From NCBI GenBank assembly GCA_017534815.1, contig JAFXVS010000023.1:1-40674 (forward strand): a DNA stretch of 40,674 nucleotides, in the 5' to 3' direction. The notes under the pieces are model-generated. The model worked only from the letters and a program-made list of their open reading frames with translations. It made no database searches and was not told the DNA's origin. This document shows positions 1-40,674 of the stretch, piece by piece. Position 1 is the first letter of the stretch. Every line of letters starts with the position of its first letter. A program made the translations under genes and the position numbers. This DNA is from Bacteroidaceae bacterium (GTDB lineage Bacteria > Bacteroidota > Bacteroidia > Bacteroidales > Bacteroidaceae).

Positions 1-60
1 ATAACCATGCCTTATTTTAGAATAACCCTGCCTTATTTCAGAATAACCCTGCCTTATTGC
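1..60. repeat. 21-bp tandem repeat, 3 copies (last one partial)
   Basis: Three head-to-tail units start at 1, 22 and 43. Each begins ATAACC and contains TGCCTTATT. Copies 1 and 2 differ at only two positions and copy 3 decays after its first 16 bases. The array may continue beyond the window edge. It lies just 3' of the nucleoside kinase gene. The 21-bp period keeps one plus frame open from the edge to a TAA at 79-81, so a coding origin cannot be fully excluded, but I see no recognisable protein. Confidence 0.8.
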
Positions 61-77
61 CCGACAGGAGGCTTGGC

Positions 78-1184
78 TTAATACTCGAAGGCGCTGCCAC
101 CCATGAATTCACGGAGAAGAGAGTAGGGGGGCAGGAGGTCCAGCGGGATGTCGTGGAAACGGTTCAGCACCCATGCCAGACGTTCCGCTTCTTCGTAGTT
201 GGGATCGTCCTGGGGTACAGCCTTCAGCAGCGGCAGAGCTTTCGGCTTGAGCACAGCCAGCTCGTACTGGAAGGCGGTGCAGAAGTTCACGTCGGCATTC
301 TGCTGGAAAGGCACAATCCACTTCTCTTCGCCTCGACGCACAGACGGCCAACGGGCAAGGGTCTCTGAGGCTGTCGTGTTGCGGAACTGCGCATCGCGCA
401 CCATACGCCGAATGAGGCGGTTGTCTGTCGTGCCATAGTAGGAGCCGTCGTCGTTCTTCGCCACTGTGAGTCCAGAGATGTAGATGCGGAAGAGAGATTC
501 CTCTGGGATGTTACCCGTCAAGATAGGATTGAGCGCATGAATACCCTCCATGATGAGGATGGTATTGGGCTCCAAACGCATCCGTTTTCCTCCTGGAACG
601 CTCTTGCCTGTCGGAAAGTCGTAACGTGGCAGTTCCACCTCCTCGCCCGCAAGCAGTTGCTGGAGATGCTGCTGGAAGAGGGCGATGTTGATGGCCTCGA
701 TATGTTCGTAGTCGTAGTCTCCCGTCTCGTCACGTGGGGTCTTGTCGCGATCCACGTAGTAGTCGTCGAAGGAGAGGCATTGGGCGACCAACCCTTTCTG
801 ATTGATGGCCTCGCTGAGTTTCTTGCTGAAGGTGGTCTTGCCGCTGGATGAAGGGCCTGCAATCAGTATGGCCTTCACCTGAGGACGGGCAGCAATCGCA
901 TTTCCAATCAACTCAAAACCGCGCCATTGGAGCGCCTCCGCCATCTTCACCATCCGGTCTGCCTTGCCTTCATCGATGACGCGATTCATCATACCAATGG
1001 AGTAGGGGACGGTCTTGAGTCGCTTGGTGAACAGATATTTGCCTTTCACGCGGGCAACCAAGAATTCAATCACTTCGTCAATCGGCTTGTCGCCCAATTC
1101 TTTCTTGAGTTGTTCGGCAATCTTCATGAAAGCGCCATTGACTTCAAACTTTTCTGTACTTCGATCGTTTCTGACGGTAAACAT
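78..1184 (-). CDS. Nucleoside (uridine-type) kinase, P-loop, short form
   Basis: P-loop kinase of the uridine kinase/phosphoribulokinase superfamily, expected to phosphorylate a nucleoside with ATP or GTP in the cytoplasm. The Walker A motif GPSSSGKTT is at residues 110-118, followed by FDDYYVDRDKTP and DYDYEH, which resemble uridine kinase substrate-binding segments. ILIMEGIHALNP and the ending REFMGGSAFEY match the common Bacteroidetes nucleoside kinases. Those are usually about 550 residues with an N-terminal TGS-type region; this protein has 368 residues with only about 100 before the P-loop. A -7 box and heptamer repeats lie immediately upstream, and there is no open frame that could supply the missing part. 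The start could also be Met20. The exact substrate is not visible. Confidence 0.85.
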   Translation of the reverse strand: MFTVRNDRSTEKFEVNGAFMKIAEQLKKELGDKPIDEVIEFLVARVKGKYLFTKRLKTVPYSIGMMNRVIDEGKADRMVKMAEALQWRGFELIGNAIAARPQVKAILIAGPSSSGKTTFSKKLSEAINQKGLVAQCLSFDDYYVDRDKTPRDETGDYDYEHIEAINIALFQQHLQQLLAGEEVELPRYDFPTGKSVPGGKRMRLEPNTILIMEGIHALNPILTGNIPEESLFRIYISGLTVAKNDDGSYYGTTDNRLIRRMVRDAQFRNTTASETLARWPSVRRGEEKWIVPFQQNADVNFCTAFQYELAVLKPKALPLLKAVPQDDPNYEEAERLAWVLNRFHDIPLDLLPPYSLLREFMGGSAFEY

Positions 1185-1189
1185 ATTGG

Positions 1190-1238
1190 TTTAGAGTATA
1201 AAGTTTAGAGTTTAGGGTTTAGAGTTGGTGGGTTGGGG
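1190..1238. repeat. Heptamer repeat in the 5' leader of the nucleoside kinase
   Basis: Seven consecutive 7-bp units, of which TTTAGAG occurs three times (1190, 1204, 1218). The others are degenerate (TATAAAG, TTTAGGG, TTGGTGG, GTTGGGG). The array lies between the minus-strand -7 box and the kinase start codon, so it is probably transcribed. The same 7-bp theme recurs elsewhere in the window. Confidence 0.8.
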
Positions 1239-1248
1239 TTTTGTGTGG

Positions 1249-1256
1249 CAAAGGTA
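1249..1256 (-). promoter_or_regulatory. -7 box TACCTTTG for the nucleoside kinase
   Basis: Minus-strand TACCTTTG fits the Bacteroidetes sigma-ABfr -7 consensus TAnnTTTG, about 65 bp before the kinase ATG. It is divergent from the tRNA promoter. Confidence 0.6.
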
Positions 1257-1298
1257 GTGATTTTAACTGAAAAACTTTTCACTTTTCACTTTTTTTCG

Positions 1299-1306
1299 TA
1301 CCTTTG
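1299..1306 (+). promoter_or_regulatory. -7 box TACCTTTG for tRNA-Arg
   Basis: TACCTTTG ends 20 bp before the first base of the mature tRNA, which would put the transcript start a few bases upstream of it. There is no clear TTG -33 element. Confidence 0.65.
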
Positions 1307-1326
1307 CACTCACTTTAGAGGATGAT

Positions 1327-1398
1327 GGCCCCATAGTTCAATGGATAGAACAAATCTCTCCTAAAGATTAGATCCGGGTTCGATTCCCGGTGGAGCTA
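1327..1398 (+). tRNA. tRNA-Arg (anticodon CCU)
   Basis: Folds as a cloverleaf. The D arm begins GTTC and ends GAAC. The anticodon stem is ATCT/AGAT around the loop CTCCTAA, giving anticodon CCU (codon AGG). The T arm is CCGGG-TTCGATT-CCCGG. CCA is not encoded. The acceptor stem GGCCCCA/TGGAGCT has a C4-A69 mismatch and a G1-U72 wobble, which is unusual for a functional tRNA. A T-rich stretch follows at about 1424-1437. Confidence 0.85.
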
Positions 1399-1409
1399 CT
1401 TCGACAAGG

Positions 1410-2726
1410 TCAGTCTGGAAATCCATCTTTTTCTTTTTCGGCTTCGCGTAGGAAGTCGGGTGTACGTCGGATGTATTCGTAGCCGAATTGGCAACGGAGG
1501 CAGTCGCGTCGTTGGCAGTAGTTGCGATGCAGCTGGATGAGCGCTTGGGAGTCGGCCGCGTTCTCACAAGGGATGCCCGCCAAAGCCCAGTCGCGGATGA
1601 TGGCGTTGTTCTCTGCCTTGAGCTGTTCCCACAAGGAGAAGGCACGGTCGCAGAGGGAGGTGTCGGACTTGTACTTGCCATAGGCGAAGAGGATGGGTGC
1701 GACGCTGTTGATGATGATGAGTTCTATGGTGGAAGGCGACAGGCTCTTCTCCATCGGTTGGGTGGACTGAGAGGCAAAGGTGTAGTGGGTTTGCCAGTAG
1801 TCGCTCACATGGGTCTGCAGCAATGCTGAAATCTCTGGGAGTGTCTCTGCGCTGAGCAATCGGGAGAGGTTGAGCCGCTGCTCGTAGTAGAGCATAGCGA
1901 GCTGGGCAATGCGGATGTGGGGAAAGTTCTGTGGACGAAGCCGCAGGAACTTCCAAGCGGCGTTGTTCATAGGGGTGAGTGAGAACTTCTGGCGCAGATA
2001 GTGGTATTCCCTTTGCAGCCGCAGGTAGTAGTCGTCTTCGTAGTGTACATCCAAGAGTCCTGCCTGACCGAAGAAGATGGCTTCTATCTGAAAGAGGTCA
2101 TCACGATGTTTGCCGACAGCCATCATGGGAATGGACTGTGCCCATTGCTCGAAGGCATCGCCGTTGATGCCAAAGCCGAAGTTGCGGGCAAGGGTGACGA
2201 AGAGGGTGTCTTCCCAATTCTTTTCGAGGCTATCACGACGCTGCATGATTTGGCGGGTACGTTCCTCGAAACGCTCTAAGGTGAGGGAAGTCATCCAGTT
2301 GTGGATGAGGAAGGTGGAGAGGCCGCTGACTACATGGCGGCAGGGAGGTCGGCTGTCGTTGTGGCAGAGTTCTGCGTAGTTGTCACGGACGTAGGAGGGA
2401 ACAGAGAGTTGCAGCTGGGGAATCTCCTGTCCGTTGGGGTAGAAGAGCTGCTGATCCACTTCGCAGGCCACGTGGAGGATGATGTTCTCGTAAGCGGCAT
2501 CAGTATCGTGGTGATGACGGAACCAGTCGCTGGTCTTCAGGTGGAGTTCCACATTGCCCACCCACTCGACGCCGTCCAGCTTGATTTTCGCCCCCGTGAA
2601 GTCTGGACCTGCATCCGTATTGTGGATGCCAGGATTGAGCACCTCTAAAAGGCGCCCGTCTGTTGTCCGCAGTTCGCAGAGTGGAAAAATCTTGTGTTTC
2701 CACGTGTAGTGAAGCAGTTGTTCCAT
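1410..2726 (-). CDS. DUF2851 family protein
   Basis: Recognised as the Bacteroidetes-specific DUF2851 family by the N-terminal segment MEQLLHYTWKHK, then LRTTDGRLLEVLNPG, NTDAGPDFTGAKI, and WVGNVELHLKTSDW followed by HHHDTDAAYENIILHV. The conserved acidic and histidine residues (DAGPDF, NVELH, H-rich) resemble a metal-dependent nuclease-like site, but no function is established for the family and I assign none. At 438 residues it is about the usual length. No signal peptide or membrane segment is visible, so it is probably cytoplasmic. The C-terminal region contains a CxxxxCLRCQFGY cluster. It has its own promoter and is divergent from dapB. Confidence 0.85.
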   Translation of the reverse strand: MEQLLHYTWKHKIFPLCELRTTDGRLLEVLNPGIHNTDAGPDFTGAKIKLDGVEWVGNVELHLKTSDWFRHHHDTDAAYENIILHVACEVDQQLFYPNGQEIPQLQLSVPSYVRDNYAELCHNDSRPPCRHVVSGLSTFLIHNWMTSLTLERFEERTRQIMQRRDSLEKNWEDTLFVTLARNFGFGINGDAFEQWAQSIPMMAVGKHRDDLFQIEAIFFGQAGLLDVHYEDDYYLRLQREYHYLRQKFSLTPMNNAAWKFLRLRPQNFPHIRIAQLAMLYYEQRLNLSRLLSAETLPEISALLQTHVSDYWQTHYTFASQSTQPMEKSLSPSTIELIIINSVAPILFAYGKYKSDTSLCDRAFSLWEQLKAENNAIIRDWALAGIPCENAADSQALIQLHRNYCQRRDCLRCQFGYEYIRRTPDFLREAEKEKDGFPD

Positions 2727-2749
2727 CGCTTATCTATTCATTTGAGGGT

Positions 2750-2757
2750 CAAAGTTA
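2750..2757 (-). promoter_or_regulatory. -7 box TAACTTTG for the DUF2851 gene
   Basis: Minus-strand TAACTTTG matches TAnnTTTG and lies 23 bp before the ATG at 2726, giving a short leader. Confidence 0.65.
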
Positions 2758-2800
2758 CACAAAATTCCCTGTTCACTCGTCACTTCTCACTTAAAATCCT

Positions 2801-2808
2801 TATCTTTG
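2801..2808 (+). promoter_or_regulatory. -7 box TATCTTTG for dapB-lepB
   Basis: TATCTTTG fits TAnnTTTG and lies 43 bp upstream of the dapB ATG. It supports the start at 2851, because the upstream in-frame start would fall inside the promoter. Confidence 0.65.
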
Positions 2809-2850
2809 CAGTGTTTTTTACGAATTGACATCAAAACAAAGGTAGAAAAG

Positions 2851-3606
2851 ATGAAAATAGCATTGATAGGATATGGCAAGATGGGCAAGATGATTGAGCA
2901 GATAGCCCTGAGCAGAGGTCACGAAATCGTGAGCATCATCGATATCGACAATCAGGAGGACTTCGAGAGCGAGGCATTTGCCAGCGCCGATGTCGCCATT
3001 GAGTTCACCACCCCTATGACGGCCTATGGCAACTATCTGAAGGCCTGGAAGGCAGGTGTGAAGGTGGTGAGCGGCAGCACAGGATGGTTGAAGGAGCATG
3101 GTGACGATGTGAGAAAGGCATGCACAGAGGGCGGCAAGACTCTGTTCTGGGCGAGCAACTATTCGATTGGCGTGGCCATCTTCAGCGCCATCAACAAGTA
3201 TCTGGCGACCATCATGAACCAGTTCCCTCAGTATGACGTGAAGGAGGAGGAGACGCACCATATCCACAAGCTTGACCATCCATCGGGTACCGGCATTACG
3301 TTGGCGGAACAGATTGTGGAACGTCTCGATCGCAAGAAGGATTGGACGATGGGCTATCTGCAGCAGCCTGACGGCACAGTGGAAGGAAGCGACGAGGTGG
3401 CTGCCGACCTGCTGCCCATCAGTTCCATCAGACGTGGTGAGGTGCCTGGCATCCACTCGATCACATGGAATAGCGAAGCTGACCAAATCACGATCACTCA
3501 CGATGCGCATTCACGTCAGGGCTTTGCCTTGGGTGCTGTGATTGCCGCTGAGTTTACGGCACAGCATGAAGGATTGCTGAGTACGGATGACTTGTTTACT
3601 TTCTAA
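2851..3606 (+). CDS. dapB: 4-hydroxy-tetrahydrodipicolinate reductase
   Basis: Catalyses NAD(P)H-dependent reduction in the diaminopimelate/lysine pathway, feeding peptidoglycan synthesis. The N-terminal Rossmann motif is GYGKMGKM (residues 7-14). The signature region EEETHHIHKLDHPSGTG ends at residue 148 and holds the catalytic His pair, the Lys and the Ser-Gly-Thr substrate loop. The C-terminal segment SRQGFALGAV is typical. The 251-residue length is normal for the family. The start at 2851 is chosen because MKIALIGYGKMG is the family N-terminus and the frame upstream contains the promoter. lepB follows after 38 bp with no visible promoter, so the two are probably cotranscribed. Confidence 0.95.
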   Translation: MKIALIGYGKMGKMIEQIALSRGHEIVSIIDIDNQEDFESEAFASADVAIEFTTPMTAYGNYLKAWKAGVKVVSGSTGWLKEHGDDVRKACTEGGKTLFWASNYSIGVAIFSAINKYLATIMNQFPQYDVKEEETHHIHKLDHPSGTGITLAEQIVERLDRKKDWTMGYLQQPDGTVEGSDEVAADLLPISSIRRGEVPGIHSITWNSEADQITITHDAHSRQGFALGAVIAAEFTAQHEGLLSTDDLFTF

Positions 3607-3613
3607 TATCAAA

Positions 3614-3637
3614 TTCAATTCTTCAATCTTTCAATTT
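3614..3637. repeat. Octamer repeat upstream of lepB
   Basis: Three 8-bp units, TTCAATTC, TTCAATCT and TTCAATTT, sit just before TTAG and the lepB ATG. The unit differs from the 7-bp arrays but is similar in placement and size. Confidence 0.6.
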
Positions 3638-3644
3638 TAGTTAG

Positions 3645-5165
3645 ATGGGATTCGACTATAAAAGTTTCAAGAAGACGCGTTCGGGAGAGAACGCCAAGCC
3701 TGCATGGGCAGGTTGGAAATGGGTGAAGTTTGGCGTGGCAACAGCCTGCTATTTGGCTTTCCTCTATTGGGTAGAGTCTTGGTGGGGTTTGATTGTGGTG
3801 CCCTTCATCTATGATGTCTATATCAGCAAGAAAATCAAGTGGACGTGGTGGAAAGAGTTGGAGAGCGACATTGCCCGTACCATTATGAGTTGGGTGGACG
3901 CCATTGTGTTCGCCTTGGTGGCTGTGTATTTCGTCAATAACTTCTTCTTCCAGAACTATCAGATTCCTTCTTCATCGTTGGAGAAGACGCTGATGACAGG
4001 CGACTTCCTCTTGGTGAGCAAGATGAGTTATGGCCCACGCATTCCGCAGACGCCACTCACGATGCCGCTGACGCAGCACACCATCCCCATGCTGAACTGC
4101 AAGTCGTACATCGAATGGCCACAGTGGGAATACCGCCGTGTGAAGGGATTTGGAAAGGTGGAATATGGCGACATTGTGGTGTTCAACTATCCTGCTGGCG
4201 ATACAGTGGCTGTCAACTATAACGGAGACTACTATAGCCTCTGCTACACGGAAGGATGTATGGCTGCCGCCGCGCAGGGATATGCGGTACCTATCATGGA
4301 ACAGTTGTCTACAGCGGAACAGCAGGAGGTATTTAACCAGCTCTACGGACTTGGCAAACAAATCGTAGCCAACAAGACCAACGTGTATGGTAGTGTGATT
4401 ACCCGTCCTGCTGACCGTCGTGAGAACTACGTGAAGCGTTGTGTTGGTTTGCCCGGTCAGACGCTCCAGATTAAGGATAAAATCATCTATGTGGATGGCA
4501 AGAAGCAAGAGACGCCTACGTTTGCTCAGTTCAATTATAAGGTCTATACACGCAACAGCCAGGTGCTGACCGATGAGATGTGCGAAGACCTGAACATCAG
4601 CGACGAAGACCGCGACAAGATTCTTGACCACAACCGAGGAATTCCACTTACCCATATGGCGGTGGAGGCGCTGCGTGCCAACAAGGAGTTTTGCGACAGC
4701 GTGGTGGAGGTCATCGACAACAACTGGTTGGATGAGACCAATGCCATTGACCACTCTTACAGCCTTGTTTATCCGCTCAATCATCAATATGGATGGACAC
4801 GTGATAACTACGGTCCGATCTGGATTCCTGCGAAGGGAAAGAGCGTGAAGCTGACATTGGATAATCTGGCCATTTATGAGCGTCCCATCCGTGTGTATGA
4901 GAACAATCAGTTAGAGGTGAAGGACGGCAAGATTTACATCAACGGTAAGGCTACAGACTCCTATACCTTCAAGATGGATTACTACTGGATGATGGGTGAC
5001 AATCGCCACAACTCAGCCGACAGCCGCTATTGGGGCTTCGTGCCTGAAGACCACGTGGTGGGCAAACCGCTCTTCATTTGGCTCTCCCTCGTTACCGATA
5101 GATATGGGAAGTCACGTGGTGTGCGTTGGAGCCGCTTGTTCACTTGGGTGGATAACATCAAGTGA
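3645..5165 (+). CDS. lepB: Signal peptidase I
   Basis: S26 membrane protease that removes signal peptides from exported proteins. Two hydrophobic segments are visible (about residues 27-60 and 85-103). The catalytic Ser is in IPSSSLEKTL (Ser111) and the Lys in NYVKRCVGLPG (Lys264). The C-terminal box E is MMGDNRHNSADSRYWGFVP. The long stretch between the Ser and Lys boxes and a second insertion of about 130 residues after the Lys box make the protein 506 residues, larger than the E. coli enzyme. Such enlarged forms are usual in Bacteroidetes. It sits between dapB and the wbqC-like gene on the same strand. Confidence 0.93.
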   Translation: MGFDYKSFKKTRSGENAKPAWAGWKWVKFGVATACYLAFLYWVESWWGLIVVPFIYDVYISKKIKWTWWKELESDIARTIMSWVDAIVFALVAVYFVNNFFFQNYQIPSSSLEKTLMTGDFLLVSKMSYGPRIPQTPLTMPLTQHTIPMLNCKSYIEWPQWEYRRVKGFGKVEYGDIVVFNYPAGDTVAVNYNGDYYSLCYTEGCMAAAAQGYAVPIMEQLSTAEQQEVFNQLYGLGKQIVANKTNVYGSVITRPADRRENYVKRCVGLPGQTLQIKDKIIYVDGKKQETPTFAQFNYKVYTRNSQVLTDEMCEDLNISDEDRDKILDHNRGIPLTHMAVEALRANKEFCDSVVEVIDNNWLDETNAIDHSYSLVYPLNHQYGWTRDNYGPIWIPAKGKSVKLTLDNLAIYERPIRVYENNQLEVKDGKIYINGKATDSYTFKMDYYWMMGDNRHNSADSRYWGFVPEDHVVGKPLFIWLSLVTDRYGKSRGVRWSRLFTWVDNIK

Positions 5166-5194
5166 AAAACTAAAAGTGCAAAGTATCAATCTCA

Positions 5195-5800
5195 ATGGTT
5201 CTTCCTTCTGCTTATCTCCCCCCTATCAATTGGTTCGCCTGCCTGATGACGGGCGAACCAATTTGCTTGGAGCAGTATGAGAACTATCATAAGCAGACCA
5301 TCCGCAACCGTTGTACCATTGATTCACCCAATGGCCCGTTGCAACTATCCATTCCTGTGGATAAGAGTAACTTTGTTGGTGGAAAATGTCTGATGAAGGA
5401 TGTGCGCATCAGCACGCACAATGACTGGCAGCATCAGCATTGGTACGCCCTTGAGACCAGTTATTTCAACTCCCCCTTCTTTGAGTATTTGCAGGACGAT
5501 TTCCGCCCTCTTTACGAGAAACAGTGGACTTTTCTGATGGACTTCAACGAAGCCCTCATCCAAAAATGTTGCGAGATGCTTGACATTCAGCCAAACATCT
5601 CGCGTACAAAATCTTATGTCGGAATCTCGGAGAACCTTAACGCTAACCCTACCAATTCAACTCTCAACTATTATCAAGTCTTTCAGCAGAAACACGGTTT
5701 TTTGCCCAATCTCTCCATCATTGACCTCATATTCAATATGGGTAATGAGAGTCTGCTGGTGCTTAGAGAATCACGTTCTGGATACGTGGCAGAAGGGTGA
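5195..5800 (+). CDS. WbqC-like family protein
   Basis: The N-terminus VLPSAYLPPINWFACLMTGEPICLEQYENYHKQ is characteristic of the WbqC family, followed by NRCTIDSPNGPLQLSIPV. Some members occur in O-antigen clusters and a role in surface polysaccharide assembly has been suggested, but the reaction is not established here. At 201 residues it is of normal length, soluble, with no signal peptide. It starts 29 bp after lepB, so it is probably the last gene of dapB-lepB-wbqC. Its final 38 bp overlap the 3' end of the convergent CpsB-like gene, so the last dozen residues are read from DNA that codes on both strands. Confidence 0.85.
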   Translation: MVLPSAYLPPINWFACLMTGEPICLEQYENYHKQTIRNRCTIDSPNGPLQLSIPVDKSNFVGGKCLMKDVRISTHNDWQHQHWYALETSYFNSPFFEYLQDDFRPLYEKQWTFLMDFNEALIQKCCEMLDIQPNISRTKSYVGISENLNANPTNSTLNYYQVFQQKHGFLPNLSIIDLIFNMGNESLLVLRESRSGYVAEG

Positions 5801-6485
5801 CAGTCTCCTTCTTCAACGCCTTTGTGTTGATGGCAGACAAGAAGGCCGCCAAGCGATGGAGATCTGAACCGAAGAAGCTGTAATAGCCTTTGGCGAGCAA
5901 TGACTGTGCCTTATCCTGTGCGGACTTTCCATAACCGCCAGCCAGAGACATCAGGTTCATCTGCATCTTCACTTTCATTCCGCTCAGATAGTCATAATCC
6001 TTATCCGTCATGTAGATGTAGCGTTCTGGATGAGCCAAGATGGGTTGATAACCCTTTTCTATGATGCGCTTCAATGTCCCATACAGATCCATTGGCGCTT
6101 GGTAATATGATGTTTCCACTAAGAGGTGATTCCCCTTTGAGCCGATGGGCAACAGGTCGCCAGACTCAATCCTTTCGCTGAACAGGTTGTCGAGCATGTT
6201 CTCCGCAGCCAGATGCAGAATGATGGAACCCTCGTAGGCTTCCTGCAGTTCCTGGAATCGTGCACGGAGTTCATCGGGCGTGTTGGGCATATCTTCCATG
6301 ATGTGGGGAGTGAGCCACACTTCGCGAATGCCCAGCTTCTCGTATGAGTCGAGAACAGCGAGGGACTCTTCCATTGTCTGGATGCCATCATCAACACCAG
6401 GAAGGATATGACTATGCCAATCCGTAGCGCCGTTGAGAATGCCCGTATTGATCAGCTTCTGTTTTGTGTTGAACAGTGAAAACAT
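5763..6485 (-). CDS. CpsB/CapC-like PHP-family tyrosine phosphatase
   Basis: Metal-dependent protein tyrosine phosphatase of the PHP fold, expected to dephosphorylate the Tyr tail of the neighbouring BY-kinase and so help control exopolysaccharide chain assembly. Metal-binding motifs are visible in order: DWHSH (residues 22-26) with ILPGVDDG, then TPHIM, AAEN, LAHPERY and GSDLHR. At 240 residues it is of normal size, with no signal peptide, so it is cytoplasmic. It lies 48 bp downstream of the kinase on the same strand, in the order export lipoprotein, kinase, phosphatase. Its 3' end overlaps the convergent WbqC-like gene by 38 bp. Confidence 0.9.
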   Translation of the reverse strand: MFSLFNTKQKLINTGILNGATDWHSHILPGVDDGIQTMEESLAVLDSYEKLGIREVWLTPHIMEDMPNTPDELRARFQELQEAYEGSIILHLAAENMLDNLFSERIESGDLLPIGSKGNHLLVETSYYQAPMDLYGTLKRIIEKGYQPILAHPERYIYMTDKDYDYLSGMKVKMQMNLMSLAGGYGKSAQDKAQSLLAKGYYSFFGSDLHRLAAFLSAINTKALKKETVTLLPRIQNVIL

Positions 6486-6533
6486 ATATTACACATTATT
6501 AATAATAATAGAAACGAGTTAGCCCTCTTCTAT

Positions 6534-9020
6534 TTATTCACTATCCTTCTCTGAATTTCCGTAGCCGTAGCCATAGCCATAGCCATAGCCGTACTTGTTG
6601 TAATAGCCGTACTTGCTATAATAGCCATACTTATGGTAACCATAACGACCGCCTGCGAACATCGTACCATTGAGAATGAGTGCCATATTCTTGTACTTCT
6701 TCTCTTTGTACATTATATCAATCTTAGGCAACATACTGCGCTCCAACAATTCGGCACGAACCACGAAAAGAGTGAGATCGACATAATTGTTGATGATGGA
6801 GGAGTCTGCCAACATTTCGATTGGAGGACAATCGAGGAAGACAAAGTCATATTCCTCACGCAGTGTGTTGATCATTTGCTCCAGACGTGGGCTATAGAGG
6901 AGCTCTGCAGGGTTAGGAGGCAGGGCGCCGCAAGGAAGCACATCCAGTTCTTCTCGGATGGTTCCACGAACCAACGCCTCATGGAAGTCTGCGATGTCTC
7001 CGTTCAGGTATTCTGAAACACCTGGCTTAGGATTATTCACGTAGATACTGAGTGATGCCTTACGAAGGTCAAGGTCTACTATACAAACCTTCTTGCCCTT
7101 GATGGCGTAGCTGACAGCCAAGTTCATAGCCAAGAAAGTCTTACCTGAACCAGGGTTGAACGAAGAAGTCATCACCACCTTGTCGCCATTGTGACCCAAC
7201 ATGAATTCGAGGTTGGTACGTACCACACGGAAGGCCTCGTTGATCATGTCGCGCTTTCTATCCTTCACAACAATCTCGCGCTTCTCTTCCTCGTGAACCT
7301 TCTTCTTTTGGAGCTTATGAATAAATCCACGAATGGCTGCGAACTTCGATTTCTTCTTTTTGCCCACATATGGAATTTCACCCACATAAGGCACAACCAG
7401 TTTCTCGATATCCTTACGACCACGTACACGGGTATTCATGGTTTCCAAAAGATAGATGATACCAATAGGAAGTGCCAAACCGATGGCGAAGGCAATCAAG
7501 AGAATCTTGCTCTTGGCTGGGGCTACTGGGAAGTCTGAACCCACTGCCCAGTTGATGATTCGAGTGTTATAGGCTGTGAAGCTTTGGCTGATTTCATTCT
7601 CCTCACGCTTCTGCAGGAGGAAAAGGTAAAGAGACTCTTTCACCTTCTGCTGACGTTCTACAGAAAGAATGTATTTTGCCTGTGTTGGATTGGTGGTCAA
7701 CTGAGAGCTTGACAACGCATCCTTGCGCTCCAATGTCTGAATCTGACCATTCAACACATAGATGTAATTTTCAAGTGAAGCCTTGATAACTTGGCGCATC
7801 TGGTTCAGCTGTTGATCCATTTCAACCAACATCGGGTTCTGCTCGTTACTGTTTGCAGCTAAATTGTTGCGCTGAAGGAGATTGGAGTTGTAGTCCGCAA
7901 TCTGCTTTTCAATGCTGGCATTTTCAATTCCTGAGTTAGCGGGCAACAACTGATTCTTCGTCATATTGCTATTCAGCTGCTGGCGGATGTAAGTGGCCAT
8001 TGACTTGCGGTTGTTGTAGTCAAATAACTGGTCGTTAATGTCAATCTTTTTACCAGTGTAGATGGTCGCAGTCTGTTCAACGCTTGGAATCTTGTTGGCA
8101 CTCTTGTAAGAAGAGATATCGCTATCCACAGAACCCAGTTCCTTCTCAATCACGCCCAAACGTTCGTTGATGAATTCAGAGGTGCTGACGATGATCTGGT
8201 TCTTTTCCTTCAGCCAGTTTTCATTATAGACGTCAATGATGGTGTTCACTACATCGGTGGCACGTTCAATGGACACGTCTGTATAGGACAGGTCAATCAC
8301 TTCTGCATTCTTGTCGGCCAAATCTGCCTCCATGTTGGCAATGCAGATCTCAACAGCAATGTTGAAGCGCTTTTTCACGATGTCCACTTCTGAAATGGGT
8401 TCCGCGTCTTCTTTGGGGATATATTCAGCGCTACGGCTCACGATGACAGTACCTCCGAATGGGGTCTGGATGGAATCGAGCAAGGCGCCTTCGACTGTAT
8501 ATTGACAAGATTCTCCATTGAAATTGTCAACTTCAAGCTTGAATTTGTCCTCTTCCACCTTCAGTTTTCCTCGCAAAGATTGGTTGTCCATATCCAAGAA
8601 TGAAATCTTGAAAGGAAGATTGGAACCATAAAGCAATTTGTCGTAGAAGAAACCATCCACATAGTAATCTACATCCATGCCCAGATTCTTCACTACACCA
8701 CTGATGACGGAAGGTGATTTCAATGTCAGGATTTCATTGTACACGCTTGATGTCAAGCCTAAACTGCTCAATTCAGACAGGTCGGCAATTTGACCACTGC
8801 TTCTTCTTCTGTTCTCTTCTTTGATCAGCACGGCTGCTGTACGCTTGTAGGTAGGAGGTGTGGTCTTGATGTATAGCATAGCGATAATCAGACATATTAC
8901 AACCGATGCAACAATCCAGTACCACTTGCTTAGACACAAGGAAAGAATGTCCATGAAACTCAGGCCTTCTTCTTTCTCTTCTGAATCAATATCTACTGTT
9001 CTTAATATTTCTTCTGCCAT
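6534..9020 (-). CDS. Wzc-like polysaccharide co-polymerase and BY-family tyrosine autokinase
   Basis: Inner-membrane protein that couples chain-length control to a cytoplasmic ATPase/tyrosine kinase in capsule or exopolysaccharide export. The N-terminal Wzz-type region has a membrane segment at about residues 33-51, a long periplasmic coiled-coil region, and a second membrane segment at about 500-525. The kinase domain carries Walker A GSGKT (about 620-627), Walker A' VDLDLRKAS (about 650) and Walker B FLDCPP (about 728). The C-terminus (about 790-822) is a Tyr cluster alternating with Gly, the expected autophosphorylation tail. At 828 residues it is a full one-piece kinase. The tail is encoded partly by a hexanucleotide repeat. 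It is cotranscribed with the export lipoprotein and the phosphatase. Confidence 0.94.
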   Translation of the reverse strand: MAEEILRTVDIDSEEKEEGLSFMDILSLCLSKWYWIVASVVICLIIAMLYIKTTPPTYKRTAAVLIKEENRRRSSGQIADLSELSSLGLTSSVYNEILTLKSPSVISGVVKNLGMDVDYYVDGFFYDKLLYGSNLPFKISFLDMDNQSLRGKLKVEEDKFKLEVDNFNGESCQYTVEGALLDSIQTPFGGTVIVSRSAEYIPKEDAEPISEVDIVKKRFNIAVEICIANMEADLADKNAEVIDLSYTDVSIERATDVVNTIIDVYNENWLKEKNQIIVSTSEFINERLGVIEKELGSVDSDISSYKSANKIPSVEQTATIYTGKKIDINDQLFDYNNRKSMATYIRQQLNSNMTKNQLLPANSGIENASIEKQIADYNSNLLQRNNLAANSNEQNPMLVEMDQQLNQMRQVIKASLENYIYVLNGQIQTLERKDALSSSQLTTNPTQAKYILSVERQQKVKESLYLFLLQKREENEISQSFTAYNTRIINWAVGSDFPVAPAKSKILLIAFAIGLALPIGIIYLLETMNTRVRGRKDIEKLVVPYVGEIPYVGKKKKSKFAAIRGFIHKLQKKKVHEEEKREIVVKDRKRDMINEAFRVVRTNLEFMLGHNGDKVVMTSSFNPGSGKTFLAMNLAVSYAIKGKKVCIVDLDLRKASLSIYVNNPKPGVSEYLNGDIADFHEALVRGTIREELDVLPCGALPPNPAELLYSPRLEQMINTLREEYDFVFLDCPPIEMLADSSIINNYVDLTLFVVRAELLERSMLPKIDIMYKEKKYKNMALILNGTMFAGGRYGYHKYGYYSKYGYYNKYGYGYGYGYGYGNSEKDSE
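6561..6590. repeat. Hexanucleotide repeat in the kinase Tyr tail
   Basis: Five tandem hexamers, GTAGCC twice then ATAGCC three times, encode five Tyr-Gly pairs on the minus strand. Gain or loss of units stays in frame and would change the number of tail tyrosines. Confidence 0.8.
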
Positions 9021-9089
9021 AATTTTTTATATTTCGCTTTTACCTTATAATAAATAAAGAATAAATGTCCGTTTTCGTTGGTATTTTCC

Positions 9090-9896
9090 CTATTTCTTCA
9101 AGAACACAGCGATGGACAAGCCAACAGACAATGCTGACATCCAGAAGGAAGGAGTCAACAGCGTATTACCTGTTGCAGTACTTTGTCTTGCTCTCACTTT
9201 ATTAGGCTCCACATAGATGATATCATCCTGTTGCAACATATAAACAGGGGATTGGCAAACATCGTGGAAATTGGTCAAGTCCACTTCGTAGGTCTTGAGT
9301 TTCGTTCCATCTTTACGGAACACCTTTACGTTTTTACGATTACCATACTGAGTAAGGTCACCAGCACGTGCAATAGCATCTAACAACGTGAACTGGTCGC
9401 GATCAATGGCCATAACACCTTGAGATTTCACCTCACCCAACACGCCTACGTGGAGATTGGCAAATTCTACGGTGACGGTGGCGTCTTTCACACCTTCTGC
9501 AGAAGTGGTCAACTTCGTCTTCACCAGTTCTGCGATTTGATTACGGGTTAATCCGTCCACATGGATTTTACCCATAACAGGAACATCTACATCACCCTTT
9601 TCATCGACTGTGTAGGCGGTTACGGAACTACTGTTGGAGTAGGAAACGTTACCACCCTGATTACCGATACGGTTGGTTACGGTTACCAAATTATAGATGG
9701 TAGCCAATTGGGGGTCTTTGCAACTGATAAAGATATAAATCTTATCATACGGTTTCACTTTAACCGCTTCAGTTAAACTAGGAATTTGATTCACATCACC
9801 ATTTGCCGTGTCTTGAAAGTAGTTGAAGTCGGCAACGGAACCACATGAGCTCAGGATAAGCACTGAGATTGTAAGTAAAAAAAAGATCTTTTTCAT
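9090..9896 (-). CDS. Wza-like polysaccharide export outer-membrane lipoprotein
   Basis: Poly_export/SLBB protein forming the outer-membrane exit for exopolysaccharide. The start at 9896 gives a lipoprotein signal MKKIFFLLTISVLILSSCG with the acylated Cys at residue 18; the ATG 36 bp upstream would add 12 residues that spoil the signal peptide. A Poly_export segment follows (VKPYDKIYIFISCKDP), then an SLBB-like domain (VGVLGEVKSQGVMAI, LLDAIARAGDLTQYGNRKNV). The segment YMLQQDDIIYVEPNKV is typical, and a hydrophobic stretch near the C-terminus may be the membrane-crossing helix. At 268 residues it is short, as usual in Bacteroidetes. First gene of the export trio, 69 bp before the kinase. Confidence 0.92.
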   Translation of the reverse strand: MKKIFFLLTISVLILSSCGSVADFNYFQDTANGDVNQIPSLTEAVKVKPYDKIYIFISCKDPQLATIYNLVTVTNRIGNQGGNVSYSNSSSVTAYTVDEKGDVDVPVMGKIHVDGLTRNQIAELVKTKLTTSAEGVKDATVTVEFANLHVGVLGEVKSQGVMAIDRDQFTLLDAIARAGDLTQYGNRKNVKVFRKDGTKLKTYEVDLTNFHDVCQSPVYMLQQDDIIYVEPNKVRARQSTATGNTLLTPSFWMSALSVGLSIAVFLKK

Positions 9897-9965
9897 TGTT
9901 AAATTTAGAAAATGGGATACACCCTTTTTCACTTGTTAAAACAAGCTCATTATCAATTAATGCTG

Positions 9966-9973
9966 CAAAGTTA
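9966..9973 (-). promoter_or_regulatory. -7 box TAACTTTG for the polysaccharide export operon
   Basis: Minus-strand TAACTTTG, 69 bp upstream of the Wza-like start codon. It is divergent from the acyltransferase promoter at 10039, so both operons share a region of about 170 bp. Confidence 0.65.
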
Positions 9974-10038
9974 CGACTTTTTTTCCGCTCATATAGTGAA
10001 AAGTTCCCTTTTTTTATTAAAAAACGAAAAAGATTTAA

Positions 10039-10046
10039 TAATTTTG
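10039..10046 (+). promoter_or_regulatory. -7 box TAATTTTG for the acyltransferase pair
   Basis: TAATTTTG fits TAnnTTTG, 17 bp before the ATG at 10064. This supports the shorter start and predicts a leader of only about 10 nt. Confidence 0.6.
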
Positions 10047-10063
10047 CACATTATTTCAATATT

Positions 10064-10948
10064 ATGGCAATAGAAGGAGACGAATTTAGGGTTGATGTGA
10101 ACCAAGTTTTGAAGAACAAACTCGGCAAGAAATCCAAGTTTGTTCCTAAATTTTTGGTTTCATGGCTGAAGAACATTATTCATCAGGATTGGATGAACGT
10201 TCATCTGTGTGGAGAGGGAAAAGGACAAGAAGGGGTTGAATGGTTGGATGGATGCCTCAGATATCTGAATTGTACCCTAAAAGTACAAACCAACATTGAT
10301 GGGGTCATTCAAGAGGGATTGGATGCACTGCCCAGCAATGAGGGAGGGCGATACTTCACCATCGTGAGTAATCATCCCCTCGGAGGACAGGACGGAATTG
10401 CATTAGGCTCTATCGTTTGTCATAAGTACGACAGCCAGATGGTGTACTTGGTGAATGACATTCTGATGAGTTTCAAGGGACTGGCACCACTTTGTGTGCC
10501 CATTAATAAGACGGGACGCAATAGTCGCAACTTCCCCAAGATGGTGGAGATGGCCTTCCAATCGCCGAAGAACGTGGTGATGTTCCCGGCAGGACTTTGT
10601 TCCAGAAAGGGAGAGGATGGCGTGATTCGAGACATAGAATGGAAGAAGACCTTCATTACCAAGTCTGTTCAGTATCAGCGGGACGTGATTCCTGTTCACT
10701 TCTCAGGGCACAACTCCGACAGATTTTACAATATTGCCCGTTGGTGCAAGCGCCTGCACATCAAGTTTAACATCGCCATGCTTTATCTGGCGGACGAGAT
10801 GTATAAGAACCAGGGTAAGACGTTCACTGTCACGTTCGGCAAACCCATCTCCTGGCAGACGTTTGACAAGTCAAAAACCCCGATGGAATGGGCACAATGG
10901 GTGAAAGAAAGGGTATATCAATTGGATACTGACAGTGCTTCGGCTTAA
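10064..10948 (+). CDS. glsA: PlsC-like O-acyltransferase, probable glycine-lipid GlsA
   Basis: Acyltransferase of the 1-acylglycerol-phosphate acyltransferase superfamily. The catalytic block is SNHPLGGQDGIALG, with His104 and an Asp six residues later (H-X5-D rather than the usual H-X4-D), and a second block is MFPAGLCSRKGEDGVIRDIEWKKTF. The next gene is a GNAT-type N-acyltransferase. In Bacteroides a gene pair of this kind makes glycine lipids: the N-acyltransferase acylates glycine and this O-acyltransferase adds the second chain. The assignment to glycine lipid is by family and neighbour, not by direct evidence. The start at 10064 gives 294 residues; the longer frame reaches back through the promoter. 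Confidence 0.78.
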   Translation: MAIEGDEFRVDVNQVLKNKLGKKSKFVPKFLVSWLKNIIHQDWMNVHLCGEGKGQEGVEWLDGCLRYLNCTLKVQTNIDGVIQEGLDALPSNEGGRYFTIVSNHPLGGQDGIALGSIVCHKYDSQMVYLVNDILMSFKGLAPLCVPINKTGRNSRNFPKMVEMAFQSPKNVVMFPAGLCSRKGEDGVIRDIEWKKTFITKSVQYQRDVIPVHFSGHNSDRFYNIARWCKRLHIKFNIAMLYLADEMYKNQGKTFTVTFGKPISWQTFDKSKTPMEWAQWVKERVYQLDTDSASA

Positions 10949-10972
10949 CAAGAAAAAGGACAAAAAATAGAT

Positions 10973-12004
10973 ATGGAAGCAGAAATCATCGCACCAATTC
11001 CCAAAGAGGTGCTGAAATCGGAACTAACCGATGAGAAACGCTTGCGCATGACCAGCAAGAGTAACAATGAGGTGTATGTTGTCACTTGGCAGAATGCCCC
11101 CAATGTGGTACGAGAGATTGGTCGATTGCGTGAGATTGCATTCCGTGCAGCAGGTGGCGGCACGGGACTTGATTGCGACCTCGACAAGTTCGACACGATG
11201 GAGAATCCTTATAAGCAGTTGATTGTATGGAATCCAGAGTCGGCAGAGATTATCGGCGGCTACCGTTACATCCTTGGCCCCGACATCCAATTCGACGAGA
11301 AGGGTCAACCCATCCTGGCCACCAGCCACATGTTTCATTTCTCTGAGAAGTTCATTAAGGAATACATGCCTTACACGATTGAGTTAGGACGCTCTTTCGT
11401 CACACTCGAATACCAATCCACCCGTTCTGACGGCAAGTCCATCTTTGCGCTCGACAACCTCTGGGACGGATTGGGTGCCTTGGCTGTCATTATGCCTGGT
11501 TGCAAGTATTTCTTTGGTAAAATGACCATGTATCCCAGTTATAACCGCAAGGGACGTGATATGATCCTCTATTTCCTTCGCAAGCACTTTGGGGATAAAG
11601 ATGGCTTGGTCATCCCTACCAAACCTCTGGAACTGGAGCATGATCCTAAGGAGTTTGAGGAACTCTTCTGCGAAGACTCGTTCAAGGAAGATTATAAGAT
11701 TCTCAACCATGAGGTGCGTGCCCTTGGTTACAACATCCCTCCGTTGGTCAATGCCTACATGAGTCTTTCTCCAACCATGAAGATGTTTGGCACAGCCATC
11801 AATTATGGTTTTGGTGATGTGGAAGAAACGGGTATCCTTATTGCGGTCAGCGAAATCTATGACCAAAAGCGCATCCGTTACATCGACAATTTTGCTAAGG
11901 AGCATCCTGAATTTGTGCAAATCACCAGTGGTGCTAACAAGGTTATCTATGAGCCTAAAAACAAGCAAGATCTGTTGATTGATGACTTCGATCCAGTCAA
12001 ATAA
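10973..12004 (+). CDS. glsB: GNAT-type N-acyltransferase, probable glycine-lipid GlsB
   Basis: Member of the hemolysin-like/OlsB-related GNAT acyltransferases. The family core is visible as VREIGRLREIAFRAAGGGTGLDCDLDKFD, then QLIVWNPESAEIIGGYRYILG and IELGRSFVTLEYQ. In Bacteroides thetaiotaomicron the corresponding enzyme transfers a hydroxy fatty acid to the amino group of glycine, giving the precursor of glycine lipids important for fitness. The 343-residue length fits. It starts 24 bp after the PlsC-like gene and the pair is closed by a clear hairpin terminator, so the two form a bicistronic operon. Substrate specificity is inferred from the family and the pairing. Confidence 0.8.
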   Translation: MEAEIIAPIPKEVLKSELTDEKRLRMTSKSNNEVYVVTWQNAPNVVREIGRLREIAFRAAGGGTGLDCDLDKFDTMENPYKQLIVWNPESAEIIGGYRYILGPDIQFDEKGQPILATSHMFHFSEKFIKEYMPYTIELGRSFVTLEYQSTRSDGKSIFALDNLWDGLGALAVIMPGCKYFFGKMTMYPSYNRKGRDMILYFLRKHFGDKDGLVIPTKPLELEHDPKEFEELFCEDSFKEDYKILNHEVRALGYNIPPLVNAYMSLSPTMKMFGTAINYGFGDVEETGILIAVSEIYDQKRIRYIDNFAKEHPEFVQITSGANKVIYEPKNKQDLLIDDFDPVK

Positions 12005-12033
12005 AAGCGCATTCTACACATATATTATATAAT

Positions 12034-12070
12034 AATGGCACAAAACAGCAGTTTTTGTGCCATTTGTTTT
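12034..12070 (+). terminator. Rho-independent terminator after the acyltransferase pair
   Basis: Perfect 12-bp stem AATGGCACAAAA / TTTTGTGCCATT (12034-12045 and 12053-12064) with a 7-nt loop, followed by TGTTTTGT. It starts about 30 bp after the stop codon at 12004. Confidence 0.8.
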
Positions 12071-12090
12071 GTCAATCCAAACAAAACCCC

Positions 12091-12098
12091 TAACTTTG
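12091..12098 (+). promoter_or_regulatory. -7 box TAACTTTG for the CoA-transferase
   Basis: TAACTTTG, 38 bp before the ATG at 12137, with a TTTG run at 12063-12070 in a plausible -33 position. It rules out the longer start at 12035, which would lie upstream of transcription. Confidence 0.65.
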
Positions 12099-12136
12099 CA
12101 CAAATTTTGAAAAATTGTGTAATACTTAAGGTTTTT

Positions 12137-13633
12137 ATGGCATTTACAAGAATCACCGCAGCTGAGGCTGCAGCACTCATCAAAAACGGAGATAATATTG
12201 GCCTGTCTGGTTTCACGCCAGCAGGCACACCTAAAGCAGTAACGGCAGAGATTGCCAAGATTGCTCATGCTGAGCACGAGGCAGGACGCCCCTATCAGAT
12301 TGGCATCTTCACAGGTGCATCCACAGGTCAGTCTTGTGATGGTGTACTTTCAGACGAGCAGGCTATCCGTTATCGTGCGCCTTACACTACGAACTCTACG
12401 TTCCGCAAGCATGTCAATGCAGGCGAAATCGCTTATAACGACATCCATCTTGGTATGATGGCTCAAGACCTCCGTTATGGTTTCTTGGGTCAGGTCGATT
12501 GGGCCATCCTCGAAGTTTGTGCTATCGAAGAAGACGGCAAGGTCTATCTCACAGCTGCAGGCGGTATTTCTCCCACAGTGGCTCGTCTGGCGCAGAAGGG
12601 TATTATTCTTGAGTTGAATGCTTTCCATTCACCCAAATCTATAGGCATTCATGATGTATATGAACCCCTTGATCCACCTTATCGCAAGCCCATTCCTATC
12701 GAGAAGGTGACAGACCGTGTGGGTACGACTTATCTGCAGCTCGATCCGAAGAAGATTGTGGGTGTGGTTGAATGCAATATTCCTGATGAGGCACGTGCTT
12801 TTAAGGATGCAGACCCTATCACCGACAAGATTGGCGAGAACGTGGCTAACTTCCTGATGGCTGAGAAAAAGCGTGGCATCATTCCTCCAACATTCCTTCC
12901 CTTCCAGAGCGGTGTGGGCACTACAGCCAATGCAATCCTCTTTGCACTCGGCAGCAACCCTGAAATGCCACAGATGGAAGTTTATACTGAAGTGCTTCAG
13001 AATGCTATTGTTGACTTGATGTTCCAGGAGAAGGTGAAGTGTGCATCTACTTGTTCGCTGACCGTCACTAACGACAAACTCCTGAGCATTTACGACAATA
13101 TCGACTTCTTCAAGAGCAGACTCGTGCTCCGTCAGTCAGAGATTTCCAACAATGCAGAGGTGATTCGTCGTCTTGGCCTTATCGCTATCAATACAGCTAT
13201 TGAGGTTGACCTCTATGGACACGCTAACTCTACTCAGATTTGTGGTACCAAGATGATGAACGGCATTGGTGGCTCAGGCGACTTCGAGCGTAATGCCTTC
13301 CTCTCCATCTTTACTTGTGCATCTGTCGCCAAGGGAGGAGCTATTTCCGCTATCGTTCCATTCTGCAGCCATGTGGATCACACTGAGCATGATGTCAACG
13401 TCATTGTGACAGAGCAGGGTGTAGCTGACTTGCGTGGTAAGAGTCCTATCGAGCGTGCACATGCTATTATCGAGAACTGTGCACATCCTGACTATAAGCA
13501 ACTTCTTTGGGACTATCTCAAGATTTCCCAGAAGGGTCAGTCTTGGCACAACCTTGCTGCCACCCACGCATTCCACGACACCTTCATCAAGGAGGGCGAT
13601 ATGCACAAGGTGGACTTCAGCAAATTCGCATAA
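12137..13633 (+). CDS. Acetyl-CoA hydrolase/transferase family (succinate-type CoA-transferase)
   Basis: Class I CoA-transferase of the acetyl-CoA hydrolase/succinate CoA-transferase family. In fermenting Bacteroidales such enzymes move CoA between succinate, acetate and propionate, but the true pair of acids cannot be read from sequence. Visible motifs include NGDNIGLSGFTPAGTPKAV near the start, the GxG loop PFQSGVGTTANA, and the segment EVYTEVLQNAIVDLM, which holds the expected catalytic Glu. NGIGGSGDFERNA and VIVTEQGVADLRGKSP near the C-terminus are characteristic. The start at 12137 (MAFTRITAAEAAAL) gives 498 residues, the normal length, and fits the promoter. It is probably monocistronic or joined to xth 48 bp downstream. 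Confidence 0.9.
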   Translation: MAFTRITAAEAAALIKNGDNIGLSGFTPAGTPKAVTAEIAKIAHAEHEAGRPYQIGIFTGASTGQSCDGVLSDEQAIRYRAPYTTNSTFRKHVNAGEIAYNDIHLGMMAQDLRYGFLGQVDWAILEVCAIEEDGKVYLTAAGGISPTVARLAQKGIILELNAFHSPKSIGIHDVYEPLDPPYRKPIPIEKVTDRVGTTYLQLDPKKIVGVVECNIPDEARAFKDADPITDKIGENVANFLMAEKKRGIIPPTFLPFQSGVGTTANAILFALGSNPEMPQMEVYTEVLQNAIVDLMFQEKVKCASTCSLTVTNDKLLSIYDNIDFFKSRLVLRQSEISNNAEVIRRLGLIAINTAIEVDLYGHANSTQICGTKMMNGIGGSGDFERNAFLSIFTCASVAKGGAISAIVPFCSHVDHTEHDVNVIVTEQGVADLRGKSPIERAHAIIENCAHPDYKQLLWDYLKISQKGQSWHNLAATHAFHDTFIKEGDMHKVDFSKFA

Positions 13634-13681
13634 AAGATTCAAGAACTTTAGCTCAATGTGGCTAACTAAATCATAGAAGAA

Positions 13682-14488
13682 ATGAAATTCATTTCTTGGA
13701 ATGTCAACGGACTCCGCGCCGTGTGTGGTAAGGGCTTTTCAGAAGTCTTCACCACGCTCGACGCGGATTTCTTTTGTTTGCAAGAAACCAAAATGCAGGC
13801 TGGGCAACTTGACCTCGCTTTTCCTGGCTATCAGTCCTATTGGAATTATGCCGAAAAGAAAGGCTACTCGGGCACAGCCATTTACACCAAGCATACACCC
13901 CTCAATGTGGTCTTCGGTTTACCTGAAGACATCATCGCATCCGTTCCTGACAACGGTTGGCTTGATATGAATACAGAGGGGCGCGTCATCACGCTCGAGT
14001 ACGATACCTTCTATGTCATCACTGTCTATACGCCCAACTCTCAAGACGGTCTCAAACGTCTGGATCAGCGTATGACTTGGGATGATGCTTTCCGCCTCTA
14101 CCTGCAACGTTTAGATCGGCAGAAACCCATTCTCGTTTGTGGGGATATGAATGTGGCGCACGAAGAGATAGATATCAAGAACCCTAAGTCCAACCGCCAC
14201 AACGCCGGCTTTACTGATGAGGAGCGTGCCAAGTTCACAGACCTTCTCAATGCGGGGTTCACTGACACCTTCCGCCATTTCTATCCAGACACTCCTGACA
14301 TTTATTCGTGGTGGAGTTACCGCTTCCATGCCCGCGAAAAGAATGCCGGTTGGCGCATCGACTATTGGCTCTGCTCCAACCGGCTTCAAACCGAACTTGT
14401 CAGTGCCAAGATTCACACTGACATAATGGGTAGTGATCACTGCCCTGTAGAAGTGGAGTTACATCCGCTCTGGCATCTCAATTCCTAA
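13682..14488 (+). CDS. xth: Exodeoxyribonuclease III / AP endonuclease
   Basis: Endonuclease/exonuclease/phosphatase-fold enzyme that cleaves DNA at abasic sites in base-excision repair. Motifs occur in order: WNVNGLRA, FFCLQETKMQ, TVYTPNSQDGLKR, VCGDMNVAHEEIDIKNPKSN, WWSYRFHAREKNAGWRIDYWL and SDHCPVEVEL. Together these supply the Asn, Glu, Asp-Asn and terminal Asp-His catalytic groups. At 268 residues it is slightly longer than usual because the last residues (after VEVEL) run 30 bp into the 3' end of the convergent argS gene. No promoter of the standard type is seen in the 48 bp upstream. Confidence 0.93.
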   Translation: MKFISWNVNGLRAVCGKGFSEVFTTLDADFFCLQETKMQAGQLDLAFPGYQSYWNYAEKKGYSGTAIYTKHTPLNVVFGLPEDIIASVPDNGWLDMNTEGRVITLEYDTFYVITVYTPNSQDGLKRLDQRMTWDDAFRLYLQRLDRQKPILVCGDMNVAHEEIDIKNPKSNRHNAGFTDEERAKFTDLLNAGFTDTFRHFYPDTPDIYSWWSYRFHAREKNAGWRIDYWLCSNRLQTELVSAKIHTDIMGSDHCPVEVELHPLWHLNS

Positions 14489-16261
14489 AAGTCCCATACC
14501 CAGACTGATGACTTTGGCCACTGCTTTGGCGAGGGAGAGACGGAACTGACGGAGTTCTGGATTCGTCTCGCCCAAGATGCTGAAGTCGTGGTAGAACTGA
14601 TTGAATGCTTTGGTCAACTCGTAACAGTAGTTGCAAATGCCTGAAGGACTGTAGTCGGTACCTGCCTGACGCACTGCTGCAGGGAATTGGGTGAGTTTCT
14701 GGATCAATTCCGTTTCCTTCACCGACAATTGAGCGTTAAGCGTTGAGAGCTGGGCGTTGTCCGTCTCTATTCCTTGCTCTTTTGCCTTCCTTAGGATGGA
14801 AGCGATACGGGCATAGGTGTACTGGATGAAAGGCCCTGTGTTGCCATTGAAGTCGATGGACTCTTCTGGATTGAAAAGCATGTTCTTGCGGGCATCCACC
14901 TTGAGGATGAAATATTTGAGGGCACCAAGTCCCACCTTGCGAGCCACCTCACGGGCTTCGTCTTCTGGCATTTCCGTCTGCTTCACACGTTCTTTGCTGG
15001 CCTCATAAGCGTCAGCAATCATGGCTGCCATCAGGTCGTCAGCATCCACCACAGTACCTTCGCGGCTTTTCATCTTGCCGTTGGGGAGTTCCACCATACC
15101 GTAAGAGAAGTGTACAAGGTCTTTGCCCCACTTGAAACCGAGTTTGTCGAGAAGGATGGAGAGCACCTGGAAATGGTAGTTCTGCTCATTGCCCACCACA
15201 TAAATCATCTTGTCGATGGGGAAGTCCTGGAAACGGAGTTTGGCAGTACCGATGTCTTGGGTCATATAGACGGACGTACCGTCAGAACGGAGGAGGAGTT
15301 TCTCGTCGAGTCCTTCGCCTGTGAGGTCTGCCCATACGGAGCCATCGTCACGACGATAGAAGAGACCCTTCTCAAGTCCTTCAATTACCTTTTCCTTTCC
15401 CTCGAGGTAAGTATCTGATTCGTAGTAGATTTTGTCGAAGCTCACGCCCATCATCTTGTAGGTCTCGTCGAAACCGGCATAAACCCACTCGTTCATCTTC
15501 TTCCAGAGACCACGTACTTCAGGGTCATTCTTTTCCCACTTGACGAGCATCTCGTGGGCTTCCTTGATGAGGGGAGCCTCCTGCTTGGCTTTCTCCTCGT
15601 CCATTCCTTGTGCGACCAGTTCCTTGACCTCCTCACGATAGTGCTTGTCGAAGGCTACATAGTAGTCACCAATGAGGTGATCACCCTTCTTGCCAGAGGA
15701 TTCAGGCGTCTCGCCATTGCCCCATTTGAGCCAGGCGAGCATGGACTTGCAGATATGGATGCCTCGATCGTTGACAATGTTGGTCTTCACCACCTTGTTG
15801 CCGTTGGCTTCAACGATACGTGCAAGCGCAGAACCTAACAGGTTGTTACGCACATGACCAAGGTGGAGAGGCTTGTTGGTGTTGGGCGATGAGTACTCAA
15901 TCATCACCAAGGGACTCTTGTTCGTAACGGGCTGGAAGCCATATTTCTCGTCAGCATTGATGGTGTTGAGCAAAGCAATCCAAGGAGCATCGCTGATGAC
16001 GAGATTGAGGAACCCCTTCACCACATTGAATTTGGCAACGGTGTCACCAAGATTCTCCACGAGGTATTGGCCAATCTCGTTTCCCACCATCTCTGGTGAT
16101 TTGCGTGCTGCCTTGACGAAGGGGAACACGACCACTGTAAGGTGTCCTTCGAACTCGTCACGCGTCTTCTGCAACTGAACTTGCTGGGCAGGAGTGTCCA
16201 TACCATAGAGCGACTTGACTGCCGCCTGCACCCCTGCTATCAATTTTTCTTCTATCATCAT
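14459..16261 (-). CDS. argS: Arginyl-tRNA synthetase
   Basis: Class I aminoacyl-tRNA synthetase charging tRNA-Arg. The HIGH-type motif is in SSPNTNKPLHLGHVRNN and the KMSK-type loop is KMKSREGTVVDADDL. The N-terminal additional domain and the C-terminal anticodon-binding domain ending MGLLGIEMPERM are present; 600 residues is normal. An odd feature is the segment DNAQLSTLNAQLSVKE in the linker between the catalytic and anticodon-binding domains, encoded by a heptamer repeat at 14724-14758. Two adjacent ATGs (16261, 16258) are possible starts. The 3' end overlaps convergent xth by 30 bp, with no room for a separate terminator. Confidence 0.95.
   Translation of the reverse strand: MMIEEKLIAGVQAAVKSLYGMDTPAQQVQLQKTRDEFEGHLTVVVFPFVKAARKSPEMVGNEIGQYLVENLGDTVAKFNVVKGFLNLVISDAPWIALLNTINADEKYGFQPVTNKSPLVMIEYSSPNTNKPLHLGHVRNNLLGSALARIVEANGNKVVKTNIVNDRGIHICKSMLAWLKWGNGETPESSGKKGDHLIGDYYVAFDKHYREEVKELVAQGMDEEKAKQEAPLIKEAHEMLVKWEKNDPEVRGLWKKMNEWVYAGFDETYKMMGVSFDKIYYESDTYLEGKEKVIEGLEKGLFYRRDDGSVWADLTGEGLDEKLLLRSDGTSVYMTQDIGTAKLRFQDFPIDKMIYVVGNEQNYHFQVLSILLDKLGFKWGKDLVHFSYGMVELPNGKMKSREGTVVDADDLMAAMIADAYEASKERVKQTEMPEDEAREVARKVGLGALKYFILKVDARKNMLFNPEESIDFNGNTGPFIQYTYARIASILRKAKEQGIETDNAQLSTLNAQLSVKETELIQKLTQFPAAVRQAGTDYSPSGICNYCYELTKAFNQFYHDFSILGETNPELRQFRLSLAKAVAKVISLGMGLLGIEMPERM
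14724..14758. repeat. Heptamer repeat inside argS
   Basis: Five 7-bp units (GACAATT, GAGCGTT, AAGCGTT, GAGAGCT, GGGCGTT). Read on the minus strand, three heptamers make 21 bp, giving a 7-residue peptide repeat NAQLSTL-NAQLSV. It resembles the intergenic heptamer arrays of this window. Confidence 0.7.
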
Positions 16262-16286
16262 CGTTTTTATGTTAACATTTGGGCTG

Positions 16287-16294
16287 CAAAGGTA
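16287..16294 (-). promoter_or_regulatory. -7 box TACCTTTG for argS
   Basis: Minus-strand TACCTTTG, 25 bp before the argS ATG at 16261. Confidence 0.65.
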
Positions 16295-16302
16295 CGAAAA
16301 AG

Positions 16303-16330
16303 TTTAGAGTTTAGAGTATTGAGTTTAGAG
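16303..16330. repeat. Heptamer repeat upstream of the argS promoter
   Basis: Four 7-bp units: TTTAGAG, TTTAGAG, TATTGAG, TTTAGAG. They occupy the position where a -33 element would be expected for the argS promoter. Confidence 0.8.
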
Positions 16331-16359
16331 TTTTTTTGCAAAGTTAGGAGTTTGTATAC

Positions 16360-16393
16360 AAAAAAGGACTGCTTTTCTCACGAAGAGCAGTCC
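16360..16393 (-). terminator. Rho-independent terminator after the Asn-rich protein gene
   Basis: On the minus strand, GGACTGCT / AGCAGTCC arms (16366-16373 and 16386-16393) extend to 11 bp with one wobble around a 6-nt loop. They are followed by a run of six Ts. It lies 85 bp after the stop codon at 16478. Confidence 0.75.
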
Positions 16394-16477
16394 CAAACCA
16401 ATAAAAATCAATTTACCAATATATAGTAGAAAGAGAGAGAAAATCGAGAAAAACGAGAAAATTATGTTGTAATCTTT

Positions 16478-17629
16478 TTATCTGCGTCCACCGCCAGTAC
16501 GTCCGCCCATTGGTGCACCCCCACTGCGAGTTCCCATGCTTGCACCTCCGCTACGAGTACCCATGCTTGCACCACCTCTGTTCATAGATGGGCTTGCGCT
16601 GCTGCGAGTTCCGACGTTGACATTGCTGCGAGTTGGCATAGAAGGCGTGGATGTTGTAGTTGTACGAGTTGCACCATTGAAGCGAGAAGAGCTGTTGATG
16701 TTGCTGCCGCTCCTCATGCTGTTGCCAGCATTTGCATTGACGTTCGTGCGTACCTCTGGACGATTCATGTTCACGTTGGTGTTCATGTTAGGAGCAGGAT
16801 GGTTCACATTCACGTTAGTGTTCGTGTTAGGACGATTCACATTGACGTTGGTGTTTACGTTAGGACGATTCACGTTCATATTCGTATTAGGACGCGTCTC
16901 TGGACGGTTCACGTTCGCGTTGGTGTTCGTGTTCACATTCACATTGCGGTTCACGTTCACATTGCGGTTCACGTTCACGTTCGTGTTCACGTTGCCATTA
17001 GGACGTGGAGCCATGTCGTTAGCTCGACCTGGACGAGGGGCTGCACCACGATATGCACCGTTGGGAGCTGGAGCGCCGCCACGAGGAGCCATGTTGCCAC
17101 GAGGACCCATGTTACGTGCTGGTAGAGGAGGAGCCATCCTATCCCTTCTTGGGGCCATTGGGCGGAAGAAGTGACCACCTGTGTAGGTAACCAATGGACG
17201 AGGTGCGTGATAGTAGAAACGATTGACGCCATAACGGTCGTAGTCGTAGATGCTGAAGCGCCAGCCATAGTTTGCGAACACAATCGGACGGTAGAAGTAG
17301 GAGTAGTTGATCACACGGTTCCAGAGTCTGGTGCCCAGCAAATTGCGGAGAGCAATGTCACGGGCAGCAACCACTGCCATGTAGTCATCGTAGTAGAACC
17401 CCAATGCCACATCGTCCAGATACTCGTTTACGCCCCAGATGTAGTCGTAGTTGATACGATATATCTCGTCGATCATATATGGGTCGCTGATACCAAGGGT
17501 GTAAGCCATGCGGTCGGTCAAGAACCGTGCGTTGCTGCGCATTGCTTCGATGCTCATGCTCTGAGCGTTCACTGTCATTGCTCCGATGAAGAGGATGACT
17601 GCTGCGAGTGTAGTTCTTAAAGCCTTCAT
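16478..17629 (-). CDS. Secreted Asn-rich low-complexity protein
   Basis: I do not recognise a named family. A signal peptide is clear (MKALRTTLAAVILFIGAMTVNA, cut near residue 22). Residues about 25-150 look globular and rich in Tyr, Phe and Arg (IYRINYDYIWGVNEYLDD, YFYRPIVFANYGWRF). From about 150 the chain becomes low complexity: Pro/Gly/Arg-rich, then about 100 residues (roughly 210-310) alternating Asn with Val, Thr or Arg (NVNVNRNVNVN pattern), and finally GGASMGTRS repeats ending in GGRTGGGRR. It is probably periplasmic or surface-exposed; no lipobox or sorting domain is seen. A dedicated promoter with 21-bp direct repeats and a strong terminator mark a single-gene unit. A structural or matrix role would be a guess. 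Confidence 0.8.
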   Translation of the reverse strand: MKALRTTLAAVILFIGAMTVNAQSMSIEAMRSNARFLTDRMAYTLGISDPYMIDEIYRINYDYIWGVNEYLDDVALGFYYDDYMAVVAARDIALRNLLGTRLWNRVINYSYFYRPIVFANYGWRFSIYDYDRYGVNRFYYHAPRPLVTYTGGHFFRPMAPRRDRMAPPLPARNMGPRGNMAPRGGAPAPNGAYRGAAPRPGRANDMAPRPNGNVNTNVNVNRNVNVNRNVNVNTNTNANVNRPETRPNTNMNVNRPNVNTNVNVNRPNTNTNVNVNHPAPNMNTNVNMNRPEVRTNVNANAGNSMRSGSNINSSSRFNGATRTTTTSTPSMPTRSNVNVGTRSSASPSMNRGGASMGTRSGGASMGTRSGGAPMGGRTGGGRR

Positions 17630-17680
17630 AATCTTATTCTTTTTAAAGTGTTAATACTGCGTTTCTTTTTGTTTTCGATG

Positions 17681-17688
17681 CAAAGTTA
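17681..17688 (-). promoter_or_regulatory. -7 box TAACTTTG for the Asn-rich protein gene
   Basis: Minus-strand TAACTTTG followed by CATCG and an A-rich leader of about 45 nt. The -7 box plus CATCG is identical to that of the Pro-rich lipoprotein gene at 38551-38558. Confidence 0.7.
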
Positions 17689-17708
17689 CGGCAAAAAGTA
17701 ACCCCCTG

Positions 17709-17750
17709 CAAATGGCTTTTTCCTATTTGCAAAGGGTTTTTCCCTATTTG
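17709..17750 (-). promoter_or_regulatory. Two adjacent 21-bp direct repeats, probable activator site
   Basis: Units 17709-17729 and 17730-17750 agree at 18 of 21 positions. On the minus strand each starts CAAATAGG and ends TTTG. The proximal CAAATAGG begins 34 bp upstream of the -7 box and the distal copy two helical turns further. Direct repeats with this spacing are the pattern bound by LytTR-type regulators, among others. Confidence 0.6.
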
Positions 17751-17758
17751 GTGAAGGG

Positions 17759-18400
17759 TCATGCGAAGGGAAGTTCGAGTTGAACCGCTCCCAACAGATT
17801 GAACGTTATTCGATGATAAGGTGTAGTTCCATGATTCTCAATGCCTTGACGATGTTCCTTGGTCGGATAGCCCGCATTGTGATCCCATCCATAGAAAGGA
17901 TATTCTTTGTGCAGCTCTTTCATATAATCGTCACGATAAGTTTTTGCCAAGATGGATGCAGCGGCAATGGAGAGATATTTTCCATCCCCCTTGACGATGG
18001 TGGTGTGGGGAACTTTTGTCCCCCTTCCATCCGCTTTCGAAGCATCTGGTTCGTAATAAGGTATGAACTTATTGCCGTCAATGATCAGATGTGCAGGTCT
18101 CACCTTCAGTCCGTCAATCGCCCGATGCATGGCCGTAATGCTGGCACGCAGGATGTTCATCTCGTCAATCTCCTGTGCCGTCACGATGCCCAACGCCCAA
18201 GCCACAGCGTCACGCTCAATCTCTTCACGCAACTGATACCGCTGCTTGGCCGTCAACTGCTTTGAGTCGTTCAGCAAGTCATTGTGGTAGTTGGTCGGCA
18301 AGATGACTGCTGCCGCATACACACTGCCTGCCAAACATCCTCGACCAGCTTCATCGCAGCCAGCCTCAATCACTCCTTCTTTATAATAAGGTAATAGCAT
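17759..18400 (-). CDS. rnhB: Ribonuclease HII
   Basis: Removes ribonucleotides and RNA primers from DNA:RNA hybrids. The family signature is visible: GCDEAGRGCLAG (Asp16, Glu17), LNDSKQLT, LIIDGNKF (Asp108) and SILAKTYRDDYM. These supply the four acidic metal ligands. At 213 residues the length is normal. Its ATG overlaps the stop of the upstream SDR gene by one base (TAATG), so translation is probably coupled. This makes a housekeeping repair enzyme the last gene of a carbohydrate operon. The stop codon lies just beyond the direct repeats controlling the next gene. Confidence 0.95.
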   Translation of the reverse strand: MLLPYYKEGVIEAGCDEAGRGCLAGSVYAAAVILPTNYHNDLLNDSKQLTAKQRYQLREEIERDAVAWALGIVTAQEIDEMNILRASITAMHRAIDGLKVRPAHLIIDGNKFIPYYEPDASKADGRGTKVPHTTIVKGDGKYLSIAAASILAKTYRDDYMKELHKEYPFYGWDHNAGYPTKEHRQGIENHGTTPYHRITFNLLGAVQLELPFA

Positions 18401-19209
18401 TACTTGGGTTGTTTTCCGATATAAGCCAAGATGCCGCCATCCACATACAGTATATGTCCGTTCACAGCATCTGACGCATGAGAAGCCAAGAATACGGCTG
18501 GGCCACCCAACTCCTCTGGGTCAAGCCAACGGCCAGCAGGAGTCTTGGCACAGATGAATGAATCGAACGGATGACGGGAACCATCAGCCTGACGCTCACG
18601 CAATGGTGCCGTTTGAGGAGTTGCAATATAACCAGGACCAATGGCGTTGCATTGGATGTTATATTCGCCATATTCTGAACAGATGTTGCGTGTCAGCATC
18701 TTTAGACCGCCCTTTGCAGCAGCGTATGCCGATACTGTCTCACGACCCAGTTCGCTCATCATCGAGCAGATATTGATAATTTTGCCCTCCCTGCGTTCCA
18801 TCATCTCAGGCAACACGGCGCTGGCACAGATGTATGGTGCCACGAGGTCAATATCAATCACCTCCTGAAACTCCTGACGCGCCATCTCATGCATCGGAAT
18901 GCGCTTGATGATGCCTGCATTGTTCACGAGAATGTCAATCTGACCCACCTCCTTGTGAATCGTTTCCACGAGGGTTTTCACACCCTTTTCGTCTGTTACG
19001 TCACACAAGTAGCCCTTCACATTCGTGATGCCAGCCGCCTTGTAGTTGTCCAGTCCCACTTGCAGAGACTCTTGACTTCTGGCATTAAACACGATAGTCT
19101 TCGCACCAGCTTGTACAAAAGCTTTGGCGATGTTGAATCCGATACCATAAGAGGCACCTGTTACCCAGGCGTTCTTACCTTCCAAAGAGAAATTTGATAA
19201 ATCTGCCAT
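18400..19209 (-). CDS. SDR oxidoreductase, gluconate 5-dehydrogenase/KduD type
   Basis: Short-chain dehydrogenase with the NAD(P)-binding motif TGASYGIG (17-24), LVNNAG, a catalytic Ser-Tyr-Lys set (NICSMMSELGRETVSAYAAAKGG) and C-terminal VNGHILYVDGG. It most resembles enzymes annotated as gluconate 5-dehydrogenase or 2-deoxy-D-gluconate 3-dehydrogenase, used in Bacteroidales for uronic acid and pectin sugars; sequence alone does not separate the two. At 269 residues it is cytoplasmic. It follows the GH43 gene by 47 bp and overlaps rnhB by one base, consistent with an operon linking sugar release and sugar-acid metabolism. Confidence 0.85.
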   Translation of the reverse strand: MADLSNFSLEGKNAWVTGASYGIGFNIAKAFVQAGAKTIVFNARSQESLQVGLDNYKAAGITNVKGYLCDVTDEKGVKTLVETIHKEVGQIDILVNNAGIIKRIPMHEMARQEFQEVIDIDLVAPYICASAVLPEMMERREGKIINICSMMSELGRETVSAYAAAKGGLKMLTRNICSEYGEYNIQCNAIGPGYIATPQTAPLRERQADGSRHPFDSFICAKTPAGRWLDPEELGGPAVFLASHASDAVNGHILYVDGGILAYIGKQPK

Positions 19210-19214
19210 TGTAG

Positions 19215-19228
19215 TTAGTTATTAGTTA
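19215..19228. repeat. Heptamer pair TTAGTTA in the GH43-SDR gap
   Basis: Two perfect adjacent TTAGTTA units lie 5 bp before the SDR start codon. Similar TTAGTTAG text precedes the lepB ATG and lies between the last two genes of the window. Confidence 0.5.
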
Positions 19229-19256
19229 TATGAATGAATATAGTTTCTTCGTATTC

Positions 19257-20750
19257 CTATTCGAGCACCTTTCTTCCCTGAACGACCTTGATGGTGTTGG
19301 GTAATGGTGTGTTGATAGGAAGCCCGCTCAAGTTGTAGGTTGCTTCAGGTTGAGCATTAGAGGTTGAGGCGGGCGTGTCCTCAATGGCCATAGGTGCCTG
19401 ACTGAACTGCCACGAGTCAAAGTCAAACAGAGAGGCTCCGCTGCCAGAGAACGTGAAGAAGATGCTTTGGGTACCAGTGATGGGTGTTCTTAAGTCGCAC
19501 TTCACTTCTTGCCACTCCCCATTCGTCGGTTCGATGGTTACAGTCCCCCTTGCTGTTCCTGTCTTGGTGAGACGTATGTACATCGTGCAGGTACGATCTG
19601 CTTTCACCTTCGCTGTGAACGACTGGGCACCAGCATCCCCAAAGTCCACGTTGCGCACCTTGATGTAGTCGCCGCTGCTGATGTTGGTCACGTAACAGCC
19701 CGTGTAATCGCCCATGCACTTCACCCCTTGACATTGGTTGATGGTTTCGGCCTCCTGAAGTTCGTAGGGGTCAAGGGTCTGCAATGGACTGACGCCCGTA
19801 GTGGTTGCCTCGATGAAGGGGATGGAGCCGTCTTCGTTGGGTGTGTACTCTTCCACGCAAGTGGAGCGTTTGTAACCACCGCCATTGGGCAATTTGCCAT
19901 TGTGGTAGAACAAATAATAGTGTCCCTTATATTCCACGCTTCCTCCATGAATGGTGAAACTGTTGTCTGCTGTCCCCATGATTTTTCCCTGATAAGTCCA
20001 AGGGCCAATGATTCTGTCGGCAGTCGAGTAGGCCCAATGTTCAGGCACGCCTCCAGCGGCATATTCCAGATAGTATTTGCCATTACGCTTATAGATCCAC
20101 GAAGCCTCTTCGAAGTTCGTCTTGGGAGTTTGGTCATCGTTATAACCCTTGAAGGGACCGAAGTATGTCTCATTTTTCGTGTTCACTTCTATTTCACTGC
20201 CGGAGATCGAGGTCATATTATTGGACAATCTGGCATACCACAATGCATTATTGCCGTAGAAAAGATAGGCTCGGGTGCCATCAATGATGACGGTGGGGTC
20301 AATCTTTCCCCATCCCTGAACTATGGGGTGATTGATGGCGTCCTTATAAGGCCCGGCAGGATGGTCAGCTACAGCCACACCAATACCAGGGTAACCTCCA
20401 TTCTTGACCGTTGCTGTCACATACCAATACCATTTGCCGTTACGTTCTACGCATTGGCTGGCCCAACAGTCGTTGTCCGTCTTGGCCCACGCATTGAACG
20501 TCTCACCAGTCAGGGGTGTGCCTCGATACGTCCAGTTCACCATATCGACGGTGCTGTACAGTAACCAGTCCTTCATGGTGAAGAAATTATTTTCAGTGAC
20601 ATCTTCATCATGGTCAACAAACAAATACAAGGTGTCCCCATGCACATAGGGTGCAGGGTCAGACGTGTAGCGGTCACAGATAATGGGGTTCTGTGCCAGT
20701 GTGACAACAGATGCCAGCACGAAAGCACAACCAGCGAGCAATTTCTTCAT
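19257..20750 (-). CDS. Secreted glycoside hydrolase family 43 with CBM6-like domain
   Basis: Secreted enzyme expected to cut xylose- or arabinose-containing side chains or oligosaccharides. The signal peptide is MKKLLAGCAFVLASVVTLA. The GH43 five-bladed domain has the catalytic base Asp31 in YTSDPAPYV, the modulating Asp in KIDPTVIIDG and the proton-donor Glu in NFEEASWIYKRNGKYYL. A carbohydrate-binding module of CBM6 type follows (about 330-455: LQEAETINQCQGVKC, ending FDFDSWQFS). The tail YNLSGLPINTPLPNTIKVVQGRKVLE resembles the short C-terminal domain of many secreted Prevotella enzymes. First gene of GH43-SDR-rnhB, with its own promoter. No SusC/D pair is nearby. Exact substrate unknown. 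Confidence 0.9.
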   Translation of the reverse strand: MKKLLAGCAFVLASVVTLAQNPIICDRYTSDPAPYVHGDTLYLFVDHDEDVTENNFFTMKDWLLYSTVDMVNWTYRGTPLTGETFNAWAKTDNDCWASQCVERNGKWYWYVTATVKNGGYPGIGVAVADHPAGPYKDAINHPIVQGWGKIDPTVIIDGTRAYLFYGNNALWYARLSNNMTSISGSEIEVNTKNETYFGPFKGYNDDQTPKTNFEEASWIYKRNGKYYLEYAAGGVPEHWAYSTADRIIGPWTYQGKIMGTADNSFTIHGGSVEYKGHYYLFYHNGKLPNGGGYKRSTCVEEYTPNEDGSIPFIEATTTGVSPLQTLDPYELQEAETINQCQGVKCMGDYTGCYVTNISSGDYIKVRNVDFGDAGAQSFTAKVKADRTCTMYIRLTKTGTARGTVTIEPTNGEWQEVKCDLRTPITGTQSIFFTFSGSGASLFDFDSWQFSQAPMAIEDTPASTSNAQPEATYNLSGLPINTPLPNTIKVVQGRKVLE

Positions 20751-20791
20751 TTTCTCTGTTCTAATTATTCCTTACAATTATATTTTGCATG

Positions 20792-20799
20792 CAAAGGTA
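20792..20799 (-). promoter_or_regulatory. -7 box TACCTTTG for the GH43 operon, overlapping a palindrome
   Basis: Minus-strand TACCTTTG about 42 bp before the GH43 ATG. It overlaps a perfect 12-bp palindrome TTTGCATGCAAA (20784-20795), which could be an operator. Confidence 0.6.
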
Positions 20800-20849
20800 C
20801 GATTAAGTGAGCACAATACAAAATAAAAGACAAGATTTTTTTCAAAAAT

Positions 20850-21005
20850 GCGCACAGAGCACAGAGCACAGTTTTCTGAGGAGCAGTAAAAAGTAGTAAA
20901 AATAACCTTATTATATATTAATAATATATAATAAAAAATTTTATGCTCATCTTTTCGCATCTGCGATACCGTCCCCTAGAAAACTGTGCTCTGTGCTCTG
21001 TGCGC
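20850..21005. repeat. 27-bp perfect inverted repeats enclosing an AT-rich palindrome
   Basis: Arms 20850-20876 and 20979-21005 are perfect reverse complements (27 of 27). Each contains GCACAGA-type heptamers (2 to 3 units). Between them, 20908-20934 is a second perfect palindrome with 13-bp AT arms around one base. The whole 156-bp element has nested cruciform potential. I see no gene and no obvious target-site duplication at its ends. Confidence 0.85.
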
Positions 21006-21034
21006 ACTTGCCGCAGGAAGCGGGAGGCTTTCCC

Positions 21035-21169
21035 GGTCGGAGCGGGAAGCCTTCGAGGTCGGAGCGGGAGGAATGCAAGCACCTTCGCCCTCCAACGGAC
21101 GGCTGTGGACGATACGCCGTTTCGTGAGGCACGATACGGCGTATCAAGGGGCACGAAACGCCGTATCGT
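21035..21169. repeat. GC-rich direct repeats and a complex hairpin block
   Basis: GGTCGGAGCGGGA occurs at 21035-21047 and again at 21057-21069 (period 22 bp). Arms 21109-21126 and 21152-21169 are reverse complements over 18 bp with one mismatch. Between them, GATAC-GGC-GTATC (21133-21145) is a third dyad using the same GATACG(C/G)CGT theme. Together with the 27-bp inverted repeats this fills most of the gene-free region 20751-21327. No convincing coding sequence is seen there. Confidence 0.75.
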
Positions 21170-21291
21170 TTTGAACCCGTTTTTGAAGATTTTGAGCGAA
21201 CTTTTCTTCGGATTCTGGAATGATTCCTTGTTTTTTTGATGCAATTTGTTCATTTTTTTCTCGATTTGTTTGTGATATGTTAATTTTTGTC

Positions 21292-21299
21292 TAAATTTG
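21292..21299 (+). promoter_or_regulatory. -7 box TAAATTTG for the sensor operon
   Basis: TAAATTTG fits TAnnTTTG and lies 28 bp before the ATG at 21328. Confidence 0.6.
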
Positions 21300-21333
21300 C
21301 AACCGATGAAGACCTAAATTGCAACCCATGAAG
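21297..21333. repeat. Imperfect direct duplication around the sensor start codon
   Basis: TTGCAACC(G/C)ATGAAG occurs at 21297-21311 and at 21319-21333 with one mismatch. The first copy's ATG opens a three-codon frame (Met-Lys-Thr-stop, 21306-21317); the second copy's ATG starts the sensor gene. Confidence 0.75.
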
Positions 21334-22800
21334 AGAGTAACTGAAAAACAATCCCGTCATTCGTTGACCACGCAAGTTGTGCTGTGGGTGGTTGGATTTG
21401 TGTCAGTGCTCTTCGTCACAGCTCTCTTCGTCATGTTCTACTATGCCCGTGAATCCATCTATCAGGAGGCGATGGAGAAAGCCCGTCAGACGCTGCGCAC
21501 TACAGAGTTGCGCATTGACAACACCCTGAACGAGGTGGAGACGGCCACGCGCAGCTGGCACTGGACCATTGAGAAGCGTCTGGACAGGCCTGAACTCTTG
21601 GACAGTCTCTGTCGGCAGCTGTTGAGGGAGAACCCTCACATCCAGAGCTGTACCATCGCTTTCGAACCTGGTGTCTATCCGCAATATGACATTTATCATG
21701 AGGTGTATGCCTACCGTAGCCCCGCTGATTCGACACAGATAGAAGTAACGGTGAACGGTGGAAAGCAACTTTATACACGTGAGAAATGGTACTTCATTCC
21801 CCTGCACCACGGGAAGCCCATCTGGATAGACCCTTATGTCGATGTGGAGCATGGGGAGACATCCATCATCACGTCCTATGGTATGCCGCTGCACAACAAA
21901 GAGGGGGAACTGGTGGGCGTGTTGTCGTCACACATCTCGATGAAGTGGTTTTCCGACTTGGTGCTCTCGCTGAAACCATTCCCCAACTCACATGCCTCCG
22001 TGATGGGTACTGACGGACACCTGATTATCCATCCTGACAGTACGCTCGAAGAGCATGAGGCCTTCTTTACTGAGGCCTTCAACGAACCCACCAACGAGGG
22101 GCATCTGGCAGCCATATCCATGAAGACAGGCCACATCGGACATAGCGAGATTCACATGGACGGCAAGAAGGACTTCATCTTCTATCATCCTTTTGAGAAT
22201 GCAGGATGGAGCGTGGCTATCGTATGTCCTGAGAGCGACATCTTCAGTTCCTACAACTCGCTTTTGCGCTATACGATCATCATCAGTCTCGGCGGTCTCT
22301 TGCTGCTGGCTCTGTTCTGTTTCTTTATCAGCCATCATCAGCTGAAGCCGTTGCAGCAGCTGGTGGATGAAGCCCAACGTATGGCCGATGGTCAGATGGA
22401 TGAGTTGGTGAAAAAAAGTAATCGCACGGACGAGGTGGGTTATTTGCAGAATACATTCCGCCAGATGCAGGAGAGCATCAGCCAGCACATCGCTCATATC
22501 ACACAACTGACCGATGTGCTCAGCCAGCGTAATGAAGACCTGAAACTGGCCTATGAACAGGCACGTGAGGCCGATCGCATGAAGGATGCCGTCATTCTGA
22601 ACATGAGCGATCGTATGGAGCAATCAGTGAAGGTCATCCACAACACCATCGCCGATTTCCGACAGCATGCGACTGAGATGAATACCGACGAATTCCGCCA
22701 GATGGCCGACAAGATAAAGGAACATACTGAAATGACCACAGCTGTGTTGGACAATCTGCTCGACATCGCTGACAAAAAGAAGAGAGGAGGGCGCCTATGA
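21328..22800 (+). CDS. Cache-HAMP receptor with degenerate histidine-kinase stalk (no ATPase domain)
   Basis: Membrane sensor with one helix near residues 15-40, a large periplasmic double-Cache-like domain (about 45-300), a second helix (about 312-335) and a HAMP domain (about 336-390: LKPLQQLVDEAQRMADGQMDEL). A helical region of about 100 residues then resembles a DHp dimerisation domain, but at the phospho-acceptor position it reads NMSDRM, with Asp428 in place of His. The protein ends at residue 490 without any HATPase domain. It is clearly paralogous to the next gene (shared VETATR, SDG/TDGH, GWSVAIVCP). The ATG at 21328 is chosen over an in-frame TTG at 21319. ATGA overlap with the next gene predicts coupled translation and perhaps heterodimerisation. 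Confidence 0.85.
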   Translation: MKRVTEKQSRHSLTTQVVLWVVGFVSVLFVTALFVMFYYARESIYQEAMEKARQTLRTTELRIDNTLNEVETATRSWHWTIEKRLDRPELLDSLCRQLLRENPHIQSCTIAFEPGVYPQYDIYHEVYAYRSPADSTQIEVTVNGGKQLYTREKWYFIPLHHGKPIWIDPYVDVEHGETSIITSYGMPLHNKEGELVGVLSSHISMKWFSDLVLSLKPFPNSHASVMGTDGHLIIHPDSTLEEHEAFFTEAFNEPTNEGHLAAISMKTGHIGHSEIHMDGKKDFIFYHPFENAGWSVAIVCPESDIFSSYNSLLRYTIIISLGGLLLLALFCFFISHHQLKPLQQLVDEAQRMADGQMDELVKKSNRTDEVGYLQNTFRQMQESISQHIAHITQLTDVLSQRNEDLKLAYEQAREADRMKDAVILNMSDRMEQSVKVIHNTIADFRQHATEMNTDEFRQMADKIKEHTEMTTAVLDNLLDIADKKKRGGRL

Positions 22801-24725
22801 TAGAGATGAGGAAAAATATTCGCCAGTCGCTCTCCACCCGACTCTGTCTCGACATCCTGTTTGTCGTGGTGCTGCTGTTCTTGCTGTCACTCGGATTCCT
22901 CTATTGGCAGTCACGCAGCATCATCAAGGACGAGGCTATTGACGAGGCATCACACGTGCTCGACAATACAGCGCTGCGTGTCAAGGGATATATGGTAGAG
23001 GTGGAGACAGCCACACGCAACATCATTTGGCTCGTCAACCTTCACAACGAGAAGGACTCCCTGCTGAAATATACACATCGCATCGTGGCCAACCACCCCA
23101 ACACAAACGGCTGTTCCATCACGATGGAGCCCGATTTCTATCCAGACGAAGAATACGGCTTTTCAGCCTATTCCGTTCGCCTTGAAGAATATTCAAGGCC
23201 AGAAAGGGATTCTGTGGTCACCGTCCGTGAAGCCAATTACGATTATTATAATAAGGTGTGGTATAAGACGCCACGTCAGAAAAAGACCGCTTGCTGGGTG
23301 GATCCCTTCGATGACTACAATGACGGAACGTTGTCAAGCCCAGAGATGATAGCATCTTTCTGCATCCCCCTTAACGACCGGCAGGGAAAGTTCGTGGGTG
23401 TCATCTCTACCGACCTGTCGCTGAAGAAGCTCACGGAAACCATCACAGCAGAACATCCGTACAAAAACTCCTACTTCATGTTGTTGGGTTCCGACGGACA
23501 CTACTTTGTACACCCCGACACCACGAAACTGCTCAAGCAGACCATCTTCACAGGCATAGACCCCAGGGAGCACACCGATATCGTGGCATTGGGATATGAG
23601 ATGACCAACGGACGGACAGGACACATGGATGTCAAAATTGACGGTACGTCACACATCGTGCTCTACCGACCTCTCGAAGGCACCCAGTGGAGCGTAGCGC
23701 TCGTCTGTCCCTCCAATGAACTGCTTCGAGGATACAACAGCCTGAACTACATTCTGGTGCCCCTGCTCATCATCGGATTGCTCTTGCTGGCAATAGGTTG
23801 CCACCGCATCGTGAAACACTTCACCCAGCCCTTGGGACTGCTGGCAGCCGAACTGAGGCAGATAGGCCACGGCGACTATGAAACGCTCCTGCCACATAGT
23901 CAGCGCACCGACCTGATAGGCCAGCTGCAGAACAGTTTCTGCCAGATGCGGCAGAGCATCAGCAAGCACATCAACGATGCAGAGAAGACGAAAGAGGAGA
24001 CTGAGCAGCGCACCAAGGAACTGGAACAAGCCACCCTGCTGGCACGGCGTGCAAGCGAGCAGAAGACACAGTTCATGCAAGACATCACCCACCAGATACA
24101 TACGCCACTCAACATCGTACATGGATTCTCCCAGATATTGTGCGAGACTGACATACTTTCTGATGACGAGAAAAAGGAGATGGCTGAGACCATGTACGTG
24201 CAGACCAACGCCCTCGACTATATGGTGAACAAGCTGTTCACAGCATCGCTTGTCGAGAGCTGTCAGACCATCGTCATCGACGAAGCCGTGGGCTGCAATA
24301 TGTTGGCACACGAAGCCGTCGAAACAGCCAGCAGTCTGGTGCCACATACCGTGGAGATGCATCTTGACAGCCATGTGGGCGATGAACTGACCCTTCAGAC
24401 CAACCGTCATCACCTGCTCATCGTCCTCACAGAGTTGCTCGTCAACGCCCTCCACTTCACCAGCCAGGGCAGCATCACCATGCGCATCGAAGCCACTGAC
24501 GATGTCGTGAACTTCACCGTCGAGGACACGGGTCCTGGCATTCCAACCGACAAGGCCGACTTCATCTTTGAGAAATTCACCAAAGTCGATATGTTCACAG
24601 AGGGGCTTGGTCTCGGCTTGTTCCTTTGCCGCCGTGTCATCATGCTGATGGACGGAACCCTCACGCTCGACACCCAATACACTGGTGGCAGTCGTTTCGT
24701 CGTGAGCCTTCCACTGCACCATTGA
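22797..24725 (+). CDS. Cache-HAMP sensor histidine kinase
   Basis: Complete sensor kinase of 642 residues. It has one membrane helix near residues 20-40, a periplasmic double-Cache-like domain, a second helix (about 320-342), HAMP (QPLGLLAAELRQIGHGDYETLL) and a coiled coil. The DHp has H-box DITHQIHTPLNIV (His432), and the HATPase domain has the N-box ELLVNALHF, VEDTGPGIP and GLGLGLFLCRRVI. It senses a periplasmic ligand and should phosphorylate a response regulator, but none is encoded nearby. Its ATG overlaps the stop of the paralogous kinase-less receptor (ATGA). The DUF4421 gene follows after 34 bp with no visible promoter. Confidence 0.92.
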   Translation: MIEMRKNIRQSLSTRLCLDILFVVVLLFLLSLGFLYWQSRSIIKDEAIDEASHVLDNTALRVKGYMVEVETATRNIIWLVNLHNEKDSLLKYTHRIVANHPNTNGCSITMEPDFYPDEEYGFSAYSVRLEEYSRPERDSVVTVREANYDYYNKVWYKTPRQKKTACWVDPFDDYNDGTLSSPEMIASFCIPLNDRQGKFVGVISTDLSLKKLTETITAEHPYKNSYFMLLGSDGHYFVHPDTTKLLKQTIFTGIDPREHTDIVALGYEMTNGRTGHMDVKIDGTSHIVLYRPLEGTQWSVALVCPSNELLRGYNSLNYILVPLLIIGLLLLAIGCHRIVKHFTQPLGLLAAELRQIGHGDYETLLPHSQRTDLIGQLQNSFCQMRQSISKHINDAEKTKEETEQRTKELEQATLLARRASEQKTQFMQDITHQIHTPLNIVHGFSQILCETDILSDDEKKEMAETMYVQTNALDYMVNKLFTASLVESCQTIVIDEAVGCNMLAHEAVETASSLVPHTVEMHLDSHVGDELTLQTNRHHLLIVLTELLVNALHFTSQGSITMRIEATDDVVNFTVEDTGPGIPTDKADFIFEKFTKVDMFTEGLGLGLFLCRRVIMLMDGTLTLDTQYTGGSRFVVSLPLHH

Positions 24726-24759
24726 TTAGAAAACATTTTTTATAACTTAATCTATTAAT

Positions 24760-26025
24760 ATGAATAAGAAGCTCTTTATTTATCTATTCGCAGCATTGAT
24801 GACATCTTCCAGTGTGGCACAAACTGAAAGTGGTAAAAGCAACCTGCTCACAAAGGCCAGAGACTTAGCCGACAGGACCCTTGTGCATGGGGTTGATACG
24901 AATTATGTGAAGACACCGGCACAGCCTTGGCAAATCAGCGTCAAGAGCCGTGTGTCGCAAACTGACTTGCAGATGCACTCTGTCGTGGATGGAGGTGAAC
25001 TGTTTGACGGAGAAGGTATGATGCCTTTGATTAGGGGTGTGGGTCCTATGGCCACTGATCCTCGCATCATGACCAAAGTGTCCACGTCGCTGGGTGTGAA
25101 AGTGGGCTATAAGGGATTGAGCGCCAGTTATTCCTTCCCTATAGGTGGAGACAAGAGTCAGAATATTTCGTTGAAGAGCGCAGGTCGCTGGTATGCTTTG
25201 AACCTTCGCTGGCACAAGTTCAAGACGAAATCCGTGAGAACACACTATTCAGGAAAAGTGCAAGGCAGAGGTATCGAAGATTTTGATGAAGCAACGGAAA
25301 ACATCATTTTCTCTGAATGGGGGGATACATACGGATGGGATGAGACGGATAAGGAAGAATTACCCGCTGATATGTCCATCAAGACCTTGATTTTCGACGG
25401 TTTCTACATCTTCAACCACAAGAAATTCTCTTATGCTGCTGCCTACAACCAGAAAACCATTCAGGCTCGTTCTGCAGGATCATTTATCGCTGGATTGATG
25501 GGCTACTATGCGGATTTCAAATACAATAACCCACGTAATGCCGAATTAATCTATTGGATGGATGGAATTGGACGTTTGCGCCAGTATCAGCTGGGTTTGG
25601 GCGCAGGCTATGCCTACAACTTCGTTCCTGCCAAGGGATGGCTCATCAGCGCCATGGCGATGCCGATGGTGACACTTGTGAACCGTACTCGTATCAACAC
25701 TTACGATAGCAATTTTAAGGATCTTGCGAATGAAAATCTTTTAGCATATATTCTTGTAGAATCGATGAAAGAGGAGGGTATAGAAGGCTTAGATAATGTG
25801 GATTTTGACTATTCGGACGATTGTGTAATACAAAGCACAGGAGCGCAATCACGTAACAACCGCATTGCCCTGAACTACACGACGCGTCTTTCTGTCACCT
25901 ACAACTGGAAACGCTATTTCATCAATGCCAACGGGCAGTTCAACAATTTCAACTACAAGCATAAAGCCATGCATGGCCACTTGAACGACTGGTACATCAA
26001 TGCATCGGTGGGCGTGAGATTGTAA
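24760..26025 (+). CDS. DUF4421 family protein, probable outer-membrane beta-barrel
   Basis: Signal peptide MNKKLFIYLFAALMTSSSVAQ, then a 400-residue chain with repeated alternating hydrophobic/aromatic strands (GVKVGYKGLSASYSFPIG, WYALNLRWHKF, FINANGQFNNFNYKHK) and a C-terminus WYINASVGVRL typical of outer-membrane barrels. It matches the Bacteroidetes DUF4421 family, which has no established function. It lies 34 bp after the sensor kinase and its stop overlaps the next ATG by one base (TAATG), so it is part of the operon. A link to the signal seen by the sensors is possible but unproven. Confidence 0.8.
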   Translation: MNKKLFIYLFAALMTSSSVAQTESGKSNLLTKARDLADRTLVHGVDTNYVKTPAQPWQISVKSRVSQTDLQMHSVVDGGELFDGEGMMPLIRGVGPMATDPRIMTKVSTSLGVKVGYKGLSASYSFPIGGDKSQNISLKSAGRWYALNLRWHKFKTKSVRTHYSGKVQGRGIEDFDEATENIIFSEWGDTYGWDETDKEELPADMSIKTLIFDGFYIFNHKKFSYAAAYNQKTIQARSAGSFIAGLMGYYADFKYNNPRNAELIYWMDGIGRLRQYQLGLGAGYAYNFVPAKGWLISAMAMPMVTLVNRTRINTYDSNFKDLANENLLAYILVESMKEEGIEGLDNVDFDYSDDCVIQSTGAQSRNNRIALNYTTRLSVTYNWKRYFINANGQFNNFNYKHKAMHGHLNDWYINASVGVRL

Positions 26026-27281
26026 TGAAAGAGAGAGGCTCCCGATTCTGGGGAGCGGCATTACGCGATTTCATCGAGGAACATCGAAATGATGATACCG
26101 TTGAGTTGCTGTTGGCAGCTCAACGGTATCAAGGCATTGATGTTCCTTTTGCTGTGGAGCAGATTGAAGCGAGGAAACGCTTGAAGGAGAAGCTGCCAGA
26201 GTGGTATGGGAATAAGGAACTGATCATGGGAGGCAGAGTGCCTGCGGAACAATGCAGTTCAGAAGCAACAGCGAAATATAAGCAAAGGATCATTCGTGCT
26301 TCAGATGTTCGTAGCTTGTGTGATATGACCGGTGGAATGGGCGTTGATTTCTGGTATATGTCAGAAGGAATGGAACGTGCCATCTATACGGAACGGAACG
26401 AAACACTCTGTGAAATAGCGAGACATAACTTTCAGGTGCTGAAGGATGAAAGGCATCCAGCGTTGGAGATTCGCTGTGGCGATGGACGGGAATTGCCCAT
26501 TCCATCGGTGGATTTGGTCTATCTGGATCCTGCACGAAGGGCTGGTGATGGGAGCCGGGTCTATGCGATGGAGGATTGTGAGCCTAATATCGTAGCGTGG
26601 CAGGATGAGCTGTTGCGACATGCGAAGATGGTGCTGGTGAAACTCTCGCCAATGGTCGATTTGACCGATGTATTGAGGAAGTTGAAGGGGGTGACGGATG
26701 TGCATATTGTGGGTGTGAAGAATGAATGCAAGGAGGTGCTGGTACAAGCAAAAAAGGCGATTTCATCGGAAGAATTGGCGGAATCGAACGCAAATGTGAG
26801 GGTGCATTGTGTGGATTTTTTGACGGATAGGACAATTGACTATTCTTTTGATGAGGTGGATAACCTCCATACGGTCTCGATGCTTCCAGAAGGGAAGGGG
26901 AGAGGCTCGTTTCTCTATGAACCAGATGTGACGCTTATGAAGGCGGGTGCGTTTGCCAGTCTTTGTTCGCGTTATCCTGTTTGGCAGTTGGATGTGGATA
27001 CGCATCTGATGACATCGGATGCGTGGATTCCTGACTTCCCTGGACGAATCTTTGAGGTGGAAGAGCGGATTTCGTTCTCGTCGAAAGTGCTGAAACGTCT
27101 GAAGAAAGAGTTGCCCCAAGCCAATATCGCCACACGCAATTTTGTGATGACGGCAGATGAATTGCGTAAAAGGACAGGCATCAAAGATGGGGGAGAGGTG
27201 TATCTGTTTGGGGCAAAAGTGAAAGATGAGGGGCAGATGTTGTTGAAATGTAGAAAAAAAGTCGTACCTTTGTCCCCATGA
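26025..27281 (+). CDS. Class I SAM methyltransferase with THUMP-like domain
   Basis: Predicted RNA methyltransferase. The Rossmann SAM-binding motif is DMTGGMGVDFWYMS with the acidic residue in AIYTERNE; the catalytic-type motif LVYLDPARR corresponds to the DPPR/NPPY region. A C-terminal segment (about 320-410: DAWIPDFPGRIFEVEERISFSSKVLKR) fits the THUMP-like domain of this Bacteroidetes family. At 418 residues it is cytoplasmic. The N-terminal helical part (about 1-75) is of unknown role. It overlaps the DUF4421 gene by one base and the U32 gene by four (ATGA). The target RNA is not known. Confidence 0.85.
   Translation: MKERGSRFWGAALRDFIEEHRNDDTVELLLAAQRYQGIDVPFAVEQIEARKRLKEKLPEWYGNKELIMGGRVPAEQCSSEATAKYKQRIIRASDVRSLCDMTGGMGVDFWYMSEGMERAIYTERNETLCEIARHNFQVLKDERHPALEIRCGDGRELPIPSVDLVYLDPARRAGDGSRVYAMEDCEPNIVAWQDELLRHAKMVLVKLSPMVDLTDVLRKLKGVTDVHIVGVKNECKEVLVQAKKAISSEELAESNANVRVHCVDFLTDRTIDYSFDEVDNLHTVSMLPEGKGRGSFLYEPDVTLMKAGAFASLCSRYPVWQLDVDTHLMTSDAWIPDFPGRIFEVEERISFSSKVLKRLKKELPQANIATRNFVMTADELRKRTGIKDGGEVYLFGAKVKDEGQMLLKCRKKVVPLSP
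27266..27273 (+). promoter_or_regulatory. Internal -7 box TACCTTTG before the U32 gene
   Basis: TACCTTTG lies inside the methyltransferase 3' end, 4 bp before the U32 ATG, with TTGTTG at 27241-27246 at -33 spacing. If used, it would give a leaderless or nearly leaderless transcript. Confidence 0.45.
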
Positions 27282-28540
27282 AACGTTCTGATTTTGAAAT
27301 CATGGCTCCTGTGGGCAGTCGGGAAAGTCTGGCTGCCGCTATCAAGGCTGGTGCCAACTCGATATACTTTGGCATTGGGAAGCTGAACATGCGCAGTCAC
27401 AGTGCCAATGCCTTCACGATTGATGACTTGAAGGAGATTGCAGCAATCTGTCATGAGCATGGGGTGCAGTCGTACTTGACGGTGAACACCATCATCTATG
27501 GCGAAGACATCCCCACGATGCATGAAATCATCGATGCAGCGAAGGAAGCGCAGATTTCGGCTGTGATTGCCTGCGATGTGGCCGTGATGACCTATTGTCG
27601 TGAAGTGGGACAGGAGGTGCACCTGAGCACGCAGCTGAACATCTCCAACATCGAGGCGCTGAAGTTCTATGCCCAGTTTGCTGATGTGGTGGTGTTGGCG
27701 AGAGAGTTGAACATGTGGCAGGTGAGGGACATCTACCAGCAGATTCAGGAGCAGGACATTCGAGGACCCAAGGGCGACCTCATCAGGATAGAGATGTTCT
27801 GTCATGGCGCTTTGTGTATGGCGATTAGCGGCAAGTGCTACTTGTCATTGCAGAATGCGGGCAGGAGTGCGAATCGAGGGGAGTGTGTGCAGATCTGCAG
27901 GAGAGGCTATGAGGTGACCGACTTGGAGACGGGTACGCAGTTGGCGATTGACAACAAATACATTATGTCGCCCCGTGACTTGAAGACCATCCGCTTTATC
28001 GACGTGATGATGAATGCTGGTGTGCGCGTGTTGAAGATAGAGGGAAGGGCACGAGGACCAGAATATGTCTATACGGTGGTGAAGGCGTATGATGAGGCCA
28101 TCAATGCTGTGCTGGAGGACACGTTTACGGAGGAGAAGAAAGATGCGTGGGATGAGCAACTCAGCACAGTGTTCAATCGAGGTTTTTGGGATGGTTATTA
28201 TCAGGGAGCACGATTGGGCGAGTGGTGTGAGGTGTATGGCAGCAGGGCGACGGAGAAGAAGGTGTATGTGGGTAAGTGCATGAAATACTTCTCGAAGATT
28301 GGTGTGGCTGAGTTCTTGATTGAGAATGAAGACTTGCATGTGGGCGACAAGATATTGGTGACAGGCACGACGACTGGTGCACTCATTCAGCCTTGCGACG
28401 AAATCCGTTATGAGTTGGAACCTGTGGAGACAGCCACACGAGGACAGCACATCAGCATCAAGGTGAATGACCGTGTGAGGGTGAATGATAAGTTGTACGT
28501 GCTCCAGCCAGCAGATAGGTTGACACAAGTTTCTTTGTAA
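27278..28540 (+). CDS. U32 family peptidase-like protein (RNA hydroxylation type)
   Basis: U32 family member with the N-terminal FEIMAPVGSRESLAAAIKAGANSIYFG and the family core EMFCHGALCMAISGKCYLSLQNAGRSANRGECVQICRR, containing the conserved Cys residues. Relatives in E. coli (TrhP, RlhA) are needed for hydroxylation of tRNA or 23S rRNA; others were first described as collagenase-like. Here an RNA-modifying role fits the methyltransferase just upstream, but this is inference. At 420 residues the length is normal. The start at 27278 is supported by the ATGA overlap and the conserved KxDFEIMAPVGS N-terminus. Confidence 0.88.
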   Translation: MKRSDFEIMAPVGSRESLAAAIKAGANSIYFGIGKLNMRSHSANAFTIDDLKEIAAICHEHGVQSYLTVNTIIYGEDIPTMHEIIDAAKEAQISAVIACDVAVMTYCREVGQEVHLSTQLNISNIEALKFYAQFADVVVLARELNMWQVRDIYQQIQEQDIRGPKGDLIRIEMFCHGALCMAISGKCYLSLQNAGRSANRGECVQICRRGYEVTDLETGTQLAIDNKYIMSPRDLKTIRFIDVMMNAGVRVLKIEGRARGPEYVYTVVKAYDEAINAVLEDTFTEEKKDAWDEQLSTVFNRGFWDGYYQGARLGEWCEVYGSRATEKKVYVGKCMKYFSKIGVAEFLIENEDLHVGDKILVTGTTTGALIQPCDEIRYELEPVETATRGQHISIKVNDRVRVNDKLYVLQPADRLTQVSL

Positions 28541-28541
28541 A

Positions 28542-28576
28542 GGTTAAAGGTTAGAGGTTAAAGGTTAGAGTTTAGA
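28542..28576. repeat. Heptamer repeat between the U32 gene and ruvB
   Basis: Five units: GGTTAAA, GGTTAGA, GGTTAAA, GGTTAGA, GTTTAGA. They fill the 45-bp gap and end 9 bp before the ruvB ATG. Confidence 0.85.
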
Positions 28577-28585
28577 GAAATATAG

Positions 28586-29626
28586 ATGGCAGAAGATTTT
28601 GACATAAGAGAACAGCGGAACGTGAAGGACAAGGACTTCGAGAATGCCTTGCGTCCTTTGCGATTTGACGATTTCAGCGGACAGACGAAGGTGGTGGAGA
28701 ACTTGAGCGTGTTTGTGGAGGCTGCCCGCTTTCGTGGTGAACCCCTTGACCACACTTTGCTGCATGGTCCTCCAGGTCTGGGTAAGACAACCCTCTCTAA
28801 CATCATTGCCAATGAGTTGGGAGTGGGCTTTAAGGTGACCTCTGGCCCTGTGCTGGACAAACCTGGCGATCTGGCGGGTATTCTCACTTCGTTGGAGGAG
28901 AACGATGTGCTTTTCATTGATGAGATTCATCGTCTTTCGCCTGTGGTGGAGGAATATCTGTATAGTGCGATGGAAGACTACCGTATTGACATCATGATTG
29001 ACAAAGGTCCTTCTGCACGCAGTATCCAGATTGACCTCAGTCCGTTCACGCTGGTGGGAGCTACGACTCGAAGCGGTCTTCTGACAGCTCCGTTGCGTGC
29101 CCGTTTTGGCATCAACCTGCACCTTGAATACTATGATGCAGATGTGCTGACGAAGATTATTCTCCGTTCTGCCAAACTGTTGGGCATTCCTTGTGATTTT
29201 GATGCGGCTGGTGAGATTGCAGGTCGCAGTCGAGGCACCCCTCGTATTGCCAATGCGTTGTTGAGACGTGTGCGTGACTTTGCCCAGGTGAAGGGCAATG
29301 GCACCATCGACCTGCCCATTGCCCACATGGCGTTGGAGGCGCTCAACATCGACAAATTTGGTTTGGATGAGATTGACAACAAGATTCTCACCACCATCAT
29401 CGACAAGTTTAAGGGCGGTCCTGTGGGTCTTGGCACCATCGCCACAGCCATAGGCGAAGACACAGGAACCGTCGAAGAGGTGTATGAACCCTTCCTCATC
29501 AAAGAGGGCTTCATCAAACGCACGCCTCGAGGTCGTGAAGTGACAGAACTGGCCTATAAACATTTAGGACGAAATCCGTGGATAAACCCTCACGATAATA
29601 CTGGTATGGGAAGCCTTTTCGATTAA
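28586..29626 (+). CDS. ruvB: Holliday junction branch migration ATPase
   Basis: AAA+ motor of the RuvAB complex that drives branch migration in recombination and repair. Walker [10 protein letters not shown] is at residues 61-69, Walker [11 protein letters not shown] at about 109, sensor 1 GATTRSG and the arginine-finger region APLRARFG follow, and the C-terminal winged helix has the motif [13 protein letters not shown]. At 346 residues it is a normal length. It is separated from the U32 gene only by heptamer repeats and ends within a terminator hairpin, so it probably closes the long operon from the sensors onward. Confidence 0.96.
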
Positions 29627-29642
29627 CGAAGAGGCTTTTTTT
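29611..29642 (+). terminator. Rho-independent terminator overlapping the ruvB stop
   Basis: An 11-bp stem with one G-U pair (29611-29621 with 29627-29637) around a 5-nt loop, followed by five Ts. The ruvB stop codon TAA (29624-29626) forms part of the loop, so the last codons make the 5' arm. Confidence 0.85.
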
Positions 29643-29758
29643 GAAAAATTTACACATTATATATATAGGGTAATAAGATTTTTGCTTACTTTGACTACCT
29701 CGAAGGTACTTTCGTTCGGAAAAACATAAATAAATTTTGTTTTTCTCTCACTTAATCG

Positions 29759-29766
29759 TACCTTTG
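29759..29766 (+). promoter_or_regulatory. -7 box TACCTTTG for the topA operon
   Basis: TACCTTTG, 40 bp before the topA ATG, with a TTTTG at 29735-29739 at a -33-like distance. Confidence 0.65.
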
Positions 29767-29806
29767 CACCCGATTTTCAAAAATTGAGAAGCAAAAAGAA
29801 CTATAT

Positions 29807-32140
29807 ATGCAAAAGAATTTAGTGATTGTAGAGTCTCCAGCGAAGGCAAAGACGTTGGAGAAATTTCTTGGAAAAGACTACAAAGTGATGTCCTCGTATG
29901 GACACATCCGCGACTTGAAAGCGAAGGAGATGAGTGTGAATCTGGATGATTTCTCTCCAGAGTATGAAATCCCTTCAGACAAGGAAAGCGTGGTGAAGAG
30001 TCTCCGTAACGAAGCCAAGAAGGCAGATACCGTCTGGCTGGCTTCCGATGAAGACCGCGAGGGAGAAGCCATCTCTTGGCACTTGTGTCAAGTCTTAGGT
30101 ATGGATCCCAAGGCGGCCAAGCGAATTGTTTTTCATGAGATTACGAAGAGCGCCATTCTGCAGGCCATCGAAAAACCTCGTACCATCGATATGGGTTTGG
30201 TGAATGCCCAGCAGGCACGTCGAGTGCTCGACCGCATCGTGGGTTTCAAGATTTCGCCCGTATTGTGGAAGAAACTCAAACCCAGCCTTTCTGCTGGTCG
30301 TGTGCAGAGTGTGGCTGTGAGATTGATTGTGGAACGTGAGAAAGAGATTGAGAACTTCAAGAGCGAATCGACCTATAGGGTCAGCGCTGTCTTCTTGGCG
30401 GACGGACAGCCCGTCAAGGCATCGTTGGCACACGGGTTCAGGACGGAAGAAGAGGCTGAGGCATTCTTGGCATCGTGCAAGGATAAGGAATTCACGATTA
30501 CAGACATCGACAAGAAGCCTGTCAAGAAGAGCCCTGCGCCCCCCTTCACCACTTCCACGCTCCAGCAGGAGGCAGCCCGCAAACTGGGCTTCACCGTCAG
30601 CCAGACCATGATGGTGGCTCAGCACCTGTATGAGTCAGGACACATCACTTATATGCGAACGGACTCTGTGAACCTCTCTTCCCTTTGTCTCAATACGACG
30701 AAAGAGGAAATTGTCAAGTTGCATGGTGCCAAGTATTCGAGACCTCGTCAGTTCCACACCAGTTCGAAGGGTGCGCAAGAAGCACACGAAGCCATCCGTC
30801 CTACATACATCTCAGAACAGGAGATTTCTGGCAATTCGCAGGAGAAGCGTCTTTATGACCTGATTTGGAAACGTACTGTGGCTTGTCAGATGGCTGATGC
30901 AGAGGCAGAGAAGACCACCATCACCATTTCTTCTGATGACGTGAATTTCACAGCCACAGGCGAGGTCATCACGTTTGATGGTTTCTTGAGGGTGTATCGC
31001 GAATCCTACGATGATGATGTGCAGGCAGACGAGGTGGAAGGCTTGCTCCCACCTGTGAAGAAAGGTGAGAAACTGCAGATGCAGGAAATGGTGGCCACCC
31101 AGCGTTTCACCCAGCATCCAATGCGTTATACGGAGGCAAGTCTGGTGAAGAAGTTGGAGGAACTGGGCATTGGCCGTCCATCTACATACGCACCCACCAT
31201 CTCCACCATTCAGCAGCGTGACTACGTGGAGAAAGGTGACAAGAAAGGTGAGGAAAGAAGCTATGAGGTATTGAAACTGTCGAACGGAAAAATCAAGAAG
31301 TCCGTCAAGAAGGAAGTGGTGGGCAAGGAGAAAGGAAAACTCCTCCCGACTGATGTAGGAACGGTTGTGAATGACTTCCTGATCCAGGCTTTCCCTGATA
31401 TCGTTGACTATAACTTCACCGCTAATGTGGAAAAGGACTTTGACGAGATTGCCGACGGCAAGGAGAACTGGCAGCAGATGATGCGTGACTTCTACGCAAA
31501 GCTCGAACCGATGGTGGATGCCACGCTTCAGGAGAAGAACGAGCATAAGGTGGGTGAACGTTATTTGGGTGAAGAGCCTGGTACAGGCAAACCTGTCTGC
31601 GTGAAGATTGGCCGTTTTGGTCCGATGGTTCAGATTGGTGTGGCTGATGAATCAGAGAAACCCCGTTTTGCTCAGCTGAACAAAGGACAGAGCATCGCGA
31701 CCATCACGTTGGAAGAGGCGCTTGAGCTCTTCAAACTTCCACGCACCTTGGGAGAATATGAAGGTGGAGAAGTGACGGTAGGTACAGGCCGCTTTGGCCC
31801 CTACGTGCTTCATTGCAAGAAATATGTATCTCTCCCTAAAGATATGGATCCGCTGACCATCACCCTCGAAGATGCCATCAAATTGATTGAAGAGCGTCGT
31901 AAGGGGGAGGCAGCAGCCCACCTCAAGGCCTTCGACGAAGATCCTGAGATGGAGGTGATGAATGGTCGTTTTGGTCCTTATCTGAAGTATAAGGGAACGA
32001 ACTACAAACTGCCTAAGAGCATCAAGGAACCAACCAACCTCACTTACGAAGAGTGTATGGCATTTGTGGAGAAGGCAGACAAGACGCCAACGGAAACGAA
32101 ACCTGCGGCGAGACGTGGCAGAAAATCGGCGAAAGCATGA
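29807..32140 (+). CDS. topA: DNA topoisomerase I
   Basis: Type IA topoisomerase relaxing negative supercoils. The TOPRIM domain starts at residue 1 (LVIVESPAKAKT, with the DEDREGEA motif near residue 84). The active-site Tyr282 is in GHITYMRTDSVNLS, and the region IGRPSTYAPTISTIQ is conserved. Toward the C-terminus, repeated segments of the type GRFGPYV or GRFGPMV (about 605, 660, 723) replace the zinc-ribbon repeats of E. coli TopA. A basic tail (AARRGRKSAKA) ends the 777-residue protein. Its stop codon overlaps the aroK start (ATGA). Confidence 0.96.
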   Translation: MQKNLVIVESPAKAKTLEKFLGKDYKVMSSYGHIRDLKAKEMSVNLDDFSPEYEIPSDKESVVKSLRNEAKKADTVWLASDEDREGEAISWHLCQVLGMDPKAAKRIVFHEITKSAILQAIEKPRTIDMGLVNAQQARRVLDRIVGFKISPVLWKKLKPSLSAGRVQSVAVRLIVEREKEIENFKSESTYRVSAVFLADGQPVKASLAHGFRTEEEAEAFLASCKDKEFTITDIDKKPVKKSPAPPFTTSTLQQEAARKLGFTVSQTMMVAQHLYESGHITYMRTDSVNLSSLCLNTTKEEIVKLHGAKYSRPRQFHTSSKGAQEAHEAIRPTYISEQEISGNSQEKRLYDLIWKRTVACQMADAEAEKTTITISSDDVNFTATGEVITFDGFLRVYRESYDDDVQADEVEGLLPPVKKGEKLQMQEMVATQRFTQHPMRYTEASLVKKLEELGIGRPSTYAPTISTIQQRDYVEKGDKKGEERSYEVLKLSNGKIKKSVKKEVVGKEKGKLLPTDVGTVVNDFLIQAFPDIVDYNFTANVEKDFDEIADGKENWQQMMRDFYAKLEPMVDATLQEKNEHKVGERYLGEEPGTGKPVCVKIGRFGPMVQIGVADESEKPRFAQLNKGQSIATITLEEALELFKLPRTLGEYEGGEVTVGTGRFGPYVLHCKKYVSLPKDMDPLTITLEDAIKLIEERRKGEAAAHLKAFDEDPEMEVMNGRFGPYLKYKGTNYKLPKSIKEPTNLTYEECMAFVEKADKTPTETKPAARRGRKSAKA

Positions 32141-32658
32141 CACGCATCATTCTGATAGGGTATATGGGGGCAGGCAAGACCACGATTGGTAAGGTGCTTG
32201 CCCGTGAGATGGAACTGGAGTTCTACGACCTCGACAACTACATTGAAGACCGTTTCCATCAGACGATTCCTGACATCTTCGCAGAGAAGGGTGAGGAAGG
32301 TTTTCGTGAGGTGGAACGTAAAATGTTGCACGAGGTGGCAGAGTTTGAGGATGTCATCATCTCTTGTGGTGGGGGCGCTCCCTGTTTCTTCGACAATATG
32401 GACTACATGAACTCTCGTGGTGAGACCATCTTTCTTGATGCCCCGCCCTGTGTGTTGAAGGAGCATCTGAAAATGGGCAAGACCGTGCGTCCGCTCATTC
32501 AGGGGAAGACAGAAGAAGAGCTCATCGCCTACATCGAAGAGTCGCTCCAGAAGCGTTTGCCCTACTATCAGAAAGCAAAACATATCCTTCCCATCGAAGT
32601 GATTCATACCAAAGAACAAATCAAGCATTACGTCAACCAAATCATCGGTTTAATATGA
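32137..32658 (+). CDS. aroK: Shikimate kinase
   Basis: Phosphorylates shikimate with ATP in chorismate synthesis. Walker A GYMGAGKTT is at residues 7-15, the Asp of FYDLDNYIE binds shikimate, the glycine-rich CGGGAPC follows, and the lid Arg is in VRPLIQGK. The start at 32137 gives 173 residues, the normal size; the same frame is open for 28 codons upstream inside topA but without family similarity. It overlaps topA (ATGA) and speA (ATGA) by four bases each, so translation is likely coupled through the operon. Confidence 0.94.
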   Translation: MTRIILIGYMGAGKTTIGKVLAREMELEFYDLDNYIEDRFHQTIPDIFAEKGEEGFREVERKMLHEVAEFEDVIISCGGGAPCFFDNMDYMNSRGETIFLDAPPCVLKEHLKMGKTVRPLIQGKTEEELIAYIEESLQKRLPYYQKAKHILPIEVIHTKEQIKHYVNQIIGLI

Positions 32659-34550
32659 GAAAATGGCGCATTGAAGACTCCAACGAATTGTACGGCATCA
32701 ACGGCTGGGGAGTCAACTATTTCCGTATCAACGACAAGGGAAATGTGGCAGTGACACCACGTAAGGATGGTGTTGAGGTCGATTTGAAGGAAGTGATGGA
32801 CGACCTTGCGCTGCGTGATGTGTCAGCGCCGGTGTTGGTGCGTTTCCCAGACATCATCGACAACCGTATCGAGAAGACTTCCACCTGCTTCAAGAAGGCT
32901 GCAAATGAGTATGGCTTTAATGGGGAAAACTTCATCATCTACCCCATCAAGGTCAACCAAATCAGTCCTGTGGTGGAGGAGGTCATCAAGCACGGCAAGA
33001 AGTTCAATTTGGGTCTGGAAGCAGGTTCAAAACCAGAACTGCATGCTGTGTTGGCTGTCAACATGAACAGCGACTCCCTCATCATCTGCAACGGTTACAA
33101 AGACCAGGATTATATAGAGTTGGCGTTGCTTGCCCAAAAGATGGGTAAGCGCATCTTCATTGTGGTGGAGAAGTTCAATGAGCTGGAAATTATCACCCGT
33201 ACCGCCAAGAAGTTAGGCGTTCGTCCCAATATGGGCATCCGCATCAAATTGGCTGCGTCAGGTTCAGGCAAGTGGGAAGAGAGTGGAGGTGATGCCAGCA
33301 AGTTTGGTTTGACCTCTGGCGAACTTCTGACGGCTCTCCAGTACATCGAGGAGAACGATATGAAGGACTGTCTCAAGCTGATTCACTTCCATATTGGTTC
33401 GCAGATTACGAAGATTCGTCGTATTCAGAATGCGTTGCGTGAGGCGAGCATGTTCTACGTGCAGCTGCACAAGATGGGATATGGTGTCCAGTTCGTCGAT
33501 TGTGGAGGCGGCTTGGGCGTTGATTATGATGGCAGCCGTTCGAGCAATAGTGAGAGCTCTGTCAACTACTCCATTCAAGAGTATGTGAACAACTGCGTCT
33601 ATACGTTTGTGGAGGCTGCGAATGCCAATGAGATACCTCATCCCAACATCATCACAGAGGGAGGCCGTTCTTTGGCGGCACACCATTCTGTGCTCATCAT
33701 GGAAGTGCTTGAAACCACTGAGGTGCCAGCGATGCCCGATGAATTTGAGGTGAAGGAAGATGACCACCAACTGGCCAAAGACCTCTACGACATCTGGTGC
33801 AACATCAATGTGCGCAATATGTTGGAAAACTGGCATGATGCCCAGCAGATTCGTGAAGAAGCCCTTGACCTCTTCTCTCATGGGATGCTCGACCTGCGTA
33901 CTCGTGCTGATATAGAACGGATGTATTGGGCTGTGGCTCGTGAAATCAATACGCTTGTCCACACGATGAAGCATGTGCCTGAGGAGTTCCATTCGCTCGA
34001 CAAACTCTTGGCAGACAAATACTTCTGCAACTTCTCCCTCTTCCATTCGCTGCCTGATGCTTGGGCGATTGACCAAATCTTCCCCATCATGCCCATCCAG
34101 CGACTCAACGAGCGTCCTGACCGCAATGCTACGTTGCAGGACATCACTTGCGATTCTGACGGCAAGATTGCGCAGTTTGCGACAGAGACAGGGGTGAGTC
34201 ACTTCATCCCTCTCCATACGCTCGACAAGAAGAAGGGCTCTTATTATATTGGTGTCTTCTTGGTGGGTGCTTATCAGGAGATTTTGGGTGATATGCATAA
34301 CCTCTTTGGCGACACGAATGCCATCCACGTCACGACCGACAAGGATGGCTACCACATCAAGAACATCATCGATGGTGAGACGGTGGCAGACGTGCTCAGT
34401 TATGTGCAGTACGAACCCAAGAAATTGGTTCGCAGTCTCGAAGTTTGGGCTAAGCAAGCCATCAAGGAGGGCAAGATCACGCTCGAAGAAGGCAAGGAGT
34501 TCTTGGACACCTACCGTTCAGGACTCTACGGATATACTTATTTGGAATAA
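32655..34550 (+). CDS. speA: Biosynthetic arginine decarboxylase
   Basis: PLP-dependent fold III decarboxylase converting arginine to agmatine, the first step of spermidine synthesis in many Bacteroidales. The PLP Lys is at about residue 99 in IYPIKVNQ. HFHIGSQ, FVDCGGGLGVDYDGS and the acidic C-terminal motif around SLPDAWAIDQIFPIMPI are typical. At 631 residues the length is normal, and there is no signal peptide. The start overlaps aroK (ATGA) and the stop overlaps the flippase gene by one base (TAATG). Confidence 0.95.
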   Translation: MRKWRIEDSNELYGINGWGVNYFRINDKGNVAVTPRKDGVEVDLKEVMDDLALRDVSAPVLVRFPDIIDNRIEKTSTCFKKAANEYGFNGENFIIYPIKVNQISPVVEEVIKHGKKFNLGLEAGSKPELHAVLAVNMNSDSLIICNGYKDQDYIELALLAQKMGKRIFIVVEKFNELEIITRTAKKLGVRPNMGIRIKLAASGSGKWEESGGDASKFGLTSGELLTALQYIEENDMKDCLKLIHFHIGSQITKIRRIQNALREASMFYVQLHKMGYGVQFVDCGGGLGVDYDGSRSSNSESSVNYSIQEYVNNCVYTFVEAANANEIPHPNIITEGGRSLAAHHSVLIMEVLETTEVPAMPDEFEVKEDDHQLAKDLYDIWCNINVRNMLENWHDAQQIREEALDLFSHGMLDLRTRADIERMYWAVAREINTLVHTMKHVPEEFHSLDKLLADKYFCNFSLFHSLPDAWAIDQIFPIMPIQRLNERPDRNATLQDITCDSDGKIAQFATETGVSHFIPLHTLDKKKGSYYIGVFLVGAYQEILGDMHNLFGDTNAIHVTTDKDGYHIKNIIDGETVADVLSYVQYEPKKLVRSLEVWAKQAIKEGKITLEEGKEFLDTYRSGLYGYTYLE

Positions 34551-36001
34551 TGGCCAATCTCAAAGGTTTAGCGAAAGATACAGCCATCTATGGCATGAGC
34601 AGTATCGTGGGCAGGTTCCTCAATTACCTGCTCGTGCCGCTCTATACCAACTATATGCCCAAAGAGTCGGGTGATTATGGTGTGAGCGTGAACATCTATG
34701 CTTATACGGCATTAGCACTGGTGTTTCTCACGTTTGGTATGGAGACGACGCTTTTCCGTTTTGCCAATAAGGAGGGAGAGAAGCCTGATGCTGTATTTTC
34801 CACAGCCATTACTGTGGTGGGTGTGCTTTCGGCTATCTTCTTGGCATGTGTCTTTGGTTTCATCACACCTATCAGTGATTTCTTGGGTTATGCCGACCAT
34901 CACGAATATCTGTTGATGATGGCTAGCGTGGTGGTGCTCGATGCCATTCAGGCGATGCCGTTTAGTTACCTGCGTTTTCAGAAGCGACCCATCAAGTTTG
35001 CTTCGCTCAAAATGCTGTTCATCCTCTTCAACATCCTGCTCAACGTCCTTTATTTCGTGGTCTTGGGCAAGACGGAGGTTTATTATGTCTTTTGCATCAA
35101 CCTTTGGTGTACAGGAGCCATCACGTTCTTCTTCATCCCTGATTTCTTCAAGGTGAAGTGGCAGTTTGACTTCGCCCTTCTGAAGCGTATGCTGGCTTAT
35201 TCCTGGCCTATCCTTGTGCTGGGTATTGCTGGTGTCTTGAACCAGACCGTCGATAAGATTATCTTTCCGTTGGTTTGTGATGAGGCTGATGCGAAGGCAC
35301 AACTGGGTGTGTATGGGGCTTGTGTGAAGGTGGCGATGATTATGGCGATGATCACCCAAGCGTTTCGATACGCTTACGAACCCATTGTGTTCTCGAAGGC
35401 GAAAGACAAGGACAGCAAGGAATACTATGCTGTGGCGATGAAATACTTCATCATCTTCACGCTCTTCGCTTTCTTGGCTGTGATGGGTTATATGGACATC
35501 CTCAAGCACATCATTGGTGAGGAATATCGTGAGGGACTGGTCACCGTCCCCATTGTGATGGCGGCAGAAATCATGATGGGCATCTATTTCAACCTCTCGT
35601 TCTGGTATAAACTCATCGACAAGACCATTTGGGGCGCTTGGTTCTCGCTGACAGGTTGTGCTGTGCTCGTCGCCATCAATGTCATCTTCATTCCCAAGTA
35701 CGGCTATATGGCTTGTGCGTGGGGTGGTTTTGCTGGTTATGCTACCTCTATGACGCTCAGTTACTTCGTGGGTCAGCGTCTCAATCCCATCCAGTACGAC
35801 CTCAAGGGCATCTTCACCTATATCCTTCTGGCGGCAGCCCTCTTTGTGGCGATGATTTATCTGCCCACCTCCTGGCCCATCTGGCTTCGTCTCCTCCTCA
35901 ACACCCTCCTCATCATCCTCTTTCTGCTGGAGATCATCCATAGGGACCTGCCCTTGCACAGTCTTCCAGTCATTGGAAAGAATTTTCAGAAAAAGTCGTA
36001 A
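34550..36001 (+). CDS. Polysaccharide flippase (MOP/Wzx-type)
   Basis: Membrane protein of the MOP exporter superfamily with about 12-14 predicted helices, starting GLAKDTAIYGMSSIVGRFLNYLLVPLYTNYM, which is the usual N-terminus of Bacteroidetes lipopolysaccharide/polysaccharide flippases. It is expected to flip a lipid-linked oligosaccharide across the inner membrane. At 483 residues the length is normal. No glycosyltransferases are adjacent; instead it is the last gene of topA-aroK-speA-flippase, joined by a one-base overlap. Its substrate is unknown, and a link to the export genes at 5.8-9.9 kb is possible but not shown. Confidence 0.88.
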   Translation: MANLKGLAKDTAIYGMSSIVGRFLNYLLVPLYTNYMPKESGDYGVSVNIYAYTALALVFLTFGMETTLFRFANKEGEKPDAVFSTAITVVGVLSAIFLACVFGFITPISDFLGYADHHEYLLMMASVVVLDAIQAMPFSYLRFQKRPIKFASLKMLFILFNILLNVLYFVVLGKTEVYYVFCINLWCTGAITFFFIPDFFKVKWQFDFALLKRMLAYSWPILVLGIAGVLNQTVDKIIFPLVCDEADAKAQLGVYGACVKVAMIMAMITQAFRYAYEPIVFSKAKDKDSKEYYAVAMKYFIIFTLFAFLAVMGYMDILKHIIGEEYREGLVTVPIVMAAEIMMGIYFNLSFWYKLIDKTIWGAWFSLTGCAVLVAINVIFIPKYGYMACAWGGFAGYATSMTLSYFVGQRLNPIQYDLKGIFTYILLAAALFVAMIYLPTSWPIWLRLLLNTLLIILFLLEIIHRDLPLHSLPVIGKNFQKKS

Positions 36002-36045
36002 TGACGAAAATCGAAATAACGTAATAACGTGATAACGAAATAACG
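35999..36045. repeat. Octamer repeat between the flippase and S46 peptidase genes
   Basis: AAATAACG, TAATAACG, TGATAACG and AAATAACG are contiguous at 36014-36045 (8-bp period), preceded by a related TAATGACG that includes the flippase stop codon. The array ends 10 bp before the peptidase ATG. Confidence 0.8.
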
Positions 36046-36055
36046 AAAACAATAT

Positions 36056-38176
36056 ATGATGAAAAAGATTGCATTACTATTGTTGTCAGTCCTCTCTCTC
36101 TCTGCTCATGCTGATGAGGGCATGTGGGTGATGGGCAATTTCTCTGCGAAGACAGATTCGATTCTTCGCAGTTTGGGTTTGGAATTGTCGCCTGAAGAAT
36201 TGTTCAGTACAGAGAACCCGTCGCTGAATGATGCTATCGTGCAGTTGGGTGGCTTCTGTTCTGGTGTGGTGGTCAGTCCTGATGGTCTGATGTTCACCAA
36301 TCACCATTGTGGATTCGATGCCATCCAAGATCACTCGACCCCCAAGAACGACTACCTGAAAAACGGCTTCTATGCCAGGTCCTTCGAGGAAGAACTTCCC
36401 AACGAAGACCTGTATGTGCTCTTCCACATCAAGACGGTCGATGTGACAGATCTCATCTTGGGAGCTATTCCTGCTGATGCCGACGAGTTACAGACAAATA
36501 CCATCATCGATTCCGTCTCTCGCAAATTGATGGAGATGGTTGATTACAGCGGCAAGGGCATCGAAAGTGAGGTGAATGCTTTCTATAAGGGCAGTAAGTA
36601 CTATCTTTCTGTCTATCAGCGTTATGATGACGTGCGACTGGTCTATGCCCCCCCACAGTGCTTGGGCAAGTATGGTGGCGACACAGACAACTGGATGTGG
36701 CCTCGTCAGACCTGTGATTTCAGCGTCTTCCGTATCTATGCAGACAAAGACAACAATCCTGCTACATACAGCAAGAATAATGTGCCTTATCATCCTCGCA
36801 AGTATGCTCATGTCAGCACGAAAGGCTATCGTGAAGGTTCTTTTTCGATGACGCTGGGCTATCCGGGCAGCACAGATCGTTACCTCTCTTCATACGGTAT
36901 TGAAAGTACAATGCGCACCACCAATGATGTGCGTTATCAGGTGAGAGGCGTGAAACTCGCCATCCTTGATGAGGCGATGAAGCAGAGCGATGCCATCCGC
37001 ATCATGTATGCCTCGAAGTACGCCAGCAGTTCCAACTACTGGAAGTTCTCGCTGGGTCAAAACACAGCATTGGACAATCTGCACGTTATCGCTGAGAAAC
37101 AGCAATTGGAGAGGGATCTCATGCAATGGGCACAGGAGGACACCCTTGCACGAGGCCGCTATATAGGTGTGCTTGATTCCTTACAGCATTTCTATACAGA
37201 CAATTACGAAACCCTTTATGGTCGCAACCTCTGGATCGAGTCTTTCTATAGCGGCAGCGACATCTTCAGTTTCGTTCTGCGCAACCTGATGCGTTCTCGT
37301 AATGATGACTTCCAGGAACGTGTGGCCAAGCAGTATCGCGACATTGATGTGCCTACCGATAAGAAGGTCTTCTTGGCTTTGCTCCAGAACTATATGCAGC
37401 ATGTTCCTAATCAGCGTTTCCAACTTCATGATATCCCCCAAGAGGTTGATTCCCTATTTCAGGGTGACTATGCCCGCTTTGTGGATGACCTTTATGAGAA
37501 ATCCGTCTTTGCTCATCCTGATGACCTGAAGAAGGTTCACACCTTCGACGAGTTGAACGAAGACCCGATGTACGTTGCTGCCGTTGATGTGTTGAGCGCC
37601 TTCTTTGCTGTATGGGGTTGGCGAGGTGATGTGGAGACTCATGAACGGCTGTTGGGTGAGGGCATCCGTGAGATGAATCATGATCATGAGTACTATCCTG
37701 ATGCCAACTTCACGATGCGACTCAGTTATGGACTCTGCGAACCCATTGCTTTCGAGCCTGGTACCACAGGCCTGAAGGAGGAGGCCACGAGTATGATCAC
37801 TTCTCCTCGTTCTTTCCTCAACAAGCACGAGCAGAACCCTGACAACTACGACTATCGCCTCATTCCACCTGTCTATAAGTGGATGAAGAAGGGGAAGTTC
37901 TCCAAGCAGTACATCGACCAGCAGACGGGTCAACTGCCCCTTTGTTTCCTGACCACCAACGACATCACAGGTGGTAATTCTGGTTCAGGTATGTTTGATG
38001 GTTGGGGACGCCTTATCGGTCTTGCTTTCGACGGAAATTGGGAAGCGATGTCTGGCGACCTGAAGTTCGACAATGCCCTCCAGCGTTGCATAGGTGTTGA
38101 TATCCGTTGGGTGCTCTCCGTAATGGACGATTACAGTCACGCCAAACGACTTATCAAGGAACTGACTATTCATTAG
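36056..38176 (+). CDS. S46 family dipeptidyl peptidase, DPP7-like
   Basis: Periplasmic serine exopeptidase releasing dipeptides for uptake. Signal peptide MMKKIALLLLSVLSLSAHA precedes DEGMWVMGNF, the usual mature start of the family. The triad is visible: the His in TNHHCGFD (His84), the Asp in GGDTDNWMWPR (about 209-211) and Ser642 in GGNSGSG. Gly660, 18 residues after the Ser in FDGNWE, is at the position that is Gly in DPP7 (hydrophobic P1) and Arg in DPP11 (acidic P1). This predicts DPP7-type specificity. At 706 residues the length is normal. No standard promoter is seen in the 54-bp gap, so readthrough from the flippase operon is possible. Confidence 0.92.
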   Translation: MMKKIALLLLSVLSLSAHADEGMWVMGNFSAKTDSILRSLGLELSPEELFSTENPSLNDAIVQLGGFCSGVVVSPDGLMFTNHHCGFDAIQDHSTPKNDYLKNGFYARSFEEELPNEDLYVLFHIKTVDVTDLILGAIPADADELQTNTIIDSVSRKLMEMVDYSGKGIESEVNAFYKGSKYYLSVYQRYDDVRLVYAPPQCLGKYGGDTDNWMWPRQTCDFSVFRIYADKDNNPATYSKNNVPYHPRKYAHVSTKGYREGSFSMTLGYPGSTDRYLSSYGIESTMRTTNDVRYQVRGVKLAILDEAMKQSDAIRIMYASKYASSSNYWKFSLGQNTALDNLHVIAEKQQLERDLMQWAQEDTLARGRYIGVLDSLQHFYTDNYETLYGRNLWIESFYSGSDIFSFVLRNLMRSRNDDFQERVAKQYRDIDVPTDKKVFLALLQNYMQHVPNQRFQLHDIPQEVDSLFQGDYARFVDDLYEKSVFAHPDDLKKVHTFDELNEDPMYVAAVDVLSAFFAVWGWRGDVETHERLLGEGIREMNHDHEYYPDANFTMRLSYGLCEPIAFEPGTTGLKEEATSMITSPRSFLNKHEQNPDNYDYRLIPPVYKWMKKGKFSKQYIDQQTGQLPLCFLTTNDITGGNSGSGMFDGWGRLIGLAFDGNWEAMSGDLKFDNALQRCIGVDIRWVLSVMDDYSHAKRLIKELTIH

Positions 38177-38203
38177 TTGAGAGTATAGGGTTGAGAGTTG
38201 AGA
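38176..38203. repeat. Heptamer repeat after the S46 gene
   Basis: Four units, GTTGAGA, GTATAGG, GTTGAGA, GTTGAGA, begin at the last base of the S46 stop codon and precede the bidirectional terminator. Confidence 0.75.
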
Positions 38204-38210
38204 GCAAAAT

Positions 38211-38243
38211 GAATGCCCGAAGCCATCACGGTTTCGGGCATTC
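38211..38243. terminator. Hairpin between convergent genes, probable bidirectional terminator
   Basis: A 14-bp stem (38211-38224 with 38230-38243, one G-U pair) with a 5-nt loop lies between the ends of the S46 gene and the minus-strand small lipoprotein gene. T tracts are short on both sides (ATTTTG on the minus strand), so efficiency is uncertain. Confidence 0.6.
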
Positions 38244-38300
38244 CTGTCTAAAAACTAACCAATATCTATTCTATTTATTATGTTGTACTTTGTCTGTTGC

Positions 38301-38459
38301 TTACCAAACGACAACGCGTGTCCTGTGGTGTGGTGGCGGTGGTGGTGGAGGAGGTGCTCCATACCCATAGTCAGGCTCGAAGAGCCAGCAGTCGCAAAGG
38401 CAGGACTGCATGAGGAGTGAACCGAGAATCACTGCCAGAATTAATAAAATCTTTTTCAT
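38301..38459 (-). CDS. Small Pro-rich lipoprotein, 52 residues
   Basis: This short gene begins MKKILLILAVILGSLLMQSC, a lipoprotein signal with a probable acylated Cys20. The mature peptide is only about 33 residues: CLCDCW, then LFEPDYGYG, eight consecutive prolines, and HHRTRVVVW. I know no family for it. It has its own promoter (-7 at 38551-38558) with a leader of about 85 nt, paired 8-bp upstream repeats and a shared hairpin terminator downstream, all of which support a real transcript. The promoter design matches that of the Asn-rich secreted protein gene at 16478-17629. The mature peptide would be anchored to the outer membrane. Confidence 0.75.
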   Translation of the reverse strand: MKKILLILAVILGSLLMQSCLCDCWLFEPDYGYGAPPPPPPPPHHRTRVVVW

Positions 38460-38550
38460 AAGGCTTCATGTTTTTAGAGTGAAACAATCAGTTTATTATA
38501 TCGTGTCGATGAACCTTCGGATTTGAACCCTTTTGGTTTTGTTGACGATG

Positions 38551-38558
38551 CAAAGTTA
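38551..38558 (-). promoter_or_regulatory. -7 box TAACTTTG for the small lipoprotein gene
   Basis: Minus-strand TAACTTTG followed by CATCG and then a CAACAAAACC-type A/C-rich start, closely resembling the transcript start of the Asn-rich protein gene. Confidence 0.7.
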
Positions 38559-38591
38559 CGGGGTTTTGATAGGCATTGCAAGGTCATTTCC

Positions 38592-38620
38592 CCTAAACGG
38601 TGACGTGAAATTCCTAAACG
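38592..38620 (-). promoter_or_regulatory. Paired direct repeats CGTTTAGG, probable activator site
   Basis: On the minus strand, CGTTTAGG occurs twice (38592-38599 and 38613-38620) with starts 21 bp apart. The proximal copy begins 34 bp upstream of the -7 box, exactly as at 17722 for the Asn-rich protein gene. Confidence 0.6.
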
Positions 38621-38768
38621 TGGTAGGTTTTTTCCTTTTTCGCCGTTTTCGAATGAATTTTGCTAACTCGATAGACTCATTTTGGCCAGAAAAGCGCCTA
38701 AAATCTTAAATAATGTTAACGGGGGGGTAATTTGTGGGTTAGTGTTCTTGTATGTTGTTAAAAAAACC

Positions 38769-38776
38769 TATATTTG
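38769..38776 (+). promoter_or_regulatory. -7 box TATATTTG for the fimbrial operon
   Basis: TATATTTG fits TAnnTTTG with TTGTTA at 38755-38760 nearby. It predicts a transcript starting only a few bases before the candidate start codons. Confidence 0.6.
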
Positions 38777-38789
38777 CATATTATAATGA

Positions 38790-40373
38790 TTGAAAAAGAA
38801 CGAAAATAGGTGCGTTTTGGATAAGAAAAACAGAAATATTAGAATTGTCGTCCTTCTATTGATATCATGGATTTTGTTGGGCGGCCAGACGTATGGTCAG
38901 AAAAACTTTGCTGTACGTAATAACTTGATTTATGACATCTCAGGTACACCCAACTTGGGTGTTGATGTGCGTGTGTCTCCTCATTGGACGTTAGGTCTCA
39001 ATGCGGGTTATCGTCCTTGGCCTTTGGATGATAAGACGACACGCAAGTGGAAGCATTTCTTGATTGCTCCAGAGTTGCGTCACTGGAATGACAGTACGTT
39101 CCACCGTTCCTATTGGGGTGCGAACGTCTTCTACAGTCATTATAATGTAGGACATGTGACCTTCCCATTCGGTCTTTACAAGACGGTGCGTGACTATCGT
39201 GTGCAGGGTGACCTCATTGGTTTGGGTGCTTTCTATGGACGTTCTTGGCGACTGAACCGTTACTTCCGTCTGGAAGGCGAGGTTGGTCTTGGTGTCGGTT
39301 ATACTTGGGCCAAGAAATATGAGTGCGCTCATTGTGGCACTTACCTCGGCCGTCACGACAAACCTTTCCTCATTCCTAAATTGACGCTCAACGTGGTTTA
39401 TCAGAAGACAGAGAAGAAGCAGCCTAAGGAGCCGATCATCACGCCAATCGACACCACAACACCTCCACCTCCAGTGCTGGCCGTTCATCCTGTGCAGGAA
39501 AATACTGGCAAGGCTGGTGCGCTTCAGCGTGAGAATCCTGTGCTGGCTAACATTGCACAATATCGTCCATATGACCGTACCCGCATCCTCCGCAAGGAGA
39601 AGGGAGCACTCTATGTACACTTCCCTCTAGACAAGAGCGAGTTGAGTCGTGACTTCCGCAGCAATGCCAGCACGCTTGACCGCATCGTGGATATCACCCG
39701 TCAGATTATGGCAGACTCCACCAGTTCCGTGCGCCGCATCCAGATTGTGGGTCTGGCATCCATCGAGGGTAGGGTGCAGCACAACGAGCAATTGGCATCC
39801 GACCGTGCTCAGGCACTTAAGCAATATGTGCAGCAGCAAGTGCCACAGGCGATCGACAACCTTTTCGATGTGGCCAACGGCGGCGAGGCTTGGGCTGACC
39901 TGCGTGACCAAATCAACGATGTCGTGACAGAGATGACGAAGAGCACAGCGGAGGCAGATGGCCGTCGCTTGGCAGGATTGAAGCAGGCCATCGACATCAT
40001 CGACAACGAACCTGACCTCACCCGTCGTGAGCAGCGTCTGCGTCAACTCGACGGTGGTCGTCCATTCGATTACATCAAGAAGAACTTCTTGGGTGATCAG
40101 CGTAATTCGGGCTACCTGCGTATCTACTTTGACTACGTGCCCGACACAGCTGCCGCCACCATCAATAAGGCCACTCAACTCATCCAGCAGGAGAAATTTG
40201 CTGAGGCTCTGCCTATGCTGCGAAGCGTTCAGCAAGACCCACGTTCATGGAACGCCCTCGCCGTTGCTCTTTGGGAAACAGGCGAGAAAGATGTGGCCCT
40301 CAACTTCTTCCGTCTCGCATCTCAGCAAGGCAATGCCGACGCTCGCGAAAACTTGAGAAAATTGCAGAAATAA
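38790..40373 (+). CDS. DUF3575/OmpA-like fimbria-associated outer-membrane protein
   Basis: After an N-terminal basic stretch and hydrophobic signal (IRIVVLLLISWILLGGQTYGQ), residues about 35-205 form a DUF3575-type barrel domain (FAVRNNLIYDISGTPNLGVDVRVSPHWTLGLNAGYRPW). A Pro/Thr linker (TTTPPPPV) follows, then an OmpA-like domain (VHFPLDKSELSRDFRSN, VGLASIEGRVQHNEQLASDRAQAL) and a C-terminal repeat-like helical part (AEALPMLRSVQQDPRSWNALAVALWE). Proteins of this kind precede Mfa-type fimbrial genes in Bacteroidales and probably help anchor or assemble the fimbria. The start is uncertain: no in-frame ATG precedes the signal, so TTG at 38790 or 38817 is used, while the nearby ATG (38786) opens a different seven-codon frame. 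Confidence 0.85.
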   Translation: MKKNENRCVLDKKNRNIRIVVLLLISWILLGGQTYGQKNFAVRNNLIYDISGTPNLGVDVRVSPHWTLGLNAGYRPWPLDDKTTRKWKHFLIAPELRHWNDSTFHRSYWGANVFYSHYNVGHVTFPFGLYKTVRDYRVQGDLIGLGAFYGRSWRLNRYFRLEGEVGLGVGYTWAKKYECAHCGTYLGRHDKPFLIPKLTLNVVYQKTEKKQPKEPIITPIDTTTPPPPVLAVHPVQENTGKAGALQRENPVLANIAQYRPYDRTRILRKEKGALYVHFPLDKSELSRDFRSNASTLDRIVDITRQIMADSTSSVRRIQIVGLASIEGRVQHNEQLASDRAQALKQYVQQQVPQAIDNLFDVANGGEAWADLRDQINDVVTEMTKSTAEADGRRLAGLKQAIDIIDNEPDLTRREQRLRQLDGGRPFDYIKKNFLGDQRNSGYLRIYFDYVPDTAAATINKATQLIQQEKFAEALPMLRSVQQDPRSWNALAVALWETGEKDVALNFFRLASQQGNADARENLRKLQK

Positions 40374-40438
40374 AAAATAATGATAAAGAGATTAGTTAGT
40401 AAGAACAAATAGTATTAACAAATAAACATTTAGTGATT

Positions 40439-40674
40439 ATGAAAAAGAATTTAGTTTATGCTATGATGAGCGCGATAGCACTCACGAGCGCAGTTAGTTT
40501 CACCGCTTGCTCGTCCGACGACGCAGTGGTGGAAAACAATCCTACGTATGATGGGAGCACAGTGAAGACTCAGTTCTCCATCTCATTCCCTGAGAATGTG
40601 GCTTCAACACGTATGACATCAGATATTGTGCAGGAGGCTCAATCTGTTGCAAAGTTTCGTGGTATGGATGGTAT
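40439..40674 (+). CDS. Mfa1-like fimbrillin lipoprotein (5' part only)
   Basis: Partial gene running off the window; 78 complete codons are visible. The signal MKKNLVYAMMSAIALTSAVS ends in a lipobox FTAC with Cys24, followed by SSDDAVVENN and VKTQFSISFPENVASTRMTSDIVQ, the start typical of Mfa1/FimA-type major fimbrial subunits of Bacteroidales. Such precursors are lipidated, transported to the outer membrane and then cleaved by a gingipain-like protease for polymerisation. It is 65 bp downstream of the DUF3575 gene with no promoter between them, so the two are cotranscribed. Accessory subunits are expected beyond the window. Confidence 0.8.
   Translation, partial: MKKNLVYAMMSAIALTSAVSFTACSSDDAVVENNPTYDGSTVKTQFSISFPENVASTRMTSDIVQEAQSVAKFRGMDG

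Follow-up and report, generated by a model that had tools for sequence, protein, structure and literature searches.

Sensor kinases of bacteria are as a rule presented as homodimers, and histidine kinase heterodimers have been called rare (PMC12675982). In group A Streptococcus, two-hybrid assays show that FasB and FasC form heterodimers, not homodimers; FasC is a proposed pseudokinase whose kinase domain is dispensable (PMC12675982). RocA of the same organism acts without its histidine and modulates the true kinase CovS, with which it co-immunoprecipitates, the two-hybrid test being negative (PMC7028121). RetS and GacS of Pseudomonas also form homodimers (PMC12675982). Split kinases such as CheA3/CheA4 divide the kinase functions over two proteins, and 1,556 of 42,417 HisKA proteins have been reported without HATPase (PMC3591291). 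In Corynebacterium glutamicum, a ChrS pseudokinase without a working CA domain heterodimerizes with the paralogous kinase HrrS (PMC9491836).

We analyzed a gene pair in a 40,674-nucleotide stretch of DNA from a Bacteroidaceae bacterium (the window). S denotes the short receptor-only protein (gene 1 type) and K the adjoining catalytic kinase (gene 2 type). Our main reading, which we consider moderately probable, is that the pair encodes one membrane sensor kinase of two unlike subunits, S and K.

Comparison with the described systems gives partial likenesses. FasB/FasC and S/K are both two adjoining kinase-like membrane proteins, and the adjoining paralogous S and K genes are kept together across loci. 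However, FasC has a predicted HATPase domain and the phosphorylated histidine is proposed to be on FasC, whereas S has neither and His432 is on K; FasB and FasC are six-TM sensors with a regulator gene alongside, whereas S and K are dCache-HAMP proteins, and the window pair has no regulator gene beside it (PMC12675982). RocA is like S in being a kinase-like accessory protein, but it keeps a degenerate CA domain (PMC7028121). The ChrS pseudokinase is a laboratory-evolved frameshift in one strain, while S/K is a conserved gene pair (PMC9491836). CheA3/CheA4 split catalysis between them; K of the window has both the ATP domain and the histidine, so catalysis is not split there (PMC3591291). RetS/GacS shares with our proposal two interacting kinases, one modulating the other. 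RetS differs from S in being a hybrid kinase that carries receiver domains and is unlinked to GacS. To our knowledge, RocA/CovS is not a fixed overlapping gene pair, unlike S/K. In the open-licence literature searched (titles and starts of abstracts), we found no description of the S/K pair, and no paper in the open-licence literature on a Prevotella histidine kinase/pseudokinase or on HATPase-less Bacteroidetes kinases.

The gene pair in the window

Features of the pair are listed in Table 1. Re-reading the sequence returned both open reading frames, their coordinates and the ATGA overlap as the sequence-only reading had given them, and the codons GAT and CAC, read directly, bear out its contrast of Asp428 in gene 1 with His432 in gene 2.

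Table 1. Features of the S/K gene pair, in window coordinates
Feature	Position	Strand	Description	Basis
Promoter match	21269..21299	+	Bacteroidetes-type, TTTG-N19-TAAATTTG, upstream of pair	Sequence match to consensus
Gene 1 (S)	21328..22800	+	490 aa, dCache-HAMP-coil-pseudo-DHp	Sequence, Pfam, AlphaFold2 model
Gene 1 dCache	21454..22224	+	Periplasmic sensor, residues 43-299	Pfam dCache_1 4.1e-14
Gene 1 HAMP	22324..22482	+	Residues 333-385	Pfam 5.1e-11
Gene 1 pseudo-DHp hairpin	22555..22782	+	About residues 410-485, without phosphoacceptor	Profile match, model, dN/dS
Asp428 codon	22609..22611	+	GAT, phosphoacceptor column	Sequence, alignment
ATGA overlap	22797..22800	+	Gene 1 stop/gene 2 start	Sequence
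Gene 2 (K)	22797..24725	+	Sensor histidine kinase, 642 aa	ORF, Pfam
Gene 2 dCache	23070..23699	+	Sensor, residues 92-301	Pfam MCP-like_PDC_1 4.1e-14, dCache_1 1.4e-17
Gene 2 HAMP	23808..23963	+	Residues 338-389	Pfam 1.5e-5
Gene 2 HisKA/DHp	24060..24248	+	Residues 422-484	Pfam 7.5e-10
His432 codon	24090..24092	+	CAC, phosphoacceptor	Sequence, alignment
Gene 2 HATPase_c	24405..24719	+	N/G1/F/G2 boxes, residues 537-641	Pfam 3.6e-23

Considered as a HisKA kinase, gene 1 lacks both the phosphoacceptor histidine and HATPase_c. Its Pfam matches at E ≤ 1 include neither HisKA nor HATPase; at the same threshold 7 of 18 diverse S proteins have a Pfam HisKA match (best E 1.5e-6), gene 1 not among them. 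Searched against solved structures, a profile of the short proteins matched the sensor 3lib/3li8 (E 2.4e-19). A profile of 56 S HAMP-DHp regions matched solved histidine kinases, with 7z8n at E 2.3e-10 and the HK853 DHp (2c2a/3dge) at E of about 7e-8 over profile positions 76-151, so the H-box alignment is not forced. In the 7z8n alignment, the one inspected, the S aspartate lies under the histidine of NMSHEIRTPL. The AlphaFold2 model of gene 1 has a long helix (residues 369-450) that turns back over two residues into a second helix (453-487), after which the chain ends; for HAMP-DHp alone the mean pLDDT is 88. Pfam and the model agree with the earlier claim that gene 1 is without HATPase and ends after a DHp-like region; the end falls after DHp helix 2. 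S lacks the histidine and HATPase and retains dCache, HAMP and the DHp hairpin.

Gene 2 is an intact HisKA kinase, as had been proposed: Pfam finds HisKA and HATPase_c, and His432 and all eight ATP-motif residues examined are present. No receiver domain was found on the window's contig, in line with the earlier remark that no response regulator is nearby; the genome, at about 75% completeness, has 10 on other contigs.

A conserved pair among Prevotella-type bacteria

The S/K pair occurs in several versions among Prevotella-type bacteria, many from ruminant guts. Loci were chosen among the matches listed by a similarity search; in one round 142 stretches were confirmed and the best 80 of them used, and another scored 3 candidates per genome. 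Retrieval went by resemblance to S, so family kinases without S may be under-counted. This gave 113 pairs, including copies of the same locus from two collections, and 80 pairs when identical ones are left out. Excluded from the pairs were L121, whose contig ends inside the gene; L134, a fragment; and L112 and L054/L126, where the short ORF is near a contig end and the L054/L126 kinase runs off the contig. Lineage labels A-D follow the best BLAST match to reference S proteins; L188, L190 and L191 are labelled C, but the kinase tree places them next to lineage A.

The sequence-only reading had staked its proposal on pairing across genomes. S lies directly before a kinase for 113 of the 116 short ORFs in the fetched loci, copies of one locus included, and the three unpaired short ORFs (two distinct loci) have less than 1.8 kb of contig left. 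Of the 80 non-redundant pairs, 54 have S and K overlapping by precisely 4 nt, larger overlaps being probably a product of the longest-ORF rule. The genes flanking lineage A loci vary, yet the pair stays together. S and K are old paralogues, kept adjoining, with stop and start codons usually overlapping. With 80 non-redundant pairs chance is excluded, and the receptor-only partner of a kinase is a conserved design, not a local accident.

The truncation is conserved as well. All 80 S proteins end 52-88 residues past the histidine column, at about the end of DHp helix 2. Lack of a HATPase match was part of the definition of an S ORF, but the fetched loci hold 115 further cache-DHp ORFs, and these comprise the 113 partner kinases and a lone kinase that occurs twice (L163 = L088). 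The S position is therefore never occupied by a HATPase-bearing protein in these loci. At the acceptor column, histidine occurs in none of the 80 S proteins and aspartate in 71. Conservation of the aspartate, also raised at the outset, holds throughout lineage A (29/29) but not for the family: Asn, Gly, Glu, Ala or Thr replaces it in 9 of the 51 S proteins outside lineage A. With aspartate replaced in 9 of 80, the conserved feature is the absence of histidine. On the K side, the phosphoacceptor histidine is present in 29/29 lineage A proteins, and the eight HATPase motif residues are invariant in all 76 K proteins of lineages A-C.

The ATG of gene 1 lies 28 nt past a match to what we take to be the Bacteroidetes promoter consensus. 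Such a match is found upstream of S in 11 of the 29 pairs of lineage A and in 10 of the 26 of lineage C, where about 0.14 is expected per set, and in none of the 21 lineage B or 4 lineage D pairs. As for an intergenic promoter, the last 250 nt of the S gene gave no match to this consensus in the 80 pairs.

Origin, co-variation and proposed assembly of S and K

The tree splits an S side, which includes the lone kinase L163, from a K side (SH-aLRT 99 and 100). In a 39-row subset, a topology that unites the S and K proteins of lineage A in a single clade is rejected (p-AU 4e-7), and likewise for lineage B (1.6e-4). The trees indicate that one old duplication parted S from K and that later duplications copied the whole pair, giving lineages A-D. 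Separate tandem duplications are rejected on these topology tests. L163 looks like an untruncated relative of S, since its sensor groups with the S side.

Purifying selection maintains the pseudo-DHp, less strongly than the DHp of K: median dN/dS is 0.13 against 0.08 in lineage A, 0.12 against 0.07 in B and 0.15 against 0.10 in C. Across the S domains of lineage A, medians range from 0.08 to 0.13.

Distances were compared by partial Mantel tests, with other domains' distances removed, 2,000 permutations and 12 uncorrected tests per lineage. S coil+DHp follows K coil+DHp with r of 0.53 (A), 0.64 (B) and 0.38 (C), each p<0.001, the partial correlation taking out only part of the history that linked genes share. 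The relation of S coil+DHp to K HATPase is not clear (-0.06, -0.09 and 0.14). In these three lineages the S DHp diverges in step with the K DHp, as subunits of a heteromer would be expected to do; in the DNA, the S DHp adjoins the K N-terminus, not the K DHp. S DHp also tracks K HAMP in lineage A (0.48) and K Cache in lineage B (0.35). For DHp alone in lineage A, the value is 0.38 against K DHp and 0.40 against K HAMP+coil, and in lineage C the S dCache correlates with K HATPase (0.44) more than with K dCache (0.18, p 0.083). Residue-level mutual information over 76 pairs (effective number 26.5) put 2 near-register pairs in the top 20, where the null averages 0.68 (p 0.13), with no clear near-register excess in the top 50 or 100 of the same data.

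From the overlapping genes, the trees and the DHp-DHp distance co-variation we infer an S/K heteromer. HAMP, coiled coil and DHp would be the contacts by which the two proteins form an S:K heterodimer or a larger complex that contains it, each subunit bringing its own dCache input. K would bind ATP and phosphorylate His432. Since histidine and ATP domain are both missing from S, this reaction would have to run in cis in an S:K dimer, or else between K subunits that touch in a larger complex. S would therefore set the kinase/phosphatase balance while passing on no phosphate itself. The phosphate receiver would be a response regulator encoded elsewhere.

Alternatively, S and K might be mainly homodimers, with S as a receptor in its own right that, by exchange, inhibits K or competes with it, as RetS may, or that buffers ligand. 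S does have HAMP, coil and DHp, the parts needed to homodimerize, and RetS/GacS and RocA/CovS indicate that kinase-like proteins can modulate another kinase (PMC12675982, PMC7028121). We consider this unlikely, because a fixed overlapping pairing and DHp-specific co-variation better suit a stoichiometric complex. S could also hand its signal to some third partner, be it a different kinase or another output, and lie next to K only through co-regulation. The lack of receiver domains on the window's contig would fit, as would related dCache-HAMP sensors in these bacteria, which have a SpoIIE phosphatase output in all 15 typed. That the pair is kept despite differing lineage A flanks, and that the S DHp co-varies with K, makes such a role quite improbable.

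The sequence-only reading had also suggested that the acidic residue mimics a phosphorylated acceptor, by which S of the window pair might lock or bias its partner. The frequency of aspartate in S, and its constancy in lineage A, would suit this idea, but aspartate is a poor chemical mimic of phospho-histidine; the nine S proteins with other residues rule out mimicry as a family rule and leave it very improbable for the window pair. Recent truncation, decay or misassembly of gene 1 is refuted by the conserved pairs (29 non-redundant ones in lineage A, 80 in all) and by the low dN/dS, even though in one relative, L134, all that is seen of the S gene is a 163-aa fragment and decay may thus happen locally.

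Lineages B, C and D

The histidine and the ATP domain are both on K in all 50 pairs of lineages A and B, a pattern that lineages C and D do not follow. Lineage B is distinguished by a gene for an NMT1-type periplasmic binding protein, directly upstream in 21/21 pairs. An adjacent upstream gene of this type is found in 0/29 lineage A pairs (25 with at least 1.2 kb upstream), 0/26 of C and 0/4 of D, and the window genome (about 75% complete) has no NMT1 match. Judged by its genes, lineage B is a candidate binding-protein-coupled sensor, with a dedicated gene in the presumed operon.

Lineage C, which includes a second pair in the window genome, has an ATP domain and mostly no canonical histidine, while lineage D has the histidine without an ATP domain. 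In lineage C, 20 of 26 K proteins lack the canonical histidine and keep the ATP-binding residues. A histidine four residues (one helical turn) upstream is present in 15 of these 20, in none of the 6 with the canonical histidine and in 25 of 26 S proteins, and 5 of the 20 have neither; few independent changes lie behind these counts, the independent-pairs test of canonical against -4 histidine yielding only 2 pairs. By sequence, lineages C and D seem nearer to the CheA3/CheA4 split than the window pair. One might see here an obligately two-subunit kinase family in which catalysis was redistributed several times, with the lineage C phosphoacceptor one turn upstream and maybe on S, but we regard this as doubtful.

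The two-subunit arrangement in the S/K family appears fixed, old and repeatedly duplicated, which makes partner specificity, two-ligand integration and minimal phosphoacceptor needs comparable among natural variants: normal histidine, shifted histidine, no ATP domain, and with or without a neighbouring binding-protein gene. The pairs suggest a receptor for signalling whose two halves differ from each other.

Four further matches of the similarity search, all with short open frames, gave no DHp match. L207 has, by our own reading, a SpoIIE-type frame in two pieces, and L204-L206 are dCache proteins that stop after the second TM segment.

The gene pair and its relatives

The sequence-only reading described two overlapping paralogous sensors, the first lacking the phosphoacceptor His and a HATPase domain. 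This is confirmed by the open reading frames, the shared ATGA, Pfam matches and 31% identity over the common part. We call the short, receptor-only first protein S and the histidine kinase K.

Coordinates of the gene pair, its surroundings and related features in other loci
Feature	Position	Strand	Description
GH43 glycosidase with CBM6	window 19257-20750	opposite to pair	upstream of pair
Palindromic repeat	window 21109-21169		upstream of pair; 14 matches in window genome, itself included
Gene 1 (S)	window 21328-22800		490 aa, dCache-HAMP; shares ATGA with gene 2
Gene 2 (K)	window 22797-24725		642 aa, dCache-HAMP-HisKA-HATPase; shares ATGA with gene 1
L045, second pair of window genome	locus 6177-9565 (G000:C1:56000-69562)	minus	lineage C
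L204 dCache protein	locus 3956-4993	minus	338-345 aa class, ends just past second TM segment (read from sequence)
L205 dCache protein	locus 3997-5031	minus	338-345 aa class, ends just past second TM segment (read from sequence)
L206 dCache protein	locus 4193-5209	minus	338-345 aa class, ends just past second TM segment (read from sequence)

Loci came from a search of 101 genomes (the window genome and relatives), a scan of named genome contigs (best 80 loci of 142 confirmed stretches) and, at family level, a search of 399 genomes in 30 genera. At E<=1e-85, the family-level search matched 24 genomes in four genera, 19 of them in the window genus, window genome included. Most of the named records are metagenome assemblies with the titles Prevotella, Prevotellaceae, Bacteroidaceae or Bacteroidales, and many come from the guts of ruminants; one isolate, Prevotella sp. 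tf2-5, has a window-type pair (locus L103).

A kinase lies directly downstream on the same strand for 113 of 116 S open reading frames (copies included), and the other three have less than 1.8 kb of contig left. The 80 non-redundant pairs were assigned by S similarity to lineages A (window type, 29), B (21), C (26) and D (4); the overlap is exactly 4 nt in 54. None of the 80 S proteins has His at the phosphoacceptor column. The residue is Asp in 71, and the idea that it mimics a phosphorylated state is weak because the column also holds Asn (3), Gly (3), Glu, Ala and Thr (one each), 9/80 in all. In lineage D (L152, L153, L166, L175) the first protein has a shortened sensor and a length of just 341 aa, and the second has the His and an intact H-box without a HATPase domain.

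Three tests identify the helical hairpin closing S as a DHp domain. Of 18 diverse S proteins, 7 match Pfam HisKA at E<=1 (best 1.5e-6), window S having no match at this threshold. A profile built from 56 S HAMP-DHp regions matches solved kinases, and in the printed alignment with one of these the S Asp lies under the phosphoacceptor His. In the AlphaFold2 model of S, a long helix turns back into a second one, after which the chain ends; pTM is modest (0.54 and 0.51), so secondary structure alone was used.

S as a probable partner receptor

The S pseudo-DHp is under purifying selection, with median dN/dS of 0.13, 0.12 and 0.15 in lineages A, B and C, within the range of other S domains; the K DHp is more constrained (0.08, 0.07 and 0.10). 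We also compared S-domain with K-domain distances within each lineage, regressing out the other domains. The S coil and DHp track the K coil and DHp (0.53, 0.64 and 0.38 in A, B and C; p<0.001 each) and show no clear tracking of the K HATPase (-0.06, -0.09 and 0.14). Linkage alone would predict a different pattern, since the S DHp adjoins the K N-terminus in the DNA. Other signals are present. The S coil and DHp also track K HAMP (0.48) in A and K dCache (0.35) in B. S dCache tracks its K counterpart in A and B (0.61 and 0.23), but in C it tracks K HATPase (0.44) above K dCache (0.18, p 0.083). A residue-level S-K test did not resolve contacts. Together, selection and co-variation give fair, if indirect, evidence for contact between the two DHp regions.

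The best reading of S is a partner receptor for the kinase. Beyond the observed architecture, conservation, pairing and selection, we infer that S and K most likely pair in a mixed dimer, alone or within a larger complex, through HAMP, coil and DHp. Such a complex would sense through two inputs and catalyse through a single unit. Since S lacks both an acceptor and an ATP domain, His432 would be phosphorylated by K in cis, or via a K:K contact in the larger complex. S would tune the kinase/phosphatase balance, and the phosphate would pass to a response regulator. No REC domain was found on the window contig; the genome, about 75% complete, has 10.

RetS/GacS reportedly shows that such an arrangement can work. 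FasB/FasC, a heterodimer with a proposed pseudokinase (PMC12675982), RocA/CovS (PMC7028121), ChrS/HrrS (PMC9491836) and split kinases (PMC3591291) show the same. A receptor-only first gene of an overlapping pair, found here in several lineages, is absent from all five as far as seen. The S-K pair adds a new, well-conserved form to a kind of arrangement that is known but rare.

Lineage C sharpens the question of the phosphate's destination. Leu, Ile, Met or Arg replaces the canonical His in 20 of its 26 kinases, while the eight residues looked at in the N, G1, F and G2 boxes are invariant in all 26. The L045 kinase reads FIHEVSLQIRTPL, with Leu in place of the His and intact ATP boxes. A His one helical turn upstream (-4) occurs in 15 of the 20 kinases without the canonical His, in 0 of the 6 retaining it and in 25 of 26 lineage C S proteins, where it is among the four best conserved positions of the coil and DHp. 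These counts are not independent events: the kinase tree requires three changes of the canonical His and four of the -4 His, and the independent-pairs test has two pairs.

Origin of the pair and its genomic neighbours

In a 92-row tree of the dCache-HAMP part, whose root depends on a weak branch (74), all paired K group together (SH-aLRT 100), and all S form another side (99) that includes one lone kinase. Grouping S with K was rejected within lineage A (p-AU 4e-7) and within lineage B (1.6e-4) on a 39-row subset. One old duplication thus split S from K, after which the pair multiplied as a unit; the window genome contains one A and one C pair. Lineage B is the first to branch among the K proteins (99) and, less firmly (84-85), among the S proteins. 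The kinases of lineage A sit among those of C; for A, C and D the tree gives no resolved S-side order. The lone kinase (L163/L088) has all its domains in full length, and its sensor falls on the S side (98.7), where it may lie inside or outside the S proteins; placement among kinases was rejected (p 0.018). It may show how S looked before losing its catalytic part. A gene that reads as porin-like from its sequence lies upstream of it.

An NMT1/THI5-type periplasmic binding-protein gene lies directly upstream of S in 21/21 lineage B pairs, several with a 4-nt overlap; the one typed matches PF09084 (7.5e-22). None of the 59 A, C and D pairs has one there, although 55 of these retain 1.2 kb or more of upstream sequence. 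Such a gene also stands before 22 of 30 other dCache open reading frames without DHp in the fetched loci; all 15 typed out of those 30 are SpoIIE phosphatases. Because B branches first and the phosphatases are the outgroup, the ancestral sensor probably took its signal from a binding protein whose gene is no longer adjacent in A, C and D. Among the loci with NMT1-type genes immediately before lineage B pairs, and before many of the dCache-HAMP-SpoIIE phosphatases, are L046, L052, L089, L093, L149 and L151. The L204, L205 and L206 dCache proteins match neither DHp nor HATPase, and the L204 gene has an overlapping NMT1-type gene upstream. Downstream of B pairs, an aminotransferase and an FtsX/MacB-type permease recur (one of each typed).

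A rumen survey proposes that dCache_1 receptors, histidine kinases and serine phosphatases among them, are receptors for autoinducer-2, and it lists Prevotella as one of the genera with the most AI-2-related genes (PMC9540692). Of the lineage C pairs, 11 of 23 follow an arabinofuranosidase gene (one typed); of the lineage D pairs, 3 of 4 follow a GH9-like gene. With the window GH43, these neighbours hint at plant-polysaccharide signals. Downstream of lineage C pairs on the opposite strand (L045, L066-L069, L072 and others) are adjacent AriB (DUF4435) and AriA (ATPase) genes, one representative each typed, that resemble the PARIS anti-phage system; the two occur together after 10 of the 23 lineage C pairs looked at. 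The palindrome matches are spread across several contigs, so the repeat is probably a dispersed REP-like element.
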